A stretch of DNA of 46,368 nt from a virus: the IMG/VR virus record IMGVR_UViG_3300032053_000139, positions 1 through 46,368 of that record. The stretch is one strand, 5' to 3'. Each line of letters starts with the position of its first letter. Within the stretch, counting starts at the first letter, position 1. This document shows, one piece after another, positions 1 through 46,368 of the stretch. Position numbers and translations under genes: made by a program. The notes under the pieces are model-generated. The model was not told the DNA's origin. It did not search any database and saw only the letters and a list, made by a program, of their open reading frames with translations.

Positions 1-126
1 TCGGGGCCGCCACAAGAACCGGGCGCCGAGTTCCACCTGACACCACTTCCACAACAAGACCAGGACGTGCCGTGTTCCCGGTGGATGTTGCCCGCCTGGT
101 CCGAGGGGGCCTGCCCGCGTCTTGCG
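1..126. repeat. Left copy of the 126-bp end overlap (circular assembly)
   Basis: Bases 1-126 are identical to 46242-46367; the following base differs (G at 127, A at 46368). The reading frame of the helicase-loader gene passes through both copies without a break, so this is most simply the overlap of a circular or circularly permuted genome rather than two biological repeats. Permutation would fit headful packaging, but that is inference. The single differing base could be population variation or an assembly branch. Confidence 0.9.
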
Positions 127-672
127 GCGGGGTGGTTGAAGGCGCGTGTCGGCATCGGCATCCCCGCCAAGCTCCTGGCGGCACGGCCCGACTCTCCGCC
201 CAGGACCGCGGCGGGGCCTGGGCAGGCAAATGCTTGGGCAGAGGCGGACGAGTGGTTGCGCGGCGGGAGCGCCACTCACTTGGTCATCAGGGGCACGCCG
301 GGTGTCGGTAAGTCATTCCTCGCCTCACGCCTCGTCCAGGTCGTGGTCCCGGGCCTGATTGCGCGATGGGTGGAAGTCGCCATGTTCGACCCCATCCGGG
401 ATGAGGACGACTTGGAAAAGTGGACCTTGGCCGGGATACTCGTCCTCAACGACTTGGGTTGCGAGTGGAACAAGGCGAGCGGCGGGACCTACTGTGAGAA
501 CCGGCTGGACGCGCTGATTCGAACGGTCGACGCGAATGGCGGACGCGTGGTCGTGACCACGAACCTACCCGCGAAGGCCATGGCCGACCGCTACTCGGCG
601 GCGATGGTGGACCGGCTGGTGAGCGACGGGTGCCCACTGGTCATAGCGGGCGCCACACAGAGAGGGAGATGA
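1..672 (+). CDS. DnaC/IstB-like helicase loader ATPase (3' part, continues from 46161)
   Basis: Replicative helicase loader: an AAA+ ATPase expected to place the host DnaB helicase at the origin. Joined to its 5' part at the window end, the protein is about 250 residues, normal for DnaC-like loaders. Counting from the ATG at 46152, Walker A GTPGVGKS is at about 128-135, a Walker B-like ILVLNDLG at 176-183 and the sensor-I TTN at 216-218, followed by an Arg-rich C terminus with DRL. Walker B has N where many loaders have a second acidic residue (NDLG rather than DDLG). The N terminus holds four cysteines (about C23, C27, C55, C68) that could bind zinc. It follows the replication initiator directly, the usual initiator-loader pair. 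Confidence 0.85.
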   Translation, partial: SGPPQEPGAEFHLTPLPQQDQDVPCSRWMLPAWSEGACPRLAAGWLKARVGIGIPAKLLAARPDSPPRTAAGPGQANAWAEADEWLRGGSATHLVIRGTPGVGKSFLASRLVQVVVPGLIARWVEVAMFDPIRDEDDLEKWTLAGILVLNDLGCEWNKASGGTYCENRLDALIRTVDANGGRVVVTTNLPAKAMADRYSAAMVDRLVSDGCPLVIAGATQRGR

Positions 673-677
673 AGTCA

Positions 678-884
678 ATGCCACGTAGAGCGAAGCACGT
701 CAATATCCAGCGGTCGGCGAACGTCGTCGGCATCGTGCTGGCGGTGTGGCTCGTGGTCGTGTGTGTGTTCGCGTACGTCCAGCATCAACGGTGGCAGGGT
801 TCCTGGGCCGAGGTCGGCTCCATCGTGCACGAGGAATGCTCCGGCGCATCCGGCTGGTATCTGGCGGTCGTGGGAGGGAATTGA
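678..884 (+). CDS. Small single-pass membrane protein
   Basis: A 68-residue protein of unknown function. After a basic N terminus (RRAK) there is one hydrophobic helix at about residues 12-29 (GIVLAVWLVVVCVFAYV), then a short polar tail with Trp and Cys, probably a bitopic inner-membrane protein. ATG 678 is preferred over the in-frame ATG 669 because AGGGAG at 664-668 is about 9 nt before 678 but touches 669. It lies between the helicase loader and a second membrane-anchored protein. Confidence 0.6.
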   Translation: MPRRAKHVNIQRSANVVGIVLAVWLVVVCVFAYVQHQRWQGSWAEVGSIVHEECSGASGWYLAVVGGN

Positions 885-886
885 CC

Positions 887-1231
887 ATGTTCGAGTCCCT
901 GCTCATCATCGGCGTTCTCGCCCTCGGTTGCGGGTTGTGGCTGGACTGGCTCATCGCCTGGTTGCGGAGACGGCGCGAGGCGGAGGCGGCTTGCCCGTCT
1001 CCCGGGATCTACATCGCGGCGGAACTCAAAGCAAGGGACTGGACGCGCGCGGACCTGGCTCGGCTCATGGGGTGCTCCGTCCGCACCGTCAGCGACATCA
1101 TCAACGGCGAACGCGACATCACCCTGGAGACCGCGATTGGGCTGGCCGCGGCCTTCGGGACCAGCGCGGAACTCTGGGTGAACCTGCAAGTCTCGCATGA
1201 CCGGCGGCGGTGTCGGGTGGTGGCGTCGTGA
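887..1231 (+). CDS. Membrane-tethered HigA-like helix-turn-helix protein
   Basis: A 114-residue protein with two parts. Residues 4-26 form one hydrophobic segment followed by RRRR, so the rest should face the cytoplasm. Residues 42-100 match the HigA/XRE antitoxin family closely: AELKARDWTRADLARLMG, SVRTVSDIINGERDITLETA and the family's terminal GTSAELWVNLQ. HigA proteins are normally soluble DNA-binding antitoxins about this long. A transmembrane anchor replacing the first few residues is unusual, and no HigB toxin is seen next to it. It may act as an immunity or superinfection regulator, or neutralise a host HigB, but that is inference. Confidence 0.75.
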   Translation: MFESLLIIGVLALGCGLWLDWLIAWLRRRREAEAACPSPGIYIAAELKARDWTRADLARLMGCSVRTVSDIINGERDITLETAIGLAAAFGTSAELWVNLQVSHDRRRCRVVAS

Positions 1232-1467
1232 GCCTACTCGCGCGCGTCCGTCGGGTCCTCGGTCGTCTGGAAGAGAAGTTGCCGCAGGTCAGCGTTTGGG
1301 TGGTGGTCGACCTGTTCGCGTGGAGGCTCGACTATGGGCGAGGCCACTTGGCCAAGGTGGAGTGGCGCGGCGAACAATGGCAGGCCGACCTCACACTCGG
1401 GCCGATTGGCGTGGGTGTGACCCTGGAATTGCCCAGGCGGTGGCTGTGGCTGGCGGCGTCGCGGTGA
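1228..1467 (+). CDS. Hypothetical protein, early operon
   Basis: A 79-residue product from GTG 1228, which overlaps the previous stop (GTGA). It starts with an amphipathic basic helix (LLARVRRVLGRLEEKL) and continues with beta-like, Trp-rich sequence. It is not recognised. Overlap with neighbours on both sides supports translation as part of the operon. Confidence 0.5.
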   Translation: MSLLARVRRVLGRLEEKLPQVSVWVVVDLFAWRLDYGRGHLAKVEWRGEQWQADLTLGPIGVGVTLELPRRWLWLAASR

Positions 1468-1853
1468 GGACCCTCCAGGCAAGAAACCGTAGCCGGGGCA
1501 TCAGTGCCGAGTATCGCGGCGTGAAGTGGCTCCGCGATCATGGCCTCGCCGCCGTCCGCGTCCCCATGTCGGGTGCCGGGGCGATGGTCGGTGACATCCG
1601 GGCCGGGGCGGTGGAGCCCGACCGGCTAGTCATCGACTGGAAGCACACGGAGCAAAAGGGCTTCCGCGTGACCGAGGTTCTGATGGAGAAGGTCAGCGGC
1701 TGGGGGCGGGGCCTCGGTGAGCGCATCGGGTTGCTGGTAGTCCAGTTCGGCGGGAGCCGCCGGCGGTGGGTGGTCATGGACGCCGAGGATCTAGTGGTGT
1801 TGCTCAAGGAAGCGAAGGAAGCGAGGACGGGGAGAGGAGAGGTTGCGTCATGA
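1464..1853 (+). CDS. PD-(D/E)XK nuclease, Holliday junction resolvase-like
   Basis: A 129-residue protein from GTG 1464, overlapping the previous stop. The order GISAEYRGVKWLRDHG, RVPMSGAG, VGDIRAG, then VIDWKHT reproduces the archaeal Hjc/phage resolvase pattern: E in helix 1, a substrate-loop SG, the catalytic D of GDI, and a D-x-K motif (IDWKHT, an atypical D in place of E). Such enzymes cut four-way junctions during recombination or before packaging, which fits the nearby Rad52-type annealing protein and Fe-S nuclease. RusA and VRR-NUC enzymes look different. The exact substrate is inferred. Confidence 0.7.
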   Translation: MRTLQARNRSRGISAEYRGVKWLRDHGLAAVRVPMSGAGAMVGDIRAGAVEPDRLVIDWKHTEQKGFRVTEVLMEKVSGWGRGLGERIGLLVVQFGGSRRRWVVMDAEDLVVLLKEAKEARTGRGEVAS

Positions 1854-2311
1854 CGGACGACATTGACGGTCTGGAGGGCGTGGCTCTTGATAGGGCCATT
1901 CACCTTGAGGTCATGGGCGGCTCCGAGGACGACTTGCACCGCCAGGTCAGCGGCAGGACCTACGTGACCCGCGAGATGGCCATGGACGCCGGGGACCTCT
2001 CGCTGGAGGGCACGGTGTACTCGGACGACGAGTGGGAACACGTCGCGCCGCCGCCCTACTCGTCCACCTGGCCCGACTTCGGCCAGGCGTTCGACCGGGT
2101 GACCAAGCCCGAGCCGGAGGGACTGGGACTGCGGATTGCCCTACACACCGGCGGCAGAGGTGACGAGTGGACGTGGGTGCATATGCGGCGCCTGGCTGAC
2201 CTTGACCACACCTGCGATGCCGAGGGCACCGGCAATCTAAAGGCTGTCTTCCTCCGCGCGGCCCTCAAGGCCGTCCGGGTGAAGACGAAGAGAGGAGGGG
2301 TTGCGTCGTGA
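1850..2311 (+). CDS. Phage ABA-sandwich-like protein
   Basis: A 153-residue protein whose ATG overlaps the upstream stop (ATGA). The run ALDRAIHLEVMG, then W/PPYSSTWPDFGQAFDRV, then a terminal FLRAALKAV resembles the phage 'ABA sandwich' proteins that occur beside replication genes; their function is unknown. The leader AGAGGAGAGGTTGCGTC just before the start reappears before the next gene (2288-2307), and both preceding proteins end in VAS. Confidence 0.55.
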   Translation: MTDDIDGLEGVALDRAIHLEVMGGSEDDLHRQVSGRTYVTREMAMDAGDLSLEGTVYSDDEWEHVAPPPYSSTWPDFGQAFDRVTKPEPEGLGLRIALHTGGRGDEWTWVHMRRLADLDHTCDAEGTGNLKAVFLRAALKAVRVKTKRGGVAS

Positions 2312-2532
2312 CGACCAGACAAGGCAAGGACCACACAGCCGTCTGCGCCCGCTGCCGGACCTGGGCCACGTGGAGTGGCACCCTGTGCGACGGTGGGAAG
2401 CGCGTGAAGGGCGAGGGTTGGGTCTGCTCCGTGTGTCTGTGGGCGGAGCGGAAGCGGAAGAACGATGCCGAGCGGGCGCGGGGCGGGTTCTCGCTGCCGG
2501 GGTCCGGGTTTCTAGTGGACGAGGGGGCGTGA
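2308..2532 (+). CDS. Small zinc-ribbon-like protein
   Basis: A 74-residue product, GTG start overlapping the upstream stop. Cysteines are arranged CARC ... C ... CSVC, as in a zinc ribbon, and are followed by a basic stretch (AERKRKNDAERARGG). Probably a nucleic-acid-binding accessory protein; the function is unknown. Confidence 0.5.
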   Translation: MTTRQGKDHTAVCARCRTWATWSGTLCDGGKRVKGEGWVCSVCLWAERKRKNDAERARGGFSLPGSGFLVDEGA

Positions 2533-2536
2533 GCGA

Positions 2537-3043
2537 GTGGGTGAGTTGAGTAGAGAAGAACGGGCGGCCATGCGGGAGCGATGGGCCCTCGGGAAAGAAG
2601 AGAGATGGCTCAAGTTCGACCTCATAGACCCCGATACCAAGACTAGTGTCCGCAGGGACATCCTCCGCGCCCTTGACGCCCTCGATGCCGCCGAAACCCG
2701 CAACGCGGCTTACCGGGGGATGGTGGTCCGCCTTCTCGGTGCGTCGCGGTGGGCCGAACCCACTTGCGTGTATTGCCTCGGCGTCAGACCCGACCACGGC
2801 CCGGCTTGCCCAGAGGTTGCCGCTCAGGCGCTCCTCCTCTCCCCCGACCCCGCCCAGGGCATCGTCGAGAGGCTGGCGGCGGGGGCCAAGTTGGGCGCGG
2901 ACATCCGCGAGGCCCTGGAGCGGCGTAAGGGCCCGGAGCCCGTGGAAGTCATGGAATTCGAGAAGACCCTCGTCCACGAGGTTCTCTGCGGCGTGAACGT
3001 CGAGATTGCCCTCGCGGCCTACGACAAGGCGGTGCGTCCATGA
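2537..3043 (+). CDS. Hypothetical protein with CxxC pair
   Basis: A 168-residue, largely helical protein of unknown function. The middle holds CVYCLGVRPDHGPAC, a possible metal site. The start is uncertain: GTG 2537 gives the listed length, and an in-frame TTG lies three codons later. It overlaps the next gene by the ATGA arrangement. Confidence 0.5.
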   Translation: MGELSREERAAMRERWALGKEERWLKFDLIDPDTKTSVRRDILRALDALDAAETRNAAYRGMVVRLLGASRWAEPTCVYCLGVRPDHGPACPEVAAQALLLSPDPAQGIVERLAAGAKLGADIREALERRKGPEPVEVMEFEKTLVHEVLCGVNVEIALAAYDKAVRP

Positions 3044-3261
3044 CCTTCGATGAGTGGTACGCCCATCGCCTGGCGGAACTGGAGTTCGCCGTCCTGCGAA
3101 CCGCCCTGGTCTACACGTGCCGCACTGGTGTGAGGACACTCACATCGGCGGCGGAGTACAACGCGCTCTCCGAAGCCTGTGCCAATTACCGTAAGTGGTT
3201 CAACGACCAGGACACCCTGCGGGTTGCGTGGGTGGCGGCGGAGAAGGAGGCTACATCGTGA
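3040..3261 (+). CDS. Hypothetical small protein
   Basis: 73 residues, ATG 3040 overlapping the previous stop. The sequence is helical (EWYAHRLAELEFAVLRTAL; LSEACANYRKWFNDQD) with no recognised family. An AAGGAGG site near its end serves the next gene. Confidence 0.5.
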   Translation: MTFDEWYAHRLAELEFAVLRTALVYTCRTGVRTLTSAAEYNALSEACANYRKWFNDQDTLRVAWVAAEKEATS

Positions 3262-3539
3262 CAACTAGGCGGCTCGGTTACGACGACGGGATGGAGGACG
3301 CCTTGATAGGCTTCCTCCCCCGGTCGCGGGGCGCGGAGTACCGGCGCAGCTACGAACAAGGCATCAACCGGGAGGTCCGCCGGCTCCGCAACATCCTGGA
3401 CACCTGCCCGGGATGCTGGCTGTTCGACCCGGCGATGCCCGAGACGGGTTGCTCCTACCAAGTGGGTGTGGGCGCGGCGGCGGGGCCGGGGTGCGGGAGC
3501 CGGCGGCCGTTTGCCCGGAGGAGTGCCGATGGTGCCTGA
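3258..3539 (+). CDS. Hypothetical protein, upstream of the sigma factor
   Basis: 93 residues from GTG 3258, overlapping the previous stop. It contains DTCPGCWLFD, a CxxC pair, and a Gly/Arg-rich tail with two more cysteines. Its last 11 bases overlap the start of the sigma factor gene, so the two are probably co-translated. Function unknown. Confidence 0.45.
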   Translation: MTTRRLGYDDGMEDALIGFLPRSRGAEYRRSYEQGINREVRRLRNILDTCPGCWLFDPAMPETGCSYQVGVGAAAGPGCGSRRPFARRSADGA

Positions 3540-4464
3540 CGCCGCCACTCTCCCGACGCTAACCTCGCCCTCTCCCGCCCTCCCCGCCTGGGCCGAGTGG
3601 GAGGCCGCGGCCCGGCCCATCATCCGGTTCATGACGCGGGACCTCTACACGCAGGGCATGGAGAGGGCTGACTGGAGCCAGGAACTATGGGCGAAGTTGT
3701 GGGCGGCGTTCTCCCGGGGCCTCTATGACCCGGCGCGGGGTCCGCTAGGGGCGTTCGTCCGCCTGGTCCTGCGCCATCACGTCTGCACGCTGTTCCTTTC
3801 CCTGCACGGTCCCGCGCAAGAGCCCCGGCGGCGGGCGGTGTCACTTGATGCCCCGGCGGGCGGCGGTGGCCACAGCGGCGTGGGATTGCGCGTCGAGGAC
3901 CGGCTGGGGATTTGGGACGGTGGCCTGGAGACGGTGGACGAGGAGCCGGACGAAGAAGCCAAGAGGTTGCGCGGGATAGTCGCCGGGGCAAGACTGTCGG
4001 AGTTGGAGTGGTCGGCGTTCGCGGAGTGCATCCTCGGCCAGTCCACGTATCAGCAATTCGCGGCGGCCTTGGGCGGGTCGGTGAAGGCCGTGGATAACGC
4101 CATCCAACGCGCGCGGGCGAAACTCGCCGTGGTCGTGGGCATGGAGGATCCGGCCAAGGTGCCGGGCGGACTGAAGGTCATGCTCGGTCGGCGGACGCGC
4201 GGTGGCCGGCGGACGGGGAGCGCCAGTCCGGCGCGCCTCCTGGCCTGGGACCATCGCTACTCCGGCCTGTACCTCGCCACCGACGCGCGGGGCAGGGCGG
4301 TGTTGGTGCGCCCGGAGGCGGTGCTCCTGTGCCGCGCTGGAGGACATTGGTTCGCGCCACATGAAGTAGGGCGGCAGAGGGACACGAAGGGGGTACGGCC
4401 AGATGAACGCGGAACCAGCGGAACTACGCGGGATGGAGTCGGTGGGGTTAATGCCGCGGGCTAA
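3529..4464 (+). CDS. RNA polymerase sigma-70-family factor (ECF-like)
   Basis: A 311-residue protein. Residues about 22-95 look like sigma region 2 (core binding and -10 recognition): WEAAARPIIRFMTRDLY, SQELWAKLWAAFSRGLYDP, GAFVRLVLRHHVCTLFL. An acidic, Gly-rich linker follows. Residues 156-202 look like region 4 (-35 recognition): LSELEWSAFAECILGQSTY, then GGSVKAVDNAIQRARAKL. This two-domain plan is that of ECF sigma factors. About 110 extra residues at the C terminus are basic then Gly/Trp-rich and unrecognised. ATG 3529 has GGAGGAG 7-8 nt upstream. As the second-last coding block of the early operon it is a good candidate for redirecting host polymerase to late genes. Confidence 0.75.
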   Translation: MVPDAATLPTLTSPSPALPAWAEWEAAARPIIRFMTRDLYTQGMERADWSQELWAKLWAAFSRGLYDPARGPLGAFVRLVLRHHVCTLFLSLHGPAQEPRRRAVSLDAPAGGGGHSGVGLRVEDRLGIWDGGLETVDEEPDEEAKRLRGIVAGARLSELEWSAFAECILGQSTYQQFAAALGGSVKAVDNAIQRARAKLAVVVGMEDPAKVPGGLKVMLGRRTRGGRRTGSASPARLLAWDHRYSGLYLATDARGRAVLVRPEAVLLCRAGGHWFAPHEVGRQRDTKGVRPDERGTSGTTRDGVGGVNAAG

Positions 4465-4975
4465 GAGGACGTTTTCGGTCGAGCATCGCCGCCGACTGTC
4501 CGAGGCCCAGACAGGCAAGAAACACAGCGCCGAGGCCTGCCGCAAAATGTCGGAGGCCCTGAAGGGCCGGAAGGGCAAGAAACGGCCTCCGTTCTCGGCT
4601 GAGACCCGCCGCAAAATGTCGGAAGCTCATAAGGGCAAGAAATTCAGCGCTGAGCGCTGCCGAAAAATGTCTGAGGTCCGAAAAGGCGACCGCAATCCAT
4701 GCTGGAAGGGCGGTCGTCACGTCGAGTCGGCCGGTTACATCAGTATCCACTCGCCGGACCACCCGAGTTGTCACCGTAGCGGGCGCGTCTACGAGCATCG
4801 GTTGGTCTTAGAGGCGGCCCTGGGACGTTTCCTGCTCCCCACCGAGGTTATCCACCACAAGAACGGCGTCAGGGCAGACAATCGACCCGAAAACCTGGAG
4901 CTCTTCTCCGGCAACAGGGAACACAGAGCCGCCCACCGCCTTGCCGTGTCGGCTTTGGAGGTGGCGGCGGAATGA
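4403..4975 (+). CDS. HNH homing endonuclease with NUMOD3 repeats
   Basis: A 190-residue protein. The N-terminal half has about four NUMOD3 DNA-binding repeats of the form S-x-E-x-R-x-K-M-S-E-A-x-K-G-K-K (for example HRRLSEAQTGKKHSAE, TRRKMSEAHKGKKFS). The C-terminal half is an HNH_3 domain: YEHRLVLEAALGR, EVIHHKNGV, DNRPENLELF, EHRAAH. Such proteins are selfish site-specific nucleases. It overlaps the end of the sigma factor gene by 62 bases and so is translated with the operon, unlike the two antisense endonucleases farther right. ATG 4433 and 4451 are alternative starts. Confidence 0.85.
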   Translation: MNAEPAELRGMESVGLMPRAKRTFSVEHRRRLSEAQTGKKHSAEACRKMSEALKGRKGKKRPPFSAETRRKMSEAHKGKKFSAERCRKMSEVRKGDRNPCWKGGRHVESAGYISIHSPDHPSCHRSGRVYEHRLVLEAALGRFLLPTEVIHHKNGVRADNRPENLELFSGNREHRAAHRLAVSALEVAAE

Positions 4976-5358
4976 GTGCGCCTCGCGTCGTCGCGTTTCC
5001 GTTGTGCACCCTATGCGGGGCGCGGATGGTTCGCCTCGAACTGAAGCACATCGCGGACAGGTGGCCCTCCTGCCCTAGCGGTGGTACGGTCTCGGGGATC
5101 TACGTCTGCCCGGGCGTGGTGCCCGGCGCGGACCCGGCGACGAACCACGACTGGGATCAGGAGGCGCTAGCGTTCTACCCGCACCTGCTCAATCGGCTCG
5201 GAAATCGCGTGTATGGGTGGCACATCCAGACGTGCTTCTGGGAGGACGTGCGCGAGAAGGCCCTTGCCTTCCGGGAGCGGGTGCGGCAGGTGATAGAGCG
5301 ATTGCCGGCGGCTGGTCCGGTGCGACAGTTCAAGGCGGACTGGGCGTGTTCAGCCTAG
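4972..5358 (+). CDS. Hypothetical protein with CxxC pairs; last early gene
   Basis: 128 residues, ATG overlapping the previous stop. The N terminus has CTLCGARM and later C and C around PSCPSG and YVCPG, consistent with a zinc ribbon. The rest is helical (HLLNRLGNRV; EDVREKALAFRERVRQVIERL). Function not recognised. Confidence 0.5.
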   Translation: MSAPRVVAFPLCTLCGARMVRLELKHIADRWPSCPSGGTVSGIYVCPGVVPGADPATNHDWDQEALAFYPHLLNRLGNRVYGWHIQTCFWEDVREKALAFRERVRQVIERLPAAGPVRQFKADWACSA

Positions 5359-5373
5359 GGGATGCGGAGGTGC

Positions 5374-5383
5374 TATTATATAG
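5374..5383. promoter_or_regulatory. AT-rich -10-like element, readable in both directions
   Basis: In a GC-rich setting the bases TATTATATAG stand out. On the plus strand they give TATTAT (5374-5379); on the minus strand they contain a perfect TATAAT. No good -35 is seen on the plus strand; on the minus strand AGGACA lies 16 nt upstream. A plus-strand start near 5385 would produce the RNA described next; a minus-strand start would give antisense RNA into the end of the early operon. Confidence 0.4.
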
Positions 5384-5560
5384 TGGGGAGGAAGATTGTC
5401 CTCTAGGATGGACTCCGATCCCCACTAAGGGCAGTCCTGTAGCCGTGACGCATCGCCATGAGTGAAGGCGACACCGACGCCACGGCGCGGGCTTCGCCAA
5501 TGGCCCCCACGTAGGGGCCAGAAAGCAGAAGGGCCGGACCCATGTGGGCACCGGCCCTTT
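5381..5560 (+). ncRNA. Candidate structured small RNA
   Basis: There is no gene between 5359 and 5583. The stretch opens with a hairpin: a perfect 9-bp stem TAGTGGGGA/TCCCCACTA (5381-5389 with 5419-5427) continued by GGA/TCC and GTCC/GGAC. A second perfect hairpin, GGCCCC/GGGGCC with loop CACGTA, lies around 5503-5520, and a terminator closes the unit at 5529-5560. AT-rich -10-like bases sit immediately before it. It could be an independent RNA of about 180 nt or the structured 3' end of the early transcript. Confidence 0.45.
5529..5560. terminator. Bidirectional terminator between convergent operons
   Basis: The inverted repeat AAGGGCCGG ... CCGGCCCTT, with an inner CCCA/TGGG, forms a long GC-rich stem followed by TTGGCGTTTT on the plus strand. 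On the minus strand AAAGCAGAA precedes the complement. It separates the rightward early operon from the leftward operon and probably stops both. Confidence 0.75.
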
Positions 5561-5583
5561 GGCGTTTTGCGCGGGCTAGGCGG

Positions 5584-5895
5584 CTAGGTTTCGTGGAGGC
5601 CTTGGGCGCCGGGCGCGTTCGTCGGACAAGGGCCGTCGTCCTCGTCGTCCTCGTTGGTTGCGTCAGGGGCGTCCGCGTCTATGTAGTCGTCGCTGACAAT
5701 CGGCTTGTTTTTGTAGGGGTCGCTGTCATCGGTGCAATCGCAGATGGCGATAATCATACCCTTGCCCGCGCCCGTTGATTTGACCACCGGATAGAAACCC
5801 GCGCAACCTGGAACGTCCCACCCGTCGAGTTCGGCCTTGCACTCGGCATAGTCCCGGCCCACAAACCTTATCGCAAACTTGGTCTTGAGGTTCAT
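5584..5895 (-). CDS. Hypothetical acidic-tailed protein
   Basis: 103 residues, last gene of the leftward operon. The N-terminal half is mixed alpha/beta (KFAIRFVGRDYAECKAELDG); the C-terminal half is strongly acidic (SDDYIDADAPDATNEDDEDD). The acidic tail suggests binding to a basic partner or DNA mimicry, but this is only composition. AGAGGAG precedes the ATG. Confidence 0.55.
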   Translation of the reverse strand: MNLKTKFAIRFVGRDYAECKAELDGWDVPGCAGFYPVVKSTGAGKGMIIAICDCTDDSDPYKNKPIVSDDYIDADAPDATNEDDEDDGPCPTNAPGAQGLHET

Positions 5896-5910
5896 CGTGT
5901 CATTCTCCTC

Positions 5911-6138
5911 TCACTTGTATCTCGCGGCGTACTCCTCTACCGCGCGCGTCGCTACGTCGTGCATGGCCACCGGGCGCGCGGGGGTACTCTCGCGGTGGGC
6001 GAGTTCCCGCAGCAGGTCCAGGGTGCCCGCGCGTACGGTGAGGGTGCCCCATTCCTGGGTGCGGCGGAGGTACTTGGCCGCCTGCTCCGGGGTCATGCCT
6101 CCGGCGATGAGTCCGGCGGGGTCGGCGCGTTTACGCAC
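5911..6138 (-). CDS. Hypothetical small helical protein
   Basis: 75 residues. The sequence TPEQAAKYLRRTQEWGTLTVRAGTLDLLRELAHRES suggests a ribbon-helix-helix-like or HTH-like fold, with a C-terminal helix (ATRAVEEYAARY). It overlaps the preceding leftward gene by 8 bases. A DNA-binding role is possible but unproven. Confidence 0.5.
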   Translation of the reverse strand: MRKRADPAGLIAGGMTPEQAAKYLRRTQEWGTLTVRAGTLDLLRELAHRESTPARPVAMHDVATRAVEEYAARYK

Positions 6139-6382
6139 GGGCGGCGGCCTCCTTCTCGGTGGCTACGGCGTCGGCGTCCCAGGGCACGGGTGAACCCGGA
6201 GGGCTGATCGCGCGGATGCAACCGGCGCGGAGCCCGAGAACCATAATCGCGACTACCGCGCTGCCGTCCTGTCTCTCGACGGCGCGAGGGTAGGCGGTTT
6301 CGAGGACCCGCAGGGTCTCCGCGTCCGTCGCGTAGGTCCGGCCGTCAAGGCGGAAACATTCGGTCAAAGGGCGGCTAGACAT
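6131..6382 (-). CDS. Hypothetical protein
   Basis: 83 residues. The start is set at ATG 6382 because AGGAG lies 9 nt upstream; a longer frame extends to 6400 without a ribosome site. Sequence: a short beta-rich N terminus (FRLDGRTYATDAETL), a helix with ETAYPRAVERQDG, then Gly/Ala-rich sequence. Overlaps the preceding gene by 8 bases. No family recognised. Confidence 0.5.
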   Translation of the reverse strand: MSSRPLTECFRLDGRTYATDAETLRVLETAYPRAVERQDGSAVVAIMVLGLRAGCIRAISPPGSPVPWDADAVATEKEAAARA

Positions 6383-6734
6383 TCTGCTCACACTCCTCAA
6401 AGGGTGCCTTCAGAGCTATTTCGGCGGCGCGGTCGGTGAAGACCGGGTTTCGCGCCATTAGTAGTGCAAGCAACGTGCGGTGGTTGTGGGTGGGGAGACG
6501 CGTCCGCGACCAGTCCAAGAGACTGGCGATGAGGGTCTTCTCGGCTTCATGGTAGCGGGCGGCGCGTTCCTCGACACCCGCCTCCCGCTCAATCCGCATG
6601 TCGGTCTCGGCGAAGGCGTCCCACTCGGCATCTGGTGCGGAATAGGCGGGCATGGGCGGCATGAGTTTCTCCTTGCGCTTCAGACAGGCCTCGTAGTCGG
6701 CCTTGGCCTGGCGGTAGGCGTCCTTGACTCCCAT
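6375..6734 (-). CDS. Hypothetical coiled-coil-like protein
   Basis: 119 residues from ATG 6734, with a GGAGGAAGG ribosome site. It begins with a charged helix (DAYRQAKADYEACLKRKEKL) and continues with a second (MRIEREAGVEERAARYHEAEKTL), then RTRLPTHNHRTLLALLMAR. Probably an all-helical small protein; function unknown. Confidence 0.55.
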   Translation of the reverse strand: MGVKDAYRQAKADYEACLKRKEKLMPPMPAYSAPDAEWDAFAETDMRIEREAGVEERAARYHEAEKTLIASLLDWSRTRLPTHNHRTLLALLMARNPVFTDRAAEIALKAPFEECEQNV

Positions 6735-6796
6735 TAGGCCTTCCTCCTCTCCTCGGGGCCTAGCTTGTGCGACCAGGCCCCGGTGTGGCGCGGTGA

Positions 6797-7099
6797 CTAC
6801 TGCACTCTGTGACCCTTGCGGAGGGTGCGGGCGACGGGCTGGGAGCCAGCATCGTGGGTAAGCGCGTCGCGGAGCGTCTCTCCGTTGGTGTAGATGGCAT
6901 TCCACGGGGCGGCTAGGTCGGTGGAGTGGGACATGCCCAGCGTGCCATAGGGCAGCAGGTACTTGCTGTCCGTCCACTCGCCCGTGCGGCGGCTCCAGGT
7001 CGTGATGATCCAGCCTGTGGCGGCGGCGCGGATGGTGTAGCCACCCCACTCCCCATCGCGTGTGTAGCTGGCCGCGGTGTCGCGCTTCGTGCGCTTCAT
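6797..7099 (-). CDS. Hypothetical protein
   Basis: 100 residues with a basic N terminus (MKRTKRDTAASYTRDGEW) and a Trp-rich central beta-like region (GWIITTWSRRTGEWTDSKYL). Some phage proteins that mask or modify host factors look like this, but no family is recognised. A GAGAGGAGAG ribosome site precedes the ATG. Confidence 0.5.
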   Translation of the reverse strand: MKRTKRDTAASYTRDGEWGGYTIRAAATGWIITTWSRRTGEWTDSKYLLPYGTLGMSHSTDLAAPWNAIYTNGETLRDALTHDAGSQPVARTLRKGHRVQ

Positions 7100-7155
7100 C
7101 TCTTAATCTCTCCTCTCGCCCCGGCGCTTAGGCCGGGCGGTGGTGCTAGGGTCGC
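7100..7155 (-). repeat. Intergenic module (TAGCACCACC ... GAGAGGAGAG)
   Basis: Read on the minus strand, this gap has TAGCACCACCGCCC, a GC hairpin (GCCCGGCC/GCGCCGGGGC) and CGAGAGGAGAG before the next ATG. The same order occurs at 7345-7439, 8124-8190 and 8389-8455. Here the real stop (TGA) lies a few bases before the module's TAG. Confidence 0.6.
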
Positions 7156-7344
7156 TCACTGGCGGGCGCGGCGTCGTGGGAGGTAGACCCACTCGCCTCC
7201 GAACCTGACCATCACATCGCCGAGGCCGTCCTGTATCCGCACCGCGCCGATGTCGTTAGCGCGGTCATGCGCCGTGCCGTATGTGGATGCCTGGATGATG
7301 TGGAGTTGCCCGTCGGGTGTCCGTGCCGTTATCGTGACGCCCAT
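7156..7344 (-). CDS. Hypothetical small protein
   Basis: 62 residues from ATG 7344, preceded by GAGAGGAGG. The sequence (GVTITARTPDGQLHIIQAS ... VMVRFGGEWVYLPRR) reads as a small beta-sheet domain. Function unknown. The long upstream extension of the frame is not used because it crosses the intergenic module and lacks a ribosome site. Confidence 0.5.
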   Translation of the reverse strand: MGVTITARTPDGQLHIIQASTYGTAHDRANDIGAVRIQDGLGDVMVRFGGEWVYLPRRRARQ

Positions 7345-7439
7345 CGTCGGCCTCCTCTCGCCCCGGTCCTGTCCCGGGCCTGCGGGCGGTGGTGCTAGGC
7401 GCCCTCCCCGGCTTCCCGGTTCATCGGGCGGCGGCGGTG
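7345..7439 (-). repeat. Double intergenic module with an 8-codon gene remnant
   Basis: Two copies of the operon's intergenic module are fused. Between them the minus strand reads ATG, seven sense codons and TAG (MNREAGEGA-like), without a ribosome site. The first module starts at the TAG of the 7440-8123 gene, the second at the TAG of the mini-frame. The simplest reading is that a whole gene was deleted here while its flanking modules stayed. Confidence 0.55.
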
Positions 7440-8123
7440 CTAGGCGGCGATTTCCTCCTTGGTGGCTTCTTCGGTCGGAACCTTGGGGGCCAGGGCGGCG
7501 AGGATGGGGGCGAAGATGGCTTCCCAAGTCTGGGGCAGTTTCAACTGCATGATGAGGGCAACCGGGCGGTCGTAACCCTGGGCGAACAGAAGGAGAGCGG
7601 TTCCGCTCACTTCGTGCTGGGACGTGCGCCACTCCTCCGAGTAGGTGCCTTGAAGGTCCGTGTAGTCCTTGTTGACGGCGAGAAGGCCGGCTTCGCCCGC
7701 GAAGATGTGGGCGGTTTGGTCTTCATCCGTCAGGCCCAGCCGGGTGTCAACGGTGGCCTGGGTCGTCTCACGCGAGACATTGGTAAAACGGCCCATGGCG
7801 ACGGTCAGGCTATCCGGCCCGCCCTTGGCTACGAGTGCGCCGGCGGTCGGCGAGACGTAGGAACTAGTGGACCATTCCTCGCCGGGCTCGGGAAGCTTGG
7901 ACTGGGTCTTGACGCAGATTTCGAGCAGGGCGGTATGGGCCTTCGGGTAGATGGAGAGTGGGTAGACCTGGAACACGGTGGAGCCGTCCGTCAGCCAAAG
8001 CCAAGAGGCCGAACCTTCCTCCGCGATTTCGTGGACCATGCGGAGTTTTCCTTTCGCGTAGGCGCCCTTGATGTAGGCGGCTAGCTTGCGGTCGTCCAGG
8101 GGGGTGGGGATCGTGTGGTTCAT
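7440..8123 (-). CDS. Largest protein of the leftward operon, function unknown
   Basis: 227 residues. Alternating beta-like segments (WLWLTDGSTVFQVYPLSIYP; SSYVSPTAGALVAKG; AGLLAVNKDYTDLQG; RPVALIMQLKLP) and the internal symmetry vaguely recall a sliding-clamp-type fold, with the closing RPVALIMQLKLP in the place where clamps end. This is a guess from texture, not a family match. GAGAGGAGAGGTTGAGAC precedes the ATG. Confidence 0.6.
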   Translation of the reverse strand: MNHTIPTPLDDRKLAAYIKGAYAKGKLRMVHEIAEEGSASWLWLTDGSTVFQVYPLSIYPKAHTALLEICVKTQSKLPEPGEEWSTSSYVSPTAGALVAKGGPDSLTVAMGRFTNVSRETTQATVDTRLGLTDEDQTAHIFAGEAGLLAVNKDYTDLQGTYSEEWRTSQHEVSGTALLLFAQGYDRPVALIMQLKLPQTWEAIFAPILAALAPKVPTEEATKEEIAA

Positions 8124-8190
8124 GTCTCAACCTCTCCTCTCGGTTCCCGGGCCCGGCCTTCGAGCGGCCGGACCCGTCCTGCGGGTGGTG
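8124..8190 (-). repeat. Intergenic module
   Basis: Minus strand: TAGCACCACCCGCAGG, a hairpin around GGCCGCTCGAAGGCC, then CCCGGGAACCGAGAGGAGAGG before the ATG. About 45 bases are almost identical to 8389-8455 (differences at single positions), so the two gaps arose by duplication or are kept alike by recombination. Confidence 0.75.
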
Positions 8191-8388
8191 CTAGGCGGCG
8201 GAGCGAATCTCGGTCAAGAGTGCCTGTGCGGTCGAGTTGAGTAGGGCGTGGTTCGGCGCGTGGTTCCACAGCGTCAACCGCCAATCCTCGCGGCCTAGGA
8301 GCCGGGCGGCAAGTTCGGCGTCGCCGCGCGTGACCGCCTCATTGATACGAGCGGCGTAGGCGGGAGCGACGAGCATCGGGTATTCCAT
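8191..8388 (-). CDS. Hypothetical small protein
   Basis: 65 residues: MEYPMLVAPAYAARINEAV followed by an amphipathic helical region (ELAARLLGREDWRLTLWNHA) and LLNSTAQALLTEIRSAA. Not recognised. The strong ribosome site comes from the intergenic module. Confidence 0.5.
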   Translation of the reverse strand: MEYPMLVAPAYAARINEAVTRGDAELAARLLGREDWRLTLWNHAPNHALLNSTAQALLTEIRSAA

Positions 8389-8455
8389 CTCTCAACCTCT
8401 CCTCTCGGTTCCCGGACCCGGCCTTCGAGCGGCCGGACCTGTTGGGGCGGTGGGG
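8389..8455 (-). repeat. Intergenic module
   Basis: Near-identical to 8124-8190, including the GGCCGCTCGAAGGCC hairpin and the CGAGAGGAGAGGTTGAGA ribosome-site block. The hairpin between stop and ribosome site could act as an mRNA stabiliser or processing site for each cistron. Confidence 0.75.
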
Positions 8456-8680
8456 CTAGGACTGGTAGCCGACAACGAGAATTTCGGGTCGCGCAAGCGG
8501 GCCGGGCCGGGTCCAAGTGTCAATCCCGGCGCGTTCGGCGTCCTCGACGGCGAGGGAAAGCAGGGAATGAGGACTCGCCACGTGGGGCGGCAGGGAGAGC
8601 GGGGCAAGGAGATCGCCACTCTCGCCAAACGCAAACTCAAGAAGATACCCCTCGTCGGTTTCGATGATGATTGCCCTCAT
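8456..8680 (-). CDS. Hypothetical protein, first gene of the leftward operon
   Basis: 74 residues: MRAIIIETDEGYLLEFAFGE, then a helix with LLSLAVEDAERAGIDTW and a terminal strand EILVVGY. An AAAGGAGGAG ribosome site sits before the ATG. As the promoter-proximal gene it should be the most expressed early leftward product. Function unknown. Confidence 0.55.
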   Translation of the reverse strand: MRAIIIETDEGYLLEFAFGESGDLLAPLSLPPHVASPHSLLSLAVEDAERAGIDTWTRPGPLARPEILVVGYQS

Positions 8681-8715
8681 GATTGTCTCCTCCTTTGATT
8701 TGACTTTCTGACCTC

Positions 8716-8745
8716 ATCTTAACATGCTCACCATAAATCTGTCAA
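8716..8745 (-). promoter_or_regulatory. Sigma-70 promoter of the leftward operon
   Basis: On the minus strand a perfect TTGACA (8745-8740) is followed after 18 nt by TAAGAT (8721-8716). The surrounding bases are AT-rich. Transcription would start about 30 nt before the AAAGGAGG of the first leftward gene. Confidence 0.8.
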
Positions 8746-8789
8746 GCGAAATCGCTCACGGTTGAAACGTGGGGGAGTGATTTCAGGTG
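8746..8789. promoter_or_regulatory. Divergent control region between leftward and late operons
   Basis: Next to the leftward promoter lies GCGAAATCGC (an inverted repeat GCGA/TCGC) and then CACG-N7-CGTG around GGTTGAAACG. These could be operator half-sites. TTGAAACG also resembles the TGAAAC-type -35 of ECF sigma factors, which would suit late transcription by the phage sigma factor at 3529-4464, but no convincing -10 was found. Confidence 0.3.
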
Positions 8790-8942
8790 ATGTATGCTCT
8801 TGTTTTCCTTATCGGTGCGACCGTCCTCGCGTGTGGTGCCTGCCTGGGCGCCCACGTCTACCGCGCGGGGCAGTGTGACCGGCCGGTGCTGCCCATTCGT
8901 TCCCGCCGCGCTATCGTGACGGTGCCCGAAGATAGGGAGTAG
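8790..8942 (+). CDS. Small membrane/lipoprotein-like peptide
   Basis: 50 residues, hydrophobic from the start (MYALVFLIGATVLACGAC) with a lipobox-like VLAC followed by a basic tail (RSRRAIVTVPEDRE). No positive charge precedes the hydrophobic stretch, so a lipoprotein assignment is weak. GGGGGAG lies about 12 nt upstream. It would be the first gene of the late operon. Confidence 0.45.
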   Translation: MYALVFLIGATVLACGACLGAHVYRAGQCDRPVLPIRSRRAIVTVPEDRE

Positions 8943-8971
8943 ATTGCCAGTTCCGAGGGAGTCGACGACCC

Positions 8972-9418
8972 ATGGGCGCCCCGCCTAAAACCGCAGCTAG
9001 ACAACGTATGCTGGAACTCGCGTCGACTTGGCCGGACGCAACCTTGGGCGAGATGTTCGCGGAAGCCGGCATCTCGCATACCGCCCACGGGAACTGGATG
9101 CGCGAGGACCCGGCGTATAGCGCGGCATTCGAGGCCCTGCGCGAGGGTCGGCTCGATGCGATAGAGAGTAACGCCTTGGCGGAGATCGCCCGGCGCGGCT
9201 CGCGGGAGATGTTGACTGCGTTACCTTATGGCCTACTCCTGATGTTGGGCGGCTACCTCGCCAAGGCCCGCCGGCGCGTGGAGCGCAGCGAGGTCCGCCA
9301 CTCCGGCGAGGTCCGGCTGACTCACGCCTACGCCGAGATGAGCGAGGAGGAACTACGTGCCGAAGCCGACCGCCGCGCGCGGGACCTCAAACTTGGTGGA
9401 CTACCTCGAAACGGTTGA
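8972..9418 (+). CDS. Terminase small subunit
   Basis: 148 residues. The N-terminal part reads as a DNA-binding helix-turn-helix (AARQRMLELASTWPDATLGEMFAEAGISHTAHGNWMRED), the middle as an oligomerisation helix region and the C terminus as a charged helix (EMSEEELRAEADRRARDLK). Position immediately before, and 62 bp overlap with, the large subunit support packaging-site recognition. The identity rests mainly on fold pattern and context. Confidence 0.7.
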   Translation: MGAPPKTAARQRMLELASTWPDATLGEMFAEAGISHTAHGNWMREDPAYSAAFEALREGRLDAIESNALAEIARRGSREMLTALPYGLLLMLGGYLAKARRRVERSEVRHSGEVRLTHAYAEMSEEELRAEADRRARDLKLGGLPRNG

Positions 9419-10955
9419 TGCCTTGGCCGAACACGACGCCTACACCTGGGCCGTGGCGGGTAACTACCTCACCGAGCGCGGCCTGCCGCTGGACTGGGAG
9501 ACCCACGAGTTCCTAGTCGCGTTGCTGCGGGACCCGGCCCGGGAGATCGTCGTCCGCAAGGCCGCGCAACTTGGGCTGACCCTGGCGTTCCATCTCAAGG
9601 TCCTTCACGCCGTCGCGGTGCGTGGGTTGAATGCGATCTACACCTTCCCGACCGACGGCCTATTGCAGGACAAGGTAAAGGAAGTCTGCAACGGTTTCCT
9701 GCGCCACAACCCGACCCTTGGCGCGTTACTCCAGGGCGAGGGTTCCAAGCGTGAGGATGCTATCCACGCCAAGCGGTTCGGCCAGGGGTGGTTGTGGTAC
9801 GTGGCCACCGAGACGGGCCGCGCCGGCATCTCCCGCGCCGCGGATCTGGTAGTCCACGACGAGTACGACCGGGGCAACCTCGCCAACGCCGAGATGTTCG
9901 ACAGCCGCTTGGGGCACAGCGCCCACCGGTTGAAGTGGCGGTTCAGCAACCCCACCGTGCCCGGCGTCAGCGAAGCCACTACGCCGAACATCGACGGGCT
10001 ATGGTTGACCAGTGACCAGAAACATTGGTTCGTCCGCTGCCCCTGCGGCGGTGGCGCGCGCGACGGGTGGCAGTTCCTTGACTGGCCGGAGTCGGTGGAC
10101 GTGACGCGCGGCGTGTTCCAGTGCCGCTTCTGCGCGCGCGAACTCGACCGGCGCCGGGGCCAGTGGTGGCCGCGCTACCCAGGCCGCCCGGTGTCGGGTT
10201 ACTGGCTGTCGCAGTTGTCCGTGCCGTGGATCGACGCGCCGACCATCATCGCCGAGTCGCGCAAGGAGCAGGGCTACTTCTACAACTTCATCTTGGGTCG
10301 GCCCTACCTGGGCGGCCTGGCGATGCCCTGGGATGCCGTTATCGACCGTTGCCTGGCGGAGGCCGTGCCCGAGCGCGACGGCGTGGTCTTCGGCGTGGAC
10401 CAGGGCCAGGGGAACGGGCATTGGGTCATCATCGGCAACGCGCGGCGAGGCATCCAGGCGGCCCTCAACGTCCCGGCCTGGAGCGACATCGACTCCCTGG
10501 CGGCCCTGTGGCGCCCGCGCGTCTGTTGCATCGACGCGAAGCCCGAACGTGAGGCCGTCCGGCTTCTCACGCAACGACTGCGCCGGTTCGGTTGCCGGGT
10601 GGCGCCGGTGGAGTACATCGACAGCCCGAGGCGCGACCCGCAACTCGACTACCTGGACGACAAGAGCATGCCCGCTCAAGCGTTCCGCACGCAGGTAATC
10701 GACGCCTTCGCCCTGGGACCGTTCACGGATGGCGTCTACCCCGTGCGCCTGGCGGGGCCGGACCTGGACACGTTCCGCAAGCATTGGCGGGCGATGACAC
10801 CGGTCTATGAGCCCGACCCGCGCGGGAACCCCGTGCGGCGGTGGGTCAACTCCGGCCCGGACCATCTGGCCCACGCGACGGTGTTCTGGTGGTTGGCGGC
10901 GACGCGGTTCGGCGGGCGCGGGGTGACGGTGACAGTGCCAAAGGAGGAGTACTAG
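9357..10955 (+). CDS. Terminase large subunit (GpA-like ATPase/nuclease)
   Basis: 532 residues, GTG start inside the small-subunit gene. It is the packaging motor that pumps DNA into the capsid and cuts concatemers. The Walker A-like KAAQLGLT is at about 68-75, Walker B-type LVVHDEYDR at 164-172, and a zinc-ribbon-like quartet at C228/C230 and C256/C259, as in lambda GpA relatives. The RNase-H-like nuclease has GVDQG (about D348) and CIDAKPE (about D393). Length is a little below lambda GpA (641). Confidence 0.9.
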   Translation: MPKPTAARGTSNLVDYLETVDALAEHDAYTWAVAGNYLTERGLPLDWETHEFLVALLRDPAREIVVRKAAQLGLTLAFHLKVLHAVAVRGLNAIYTFPTDGLLQDKVKEVCNGFLRHNPTLGALLQGEGSKREDAIHAKRFGQGWLWYVATETGRAGISRAADLVVHDEYDRGNLANAEMFDSRLGHSAHRLKWRFSNPTVPGVSEATTPNIDGLWLTSDQKHWFVRCPCGGGARDGWQFLDWPESVDVTRGVFQCRFCARELDRRRGQWWPRYPGRPVSGYWLSQLSVPWIDAPTIIAESRKEQGYFYNFILGRPYLGGLAMPWDAVIDRCLAEAVPERDGVVFGVDQGQGNGHWVIIGNARRGIQAALNVPAWSDIDSLAALWRPRVCCIDAKPEREAVRLLTQRLRRFGCRVAPVEYIDSPRRDPQLDYLDDKSMPAQAFRTQVIDAFALGPFTDGVYPVRLAGPDLDTFRKHWRAMTPVYEPDPRGNPVRRWVNSGPDHLAHATVFWWLAATRFGGRGVTVTVPKEEY

Positions 10956-11203
10956 TGGCAGACGTGCCCAAGAAGGCGCGCCGGAAGCGAGTCTGCTTGG
11001 ATTGCGGGCGGTGGGACGACCGCTTCCACACCCATGACCCGGCGTGGGCGCGGTGTTATGAGATAGGCAAGACCCTGGGTCTCACGGATCCTGCGGGGGC
11101 GCCCGTCTATCTCGCGACCCCTCCGGGCTTCGGTTGCGTCCTGTTCGCCCGTAAGACCCGGCCCAGACTGACCCCGTTACCTTTGAAGCCCAAGGAGGGC
11201 TAA
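10955..11203 (+). CDS. Small zinc-finger-like protein
   Basis: 82 residues, GTG overlapping the terminase stop. A basic N terminus (KKARRKRV) is followed by CLDCGRW ... HTHDPAWARC and a later GFGC, a possible zinc site. Located between terminase and portal; role unknown. Confidence 0.5.
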   Translation: MADVPKKARRKRVCLDCGRWDDRFHTHDPAWARCYEIGKTLGLTDPAGAPVYLATPPGFGCVLFARKTRPRLTPLPLKPKEG

Positions 11204-11206
11204 CCC

Positions 11207-13309
11207 TTGCCCGAGCGCGTAGACCCGAAGACGGACCCCCAGACCAAGCCCGACGCCGAAGTCGACCGGAAGCGTATCGCCTTCTGGGAGTCGGAATTCG
11301 CCCGCGCGGAGACCAAGAAGGCGCCGCGCACGGCCATCATCACCGAATGCCGGAGGCACTACCGCGGCGAACACCACGGGGCGAACTCCAAGCAGGCGCG
11401 GCCCGGCGGCGGCGACCAGGACGGCAAGCGCCCGCTCGTGGCCATCGACCAGATTTTCTCCACCACGGAACAGTGCGTCGCGCTGATGACCGACCAGCGC
11501 CCCGGCGTGGCCGCCTACCCGCGCGAACAGGCGGCGATGGAGCGGTGCGAGCTCGTCTCGGCGCGACTGGACTACGACCAGGACCAGGCGGGCTTGCAGA
11601 CCAAGGCGCCGCTCATCGCGCGAACCATGTTCATCGAGGGTCTTGCCCTGGCGCGACCTTCGTGGGATTTCGCCAAGGATTGGCCGTACGGTGGGCCGGA
11701 CCTCTCCGTCATCCCGTGGGAGAACGGTTTCTTCGACCCCGACGGCCGCGACTGGCACAACCTTTCGGATTACCGTTGGATCGGCGAGAAAGAATGGATG
11801 CCTCTCTGGCGCATCCGCTCCGAGTGCCCCGTGACCTCGCGGGGTATGGAGGGTGACAAACCCGGTGGCCCATGGCAGAGGGTCACGCAGGCCGCGACGA
11901 CCATCCTGGACCGCATCACCGGTCATGAGGGCGAGGGCGCGGAGGGCGAGAAGGGCGGTCCGGGCGCGTACGTCTACCGTGTGTGGCACGCCGACGTGCC
12001 GGAGGGCGAGGAGATAGCCGACTGGACGCCGCCCACCACTCCCGACGGGCTCAAGAGGCCCATATCGAAGCGTTACCTGGTCTTCACCGCCGAACGCATC
12101 CTGGAGGATAAGCCGTGGGGTCCGGACTTCCCGCACGCCTGCTTCGCGAACTACATCGGCACCGACCCGGACAGGGACTATTGGCCCATGGGCGACGTGG
12201 AGTTCTTGATCTCTCCGAACCGCATCCTCAACGTTCTCGCGTCAAGGGGTAAGGCATGGGCTATGATGGTCCCGCGTTCGACGGTCATCTACAACGTGGA
12301 CGCCGTGAACAAAAAGGACATCAGCAACCTCGAAGCCATCCAAATCGGTGTCACCGGTGAGGACTTCGACCGCGTTATCAAGTGGGTTCCCGGCGCGGAC
12401 CTCTCGCCCGGTTTCTTCAGCCTTTGGGAGATGATGGTCTCCGTGTTCGAGCAGACCTCCGGCATCCGCGAGGTCCTCATGGGTCGCGCACCGGAGGCGG
12501 GCAACTCGGGCGTGGCGTTCGAGCGGCTACAGACCTTCGCCTTGGCTCGCATCCGCGAGAAGATGACGAACTTCAACGCCGGTCTTATCAGAATCGGCTA
12601 CCGCCTGCTTGAGATCGACGCCCGCCACGTCCTCCAGCCGCGTCCCCTACGCGTCAAGGGGCAGACGCAGGTTGCCGGACTGGACGGGACGACCATGAAG
12701 ACCATGCCCTTCGCCTTCGCCACCGTCGGCCCCGAACTCTACTACCTGCCGCTGCGGCCGGGCGACACGCTCCAGCCTGACCCGGAAACGAACATCGTCA
12801 TGTCCGTGCCGTCGCCCGAGGTCGTGGCCATGTTCGCCGAGGCCATGACTCCCGAGGCCATGGCCGCCGACCCCGGGATGGAGCCGCCCAAGGCGGAACC
12901 CGCGCCGACCATCAGTTACGAGATACAACTTGAGGCCACGTCCTTGGCCGGGTCGCGGCAGGAGAAGCGCGAGGACATGAAGGCCCTGGTCGAACTGGGT
13001 GGCGCCCTGGGCCAGCCGCTGGTTGACGCGGAGGCCGTCTATGATGCCTTCGACTTCGCTGGCGGCGCGAGCATCCAGCAACGCATCCAGCAGGCCCAGA
13101 TGGCCCAACAGGCGGCGATGGCCCAACAGGAGGCCGTAGTGGCCGCCAATGCCGCGAAGACCGAAGGGCGGGCCGCTGACGCGGCCCACGGGCGGCAGTT
13201 GCAGCGCGACGGAGCGCAGATAGAGGGCCGCCTGGCGCAGAGCGCGGTTCGTGGGATGGGCCGGGGCGGGCAAGCGGCGCGACCGGCGAGGGGGAGGGGG
13301 ACGGCGTAA
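11207..13309 (+). CDS. Portal protein, P22-like
   Basis: 700 residues, TTG start. The dodecameric portal is the DNA gate at one capsid vertex. The length and order (KRIAFWESEFARAE, RRHYRGEHH, IDQIFSTTEQCVALMTDQRP, QAGLQTKAPLIARTMFIEGL, IPWENGFFDPDGRDW, a long wing and a helical barrel) match P22-type portals. The C terminus is Gln/Ala-rich coiled coil (QQRIQQAQMAQQAAMAQQEA), as in the P22 barrel. A membrane-proximal clip cannot be read from sequence alone. Confidence 0.85.
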   Translation: MPERVDPKTDPQTKPDAEVDRKRIAFWESEFARAETKKAPRTAIITECRRHYRGEHHGANSKQARPGGGDQDGKRPLVAIDQIFSTTEQCVALMTDQRPGVAAYPREQAAMERCELVSARLDYDQDQAGLQTKAPLIARTMFIEGLALARPSWDFAKDWPYGGPDLSVIPWENGFFDPDGRDWHNLSDYRWIGEKEWMPLWRIRSECPVTSRGMEGDKPGGPWQRVTQAATTILDRITGHEGEGAEGEKGGPGAYVYRVWHADVPEGEEIADWTPPTTPDGLKRPISKRYLVFTAERILEDKPWGPDFPHACFANYIGTDPDRDYWPMGDVEFLISPNRILNVLASRGKAWAMMVPRSTVIYNVDAVNKKDISNLEAIQIGVTGEDFDRVIKWVPGADLSPGFFSLWEMMVSVFEQTSGIREVLMGRAPEAGNSGVAFERLQTFALARIREKMTNFNAGLIRIGYRLLEIDARHVLQPRPLRVKGQTQVAGLDGTTMKTMPFAFATVGPELYYLPLRPGDTLQPDPETNIVMSVPSPEVVAMFAEAMTPEAMAADPGMEPPKAEPAPTISYEIQLEATSLAGSRQEKREDMKALVELGGALGQPLVDAEAVYDAFDFAGGASIQQRIQQAQMAQQAAMAQQEAVVAANAAKTEGRAADAAHGRQLQRDGAQIEGRLAQSAVRGMGRGGQAARPARGRGTA

Positions 13310-13521
13310 TGAGGTTCATCGTGAATAGAAACTGTCCACGTTGTTGCAGCCATCGGCTGGAACCTGTCTTTCTTGACCTCCAGATCGGCCCGTTTCGCTT
13401 TCACTGGTTCAAACAGTGGGGCGAGCGTTGGTGTTATATCTACTGGGGAAGCCGATTCTGGCGTTTCAGCACCCGCGGCTACGCGTCCGGCCGCATCCCG
13501 AAGGGGGAGGAGACGGCCTAG
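13309..13521 (+). CDS. Hypothetical small aromatic-rich protein
   Basis: 70 residues with CPRCC near the N terminus and an aromatic middle (FRFHWFKQWGERWCYIYWG). It overlaps the portal stop (TAATG). Function unknown; a minor virion component is possible. Confidence 0.5.
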   Translation: MRFIVNRNCPRCCSHRLEPVFLDLQIGPFRFHWFKQWGERWCYIYWGSRFWRFSTRGYASGRIPKGEETA

Positions 13522-13671
13522 ATGCCCTACCGTAGCGAGAAGCAGCGGGGTTTCATGCACGCCAAGCACCCCGAGATAGCGAAGCGTTGGGATGAGGAGT
13601 ACGGCGGGAAGATCGTGCCGAAGAAGAAGGCCGCGCCCGCCAAACACGCGAAGGCGAAGGGGAAGAAGTAG
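13522..13671 (+). CDS. Small basic phage protein (MPYRSEKQRGFM type)
   Basis: 49 residues. It starts with MPYRSEKQRGFMHAKHPEIA and has a Lys/Ala-rich tail. This small-protein type is widespread in phage head gene clusters, where the first residues vary around MPxKSxAQRRFM. Function is unknown; the tail would bind nucleic acid. A GGGGGAGGAG site precedes the ATG. Confidence 0.65.
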   Translation: MPYRSEKQRGFMHAKHPEIAKRWDEEYGGKIVPKKKAAPAKHAKAKGKK

Positions 13672-13696
13672 AGGAGTGCGGAGGAGGGGCGGGCGC

Positions 13697-13948
13697 GTGA
13701 GGTTTCTTCTTGATCCGAGCGACTGGACAACGGCCTGCGGTCTAGCTTGGCTTTTCGAAATCGTGGGCGCTACGTTCGTCGCGATCTGTACTATGCCGCC
13801 GGAGGCGCGCGATTTTCTGGCCTTCCGCATCGCCGCGCAGGTGTCCCACGGCGTGTCGCCCGAGCAGGTGTGGCAAGAGTTCCCCCGCCACATCGCGGAT
13901 GCTTACGCGATGAGCAAGGAGAGGCCGCGCATAATCCAGGTCCACTAG
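13697..13948 (+). CDS. Hypothetical protein with hydrophobic segment
   Basis: 83 residues from GTG 13697 (GGAGGGG about 10 nt upstream). A hydrophobic stretch (GLAWLFEIVGATFVAICTM) follows the acidic start, then a helical polar part (HGVSPEQVWQEFPRHIADAYAMSKE). Probably membrane-associated; function unknown. Confidence 0.5.
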   Translation: MRFLLDPSDWTTACGLAWLFEIVGATFVAICTMPPEARDFLAFRIAAQVSHGVSPEQVWQEFPRHIADAYAMSKERPRIIQVH

Positions 13949-13964
13949 CAACGCGAGGTTTCGC

Positions 13965-14053
13965 GGGAGGGTGCCGTAACGGTAGCGGAACGGTCCCGAA
14001 AATCGCCGGGTCCCCAACGGGCCTTGCGGGTTCGAGTCCCGCCCCTCCCGCCA
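13965..14053 (+). tRNA. tRNA-Ser(CGA)-like, CCA encoded
   Basis: A full cloverleaf of 89 nt: acceptor GGGAGGG/CCCTCCC, T8, D-arm CCGT-AACGGTA-GCGG, anticodon loop CCCGAAA (anticodon CGA, 13997-13999), a 19-nt variable arm, T-arm GCGGG-TTCGAGT-CCCGC, discriminator G73 and encoded CCA. Long variable arm and G73 both fit serine. Oddities: position 33 is C instead of the near-universal U, and pair 27-43 is A-C, so activity may be reduced. CGA reads UCG, a codon favoured in GC-rich genes. Confidence 0.8.
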
Positions 14054-14057
14054 GGTT

Positions 14058-14163
14058 TGCGAGGGCGAGGCCGCAGTCTGGCCAGGCAGCGAAACCGACT
14101 CCGACGACGTGGGGCGTGAATGCCCCACCGAGGACTACAGCGGCGGAACGAGCCACCCTCGCA
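14058..14163 (+). ncRNA. Structured element between the two tRNAs
   Basis: A perfect 8-bp inverted repeat TGCGAGGG/CCCTCGCA (14058-14065, 14156-14163) encloses a second helix GCCGCAGTC/GACT-ACA-GCGGC and a 7-bp hairpin GTGGGGC/GCCCCAC with loop GTGAAT. It has the span of a tRNA with extra sequence, but no T-arm precedes the 3' closing strand on either strand, so it is not called a tRNA. It may be a processing element or an independent RNA. Confidence 0.45.
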
Positions 14164-14177
14164 TCATCACAGTGTTT

Positions 14178-14251
14178 CGCGGCGTAGTGAAAGGGTATCA
14201 CGGCGGGCTCATACCCCGCAGAAGTGGGTCCGACTCCCACCGCCGCAACCA
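14178..14251 (+). tRNA. Initiator-like tRNA-Met(CAU), CCA encoded
   Basis: Cloverleaf of 74 nt: acceptor CGCGGCG/CGCCGCA, T8 A9, D-arm GTGA-AAGGGTA-TCAC, anticodon arm GCGGG-CTCATAC-CCCGC, T-arm GTGGG-TCCGACT-CCCAC, A73 and encoded CCA. The first acceptor pair is C1-A72, unpaired, and three consecutive G-C pairs (29-31/39-41) flank the loop; both are the classical marks of bacterial initiator tRNA. Pair 11-24 is U-A rather than the initiator's A-U, and T-loop position 55 is C. Elongator Met or Ile2 are alternatives. Confidence 0.8.
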
Positions 14252-14313
14252 GGTATCACCGGCCCCCGCCCATAGTGGCCCGGGGTCGTTTCCATCCCTC
14301 AAGGAGGTAGACA

Positions 14314-15072
14314 ATGCCAGACGACGAGCAACCCGAAGCCGTGGCCGAGGAGACTCTAGCCGCCGCCCCCGATATGGGCGCACCGGCGGAGCAACCCGAA
14401 GGTGCGGTAGGCGTCTCGGACGGGCCGGAAAGTCCTCCCGCAACCGAAGTGGTGGCCGCCGCCGAAGAGGAGTTCGACCTCACGGTCGGCGGCAAGACGC
14501 AGCGCGTTCCCCGAAGCAAGGTCACGGAGTACGCCCAGAAGGGCCTGTCCTACGAGCAGAAGATGGCCGAGTTGAAGACGCGGGAGGCCGAGTTCGCGGA
14601 CCTCCGCAACTTCCGTGACGCCATCGCACGGCTCGAAGAGACCGACCCCGACGCCGCGAAGGAAGTCGCCGAACGCATCCAGGCCGCCTGGTCGCGCCAG
14701 AGCGCCCCCCTTCCGCCCGAGTTGGCGGAGTTGGTGGAGGGTAGTCGGCGGGCCAAGGCCGAAGCCGAGCACAAGGCCGCCTTCGGCCGCGCCATGACCG
14801 ACGAGGAGTACTCCGAGGTCGCGGACCTGGCCAAGAACCGGCGTGTGCCGGTCCCGGACGCCTGGGTCCTGACCTTCGGCAAGAAGGCGTTGGCTCAAGC
14901 GCGGAAGGCCGGCGAAACGGAGGCCGTCACCCGTCTGAAGGCGGGACAGTCGGCCACCGGGGCGTCCGCCGCGCGCGGGGCCTCGCCACCACCGAAGGCC
15001 AAGAGCGAGGCGGAGATGTTCGCGGACATGGGTGCCGCCCTGCAACGGAGCGAACGCGGTTCCGAAGAGTAA
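14314..15072 (+). CDS. Scaffold/capsid assembly protein
   Basis: 252 residues, acidic and Ala/Glu-rich with little hydrophobic core, as scaffolds are. The N terminus is disordered and acidic, the middle is helical (YAQKGLSYEQKMAELKTREA; FRDAIARLEETDPDAAKEVA), and the C terminus is basic-to-mixed (MFADMGAALQRSERGSEE). It lies directly before the capsid gene with AAGGAGG upstream. Scaffolds organise procapsid assembly and then leave. Confidence 0.75.
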   Translation: MPDDEQPEAVAEETLAAAPDMGAPAEQPEGAVGVSDGPESPPATEVVAAAEEEFDLTVGGKTQRVPRSKVTEYAQKGLSYEQKMAELKTREAEFADLRNFRDAIARLEETDPDAAKEVAERIQAAWSRQSAPLPPELAELVEGSRRAKAEAEHKAAFGRAMTDEEYSEVADLAKNRRVPVPDAWVLTFGKKALAQARKAGETEAVTRLKAGQSATGASAARGASPPPKAKSEAEMFADMGAALQRSERGSEE

Positions 15073-15097
15073 TCCGGGCTGAAAAGGAATGACGAAG

Positions 15098-15120
15098 CCC
15101 TGCCCTCGCGGCGGGGTTTT
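15098..15120 (+). terminator. Hairpin with T-run between scaffold and capsid genes
   Basis: CCCTGCC-CTCGC-GGCGGGG followed by TTTT, a 7-bp GC-rich stem with one G-U pair. Located inside the late operon, it probably acts as a partial terminator or as an mRNA 3'-end stabiliser that sets scaffold and capsid ratios. Confidence 0.7.
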
Positions 15121-15162
15121 CTGATTCCGGCGGCCCGGCGATGAAAGGAGAGAACGCGACAC

Positions 15163-16104
15163 ATGGCCGCTGGACCGACTAACTTCGACACCCTCAACAC
15201 GATGACTCGGGCCTACATCGACGAGAAACTCAACGACGCCATCTTCGACTCCACGCCGTTCTACAAGAAAATCCGCGCCAACCAGCGCATCTACCCCGGC
15301 GGGGATACCATCCGTGTCCGGGTCGAGTACGCGTTGAACCCGAACGGCAAGTGGATCACCGGCTCCGAGTCGTGGACGAACGCAGGACACGAGTTCGCCA
15401 CGATGGCCGAGTTCGACCCGAAGACGCGCGTCGAGCCGATGGTCCTCCTGCAAGACGACCTCGACGCCGCGATGGGGCCGAGCGCCTACGGCAACATCAT
15501 GGCCGATGTCTTCGCCAATACAAAGAAGACCCTTATCTACTATTTCACCACGGGTCTTTTCTCGGCCGGTACGGGTTCGAACAACAAGCAACTCACGGGC
15601 CTCACCGCCATCTGCGACGACGACAACACCTACGGCGGCATCCCCCGGGGCACCTACACCTGGTGGGCGGGCGTCTACACCGACGCCGCCGACGCCTCTA
15701 TCAGCGTCAGCCTGCTCCAAGGTCTCTGGGGCGACGTGGCCGAGGGCAGTGAGAAGCCGGACCTCATCATCACCGGCCAGGACCTCTGGGACAGTCTCGC
15801 CATCATGTCCGAGGTTCCCGTCCGCTCGGGCCACGGCGACCTCCGGCGCAACATCGGCCCCAACGAACTGACCTTCCACGGCGTTCCCATCATCGTGGAC
15901 AGCCAGTGCGACTCCGACCGTCTGTACATGCTCAACACGCAGTACATCAGCCTCCGTCCGCACAAGGACTACGCTAACCTCAAGTTCTCGGGCTGGACGA
16001 AACCTGACGACCAGCGCATCCTCACCGCCAACCTCCAGTGGAGGGGCGAACTGGTCTGCACCAATCCCCGTTACCAGGGCGTGCTTGACAACCTGGTCGC
16101 GTAA
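15163..16104 (+). CDS. Major capsid protein (HK97-fold)
   Basis: 313 residues. The N-terminal arm (NFDTLNTMTRAYIDEKLNDA) is followed by IYPGGDTIRVRVEYALN, a core with DDLDAAMGPSAYGNIMADVF, and the late P-domain strand series FHGVPIIVDSQCDSDRLYML and ISLRPHKDYANLKFSGW, the usual close of this capsid family. It occupies the expected place after the scaffold and has a GAAAGGAGAG ribosome site. Length is typical of a small T=7 capsid. Confidence 0.85.
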   Translation: MAAGPTNFDTLNTMTRAYIDEKLNDAIFDSTPFYKKIRANQRIYPGGDTIRVRVEYALNPNGKWITGSESWTNAGHEFATMAEFDPKTRVEPMVLLQDDLDAAMGPSAYGNIMADVFANTKKTLIYYFTTGLFSAGTGSNNKQLTGLTAICDDDNTYGGIPRGTYTWWAGVYTDAADASISVSLLQGLWGDVAEGSEKPDLIITGQDLWDSLAIMSEVPVRSGHGDLRRNIGPNELTFHGVPIIVDSQCDSDRLYMLNTQYISLRPHKDYANLKFSGWTKPDDQRILTANLQWRGELVCTNPRYQGVLDNLVA

Positions 16105-16123
16105 GTAAGGAGGACAGTCTCAC

Positions 16124-16612
16124 ATGGGACACAGTAACGCCTGGAACACGCAACTGACCAGCAACACCTCCGACGCCAAAGAGGACGTGGGGGCCATCCG
16201 GTTCTCCTACGACCCGACCTACGGCCACCGGAAGTACAAGTACGTCCAGGCCGCGGCGGACACGACCGTCGCCAACGGGACCTGCCTCGCGTACTCGGAC
16301 GACTACCACCGGGTAGTGAGTTCGGATTGCGACGACACGCTCCAGAACGACGTGGCGGGTGTCGGCATCGGTGCCATCACGGCCAGTTACTACGGCTGGA
16401 TACAGATCGGTGGCTACCACGCGGCCCTCATCACCGACCTCGGGAACGACATCGTCGCCGGCGACATCCTCATCCTCCACGCCACGACTGATGGTGCCTG
16501 TGACCGCATCGCCGCCGGGACGGACATCATGTACACCCCGCTCGGCAACGCCGTCGCCGACGATGTGGACGCCACGGACCTCGTGGCCGCCTACCTCAAC
16601 TGCCCGGAGTAA
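16124..16612 (+). CDS. Capsid decoration-like protein
   Basis: 162 residues of beta-rich sequence (VQAAADTTVANGTCLAYSDD; GVGIGAITASYYGWIQIGGY; IVAGDILILHATTDG) in the slot where phages keep cement or decoration proteins, immediately after the capsid gene with AAGGAGG upstream. The pattern 'GYGWIQ..G.. A.. AG' with an inserted switch resembles DUF2190-type decoration proteins. Assignment is by context and pattern. Confidence 0.65.
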   Translation: MGHSNAWNTQLTSNTSDAKEDVGAIRFSYDPTYGHRKYKYVQAAADTTVANGTCLAYSDDYHRVVSSDCDDTLQNDVAGVGIGAITASYYGWIQIGGYHAALITDLGNDIVAGDILILHATTDGACDRIAAGTDIMYTPLGNAVADDVDATDLVAAYLNCPE

Positions 16613-16632
16613 CCTAGTTTCCCCACGCCATA

Positions 16633-16686
16633 GGGGGCCGGTCCCACCCCTCCCGCGACCGCAAGGCCGCGCCGGGGCTGGCCCCC
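16633..16686 (+). terminator. Long GC hairpin after the decoration gene
   Basis: GGGGGCCGGTCCC pairs over 13 bp (two G-U) with GGGGCTGGCCCCC; the loop holds a smaller GCG/CGC helix. There is only TCTTT after it, so it may be a weak terminator or RNA stabiliser rather than a strong stop. It fills most of the 105-nt gap. Confidence 0.55.
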
Positions 16687-16717
16687 GAATCTTTCCGAGA
16701 GGAGGAGGGAAAAACCC

Positions 16718-17518
16718 ATGCCAGCAGACAACGCCCGAAACCATATCCCGGCTTTCTACCACAACCTGCCGGTGACACTCACGCCCTACCGCACCACGGG
16801 AGAGTACGCCTACGGGCTCAAGGTCGAATCCGACAACTTCTTCACCGGCGGGGCCGCAACGAAGTCCAACCTGCTCCACGTCGAGGGTTCCCGTCCGTCA
16901 GGTAGCGCCGCGACGGGCGACTCCTACGACGCGCTTATCCGTTGCGCCGGCAGTAACTATGCCGCCAACGCCGCCACTTTCACCTGGCGCGGCATCAACG
17001 GCCAGGTCAACAACCGCTCCGGCGGGACACTCGGCCGCATGGACCACAACCTCGGCGTCCAGAACAAGTCCGGCGGCACCTGCCCTACCCTCGTCGGCCT
17101 GACCGTCACCGCCGAGAACTACGGCGTGACCGCTACCGAGTTCGGTGGCATCGACGTGGTTTTGAAGAACGAGGGGGCGGGCGGGGTAGCCTCCAGGGAA
17201 TACGGCGTCCATGTCCGCAACCTGCAAGCCTCCTTCGCGACGGCCGTGAACTCGGCCTTCCTCGCCACCGACACCGGGGCGAACACCGGCTGGAACTTCG
17301 GCTTCGACCTCTACGGCGCCAGTATCGTGAAGGCCGCGCTCCGCGACGCCAACGAGGTCTGCTTCCTCTCCGGCGCGGGTGTCCCGACCAACGGCACCAC
17401 GGGCGCGGCGTTCGCCGAAATCGGCTCCATCTACGCCGACCTCACCAACGGCAAACTCTACGTCAACGGCGGCACCAAGGCCAGCCCGACGTGGAAAATC
17501 GTCACCTCGGCTTCGTAG
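16718..17518 (+). CDS. Head fibre/virion surface-like protein
   Basis: 266 residues, Gly/Asn/Thr-rich and beta-like. The C-terminal segment IGSIYADLTNGKLYVNGG, ending with SPTWKIVTS, is typical of the ends of phage fibre or spike proteins, where it helps trimer formation. Strong GAGGAGGG ribosome site. Context after capsid and decoration suggests a head fibre or a tailspike head-binding part; the receptor is unknown. Confidence 0.6.
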   Translation: MPADNARNHIPAFYHNLPVTLTPYRTTGEYAYGLKVESDNFFTGGAATKSNLLHVEGSRPSGSAATGDSYDALIRCAGSNYAANAATFTWRGINGQVNNRSGGTLGRMDHNLGVQNKSGGTCPTLVGLTVTAENYGVTATEFGGIDVVLKNEGAGGVASREYGVHVRNLQASFATAVNSAFLATDTGANTGWNFGFDLYGASIVKAALRDANEVCFLSGAGVPTNGTTGAAFAEIGSIYADLTNGKLYVNGGTKASPTWKIVTSAS

Positions 17519-17556
17519 CGCCACGGCAAACGCCATGGCAAACGCACGACCAATCG

Positions 17557-17594
17557 GGACGGGCGGGCCTTCGGGACTCGCCCGTCCTCATCTT
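17557..17594 (+). terminator. Terminator-like hairpin after the fibre gene
   Basis: A perfect 9-bp stem GGACGGGCG/CGCCCGTCC followed by TCATCTTT. The bases just before it contain a tandem GGCAAACGC repeat (12-nt period). It is the third hairpin in a row following a head gene (scaffold, decoration, fibre). Confidence 0.6.
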
Positions 17595-17605
17595 TGGAGG
17601 GGCCA

Positions 17606-17905
17606 ATGACCCACGCCGATTTAATCACCATGTTCGAGGACCGCATCGAGGACCGCAAGAAACGCCTGTTCGCTTGCGCGGAGGAACTGAACGCGCTGGA
17701 CCAACGCCGCCAGGGCCTCACCAACCAACACCTCATGCTCCAGGGCGGCGTCGCGGAACTCCGGGACCTGTTGGCCGTGGAAGAGAAGGCCAACCTTCTC
17801 GGCGACCTCCCCGCCGACCGTACCGCCGAGAGGGCCATCAAGGCCGCTAAGGCCGCGCGAGCCGCTAAGAAGGCCGCCGCCCAGAAGACCAAGGAGGACG
17901 CCTAA
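17606..17905 (+). CDS. Small coiled-coil protein
   Basis: 99 residues, largely one heptad-like helix (FEDRIEDRKKRLFACAEEL; NQHLMLQGGVAELRDLLAVE) with an Ala/Lys-rich tail (RAAKKAAAQKTKED). ATG 17606 is chosen because GGAGGGG lies just upstream; an in-frame TTG at 17594 overlaps that site. Possibly a minor head protein; function unknown. Confidence 0.55.
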   Translation: MTHADLITMFEDRIEDRKKRLFACAEELNALDQRRQGLTNQHLMLQGGVAELRDLLAVEEKANLLGDLPADRTAERAIKAAKAARAAKKAAAQKTKEDA

Positions 17906-18390
17906 TGTCGCAGGTTCTGCTTGAGAACATCTCCGACCGGCCCTACACCGTGAGACTCGCGGGCCAGGCCACCGAGATCCCCGCCGGTCACGCCATCATC
18001 TGCGAGGAGGGCTCCGCCCGTATCTACGTGGCCTGGGACCGCGACTCGCAGTGCCCGGCCAACGACGCGCACAAAATCGGGCCGCACGCCCGCTTCAACT
18101 CGGACGCGGAGTACGACCGTTACCTCCGCCGCTTCCGTCACCGTCACGGCTACTTCGACGGCAAGCCGCAGGGGTTCGACACCGCCGAGAAGTCGGGTGG
18201 CGCACCGTTCAAGCCGCCCCTCCGCATCCGCCCCTACACCCCGCAACCCGTCGTCGTCTCCGCGCGGGCCCTCCGCATCGCCGATGCCGGGGCCGAGGAG
18301 TTCGCCGGGTTGGGCGACCCCGCCTCCGAACCCGTCACCCGGCCCGCACCCAAACCTCGCATCCCCGCCAAGAAGAAAGGCAGGAACTAG
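17905..18390 (+). CDS. Hypothetical virion-region protein
   Basis: 161 residues. The N-terminal half is beta-like (LLENISDRPYTVRLAGQATE; HAIICEEGSARIYVAWD), the C terminus is Pro/Lys-rich and disordered (RPAPKPRIPAKKKGRN). It overlaps its upstream neighbour (TAATG). It may be a head completion or structural protein; no family recognised. Confidence 0.5.
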   Translation: MSQVLLENISDRPYTVRLAGQATEIPAGHAIICEEGSARIYVAWDRDSQCPANDAHKIGPHARFNSDAEYDRYLRRFRHRHGYFDGKPQGFDTAEKSGGAPFKPPLRIRPYTPQPVVVSARALRIADAGAEEFAGLGDPASEPVTRPAPKPRIPAKKKGRN

Positions 18391-18392
18391 CC

Positions 18393-18761
18393 GTGACCTG
18401 TAGAGCCGCCCGCTACAACGGGGGCCAACCCATCTGCCCGGCCAGCCTCATCAGCCCGTCCGAGACGGCCGACAACGCCCTCGCCACCGCCACGTCCGCC
18501 GCGCCGGGTTCCGGTCTCAGCCATTTCGTCGCCCTCGTCCTGGCCAAGTTCTCCAACGCCGCGACGACGGGGACCTTGACCTACAAGCACGGGGCGACGA
18601 CCATCCTCACCTGGCCCATCACCGGCAGCGACAAAATCCAGCCCGCCGTGCCTATCTTCGTCGGCGACGACGCGGCGGTCACGGCCACCCTCACCGCCTC
18701 CGGCACCCCGGGCATCACCGGCACCGTCACCATCCTCGGCTTCACCGCCGATGTCAAGTAA
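18393..18761 (+). CDS. Hypothetical virion protein
   Basis: 122 residues from GTG 18393. Thr/Ala-rich beta-like repeats (ATTGTLTYKHGATTILTWP; DDAAVTATLTASGTPGITG) resemble phage surface or Ig-like proteins. The long open frame upstream of the GTG is in the shadow of the previous gene. Function unknown. Confidence 0.5.
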   Translation: MTCRAARYNGGQPICPASLISPSETADNALATATSAAPGSGLSHFVALVLAKFSNAATTGTLTYKHGATTILTWPITGSDKIQPAVPIFVGDDAAVTATLTASGTPGITGTVTILGFTADVK

Positions 18762-18774
18762 GGAGGAACCGCCC

Positions 18775-19287
18775 GTGTCCGGCCTAAACTCGAAGGTTTC
18801 CATCGCCGAGAACGTCATCGCCGTCATCACCCACGCCGACGGCAGCAAGACCATCCGGCGCGGGAAGAACATCATCACCGACGCCGGGGACGTCTACTAC
18901 GCGCAGCGGGCGTGTACCGAGACGCCGACCAACACCTTCGCCAACCTCTACCTCGGCTCCACGGCCGTCCCGTCCACCGGGAAGGCGTCCACCTACGCCT
19001 CCCACACGCCCATCGCCTCCACGTCGAAGGCCAAGGCCAGCGGCTATCCGAAGTCCAACGACAACGACGCCAACAACCTGGATGCCGCCGCCGACGTGAT
19101 TTCCTGGAAGTTCGCCTACACCGCCAACGAGTTCACCGCCTCCTCCGTCACGGAGTTGGTCGTCGCCAAGGCCGCCGCGTCGGGCACCGACCCCGTCCTT
19201 TCCCACGCCGCCTTCTCTCCCGCGTTCGCCGTCACCGCGGCGGACGTCTTGACCGTGTTCCTGAACCACACCGTGACCGGGGCCTAA
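18775..19287 (+). CDS. Hypothetical structural protein
   Basis: 170 residues. GTG 18775 is chosen over ATG 18751 because AAGGAGG (18759-18766) lies between them, 8-9 nt before the GTG. The sequence (AENVIAVITHADGSKTIRRG; FANLYLGSTAVPSTGKAST; VLTVFLNHTVTG) is typical of phage minor virion proteins with a beta-sandwich. Role inferred from position only. Confidence 0.5.
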   Translation: MSGLNSKVSIAENVIAVITHADGSKTIRRGKNIITDAGDVYYAQRACTETPTNTFANLYLGSTAVPSTGKASTYASHTPIASTSKAKASGYPKSNDNDANNLDAAADVISWKFAYTANEFTASSVTELVVAKAAASGTDPVLSHAAFSPAFAVTAADVLTVFLNHTVTGA

Positions 19288-19290
19288 CCC

Positions 19291-20499
19291 GTGGACCTCA
19301 CCCTGCTCTCATACCGCCTGGCGCGTCGCGTGGGCCTGCCGCTGTGGCACGTCTCGGAGAAGAACGCCCTCCACGCATCGGGGCCAGCCGCCGACGGGGC
19401 CTACGTCCACCTGGCGTCGGGCAAGTGGCAGCGGGTCCGACACGTCTCGCGCGTCCGTCGGGGCGACGGGTGGGCGGACACCTGGCGGCAGGAGTGCGTC
19501 GCGCCTCCGCCGCTCCGGTTCGGCAGGGGCCTCGTCCTCGCGCCGCTCATGGCGGGGACGGACCTCGCCCCCGTCACGGCGGGGACGAACGACAACTGGA
19601 TTTACGCCAGCAACGCCGTCTATCTCACGGCGCGCAACGCGACCTCGGGAACGTTGGGAAGCGTATCGGACGCGGTGTGGTATGTCGGGCAGGCGATAAA
19701 CGCCGGACCTGTCTACCAGGTTTACCGCGCCATGGCTCCCTTCGACGCCACCGGGTTGCCGGACACCTGCGATATTGATACGGCCCACGTTCACCCGTAC
19801 GCGACGGTCGTGTACGCCCCTGGTCAAACCGTCCATCAGGTGTCTTTCACCGGCAGCAACCCGATGGCCACGGGAGACTTCGATCTGTTCGGGATAATCT
19901 CGCGGGGCAGCGGGGTTATCACGCCTGCCAACCCCGCTGGTGTCATTACTCTCACGGACTTCTCGGACATCAGCAGGACCGTCGCGAGTCTTCTTGGGTT
20001 CAAAACGACCGAGGACATAAACGCGACCGCGCCAACGGGCGCATATGAGTTCGTCGGCATCGCCTCCGCCGACAACGGAACCCCTAGTTATCGGCCGGTA
20101 CTGCACGTTTCCTACACCACCATCTCCTACGTCTACAAGGTCGTCACCGAGACCCTGAACGTCACCGAGGCCGCTTCGCGCAATATCGGGCAGATGCTCT
20201 ACAAGGTCGTCACCGAGACCCTGCGTATCACGGAGGTCGCCCTGCAGAGCGGGCCGCCGATTTTGAGGATCATCACCGAGGCTCTGGGCATCACGGAACT
20301 GCTCCGCCGCCGCCGCTCCAAACCCTCGCCGTTCACGGTGGAGGCCAAGGGCTCCACGGCCTGGACCAAGGAGACGAAACCAACCACGGTCTGGGCGAAG
20401 GAACCGAAGCCGACCACCGTTTGGACCAAGGAACCGAAACCCGCCACGACCTGGACGAAGGAAACCAAGGGTTCGACCCCCTGGAAACCCGGCACTTAG
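19291..20499 (+). CDS. Virion protein with repeated C-terminal WTKExKP tail
   Basis: 402 residues, GTG start. The first 270 residues are beta-rich, with a galactose-binding-like stretch (NWIYASNAVYLTARNATSGT ... RPVLHVSYTTI). Three copies of YKVVTETLxxTE follow (two share an identical run of about 25 bases at 20133 and 20202), then a tail of five W(T/A)KExKP(T/A)T repeats ending WKPGT. The tail is rich in Lys, Thr and Trp and probably extended. Likely a surface or adhesion component of the particle; the exact role is unknown. Confidence 0.55.
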   Translation: MDLTLLSYRLARRVGLPLWHVSEKNALHASGPAADGAYVHLASGKWQRVRHVSRVRRGDGWADTWRQECVAPPPLRFGRGLVLAPLMAGTDLAPVTAGTNDNWIYASNAVYLTARNATSGTLGSVSDAVWYVGQAINAGPVYQVYRAMAPFDATGLPDTCDIDTAHVHPYATVVYAPGQTVHQVSFTGSNPMATGDFDLFGIISRGSGVITPANPAGVITLTDFSDISRTVASLLGFKTTEDINATAPTGAYEFVGIASADNGTPSYRPVLHVSYTTISYVYKVVTETLNVTEAASRNIGQMLYKVVTETLRITEVALQSGPPILRIITEALGITELLRRRRSKPSPFTVEAKGSTAWTKETKPTTVWAKEPKPTTVWTKEPKPATTWTKETKGSTPWKPGT

Positions 20500-20506
20500 G
20501 AATGGG

Positions 20507-21130
20507 GTGGCAAACGTGACCGCGCTTTCCGCGCTCCTGACCCAGACCACCGACCAGTACCCGCAGGCGTCCGCCGTCTCCTCCACCATTCGGACGCGCT
20601 TCCTCAACGAGGGTTACCGCCGCCTGTGGAAACTGTCGGGCAACAAACTCACCGCGACGGCGACCACGGCGGCTAGCCAACTCGCCTACGTTCTTTCGGC
20701 CGACTTCTCGGACGTGGACGAAGTGACCTGGGACACCGACCCCCTCCGGCCCATGACCGTGGACGAGGCCTACGCCTATGACCCCGATTGGTTGACGACG
20801 ACCGGGACGCCGCTCTACTTCTACCTTGAGGGCGACATCCTCCACGTCTTCCCCATCGACGCGGTGGGGTCGAAGACCTTGCGCGTGGTGGGGCGTGGCG
20901 TTCCCGACGGCATGAGCGATGTCGCCGACGAGCCGGACCTGCCCGATGGTTTCGATGACGCGTTGACGAACTTCGCCTGCTGGAAGTGCGCGCTGAACCT
21001 CAAGGACCCCTCGGCCCAGGCCACCTACAAGGCCATGTGGGATGAGGAGGTCCGCCGGTTCAAACGCGAGGCCACGGGGCAGAAGGTGCGGCCGGAGCAG
21101 GTCTCCGACCACTGGTGGCACCCATGGTAA
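20507..21130 (+). CDS. Head-tail adaptor (P22 gp4-like)
   Basis: 207 residues of helical sequence: ALSALLTQTTDQYPQA, RTRFLNEGYRRLWKLSG, a beta segment DVDEVTWDTDPLRPMTVDEA, and the C-terminal DALTNFACWKCALNLKD and EEVRRFKREATGQ. This order is that of podoviral adaptor proteins that dock under the portal. GTG 20507 is preferred; GTG 20516 is an alternative. Next gene overlaps (ATGGTAA). Confidence 0.7.
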   Translation: MANVTALSALLTQTTDQYPQASAVSSTIRTRFLNEGYRRLWKLSGNKLTATATTAASQLAYVLSADFSDVDEVTWDTDPLRPMTVDEAYAYDPDWLTTTGTPLYFYLEGDILHVFPIDAVGSKTLRVVGRGVPDGMSDVADEPDLPDGFDDALTNFACWKCALNLKDPSAQATYKAMWDEEVRRFKREATGQKVRPEQVSDHWWHPW

Positions 21131-22626
21131 GGCCCATCCCATCCGCCGCGCCCGGCCAACCCTACCTCATCCCGCATTTCGGCGGCGGCGTGGACGAGGG
21201 CGCCTCGCTGCTCGACCTCCCGCCGTACGTCGCCTCCGCCATCGCCAACGTGGACTATCCCCGCCACCCGGCGGCCTCGGTTCGCGCGGGGTCGGCCAAA
21301 CTCAACTCCTCGGGGGCCATCGCCACGTCCGCCATCACCGGACTCTACGACGTGGGCTTCTCGGCCGGCGCGCGGGCGATGCTGGCGAAGTGCGCGACGG
21401 TCCTTTACAAGTGGAACACCGCGACCTCGGTCTGGGACCCGAAGAAACAGAGCCTCACGGCGGGCAACGTGCGCTTCGCCACCTACAGGGACACCGCCAT
21501 CATGGCTGGGCCGAACGCGCCGCTCAAGAGCACCGACGGGGCGACCTGGACCGCGTTGGGCGGCTCCCCGCCCACGGCCAAGTACATCGCCATCCACGAG
21601 AGCCGCGTCTTCCTCTTCAACAAGGCTTCCTACGAGAGTACCGTCTACGCCTCCGCGCTGGACAACCCGGAGGACTGGACCACCGTCACCGGTTCCGGGG
21701 CCAGCGGCTCCTTCCCGGTCAACACCAACGACGGGACGGTGGGCACGGGCCTGTGGGTCCTCCCCGGCGTCGGCAGGTTGCTCATCGGCAAGGAGCGGGC
21801 GCTGTACCGGCTCTACGGTTCCAGCCCGGCCAACTTCACGGCGGAGTTCCTCTCCACGCGGGCGGGGCCGGTGAACCAGGAGGCCGGGGTGGTCACGCCG
21901 GACGGCCGCTTCTACTACGCGGGCCACGACGGCATCTACCTCCTGCCCAACTATGGCTCCCCGCACCAGATACAGCGGCCCGTGCAGACGACCTGGGACA
22001 CGCTGAACCGGGCGCAGCTCGCGCGGATCGCGGCGGGCTACACCACGGCCAACGGCATCGAACGCATCCTCTTTGCCATCCCCACCGGCGCGGGCGCGTC
22101 GCCTGACACGGCGCTGGTCCTCTACCCGCAGTTCACCGCGCCCGGCTACCCCGACGGCATCTGGTCCGTCTGGACCGGCGTCGCGCCCTACGTCTTCCCC
22201 TGCTCGGGGTCCGGCGCCATCCAGGTCTCGGACACGGACCACCTCGCCTGGGGCGACGCCGCCGGGTTCGTCTGGAAGGGCCTCGTCGGCACCCAGGACG
22301 GCGCGGCGGACGTGGCCTGGTCCTGGACCTCCGGGGCCTTGGGCTTCGGGCGACCCGACCTCGAGCACTATCTGGAGACCATCCACCCGATGGCCCGCAC
22401 CGAGACCTCCGGCACCCTCTCCATCGCCTATGCCATGAGCATCGCCGGGGCCTTCGGCACGGCGGCCACGGTGAACCTGGCGACGGAGACACCGGTGAAG
22501 CGCATCCCCTGCCCCTTCGCCGACGGCGAGGCCGTGCGCGGCCACGTGGCGCGGTTGAGGCTCAGCGGCACGGCGGGACCGGCCACCATCGAGAACATCA
22601 CGGCACGATACAGGAGGGGTGACTAG
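21124..22626 (+). CDS. Beta-propeller tail stabilisation protein (P22 gp10-like)
   Basis: 500 residues. Repeated blade-like units (TGLYDVGFSAGARAMLAKCA, YKWNTATSVWDPKKQSL, WVLPGVGRLLIGKERALYRL, GRFYYAGHDGIYLLPNYG, GIERILFAIPTGAGAS) indicate a propeller with a P22 gp10-type role of sealing the portal channel after packaging. ATG 21124 overlaps the adaptor stop; GTG 21115 is an in-frame alternative. The last part is a separate sandwich (LSIAYAMSIAGAFGTAATVN). Confidence 0.7.
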   Translation: MVRPIPSAAPGQPYLIPHFGGGVDEGASLLDLPPYVASAIANVDYPRHPAASVRAGSAKLNSSGAIATSAITGLYDVGFSAGARAMLAKCATVLYKWNTATSVWDPKKQSLTAGNVRFATYRDTAIMAGPNAPLKSTDGATWTALGGSPPTAKYIAIHESRVFLFNKASYESTVYASALDNPEDWTTVTGSGASGSFPVNTNDGTVGTGLWVLPGVGRLLIGKERALYRLYGSSPANFTAEFLSTRAGPVNQEAGVVTPDGRFYYAGHDGIYLLPNYGSPHQIQRPVQTTWDTLNRAQLARIAAGYTTANGIERILFAIPTGAGASPDTALVLYPQFTAPGYPDGIWSVWTGVAPYVFPCSGSGAIQVSDTDHLAWGDAAGFVWKGLVGTQDGAADVAWSWTSGALGFGRPDLEHYLETIHPMARTETSGTLSIAYAMSIAGAFGTAATVNLATETPVKRIPCPFADGEAVRGHVARLRLSGTAGPATIENITARYRRGD

Positions 22627-30873: not shown

Positions 30874-31517
30874 GTTATCCCAAACTCCTGCGCCCGGTGG
30901 ACGCCAAGTGGCCGGTCACGCCCGGGGGCAACTTCGGCGCGAAGGCGGCTTGCTGGGGGCCACGTGGGCATCTCGGGACGGACTTCGCCTGCCCGATGGG
31001 GACGCCGGTTCGAGTGGTGGACGACGGCGAGATCACGGCGGACGACTTCGACGCCCGGAGCGGGTTCTACGTCCTGGTCAGGCACATCTGGGGCACGAGC
31101 CGCTATTGTCACCTCGGCCTACGTGGCCCACGCCTCGGCGGCCCTGCTCATGCCGACGCGCCTATGCCCGTCCGCGCGGGAGAGATTATCGGTTACTCCG
31201 GTTCCTCGGGTTCCCGCCTGGACGGCAAACCCATGCCGCCCCACCTGCATCTCGGCGTCCGGCTCCACAGCGGCGACTGGTTCGACGCGGAACTGTACTT
31301 CGCTGTCGGCCCCGCCCCGGACGTTGGACCCAACGACCCCGGCGTGGAGGCCATCGCCCGGTGCCTCAAGGAAGGTGTCCTGCGCGGCGACGCGGGGACC
31401 GGAGACTTCCGGCCAGACGATCAGGTGACGCGGCGGGAGTTGGCGTGGTTCGCGTGTCAGTTCATGGACTGGACGATACGACGAGACGCGGCGACCTACG
31501 CGGGAGGCGGCGCGTGA
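30870..31517 (+). CDS. Endolysin: M23 (LytM) peptidase with S-layer-homology segment
   Basis: 215 residues. Zinc-peptidase M23 signatures are complete: HLGTDF (H34, D38), YCHLGL (H81) and HLHLGV (H125, H127). This family cuts peptide cross-links of the cell wall. Residues about 155-200 resemble an SLH repeat (GVEAIARCLKEGVLRGDAGT, FRPDDQVTRRELAWFACQFM), which would bind pyruvylated secondary wall polymer. No signal peptide, so release depends on a holin. The SLH part suggests the host carries an SLH-anchored S-layer (inference). Confidence 0.8.
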   Translation: MSYPKLLRPVDAKWPVTPGGNFGAKAACWGPRGHLGTDFACPMGTPVRVVDDGEITADDFDARSGFYVLVRHIWGTSRYCHLGLRGPRLGGPAHADAPMPVRAGEIIGYSGSSGSRLDGKPMPPHLHLGVRLHSGDWFDAELYFAVGPAPDVGPNDPGVEAIARCLKEGVLRGDAGTGDFRPDDQVTRRELAWFACQFMDWTIRRDAATYAGGGA

Positions 31518-32383
31518 AAGACATCTTCCGCCCGCTAGGCGAGCACGCGGAGGCGGTCCTCACCGTCTTCGGGGACCTGCACGTCGGCAACGGGTTCCAG
31601 AAGGCGCGGTTCCTCGCCGAACGCGCGCGCATCCTGGCCGCCCCCAATCGCTTCTGCGCCTTCAACGGCGACATAGCCAACACCGCTACGCCCGGCAGCG
31701 TCGAGATACCGACGGAGCAGGACCTCACCAACACCGACCAATTCATCGAGGTCATTGAGCTCCTTCGGCCCCTCGCCGCTGCCGGGCGTATTCTCGCGTA
31801 CAACGACGGGAACCACGAGGCACGCCTCTTCAAAGCGGCGGGCATCCTCCGGGGCGCGGAAATCTGCTACGTCCTTGGCATCACGTCCGCCTACGCCGGG
31901 AGCATCGACCGCGTGAAGTCGCCGCTGGAGGAGGCCGAGGATCGCCGCGCCGGCGTCAAGGTCCCGCCGGTCCCGCGCTTCACCGTCGAACGGCAGTACG
32001 GCATCCACCTGCACATGACCTTGGGGAAGAACGCCCACGACAAGCCGAACCATTACGTCGTTTATCTCACCCACGGCCATGGCGGCGGTCGGACGCCCGG
32101 GGCGGGGCCGAACAAACTCGCCGACCTTCCCCGCATCTTCCCCGCCTGTGATTTTTACTTCATGTCCCACCTCCACCGCGCCACCTGGCTCCCGGGGAGT
32201 TACTACCACTACGACCGGCGGACCAAGCGCGGCGAGTGGCGCCTCTACCACCTGGTGATGACCCCGGCCATCAAGGAGTGGGGCGGGTACGAGGAGCGCA
32301 ATGTGCTGCCACCCGGCGGCGACGTGATGGTCCGGGTGAGGATGGGCGGCTACGCGCGCGAGACGGGGGTGGAGGTCGCGTGA
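31514..32383 (+). CDS. Calcineurin-like metallophosphoesterase
   Basis: 289 residues, GTG overlapping the lysin stop. All five metal motifs of the family are present in order: FGDLHVGN, FNGDIA, YNDGNHEA, THGHGG and MSHLHRA. Two metal ions and hydrolysis of a phosphodiester or phosphomonoester bond are expected. It is embedded in the lysis cluster, so the substrate might be a wall polymer or a nucleotide signal, but neither is shown. No membrane segment. Confidence 0.8.
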   Translation: MKDIFRPLGEHAEAVLTVFGDLHVGNGFQKARFLAERARILAAPNRFCAFNGDIANTATPGSVEIPTEQDLTNTDQFIEVIELLRPLAAAGRILAYNDGNHEARLFKAAGILRGAEICYVLGITSAYAGSIDRVKSPLEEAEDRRAGVKVPPVPRFTVERQYGIHLHMTLGKNAHDKPNHYVVYLTHGHGGGRTPGAGPNKLADLPRIFPACDFYFMSHLHRATWLPGSYYHYDRRTKRGEWRLYHLVMTPAIKEWGGYEERNVLPPGGDVMVRVRMGGYARETGVEVA

Positions 32384-32652
32384 GGGGTCGGCGGCGCTGG
32401 CCTGGCAAGGACGGGGGCAAGGTCGTTTCCTTCCCCACCGCCGGGGCCGGGGCTGGGGCCGAACAGGAGTACGTCACGCCGTCGCAGGTATTCGCCTACG
32501 CCGTTGTCAGCATCTGCGCGGCCATCTCGCGGGTAGTGGCGCGGGTCGGGATGGAGACGGAGAGGGAGGGAGACGTGGGGGCCGTGACGAGTCTGGTGGC
32601 GGCCCACAACGACCTGATTGCCAGAACAAGACAGACATTCGAAGGGAAGTGA
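32380..32652 (+). CDS. Hypothetical protein, lysis region
   Basis: 90 residues, GTG start overlapping the phosphoesterase stop. The N terminus is basic (RGRRRWPGKDGGKVVSFP), followed by a semi-hydrophobic helix (VFAYAVVSICAAISRVVARV) and a polar C-terminal helix. The helix is a possible membrane segment. Function unknown; it may be a spanin- or holin-accessory. Confidence 0.5.
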   Translation: MRGRRRWPGKDGGKVVSFPTAGAGAGAEQEYVTPSQVFAYAVVSICAAISRVVARVGMETEREGDVGAVTSLVAAHNDLIARTRQTFEGK

Positions 32653-32658
32653 TGGCAA

Positions 32659-33171
32659 GTGGACTGGGTAGATATGTGGCTCCAGATTTGGACGCAGATA
32701 GCGCAGGTCCTCGCGCCGTTCATCGCGGCGGGCGCGGTGTGGGTCCTCAAGGACCTGGTGGCACACTTGACGGCGCGGGCCAAGACGGCGTACGTCAAGG
32801 AGTTCGTGGAGTATCTCGGCGACATCGTGAGCCAGGCGGTCGAGAGCACAAACGAGACGTACGTGGACGCCCTGAAGAAGGGGCGGGCGGACGGGAAGTT
32901 GACGCGGGACGAAGCGTTGGCGGCGTTCAGGAGGACGAAGAACGCCCTCCTTGTCATGGTCACGGACGCCGAGAAGCAACTGGCGAGTAAACTCCTGGGC
33001 GACTTCCACGTCTTCATCAACACCCTCATCGAGCAGCAGGTCCGGCGCGAGAAACTCTGGGTGGACAGGGACAAGCCCGCGACGCCCACGCCTGTGACAC
33101 CAACGCCCAACGCGGTCCCAGACAGCACCGTGGGTAGCGGCGTGGCATCGGACCCGGATACGGACGACTAA
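32659..33171 (+). CDS. Phage holin, LL-H family-like
   Basis: 170 residues, GTG start. One N-terminal membrane helix (IAQVLAPFIAAGAVWVLKDL) is followed by a long amphipathic region (VEYLGDIVSQAVESTNETYV, KLTRDEALAAFRRTKNALLV, LIEQQVRREKLW) and a Pro/Thr-rich tail. This matches the layout of LL-H-type holins, which have a single membrane helix and an extended cytoplasmic helix ending in a conserved IEaaV-like motif (here TLIEQQV). It would permit lysin release. Confidence 0.65.
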   Translation: MDWVDMWLQIWTQIAQVLAPFIAAGAVWVLKDLVAHLTARAKTAYVKEFVEYLGDIVSQAVESTNETYVDALKKGRADGKLTRDEALAAFRRTKNALLVMVTDAEKQLASKLLGDFHVFINTLIEQQVRREKLWVDRDKPATPTPVTPTPNAVPDSTVGSGVASDPDTDD

Positions 33172-33266
33172 AGCCCGCACCTGGGCGTAGAGACGGCCCC
33201 GATGAACCCGCCGACCCCCGGGCGCGGCGGGGGAGGGGAGTAGCCCGGGGAAGGAGGCGAGGCTTG

Positions 33267-33521
33267 ATGGCTGACATACCCAGGATTACGGAAGACGACG
33301 AGATGGGGCGACTCTGCGACCAGTTCGTCCGGGACATGGTGCCGCATTGTCCCATCGTCCTTCCTGGCGGCTGGCAGTTGACGGCGAAATGCGAACCCAG
33401 GCCCTTCCGGGTTGACCTCGTGGCTTTCTCTGCCCCCAGTGGTTCGGTACACCTGGAACCGCCCCAAGTCCCGGACGAGGGAACCGCGCGCGAGGAGACT
33501 CCTCCCGATGCCCGAGTCTAG
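33267..33521 (+). CDS. Hypothetical protein
   Basis: 84 residues from ATG 33267 with AAGGAGG upstream (TTG 33264 is in frame). Sequence: EDDEMGRLCDQFVRDMVPHC, then a beta-like middle and an acidic Pro-rich tail. It follows a 95-nt gap whose CCGATGAACCC and GGGGGAG also occur in the gap at 44040-44090. Function unknown. Confidence 0.45.
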   Translation: MADIPRITEDDEMGRLCDQFVRDMVPHCPIVLPGGWQLTAKCEPRPFRVDLVAFSAPSGSVHLEPPQVPDEGTAREETPPDARV

Positions 33522-33675
33522 CGACTACGCAATCACCGTGGAGAGCGACGGGTGGTCGCTGCGCGTGACCCTGACCGAGCGGGAATTCGACTGCCCGGCG
33601 GCCCGACTCCGGGAAGCGGTCGGCGACGAGTCGGGCCGGTCGCTGAAAACGGAGGAGCCGAGTTCTGATGCCTAA
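33508..33675 (+). CDS. Hypothetical small protein
   Basis: 55 residues, ATG 33508, overlapping the previous gene. Short beta-like sequence (DYAITVESDGWSLRVTLTER). Gene-like mainly because of the overlapping operon arrangement and CGAGGAGA upstream. Function unknown. Confidence 0.4.
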   Translation: MPESSDYAITVESDGWSLRVTLTEREFDCPAARLREAVGDESGRSLKTEEPSSDA

Positions 33676-33874
33676 ACCTAGCGGCGTCACCGTCACCCTG
33701 TCCAGCGGCGACAGGTCCGTGACCATGGGTGCGGAGGCGTTCGCGCGACTGGCCAAGCGGGTTCGGAAGATGAGCGACGAGGAGTTGACGCGGCTATTGC
33801 TGCTGGAGCAAAAGGCGTTGGGGTCGGTGCTTGGAGTGGGCGAGGTCAGGGTGAAGGCGGAGGGTGAAGGATGA
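33668..33874 (+). CDS. Hypothetical small protein
   Basis: 68 residues. Beta-like N terminus (GVTVTLSSGDRSVTMGAEA) then a helix with FARLAKRVRKMSDEELTRLL. Overlaps both neighbours by a few bases. Function unknown. Confidence 0.45.
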   Translation: MPKPSGVTVTLSSGDRSVTMGAEAFARLAKRVRKMSDEELTRLLLLEQKALGSVLGVGEVRVKAEGEG

Positions 33875-34173
33875 GGCCCACCCCTGACCCCTCACCCCTC
33901 GCGCTACCCGTGGACACCCGGCCCGTCATCGTCCACGCCGATTGCCGCGAGGGTATGCGGAGTCTGGCGGACGGGTCGGTGCATTGCTGCATCACTTCGC
34001 CGCCGTACTTTTTGCTTCGTGACTACGGGCTGGGGACGGACCAATTGGGTATGGAGCCGACCCCGGATTGTGGTCTTCGCGGGAAGGTCAGGCTTCGGCG
34101 CGATTTGACGGAAGATCAGAAAGCACGCGTGGTCCGATGGTTGTTGGGCGAGGTTGGTTCCTGTGATGTGTGA
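33871..34173 (+). pseudogene. DNA methyltransferase, N-terminal fragment (split gene)
   Basis: 100 residues. After VHCCITSPPYFLLRDYGL (catalytic TSPPY motif IV of N4-cytosine/N6-adenine methyltransferases) and LGMEPTPDCG the frame stops at 34171-34173. The same gene resumes at 34725 with the remaining motifs, so an antisense HNH gene has been inserted. The fragment has motif IV but not the AdoMet-binding motif I. It may still assemble with the C-terminal part in trans, as known for the HEG-split nrdA of phage Aeh1; this is inference. Confidence 0.7.
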
Positions 34174-34726
34174 GGTGGCAATGACGGCAAAGCGTAACCC
34201 CGTTTTCGACGGCGTATCGCAGTTCGGGCCTTGGCCCCCATGGTTCGGCGTGGTGGACTTCGAGGCGGCCCCCGCGCTTACCGCAGTCCTGACATGTCCA
34301 ATCGTCACGCATCAAGCAGGCGGTTCTGAAAGCCGCATACTCAGGGCCGTTGAACGCCTTGTTCCTGATTGTGGACGATCCATCAATCCAGTTCGGATGG
34401 CGAGGTCCAACAAGGTGAAGGTTGGCGGGTGGGCGGCATCCAGCGCGGCGGACACCATCTCCGATGCGTCGCTTGTGCTCATCGGACAGACTTCTACCGC
34501 GGCTTGCCTTAGATATTCCTACGACAGCTTTCGCTCGACTTTCCGCCGTCATCATGTGCGCGTTCCCGCGAAGCGCAGAGGCAACCGCAATCTTGGCCCG
34601 CGCTTCTACGGTTTGCGCGGGATTGGCAATACGATTTCTAGCCTTCATCTTGCAGGAATTGCCGCAGTAAAGACGATTGCGCTTAGGCCTGGGCTTCCCA
34701 CATTCTGTGCACAAGGAGGCGCTCAT
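34088..34726 (-). CDS. HNH homing endonuclease inserted antisense in the methyltransferase
   Basis: 212 residues from ATG 34726. N terminus: CTECGKPRPKRNRLYCGNSC, a zinc finger. Middle: NUMOD-like DNA-binding repeats (AESRAKAVVGISKASRGRSL, DEHKRRIGDGVRRAG). C terminus: HNH domain (FRTACLMRDDWTCQDCG, RLEVHHAEPW, VTLCRHCHLTHH) with paired CxxC. It has its own promoter (34734-34762) with the -10 exactly 7 nt from ATG, predicting a leaderless mRNA. A longer frame to 34762 would run through the promoter and is not used. Confidence 0.85.
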   Translation of the reverse strand: MSASLCTECGKPRPKRNRLYCGNSCKMKARNRIANPAQTVEARAKIAVASALRGNAHMMTAESRAKAVVGISKASRGRSLSDEHKRRIGDGVRRAGCRPPANLHLVGPRHPNWIDGSSTIRNKAFNGPEYAAFRTACLMRDDWTCQDCGKRGGRLEVHHAEPWGPRPELRYAVENGVTLCRHCHLTHHRNQPRPTTIGPRVLSDLPSNRAEA

Positions 34727-35855
34727 GGAGTCTATTCTATCCCAAGCGGTCCTTGATGTCAAGTTAGTGCCGCCAGAGCTGGCCGACTGCTTCGAGCCTG
34801 CCGAGTGCGGCGAGTGCTATGTGTGCCGCATGGTCGAGATATTCCGCGAGGTCCGTCGGGTATTGCGCCGCGACGGGGTCCTCTTCGTGGTCATCGGCGA
34901 CAGTTCTGCGCGCGCCGCCAAGAAGGGCCAACGCCGCCCGGGTGACTGCGGCAAACAGGACTACATCTACAACCACGGCGGCGGCAAGGCGTCGGCGGGG
35001 ATGGACTTGGCCTCTGTCGGTCTCAAACCCAAGGATACGATCGGCATCCCCTGGATGCTCGCCTTCGCCCTCCGCGCCGACGGGTGGCATCTCCGCTCCC
35101 CCATCATCTGGGCCAAACCCAACCCCATGCCCGAGAGCGTGACCGACAGGCCGACCAAGAGTTATGAGCACGTCTTCCTGCTGTCAAAGTCAGAGAGGTA
35201 CTTCTACGACGCGGACGCGGTGAGGGAGTCCGCTGGGGTCTATGCTGGGGCGGCTGGCACGTTCAAGCGAGAGAACTCCAAGCGGGCCGTGGCCATCCCT
35301 GGGCAGACGCATGGGACGCACCGCCCCGGTCGCCGCAATACGGAACAGACAGGCTCACGCAACCTCCGCGACGTTTGGACCATCCCCACCGAGCCCTACC
35401 CCGGCGCCCACTTCGCCACCTTTCCCCGCGCCCTCGTCCGCCCGATGGTCAAGGCCGGTTGCCCCGAGAAGACGTGCGCGACGTGCGGGGCTCCGTGGAA
35501 GCGGATGGTGGAGAAATCGCGGACGTTCGAGAGTGGATCTGGCCGGAGCGGAAGCCCGCCGGTCGGCAAGCACGGCCGCGATCTCCAGGGCGGCGGGGAG
35601 ACATTGGACATCCGCAGAGGCCCCGTGGTTCATGTCCGCACTCTCGGCTTCACACCCACCTGTTCCTGCCCGGCCGCCGACCCCGTGCCCAGCATCCTCC
35701 TTGACCCCTTCGTCGGCTCGGGCACCACCTGCATCGTCGCGTGGGAGTTGGGTCGCCGGTCCATCGGGTTCGAGGCCAGCGCCGCGTACTCCGCGCTAGC
35801 GCGGAACCGGGTGCGCGACGCCACGGTGGGACCATTGTTCGCGGAGGAGGGGTAG
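34725..35855 (+). pseudogene. DNA methyltransferase, C-terminal fragment (split gene)
   Basis: 376 residues from ATG 34725, which overlaps the ATG of the antisense HNH gene in CATG. It carries CGECYVCRMVEIFREVRRVL and GVLFVVIGDSSARA, IIWAKPNPMPESVTDRPTKS, a Cys-rich insertion (CPEKTCATCGAPWKR) and the AdoMet site DPFVGSGTT near the end. Motif order IV to I marks a beta-class methyltransferase. With the 5' fragment it would make a complete enzyme. The upstream GGAGGCGCTC gives it a ribosome site, so it could be translated separately. Confidence 0.75.
34734..34762 (-). promoter_or_regulatory. Promoter of the antisense HNH gene (leaderless geometry)
   Basis: TTGACA (34762-34757, perfect), 17-nt spacer, TAGAAT (34739-34734), then AGACTCC and the ATG. 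The start site would coincide with the initiation codon. The element lies within the methyltransferase C-terminal coding sequence. Confidence 0.8.
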
Positions 35856-35910
35856 CGTGACGGACAAGGTTGACTACGTAGCATTCAGCGGTGGGGCGGA
35901 CAGCGTAGCC

Positions 35911-36759
35911 CTAAGTGCTCTTCCGGCGGCAAAGTTCCCAGGCCCAGCTTGGATCAATCCCAAACGTCCGGGCGATCTGGCTGTATGTCTGCCCTTCGCG
36001 TCGTGCCTGGCGAATGGGTTCGTATCGGGCAAATGCCTCTCGCTGCTCCCTCTGGCGACGAAGGCATTGTGCTTGGCTGAGCGAGAGAGGGGGCAGGGCG
36101 ACCAATTCCTTGGCCAACATCCTCTTCCGTGCAAGTCCGATGACGGCGCTCTCAGGATAGACGACTCGCAACCAACGCCTCGCACGGTCGGCCTGAAGGC
36201 GGACCGCCCATCCGGTCCCATTCCGTTCAAGCAAGGTCGCGGTTCCGCAGAAGCGCGCCGACAGGTTAGCGATGTCTTCCATCGTGGGCCTCGACCAACC
36301 CGCGCAACTCACAATGGGCGAGAAGCCGGAAGCGCAACGGCGCTTGGTCAACCAGCCATCTCCATCCCAATAGCCGCGAAGCCAATGCGCCAGAAGATGA
36401 TCGGGAACATCAACGGGGCCGCTCGTTCTCTTGATTTTCAGTTCGGCCAAGCCCATATCCGCCAGGCGGCGCACCATTGGACGCGAGCACAACTCCAGGG
36501 TTGCTTGCTTGTAGACCTTGCCTCCCCACTCCGTATCCCTAAACCGGATGGATTGAGAAGCCCCCATTGCAACTCGAATCTGATCAAGAACATCCCGGTC
36601 CGCCGCCTTGGCAGAAAAGGCGACCTTATCTCCGTCAACGTGACCGTCTGCCGCCAGGAAGCCCAGAATGTAAGCCTTGGCCTCGGTGTCAATGTGGTCG
36701 AAGAAGGACCAATCAAACGTGTGTCGCCTAGTGTACGTTTCGGAAGGTCGTGTTCCCAT
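35911..36759 (-). CDS. LAGLIDADG homing endonuclease, antisense
   Basis: 282 residues from ATG 36759. Two LAGLIDADG-type motifs mark a single-chain enzyme: YILGFLAADGHVDGDKVAF near residue 35 and HWLRGYWDGDGWLT near 125. Each supplies an acidic residue to the two active sites. The C-terminal part is helical with a Sin/HTH-like REGQTYSQIARTFGIDPSW. Own promoter at 36767-36795 with TATAAT 7 nt before ATG, predicting a leaderless mRNA. ATG 36768 lies inside the -10 and is not used. Confidence 0.85.
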   Translation of the reverse strand: MGTRPSETYTRRHTFDWSFFDHIDTEAKAYILGFLAADGHVDGDKVAFSAKAADRDVLDQIRVAMGASQSIRFRDTEWGGKVYKQATLELCSRPMVRRLADMGLAELKIKRTSGPVDVPDHLLAHWLRGYWDGDGWLTKRRCASGFSPIVSCAGWSRPTMEDIANLSARFCGTATLLERNGTGWAVRLQADRARRWLRVVYPESAVIGLARKRMLAKELVALPPLSLSQAQCLRRQREQREAFARYEPIRQARREGQTYSQIARTFGIDPSWAWELCRRKST

Positions 36760-36766
36760 ATCAGCC

Positions 36767-36795
36767 ATTATATCAGAAACGGCCAGCCCGAACAA
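36767..36795 (-). promoter_or_regulatory. Promoter of the LAGLIDADG gene (leaderless geometry)
   Basis: TTGTTC (36795-36790), 17-nt spacer, perfect TATAAT (36772-36767), then GGCTGAT and ATG. The -10 to ATG distance of 7 nt equals that of the HNH gene promoter at 34734-34762. No ribosome site precedes the ATG. Confidence 0.75.
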
Positions 36796-36919
36796 GTGTG
36801 CGGTGCCTATTTTACCCTTGCCCAACTACGCACGGCCTCCGAACGCCAAGTTGCCCTGTGGCCGGAGCCGGAAGAGGAGCCCTGCGCCATCTGCGCGGTC
36901 TAGGAGAGGATGATGGTCC

Positions 36920-37030
36920 ATGTTCTCGGAGTGGGAGTTTGCCATCATGGTTGTTGCATGGGGCTTGTGCGCTATGGCCCTGGTGTTGTGGGGAGGCGCT
37001 CATGGTGGGGATTGCGGAGGGGAGCGATAA
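36920..37030 (+). CDS. 36-residue membrane peptide
   Basis: ATG 36920 has AGGAGAGGA about 9 nt upstream. The product is one hydrophobic helix (FAIMVVAWGLCAMALVLWGG) with EWE before it and a Gly-rich polar end (HGGDCGGER). The stop is followed within 7 nt by the ASCH gene start. Function unknown. Confidence 0.5.
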   Translation: MFSEWEFAIMVVAWGLCAMALVLWGGAHGGDCGGER

Positions 37031-37037
37031 CGTGACC

Positions 37038-37493
37038 ATGAAGGCCCTGACCATCTGGCAACCCTGGGCGTGGCTGTGCATTTACCCGCCCACGCTGGGC
37101 TACGATCCGAAGAATTGCGAGAACCGCGATTGGTGGAGTGCCTACCGGGACCTCCTCGCCATCCACGCCGGGAAGCGACTGGACCCGGCGGAGTTCGCGG
37201 CGGCGGAGGACCTGATGGCGGATAGGGGCATCCCGAACCCTTTGTTGGGGAGGGACCCGGAACTCGATTTCGCCTACCAAGCCATCATCGGCGTCGTGGA
37301 CATGATGGGGTGCGTGCGCCCGTCGGCCTACCCGTGTTCCCGGTGGCACGTGAAGGGCAAGCACGGCTTCGTGTTCGCCCGGCCGCGTCCCATCCAGCCA
37401 ATCCCCTGCCGAGGGATGCCGGGCCTGTGGAATCTGCCGGACGCGATTGAGGCGGCGGTAAGGGAGCGGATGGAGGTTGATGCCGTTGGGTAG
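37038..37493 (+). CDS. ASCH-domain protein
   Basis: 151 residues from ATG 37038 (GTG 37032 also in frame). The start MKALTIWQPWAWLCIYPPT, then ENRDWWSAYRDLLAIHAGKR and later IIGVVDMMGCV and GLWNLPDA, is the standard phage ASCH pattern, a PUA-like fold thought to bind RNA or modified nucleosides. The partner is unknown. It follows the methyltransferase region. Confidence 0.8.
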   Translation: MKALTIWQPWAWLCIYPPTLGYDPKNCENRDWWSAYRDLLAIHAGKRLDPAEFAAAEDLMADRGIPNPLLGRDPELDFAYQAIIGVVDMMGCVRPSAYPCSRWHVKGKHGFVFARPRPIQPIPCRGMPGLWNLPDAIEAAVRERMEVDAVG

Positions 37494-37881
37494 TCGCCGC
37501 GCCATCCTGGTCTACGTCGCTGGCCCGTACTCCGCGCCGACCGAGGCGGGCGTGGAGGCCAACATCGCCGAGGCCCGCCGGGCCGCCATAGCCGTCAAAC
37601 TCGCTGGGTTCTCCTATTTCTGCCCGCATCTCAATTCCGCCCGGTTCGAGCGCGACTGTCCCGACGTACCCCACGCCGATTGGCTCACCCAGGATCTCCT
37701 CATCCTCCCGGCCTGCCACACCCTACTCCTGTTGCCCGAGTCGGAATTGTCGGTCGGGACTCTCATGGAATGGCGGAAGGCCCTGGACTTAGGCATCCCC
37801 GTATTCGATTCGGTTGACGCCTTGTGCGCCGCGTACCCCGAGGAGGTTCCCGGGGAGCGGACAGAGAGAGGAGTGGTCTGA
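37480..37881 (+). CDS. Nucleoside 2-deoxyribosyltransferase-like protein
   Basis: 133 residues from ATG 37480 (TTG 37477 also possible). RRAILVYVAGPYSAPTEAG, then NIAEARRAAIAVKLAGFSYF and a later LLPESELSVGTLMEWRKAL, give the phage NDT-like/DUF4406 pattern. Family members exchange bases on deoxynucleosides, or bind nucleotides only. It overlaps the ASCH gene by 14 bases. In this phage it may serve nucleotide salvage. Confidence 0.7.
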   Translation: MPLGSRRAILVYVAGPYSAPTEAGVEANIAEARRAAIAVKLAGFSYFCPHLNSARFERDCPDVPHADWLTQDLLILPACHTLLLLPESELSVGTLMEWRKALDLGIPVFDSVDALCAAYPEEVPGERTERGVV

Positions 37882-38328
37882 ATGTCCGACCTCAACGTGG
37901 TGTGCCTCACCGGCCGACTGGGCCGCGACCCGGAACTGACCTACACCCCCAGCGGCAAGGCCGTGCTCAACCTGGACCTGGCCGTCGCCGGGAGTGGGGG
38001 AGAGGGAGCGGAGGTCCATTGGGTTCCCCTCGTCTGCTGGGGGAAGACGGCGGAGAACATGGCGACCTACCTGGGCAAAGGTTCCCGCGTCGCCGTGGAA
38101 GGGCGGCTCCAGGTGCGGAAGTGGCAGGGCGAGGACGGGAAGGCGCGGTCGAAGATGGAGGTCGTCGCCGAACGCGTGACGTTCCTGGAGTCGCGGCCAC
38201 GGGAGGGGATTGGCCCGGGGAAGGCGGAGGACGGGACCGCGTCGGGGCCGAACGCGACCGAGACTCCTCTCTACGACGACCAACTGGGCCGCGTTACCGG
38301 GACCCACGACCCCAAGGTCCCGTTCTAG
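37882..38328 (+). CDS. ssb: Single-stranded DNA-binding protein
   Basis: 148 residues with one OB-fold: LNVVCLTGRLGRDPELTYTP, AVLNLDLAVAG, WVPLVCWGKTAENMATYLGK, GSRVAVEGRLQVRKWQ. The C-terminal end (GTHDPKVPF) keeps the PF of bacterial SSB tips but is less acidic than DDDIPF. AGAGAGGAG precedes the ATG. It protects single strands during replication and recombination. It is far from the replication genes, at the end of the late-strand operon. Confidence 0.9.
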   Translation: MSDLNVVCLTGRLGRDPELTYTPSGKAVLNLDLAVAGSGGEGAEVHWVPLVCWGKTAENMATYLGKGSRVAVEGRLQVRKWQGEDGKARSKMEVVAERVTFLESRPREGIGPGKAEDGTASGPNATETPLYDDQLGRVTGTHDPKVPF

Positions 38329-38387
38329 GCTTTCATTCGTCCTGGGCCTTCCTAGGGGCATTCTAGGCCCATCGTAGCGCAACGGAA

Positions 38388-38422
38388 GAGGCGGTCCCGC
38401 CTTCGCCGGGCGGGACCGCCTC
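38388..38422. terminator. Bidirectional terminator between ssb and the leftward gene
   Basis: A perfect 14-bp stem GAGGCGGTCCCGCC/GGCGGGACCGCCTC with a 7-nt loop. No T-run follows, but position between convergent genes and strength suggest it ends both transcripts. Confidence 0.7.
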
Positions 38423-38440
38423 GCGTGGGAAGGCCCACTG

Positions 38441-39004
38441 TCAAGTAACCGCGTCTATGTCCGGTGACTCGATGTACCTCCGGCCGTCGCTTTCATCCCG
38501 GACCACGTTCCGCCGGGCGACCGCCGCGATCCTTGCCTTCGCCTCACCGACCTCGCTTGCCACTGCCGCCTCTGCGCCCGCCCCCCGCCTCCGTGCTTCC
38601 ACCCGCCGCTCCGCCGCCGGCCGCGCCGGGAACCTGGCCGCCGTCTCAAACCTCCGCTCCCGCGCTTCCTCCTCCACGCCCTCGCCATAGTCCCGACACG
38701 ACAAACCCAGGACACGCCGCATGATTGTCTCGCCCTGATAAACCAGCGAGAACAGGTCCGCGCGGCGGAGTGTAAGCCGGAATGTGATTTGCTGCGGCGG
38801 GTCGGTATCGCCGGGGGCGTGGACGGGGGAGAGGAGGATGGTGGCGCGCTGGTAGTCGCCTTCGAGGTAGAGCCGAGGCCAAAGGGCCATGTGCGAGAGG
38901 TCGTACGACGCGCTGACGGTTCGCGCATAACCGTAGCCGTCTCCTACCATTCTATCCCGCTCCTTTTGGTATTCGGGCCTTCCCGCCATGAGGTTAAGGC
39001 CCAT
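38441..39004 (-). CDS. Hypothetical protein, downstream of the repressor
   Basis: 187 residues from ATG 39004 (ATG 38989 also possible). The first half is beta-rich (RTVSASYDLSHMALWPRLYL, QQITFRLTLRRADLFSLVYQ), the second a long basic/acidic helix (EEEARERRFETAARFPARPA). No family recognised. An AT-rich stretch just upstream (39004-39050) likely holds its promoter. Possibly an immunity or regulatory protein by position. Confidence 0.55.
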   Translation of the reverse strand: MGLNLMAGRPEYQKERDRMVGDGYGYARTVSASYDLSHMALWPRLYLEGDYQRATILLSPVHAPGDTDPPQQITFRLTLRRADLFSLVYQGETIMRRVLGLSCRDYGEGVEEEARERRFETAARFPARPAAERRVEARRRGAGAEAAVASEVGEAKARIAAVARRNVVRDESDGRRYIESPDIDAVT

Positions 39005-39129
39005 AATTGGAATTGTCAACTAATTGCTTCTTTAGCCAATCGCGTTTCGAGTGGCCTGGGAGTGGTCTGGGTATCGTCTTGGCCGCTATCTAGGGGTTTC
39101 CTCGCCAATCACCTTGTGGGCCTCGCGCC

Positions 39130-39165
39130 GTTCCCGGAGAGACATAACCCATATTATCCGGGAAC
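39130..39165. promoter_or_regulatory. Inverted repeat flanking a minus-strand -10 (operator candidate)
   Basis: GTTCCCGG (39130-39137) and CCGGGAAC (39158-39165) are perfect inverted repeats 20 bases apart. Between them on the minus strand is GATAAT followed 7 nt later by an ATG that opens only a 19-codon frame. The gap 39005-39300 otherwise holds no gene. Confidence 0.5.
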
Positions 39166-39282
39166 AACTCCTTTCTCCTGGGGCACCCTACCCTCTCCTG
39201 GCCCGACCCGCTGTGAGTCATCGGTCGGCGCCTCCGCTCCCAGGGAAGCCCTACCCGTGATTGGCTCCCTACCGCTGTTTAG

Positions 39283-39309
39283 TTGTCAGGCCGCCCATTG
39301 TCAGGCCGC
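39283..39309. repeat. Tandem direct repeat at the repressor 3' end
   Basis: TTGTCAGGCCGC occurs at 39283-39294 and 39298-39309, period 15. The second copy contains the repressor stop codon. It may be a binding site or a small duplication. Confidence 0.6.
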
Positions 39310-39696
39310 TACCTGGCGGTGTTCATCGCCGATCAGAGGGTTCAGTGCGAGTTCACCGGCCACGAGCCTCAGCCTCCACGCACTCATCAGCAACCGCGCC
39401 GCGTCGCGTCCCTGCTCGTCCAAGTTCTCCCACAGGCCCTGGAAGTCCGCCAGATTGGGCGAGTCCCCGTCGCTGATGAGCAACTCCCGGAGAGAACTCC
39501 CCAGAGCCGTCGCTATCGCACCTAGCGCATCTAGGCTCGGGTTCGGCACCTTGCCGTTCTCAAGGTTCGAAATGTAGCTTGGTGCCATCCCGGCGCGTTC
39601 GGCGAGTTCCGCCAGAGACCAATCCCTCGTCTGCCTGAACCGCCTCACGTTCCTTGCCACCGCATGGAGTTCTTTGGCGTTCCTCTCTTGGGTCAT
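39301..39696 (-). CDS. XRE-family repressor
   Basis: 131 residues from ATG 39696 with GGGAGGTG upstream. Residues about 12-70 form a typical helix-turn-helix domain: VARNVRRFRQTRDWSLAELA, AGMAPSYISNLENGKVPNPS, LDALGAIATALGSSLREL. The C-terminal half is short and helical with no LexA/CI-type protease motif, so the repressor is not self-cleaving. It faces the Cro-like gene across a shared promoter region, the classic arrangement of a lysis-lysogeny or immunity switch. Confidence 0.8.
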   Translation of the reverse strand: MTQERNAKELHAVARNVRRFRQTRDWSLAELAERAGMAPSYISNLENGKVPNPSLDALGAIATALGSSLRELLISDGDSPNLADFQGLWENLDEQGRDAARLLMSAWRLRLVAGELALNPLIGDEHRQVAA

Positions 39697-39733
39697 CCCG
39701 TCACCTCCCCTCGCACATCCTTGGCGCCGTCCT

Positions 39734-39762
39734 ATTCTACCCCAGGGAGAATTCCTTATCAA
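39734..39762 (-). promoter_or_regulatory. Repressor promoter
   Basis: TTGATA (39762-39757), 17-nt spacer, TAGAAT (39739-39734), both 5 of 6 to consensus. It drives the leftward XRE repressor. Confidence 0.75.
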
Positions 39763-39811
39763 GGCTTTTCTTCCGATACCCCGAAGTGCGGCTGACTGGG
39801 CATCTGTGGGG

Positions 39812-39823
39812 AAGAATATTCTT
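39812..39823. promoter_or_regulatory. Palindromic operator candidate
   Basis: AAGAATATTCTT is a perfect 12-bp palindrome and overlaps the first two bases of the rightward -35 element. A related AAGGAATTCTCC lies in the repressor promoter spacer. Binding of the XRE repressor here would block the rightward early operon. Confidence 0.55.
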
Positions 39824-39850
39824 GACGACCTTCAGAGGGTGTGATACGTT
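39822..39850 (+). promoter_or_regulatory. Rightward early promoter
   Basis: TTGACG (39822-39827), 17-nt spacer, TACGTT (39845-39850). It would start the early operon that runs through the window junction to 5.36 kb. It is less close to consensus in the -10 than the repressor promoter. Confidence 0.6.
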
Positions 39851-39887
39851 GGGCATGGAAGATATGGGTAACGAAGGGGGTTTCAGA

Positions 39888-40112
39888 GTGAGTCGGTTTT
39901 CGGTCCCGAAGATGTTTCATCAGGCAATCGCCAAATGTCGCGGCGCCCACTACCGTCGCCTCCGGCAGAAATCTCGTCAGTCGCTCCAGGACGTGGCGGT
40001 AGGCGCGTTCGTTTCCGTGGCCACCGTCTTTCGCGCCGAGAAGAATTTCAGTCTCCGGTCGGCGGCCCACCGACGCATCGCCAGCTATCTCACCGGGAGG
40101 GATATCGCGTGA
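39888..40112 (+). CDS. Cro-like HTH protein
   Basis: 74 residues from GTG 39888 with GAAGGGGG 7-8 nt upstream (ATG 39855 in frame). FHQAIAKCRGAHYRRLRQKS, then SLQDVAVGAFVSVATVFRAE and a final helix RRIASYL, suggest a small helix-turn-helix DNA-binding protein. It is divergent from the XRE repressor, so a Cro role is likely by position. The HTH match is weaker than for the repressor. Confidence 0.6.
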   Translation: MSRFSVPKMFHQAIAKCRGAHYRRLRQKSRQSLQDVAVGAFVSVATVFRAEKNFSLRSAAHRRIASYLTGRDIA

Positions 40113-40264
40113 GACTCGCCGCGACGTGTCACCCCAACCCCGTGAGGCAAGGGCGCCGTTGTGTCTGCTGCGGTCGGCGCATGACGAGGCGCGACCTGGG
40201 CTTCGGGACGGTGTGCGGCAAGTGTCGGATGGCGGTAAGGGGAGGTGTTGTTCATGTCGGGTGA
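40109..40264 (+). CDS. Small zinc-finger protein
   Basis: 51 residues from GTG 40109, overlapping the previous stop. Cys pairs CVCCGRRM ... CGKCRM form a probable zinc ribbon in a very basic protein. Similar little zinc fingers appear several times in this operon. Function unknown. Confidence 0.55.
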   Translation: MRLAATCHPNPVRQGRRCVCCGRRMTRRDLGFGTVCGKCRMAVRGGVVHVG

Positions 40265-40481
40265 GGCCGAGGTTGGGGTTGCTAAGTTGGCGGGTGCGTC
40301 AGTAGAGGAGGCCTTGGATGCCATTCTCGCCTGTTCGACGCCGCGGGAAGCGGGGGACTGTCTGAAACTCTTTCTGGTCCTGAATCCCCTTGCCGATGAA
40401 AACGTCGGATACGTGTTGGGTCTGATGGTCGGCCTGTTTCTGCTCCGTAAGTCCGACAAGAAAGTCGGTGTCACCCTATGA
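40254..40481 (+). CDS. Small protein with C-terminal membrane segment
   Basis: 75 residues from ATG 40254 (GGGGAGG 8 nt upstream). The first half is helical and acidic (ASVEEALDAILACSTPREAG), the second hydrophobic (VGYVLGLMVGLFLL) with a Lys-rich tail. Probably tail-anchored. Function unknown. Confidence 0.5.
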   Translation: MSGEAEVGVAKLAGASVEEALDAILACSTPREAGDCLKLFLVLNPLADENVGYVLGLMVGLFLLRKSDKKVGVTL

Positions 40482-40714
40482 CCCCTCGCGCCTCCGCCCG
40501 GGAGTTGCGCGCCAAGGAGATCACCGTGGACAAGCGCGACGGTGGACGGCTGACCGTGGGGACGGACCTGCCGACGGCGGAGGTCCTGCGGAGTCTGCCC
40601 CGGGGTTCGCGCCAGACGGCGACGGTGGACGAGTTCAGGTGCCGGGTGGTCCCGGCGAGGAGAGAGGAAAACGGTGAGACGGGCAAGGGGAAGGGGCGTG
40701 GGAAGCGTGGATAG
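40478..40714 (+). CDS. Hypothetical basic protein
   Basis: 78 residues, ATG overlapping the previous stop. Charged N-terminal region (SARELRAKEITVDKRDGGRL) and a Lys/Gly-rich end (GETGKGKGRGKRG). Could bind nucleic acid; unrecognised. Confidence 0.45.
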   Translation: MTPRASARELRAKEITVDKRDGGRLTVGTDLPTAEVLRSLPRGSRQTATVDEFRCRVVPARREENGETGKGKGRGKRG

Positions 40715-41282
40715 GTTTGAGGTGTTGGCCCGAGAGTTGACCAGCAAGGGTTACTGCCCAAGGTCCGATGGCGGGGACAGGGAGTGGCCGCCACGAGGAA
40801 CCCTGTGCGACAACCCGGGCAAGGGTTGCAGTGGTTGCATTCCGGCCTGGCTAGAGCAACCGAACGCGGAAGAGGTCAAGACCCTGCGGCGGGTCGTCGA
40901 GCGGGCGGCCGACTGTTTGTGGGACATCCCCAGTTTCTGCCCCGGCCGCAAGAGCGAGGGTTGGTCGCTGCTGTGGTGCGGTGGTCGCCGCGCGAACAGC
41001 TGCGGTGCCTGCATCGCGGCCTGGTTGAAGCGACCGGAACCCGAGGAACCCGTGAAAGCGGGACCTGCCGTGAGCAGGGACGGAGAGTGGCAGACCGGGC
41101 CTGGCCGGATCACACTGAGCCGGAAGTTCGATGGCGATTGGGTCCTGAATTTGCGTTACGACAAGAGCGAGATAGAACTCGACACCCCGGCGGTGGTGGC
41201 TCTGGCAAAGGCGCTCCGCTGCGTCCCCGTTCCCGCCGAGAGCGTTCCCGGCGAGAGTGTCCCGCGCAAGTCGCGAGCGTAA
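40707..41282 (+). CDS. Protein with duplicated Cys-rich motif
   Basis: 191 residues from GTG 40707 (GTG 40698 is alternative). Two tandem units share the frame CP ... C ... C-x-G/S-C-I-x-A-W-L-x-(Q/R)-P-x-x-E-E (CSGCIPAWLEQPNAEE and CGACIAAWLKRPEPEE). A C-terminal beta-like domain follows (ITLSRKFDGDWVLNLRY). The cysteines probably bind zinc. No known function. Confidence 0.5.
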   Translation: MDRFEVLARELTSKGYCPRSDGGDREWPPRGTLCDNPGKGCSGCIPAWLEQPNAEEVKTLRRVVERAADCLWDIPSFCPGRKSEGWSLLWCGGRRANSCGACIAAWLKRPEPEEPVKAGPAVSRDGEWQTGPGRITLSRKFDGDWVLNLRYDKSEIELDTPAVVALAKALRCVPVPAESVPGESVPRKSRA

Positions 41283-41335
41283 GACCACTCGGCCGCAGCG
41301 GAGGTTGCGGCCGAAGAGAGGGGAGGTGACGGACG

Positions 41336-41542
41336 ATGATACGCGTCTGCGAGAAGACGGGGTTGATGGACTGCCGCCTGTGCGACACACCCTGCGGACC
41401 CAGCGATGGGGCGATGGTGTCAGTCAAGGGAACTCGCGTGGAGCGGTGGCAGGCTGACCTCGCGGCCATCATGGCGCACTCGACCTGGTACTTGGTCCAC
41501 AGCGCGACCACGAAGCCTGGGCGGCTGCTCCGGGCGAGTTAG
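41336..41542 (+). CDS. Hypothetical small Cys-rich protein
   Basis: 68 residues from ATG 41336 with GGGGAGG upstream. CEKTGLMDCRLCDTPCGP is a four-cysteine cluster; the C terminus (WYLVHSATTKPGRLL) is short. Function unknown. Confidence 0.45.
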   Translation: MIRVCEKTGLMDCRLCDTPCGPSDGAMVSVKGTRVERWQADLAAIMAHSTWYLVHSATTKPGRLLRAS

Positions 41543-41600
41543 GGAAGGCGAGACGAAGGGTGGTACTTGGGATGATGGAGGCCCTATGCCGGGACGACGT
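41534..41600 (+). repeat. Duplicated leader and gene start, copy 1
   Basis: About 60 bases (from GCGAGTTAGGGA through ACGAAGGGTGGT to ATGGAGGCCCTA and GACGACG) recur at 42077-42141 with few differences. Each copy contains the end of one gene, the ribosome site and the first codons (MEAL) of the next. Confidence 0.75.
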
Positions 41601-41796
41601 GCCCGGTGAGTGGCTACTCAAAAACCTGCGGAAGACGATGAAGCACCTGCGGCGTTTCGGCCCGGCGGATATAGCGAGTCGTTACCAACGCCCGCGTCTG
41701 GAACGTCTCATAGAGGAACTGCCGGGTTACATTCAGGCCATGCGGGAACTGCTGGCAGCTGCTCGCTCGCAGAGGGAGGCGAAAGACGATGGCTGA
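41575..41796 (+). CDS. Hypothetical helical protein sharing its start with the Fe-S nuclease
   Basis: 73 residues. ATG 41575 is chosen because the parallel leader before the nuclease at 42115 also begins ATGGAGGCCCTA. After MEALCRDD the two proteins diverge. The rest is basic and helical (LLKNLRKTMKHLRRFGP, RPRLERLIEELPGYIQAM). Function unknown. Confidence 0.5.
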   Translation: MEALCRDDVPGEWLLKNLRKTMKHLRRFGPADIASRYQRPRLERLIEELPGYIQAMRELLAAARSQREAKDDG

Positions 41797-42085
41797 CCGC
41801 TTGGTGTGCCACGTCCCAGGTTGCAAGAACCACGAGTGGCGACGGTGCGGGGCGTGTGACAGACCCGTGTGCATGATCCACCACCACGGGGATGACGGGG
41901 AGCCGTACTGTTCGGCGTGCTACATCGAGAAGTTGGAGCGGGAGGCGGCGGTTAAACTGCTGGCCGTCGTCAAGGACTATCTGGCCCAGCATGACAAGGC
42001 CAGCGAGTACGTTGCTTGCGGGTGCGAGATTTGCCGACGCGCCCGGGTGGCTATCGCCCTCGCGGAGGACGGCGCGGCGAGTTAG
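41789..42085 (+). CDS. Zinc-finger protein (B-box-like)
   Basis: 98 residues. Two metal-binding clusters: CHVPGCKNHEWRRCGACDRP with CMIHHHGDDG and YCSACY, and a second CGCEICRR. The pattern CxxxxC ... CGAC ... C..HH ... CSAC resembles B-box/AN1 fingers. A helix (LEREAAVKLLAVVKDYLAQH) lies between. Probably an adaptor or nucleic-acid binder; function unknown. Confidence 0.55.
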   Translation: MADRLVCHVPGCKNHEWRRCGACDRPVCMIHHHGDDGEPYCSACYIEKLEREAAVKLLAVVKDYLAQHDKASEYVACGCEICRRARVAIALAEDGAAS

Positions 42086-42141
42086 GGAGAACGAGACGAA
42101 GGGTGGTGTTCGTGATGGAGGCCCTACTGCAACGAGACGAC
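42077..42141 (+). repeat. Duplicated leader and gene start, copy 2
   Basis: See 41534-41600. Retains GTTAGGGAGAACGAGACGAA, GGGTGGT and ATGGAGGCCCTA. Confidence 0.75.
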
Positions 42142-43218
42142 GGCGACGCGCCGGAGGTAGACGCGGAGAGGCTTCAACCCATCTCGGCGGCATTGATACA
42201 GCGGCGGATGGCCGCGGTCCTGGAAGACCGCTTCGACTCGCGCGAATTCCGGTTGTCGGAATCCGGCGGCTGTCCGCGTCGGCGCGTGGCGAAGGCCCTG
42301 GGCATCGCGGGCGAGGACTTCGACGAGGCGACCGCACGGTACTTCGAGCGTGGCCACATCGTGGAGGCGTGGGTGGTGGACCTGTTCCGGGCGGAGTACC
42401 CGCGCCGGTGCCGGACGGACGTGCAGGTCCACACGCCGACCGGGGAGACGGGGCATATCGACCTGACCTTCCCGGCGGAGCGGTGTCTGTTCGAGGTCAA
42501 GAGCGTGTCGGCAGGGGCGAAGGAACTGCCCCGACCGGAGCACGTCCGCCAGGTCCAGGCGTACCTGCATTTCTCTTTGACCGCCGCGGGCAATCGGCGA
42601 TACGACCGCGCGGAACTCGTCTACGCGAAGTGGGGGGCGGGGATCGAGACGGAGAGCATCCCCGTCACCTACGACCCCGCCGCCGGCCGCGACATCGAAC
42701 GTGAACTAGTCGAACTCCACGCCTACCGCGACCGCGGCACACTCCCGCCCATCCCGGCTGGCCACAAACCGGAGTCTTACCCGTGCTCGTGGCGCAACCG
42801 GGCGGGCAGGGTCCAATGCTCCCACTGGTCCTTGTGCTGGGCCAACGTCGAAACCGTGCCGCCCCTGGACGCCCCAGAGGTGGCCGAGGACGTGGCTCGG
42901 CTCCACGAGTTCGAGGAGAAGTTGCGGAACCACAAGCAGACGGTAGAGGACCTGGAGGGAGCGAGGGATACGCTTCGCCGCCGCCTGGGCGTGATCCTCT
43001 CGGCGCACGGGGCGAACGCGCTCACGGCGGGCGGCTTCCTCGTCTCACGGACCCCGGTGAAGGGGCAGAGGACCTACGACATAACGGCGGCCCTGACGGC
43101 TGGCGCGGTCTCGTCGGCGGCCCTGTTCCCGTTCCTGAAGGTGGGCGCGGGCTACGACAGGTGGACGGTCAGGCGCGAGAAGACGGAGACTCCCGTTGCC
43201 ACGACGGCGGCGGGGTAG
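42115..43218 (+). CDS. Cas4/RecB-like PD-(D/E)XK exonuclease with Fe-S cysteines
   Basis: 367 residues from ATG 42115. Nuclease motifs are complete: RGHIVEAW (H81, E84), GHIDLTF (D116), LFEVKS (E127, K129) and QVQAYLHF (Q146). One cysteine in GGCPRRR (C53) plus C224, C235 and C241 (SYPC ... QCSHWSLC) match the four-Cys iron-sulphur site of Cas4/AddB enzymes. A C-terminal coiled coil and small domain follow. Probable 5'-3' exonuclease that makes ends for the neighbouring Rad52-type annealing protein. Confidence 0.8.
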   Translation: MEALLQRDDGDAPEVDAERLQPISAALIQRRMAAVLEDRFDSREFRLSESGGCPRRRVAKALGIAGEDFDEATARYFERGHIVEAWVVDLFRAEYPRRCRTDVQVHTPTGETGHIDLTFPAERCLFEVKSVSAGAKELPRPEHVRQVQAYLHFSLTAAGNRRYDRAELVYAKWGAGIETESIPVTYDPAAGRDIERELVELHAYRDRGTLPPIPAGHKPESYPCSWRNRAGRVQCSHWSLCWANVETVPPLDAPEVAEDVARLHEFEEKLRNHKQTVEDLEGARDTLRRRLGVILSAHGANALTAGGFLVSRTPVKGQRTYDITAALTAGAVSSAALFPFLKVGAGYDRWTVRREKTETPVATTAAG

Positions 43219-43231
43219 GGAGGTAGAGAGG

Positions 43232-44032
43232 ATGGCGTTGACCATGAAGGCACCGGAAGAGATTATGAAGGCCCTTGTGGCCCAGTTCCCGGCAGAGGAC
43301 ATCGAGCATCGCGTGGGGCGGGTGTCGAACGACGGCACCAAGGTTTCCCTCCTCGCCTACATCACAGCGCGGGGAGTGATGGACCGCCTGGATGATGTGT
43401 TCGGTATCGGCGGGTGGAGCGACACCTACGAACGGTGGGGGGTCAAGGGCATCAAGTGCCGCCTGTCCGTCCTCATCGGTGGCGAGTGGGTGGCGAAGGA
43501 AGACGGTGCCGACGAGACGGACATCGAGAGCACAAAGGGCGGTATCTCCGACGCCCTGAAGCGTGTCGCAGTGAAAATCGGCATCGGTCGCTACCTCTAC
43601 CTTCTGCCCAAGACCGAGGTGCTTCTTACCAACCAATGGGCAGATGGCGCGATCTCCCATAAGGGCAAATACGCGCCGCGCCCCATCCTCCCCGCCTGGG
43701 CTCTCCCGGGCGGCAGCGGTAGGCCCCCGGTCAAGGCGACGAGTGACGGGACCAAGACGGGTTCGGCGCAGGCGACTGGGACGACCCAACGCGCCCCCGC
43801 GTCCCCGACCGTCCTCCCTCAAGGCGCGGCCCAACCCAGCGGTTCGGACCCCACCACGACCCCAATGACGTGGCCGGCCGTCTCCGAGGCGGCGTCCCGT
43901 CACAAGGTCGGGACAAAGGAGCTCCTGTCCTTGGCGGGCGTGGATAGTTGGGACAAGGTGAAGGCGTTCTCGCCCGAGCGGTTAGCGGCACTCGTCGCGG
44001 TCATCGAGGGTAAGACGGAAGCGGCGGCGTAG
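43232..44032 (+). CDS. Rad52/22-type single-strand annealing protein
   Basis: 266 residues. The family core is clear: LLAYITARGVMDRLDDVFG, GGWSDTYERW, CRLSVLIGGEWV, DGADETDIESTKGGISDALK, RVAVKIGIGRYLY. It anneals complementary strands during recombination. A Pro/Thr/Ser-rich disordered linker (about 150-210) leads to a small C-terminal helical domain (RHKVGTKELLSLAGV ... LAALVAVIEG). The exonuclease lies immediately upstream, the usual phage recombination pair. GGGAGG precedes the ATG. Confidence 0.85.
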   Translation: MALTMKAPEEIMKALVAQFPAEDIEHRVGRVSNDGTKVSLLAYITARGVMDRLDDVFGIGGWSDTYERWGVKGIKCRLSVLIGGEWVAKEDGADETDIESTKGGISDALKRVAVKIGIGRYLYLLPKTEVLLTNQWADGAISHKGKYAPRPILPAWALPGGSGRPPVKATSDGTKTGSAQATGTTQRAPASPTVLPQGAAQPSGSDPTTTPMTWPAVSEAASRHKVGTKELLSLAGVDSWDKVKAFSPERLAALVAVIEGKTEAAA

Positions 44033-44093
44033 AGCCGACCATGCCCGGCCCGATGAACCCACGGGGGAGGGCCGGGAGAGGAGGGGTTAAGAC

Positions 44094-44579
44094 ATGACGG
44101 AGACTGACACGACCAGGCTTGACGACTTCGAGCGGACGGTGATCTTCCTCCCAGCGTTCGATAAGAGAGACTCGGACCCGAGCAAGAACTACGGCATCCA
44201 CGGCGTCGGGGTCCGCTTCGTGCTCAAGGGACCGGAGGGGGCCGTCCAGTTCCTCCTGTTCACGGGCTGGCACCTGCCGCACGTCCAGGAGGAGTTGGTG
44301 GGCAAGTGCCACACGGAGCACCACTTCTGCTCCCTCAAGCCCATGCCCGCCGACCTCGGCTACCATTCGCCCACCCCACACTACGAGGGTCAGGAGCCCA
44401 TATCGGACGACTGCGAGTTCATCGGCGGGCCGTGCTACTACGACGGCTCCACCCTGAACGCCGAGCCCGTCTTCAACCGCCTGCTCGCCGAGGGCGACGC
44501 GGGGGTCTGGGACGAGTTAGAAGCCTTCTACCACAGTACGTTCGAAGTCAAGGAGGAGGTTGCCGACCATGCCCTATGA
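44094..44579 (+). CDS. Conserved-looking phage protein, unknown
   Basis: 161 residues, ATG 44094 with GGAGGGG upstream. FERTVIFLPAFDKRDSDPSK and GIHGVGVRFVLKGPEGAVQF, then LFTGWHLPHVQEEL, HTEHHFCSLKPMPADLGYHS and CEFIGGPCYYDGSTLNAEP: a beta-rich domain with many His and Cys that may bind metal. The pattern looks familiar from other phage early operons but no function is known. Confidence 0.6.
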   Translation: MTETDTTRLDDFERTVIFLPAFDKRDSDPSKNYGIHGVGVRFVLKGPEGAVQFLLFTGWHLPHVQEELVGKCHTEHHFCSLKPMPADLGYHSPTPHYEGQEPISDDCEFIGGPCYYDGSTLNAEPVFNRLLAEGDAGVWDELEAFYHSTFEVKEEVADHAL

Positions 44580-44949
44580 CCCCGACCAGGACCTTCGGGA
44601 CTGGGACCGCGAGATAGTCATGGACCGGGAGCGGGACGCGCGCCAGGTCCCGTTCTTCGCCCCGCGCAGCAGCCACTGCGTACAGTATTTCGCCGTGGAC
44701 GACGAGTGGTGTCTACGGTGTTCGTCGCGGGTCGCCCGTGGTTGTGCCGAGCGCGCGGAAATCGTCATCCCGGAGTCGTACCCTCATTGCGCCTACGCCG
44801 ATGAGTGCGTGGATTGCGCGGCGGAGTGCCAGCGTCGCAAGGCCCTGTTCGAGCGGCTACCGGCGCCCGGCCTCCCCGAGCCACTACCGTTCATCGCGCC
44901 ACCGTTGCCACCCGAAGGAAACCGTCCGGTGGCGGAGGAGACGGCATGA
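44569..44949 (+). CDS. Cys-rich hypothetical protein
   Basis: 126 residues from ATG 44569, overlapping the upstream gene by 11 bases. Cysteines lie at WCLRCSSRVARGC and HCAYADECVDCAAECQRR, a likely zinc cluster, followed by a Pro-rich C terminus. Function unknown. Confidence 0.5.
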   Translation: MPYDPDQDLRDWDREIVMDRERDARQVPFFAPRSSHCVQYFAVDDEWCLRCSSRVARGCAERAEIVIPESYPHCAYADECVDCAAECQRRKALFERLPAPGLPEPLPFIAPPLPPEGNRPVAEETA

Positions 44950-45323
44950 ACGGCCAGCGTGATGCTGGTTGTGAAAATTTTTCAGGGCCTGTCGCGTGGA
45001 CGGGTCACGCCCTGTGGCGCCTTGAGGACCGCTTCGGCGTGACCGTCCTGGCCCGATTGTTCGGTGTCCGCCGCATGGCGCGACTGGTGGGCGACAAGGA
45101 CCTGCGGCGGAACGGCCGGCGCATCTCCCGGACGGATTACGTCGAGAGATATGGCGACGACTGGGATCCGGGGGTGGAGTACTGGGAGACGACCCTGGGG
45201 TTGTACGCGGTGGGTCCTAACGACAAGCCCGGCCCCGGGATGCCGGCGCGGGCCGTGGTGACGGTGCTGGAGCGGGCCAGCGTGTCGCGGCAGGTGCGTT
45301 TCGGCAGGAGGCGGACGGCGTGA
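44946..45323 (+). CDS. Hypothetical protein
   Basis: 125 residues, ATG overlapping the previous stop. WTGHALWRLEDRFGVTVLAR and RRMARLVGDKDLRRNGRRIS, then YWETTLGLYAVGPNDKPG. It is basic and may bind nucleic acid. Directly upstream of the replication initiator. Unrecognised. Confidence 0.5.
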   Translation: MNGQRDAGCENFSGPVAWTGHALWRLEDRFGVTVLARLFGVRRMARLVGDKDLRRNGRRISRTDYVERYGDDWDPGVEYWETTLGLYAVGPNDKPGPGMPARAVVTVLERASVSRQVRFGRRRTA

Positions 45324-46201
45324 CTGTGGTGGGGGCAGAAGGAGCAGGTGACAGCGCGGTGACGGGGCTACCGTGGTTCCGGGTCTACACGGACGCGAGG
45401 ACGGACGCGAAACTCGCGTCACTCAAGGACGACGAGCATCGGACGTGGTTTCGCCTCCTCGCTTTCGCGGCCGAGCAGGAGGGGGAAGCGCGGGGGACGG
45501 TGCCTAGTCGGAACCGCCCTCTCCTGGCCATCGAGGTGGCCACAGGAAACGAGGAGTTGCTTGAGCGGACGTTGGCGCGGCTCCAGGTGCTGGAGATCGT
45601 ACGCGAGAATGAGGCGGGGGATTGCTTCGTATTCCTCGCTTTCGCCGACCGGAACCCACCGAGCGAGGCACGGGACCGGGTCGCCGAGCGCAAGAGACGC
45701 CAACGCGCGAAAGAACGCGGTCACAATGATGTCACGGCGAGTCACGGTGACACGGCGGGACATCACGGCATAGATTTAGATTTAGATTTAGAAGTAGAAA
45801 GATCAAGTTCAAGAGAAGGTTCAAAAGCGCACGCTGGCGCGGCGACGACGCGCACGTCGCGGGCGAAGAAGCCCCCCGATCCTCGCGTCAAGCAATTCCT
45901 GGACTACTACCGGGTTGCCCTCAAGGAACGTCGTGGCCTCGACGCCTTCCTCAACTTCGCCAAACACGGCTCCCTGGTCAAACGGTGGCTGGTCGTGTTC
46001 GACGCCGACGGCAGTTCCCCTGACATCGCGTTGGCTGTCTTGATTGGTCGCCTAGACCGCTACCTCGTCCTCAACGACCCCTTCGTCCGCGACAATGGTT
46101 GGTCTCTTGATGTTTTCGGCATCCGCCTCCAGGGCCTCGCCAAGAAAGGAGATGCCCCCGTTGACTGGACCAAGGAAGACGGCTACTGCGGAGTGGCCTG
46201 A
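45320..46201 (+). CDS. Replication initiator protein (winged-helix N terminus)
   Basis: 293 residues, GTG 45320 overlapping the previous stop. The first 135 residues follow the phage replisome-organiser pattern: PWFRVYTDARTDAKLASL, RTWFRLLAFAAEQEGEARG, ELLERTLARLQVLEIVREN, then a basic helix (ERKRRQRAKERG). A low-complexity linker (IDLDLDLEVERSSSREGS) follows, encoded by the AT-rich origin repeats, then a helical C-terminal domain (KQFLDYYRVALKERRGLDAF) likely to bind the loader or helicase. The DnaC-like gene overlaps its end. Origin inside the initiator gene is lambda-like. Confidence 0.75.
   Translation: MTVVGAEGAGDSAVTGLPWFRVYTDARTDAKLASLKDDEHRTWFRLLAFAAEQEGEARGTVPSRNRPLLAIEVATGNEELLERTLARLQVLEIVRENEAGDCFVFLAFADRNPPSEARDRVAERKRRQRAKERGHNDVTASHGDTAGHHGIDLDLDLEVERSSSREGSKAHAGAATTRTSRAKKPPDPRVKQFLDYYRVALKERRGLDAFLNFAKHGSLVKRWLVVFDADGSSPDIALAVLIGRLDRYLVLNDPFVRDNGWSLDVFGIRLQGLAKKGDAPVDWTKEDGYCGVA
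45732..45815 (+). other. Putative replication origin: CACGG iterons and AT-rich repeats
   Basis: Four (T/A)CACGG units begin at 45732, 45742, 45750 and 45763. Directly after them GATTTA is repeated three times within an AT-rich run to about 45815, in a genome of high GC. Iterons plus an easily melted block inside the initiator gene form a classic phage origin. The block also encodes the initiator's acidic linker. Confidence 0.6.
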
Positions 46202-46368
46202 CCGCTACGAACCCGACTGCCTCACCCGTTGTCCGGCGGTGTCGGGGCCGCCACAAGAACCGGGCGCCGAGTTCCACCTGACACCACTTCCACAACAAGA
46301 CCAGGACGTGCCGTGTTCCCGGTGGATGTTGCCCGCCTGGTCCGAGGGGGCCTGCCCGCGTCTTGCGA
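46161..46368 (+). CDS. DnaC-like helicase loader (5' part, continues at position 1)
   Basis: This is the N-terminal part of the loader and overlaps the end of the replication initiator gene by 41 nt. An AAAGGAG ribosome site at 46145-46151 abuts an ATG at 46152 but lies 9 nt before the in-frame TTG at 46161, so TTG is the better start; the difference is three residues. The frame enters position 1 of the window at codon 31 counted from the ATG, which is the strongest evidence that the genome is circular. Residues YEPDCLTRC near the start resemble the Cys-containing N terminus of phage DnaC homologues. Confidence 0.8.
   Translation, partial: MTGPRKTATAEWPDRYEPDCLTRCPAVSGPPQEPGAEFHLTPLPQQDQDVPCSRWMLPAWSEGACPRLA
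46242..46367. repeat. Right copy of the 126-bp end overlap
   Basis: Identical to 1-126. It lies wholly inside the 5' part of the DnaC-like gene. If it is collapsed, the unique genome is about 46,241 bp. Confidence 0.9.

Follow-up and report, generated by a model that had tools for sequence, protein, structure and literature searches.

An initiator-like tRNA-Met gene in the portal–capsid interval of a phage contig

The window analyzed here, a 46,368-base IMG/VR virus record with 66% G+C, encodes on its plus strand (14178–14251) a tRNA with a CAU anticodon whose initiator-like identity is well supported by its sequence elements, and the reading that we favor, and judge to be likely, is that it is a genuine phage-encoded initiator-type tRNA-Met that sustains phage translation starts when host initiator tRNA is in short supply or damaged. 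Its identity elements suggest that it is probably a functional, formylatable initiator. If it is functional, the phage would be supplying the tRNA used to begin every protein, and several bacterial toxins act on that step. An initiator-like tRNA had been proposed in the preliminary description on the basis of an unpaired C1×A72 and GGG/CCC at 29–31/39–41, together with an encoded CCA; dissection of the molecule finds all of these as claimed, and the proposed identity is supported both by the anatomy and by how the molecule compares with tRNAs of other viruses.

ARAGORN calls the gene tRNA-Met(cat), Rfam RF00005 matches it with 56.7 bits over 14178–14248, and RNAfold predicts the complete cloverleaf at −30.1 kcal/mol, leaving position 1 unpaired. 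From the 5′ end, the acceptor strand CGCGGCG (14178–14184, +) is followed by UA, the D arm GUGA-AAGGGUA-UCAC (14187–14201, +), a single G, and the anticodon arm GCGGG-CUCAUAC-CCCGC, in which GGG-CUCAUAC-CCC occupies 14205–14217 (+) and the CAU anticodon 14210–14212. A variable loop of only four nucleotides, AGAA, leads into the T arm GUGGG-UCCGACU-CCCAC, with its loop at 14229–14235 (+), and the molecule closes with the 3′ acceptor strand CGCCGCA and A73 (14241–14248, +), followed by CCA. All stems are perfectly paired apart from the expected 1:72, and the window contains a single copy of the 13-mer GGGCTCATACCCC, against 0.00 copies expected by chance.

The two major marks of initiator tRNAs are the mismatch at 1:72 and the three G:C pairs (3GC) of the anticodon stem, with A11:U24 being only a formylation aid (PMC7949028). 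Position 1:72, which is unpaired or weak in initiators (C×A in E. coli), is C1×A72 in the phage tRNA, and the 29:41, 30:40, and 31:39 pairs are GGG/CCC. The acceptor stem also contains G2:C71 and C3:G70, reported as formylation aids in E. coli (PMC7949028), as well as G4:C69, as in formylatable initiators. In place of A11:U24 the D arm has the elongator-type pair U11:A24, a departure from the initiator pattern that had already been pointed out and that the dissection confirms. There are two further departures, C55 in place of U55 in the T loop and C38 (14214), which makes the anticodon loop CUCAUAC rather than CUCAUAA; A38 is near-invariant in cells and is not a published defining mark of initiator tRNA. 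The acceptor pairs at positions 2 to 4, C38, C55, and the short variable loop go beyond what the preliminary description recorded.

Joint retention of these marks is the chief reason for taking the viral CAU tRNAs that bear them to be initiators. Viral CAU tRNAs were gathered with GGG-CUCAUAN-CCC patterns and a position-32 variant, ignoring the acceptor end and removing duplicates. Of the 163 tRNAs in this GGG/CCC class, 111 carry a mismatch at 1:72, 45 have a weak pair there, and 7 have G:C. The mismatch is found in only 13 of 739 non-CAU viral tRNAs from the same loci (Fisher p=1.5e-85 versus the GGG/CCC CAU class) and in 9 of 34 other viral CAU tRNAs (p=1.1e-5), p-values that are descriptive because the sequences are phylogenetically non-independent. 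This enrichment indicates that the two initiator marks are kept together in viral CAU tRNAs, and GGG/CCC is present in only 14 of 778 non-CAU viral tRNAs. The mismatch itself takes many forms (C×A 31, U×U 14, C×U 13, A×C 12, and A×A 10), and since its kind varies, it appears to be the unpaired state that is selected. The formylation pairs are widespread in the class (G2:C71 in 159/169, C3:G70 in 151/169, and G4:C69 in 132/169), and the phage tRNA has all three. Across the viral loci L069–L204, C1×A72 is often swapped for U×U, C×U, A×C, A×A, or G×A. Viral initiator-like loci are often solitary, with 115 of 186 having no other tRNA within 1 kb, a count that refers to initiator-like loci alone.

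The tRNA-Met gene is located inside the structural module. The genes for the large terminase (9357–10955), the portal protein (11207–13309; PHROG 156), and the major head protein (15163–16104; PHROG 9953) are all on the plus strand, and between the latter two, on the same strand, are a companion tRNA-Ser(CGA) with encoded CCA (13965–14053; ARAGORN), the tRNA-Met, and, directly 3′ of the tRNA-Met and ahead of the capsid gene, a further gene (14314–15072). The capsid protein has distant homologs in myxophages and others, at about 23 to 31% identity; portal and capsid protein searches of viral contigs found no relatives of the phage, the portal protein had no match in cultured phages, and the DNA of the tRNA region had no match in phages. 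IMG/VR contigs may contain some host DNA. Elsewhere in the window, a NUMOD3/HNH homing-endonuclease-like gene (4403–4975, +) adjoins a gene (3466–4464) that weakly matches sigma-70 region 4, and a tRNA-like element on the minus strand (30259–30349; Rfam 41 bits) has an enlarged anticodon loop and C55, as the tRNA-Met does, and is read as tRNA-Pro(GGG) with an 18-nt intron when ARAGORN allows introns.

Predicted RNA structure between the two tRNA genes is no better than that of shuffles (z=−0.8). Because no sigma-70-like promoter was found near the tRNA-Met, we infer that it would be transcribed with the late structural operon and then cut out of the late transcript. Host MetRS would charge it by virtue of CAU and A73, the charged tRNA would be formylated through C1×A72 with G2:C71, C3:G70, and G4:C69, and the 3GC stem would bring it to the P-site, so that initiation on phage messages could continue. 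The earlier suggestion that it might be used at GTG starts or on leaderless mRNAs is unsupported, because the late genes have strong Shine-Dalgarno sites and begin for the most part with ATG. The neighboring structural and late genes have AAGGAGG-type sites with six to eight bases matched, a picture that is a trend rather than a full annotation, the gene starts having been picked by simple rules; for the gene immediately following the tRNA-Met the site is AAGGAGGT (14301–14308), five bases 5′ of its ATG at 14314.

A rival explanation, which we regard as possible though unlikely, is that the main job of the tRNA is to replace host initiator cut by a VapC nuclease, with C38 making it uncuttable; in the same manner, tRNA-Ser(CGA) would replace the other tRNA that a VapC5-like enzyme cuts. 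In Shigella and Salmonella, VapC toxins cleave the initiator tRNA at the A38/C39 bond (PMC4105405), and the M. abscessus VapC5 cleaves tRNA-Ser(CGA) and tRNA-fMet, the same pair that is found side by side in the window, although its cut falls between anticodon bases 2 and 3 and not at position 38 (PMC10287673). Loop changes in mycobacterial phage tRNAs have been predicted to evade anticodon nucleases (PMC10264068), and both tRNAs of the window have such changes, C38 in tRNA-Met and, in tRNA-Ser, C33 in place of the near-universal U33 (loop CCCGAAA), which is seen in 41 of 980 distinct viral tRNAs. However, tRNA-Ser(CGA) is absent from the 25 tRNAs most often found close to other initiator-like tRNAs of viruses, and its pairing with the initiator was spotted after the fact.

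The distribution of C38 bears on the same question. Non-A38 is very rare in cells: C38 in an initiator context was found in 14 stretches among 84,980 prokaryote species, two of which (L059 and L063) are identical to viral copies, and in a set of 346 actinobacterial genomes, an A38 match occurs in 275 and a non-A38 match in two, one of the two being the C38 genome chosen as the search center. In the genome bins L055, L062, and L068 a C38 tRNA, which may be of cellular or phage origin, is the sole match to the initiator pattern. Viral contigs contain 48 C38 stretches. When the pattern was left open at position 38, U38 accounted for 16 of 120 sampled viral stretches, and no C38 locus occurred among the 80 matches listed, indicating that even among viral tRNAs only a minority carry C38. 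Position 32, examined as a control, also varies in viral initiator loops (48 stretches, mostly U32), compared with a variant in 1 of 119 cellular genomes. With both positions varying, the whole loop is freer in phages than in cells; evasion specific to position 38 was accordingly dropped, nuclease evasion through C38 is treated as hypothetical because position 32 varies as well, and C38 may have come from general drift. In the favored account, of an initiator that sustains phage translation starts, resistance to an initiator-specific VapC through C38, which adjoins the cut bond, is a credible, though unproven, contributor to the benefit, and nuclease evasion at this position is now directly testable. 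A broader and rather improbable scenario is that phages would develop initiator tRNAs for themselves, in some cases on elongator bodies, which have loop changes rare in cells (C38, U38, and U32) and would stay active despite host initiator cutting, and that tRNA-Ser(CGA) and tRNA-fMet in this phage would form a matched pair against a VapC5-like enzyme.

We consider it quite improbable that the gene encodes an ordinary elongator tRNA-Met that lost its 1:72 pair by chance. U11:A24 is elongator-type, and the D-stem bases are exactly matched by a viral tRNA-Arg and a viral tRNA-Ala, as well as by a viral initiator-like tRNA (L071); this common D stem hints that the body of the tRNA may have come from an elongator. 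In contrast, an elongator tRNA-Met has a Watson-Crick 1:72 pair where the phage tRNA has C1×A72, the mismatch shows a strong association with the 3GC stem, both marks are scarce among non-CAU viral tRNAs, and all of the acceptor-stem formylation pairs are present. Y11:R24 is also found in the viral initiator-like class, with 26 U:A and 16 C:G among 136 tRNAs in a sample enriched for C38. Transfer of C1×A72 and the 3GC pairs into elongator tRNA-Met or tRNA-Gln leads to initiation in E. coli (PMC7949028), and since these two grafted marks suffice, U11:A24 is no bar to an initiator role. Like C55, it sets the tRNA apart from cellular initiators, and these two differences might reduce formylation or modification.

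That the gene is a decaying, non-functional relic or the remnant of an integration site is very improbable: C55 and C38 are unusual and the adjoining tRNA-Ser has an A27×C43 mismatch, but the tRNA-Met gene is whole and within the structural module, with intact stems, an encoded CCA, and an Rfam match of 56.7 bits. A tRNA-Ile2 with lysidine at C34 that reads AUA, which would share the CAU anticodon and A73, is hardly credible given the initiator marks, an acceptor stem with G4:C69 and G5:C68 instead of the C4:G69 and C5:G68 linked to TilS recognition, and the rarity of AUA in the window (3.6 per 1000 codons versus 30.9 for AUC).

A phage-encoded initiator tRNA is not new in kind, and the notion that such a gene would be exceptional does not hold. 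One initiator pattern alone has matches in more than 120 viral contigs, and a generic initiator tRNA sequence finds 380 cultured phage records, with matches that cover 80% or more of that sequence in 294 of them; the initiator-type tRNAs of cultured phages are annotated tRNA-Met or tRNA-fMet, and tRNA-fMet has been listed for phiLM21-like prophages (PMC12429752) and for an Erwinia jumbo phage (PMC7760394). This commonness is relevant to the published statement that tRNA-fMet, the target of the S. flexneri VapC, is generally avoided by phages (PMC10264068), and what is common to these tRNAs is that the two initiator marks are kept jointly while the rest drifts. Twelve of the matching cultured-phage records were inspected closely. 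Their 1:72 positions include A1×C72 in Mycobacterium phage Myrna, U1×C72 in Gordonia phage GodonK, and C1×U72 in Streptomyces phage Wakanda and Caulobacter phage CcrMagneto. Escherichia phage vB_EcoM_ESCO8 (OM386653.1, L296) has a CAU tRNA annotated tRNA-Met with C1×U72 and both loop flanks changed (UUCAUAU), which makes it a handy laboratory case for initiator function and VapC resistance.

The tRNAs of Myrna, Wakanda, CcrMagneto, ESCO8, and the phiLM21-like prophages (PMC12429752) resemble the tRNA described here in CAU, an unpaired or weak 1:72, and an initiator-like body. Several cultured-phage tRNAs differ in having CCAGG/CCTGG stems instead of the full 3GC and other 1:72 mismatches, and most other phage initiator-type tRNAs have A11:U24 and A38. 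The D arm is the same or nearly the same, with Y11:R24, in a set of viral tRNAs with GUGA/UCAC stems (L071, L240, L241, L151, L113, and Lactobacillus phage ATCC 8014-B2), and in three of these (L071, L240, and L241) the variable loop is AGAA too. Unlike the phage tRNA, the members of this set have A38 and mostly U55; that of ATCC 8014-B2 has C55, as here, and is without the full 3GC stem. No protein similarity was found between the phage and those loci of this set that lie outside L231–L244, and synteny between window proteins and loci with similar tRNAs amounts to distant terminase and methyltransferase matches only. Compared with bacterial tRNA-fMet, the phage tRNA has U11:A24 in place of A11:U24, C38 in place of A38, C55 in place of U55, a short D loop, and a four-nucleotide variable loop, whereas with the E. 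coli metY/metZ tRNA-fMet it has in common C1×A72, G2:C71, C3:G70, G4:C69, the 3GC stem, CAU, U33, A37, A73, and the encoded CCA.
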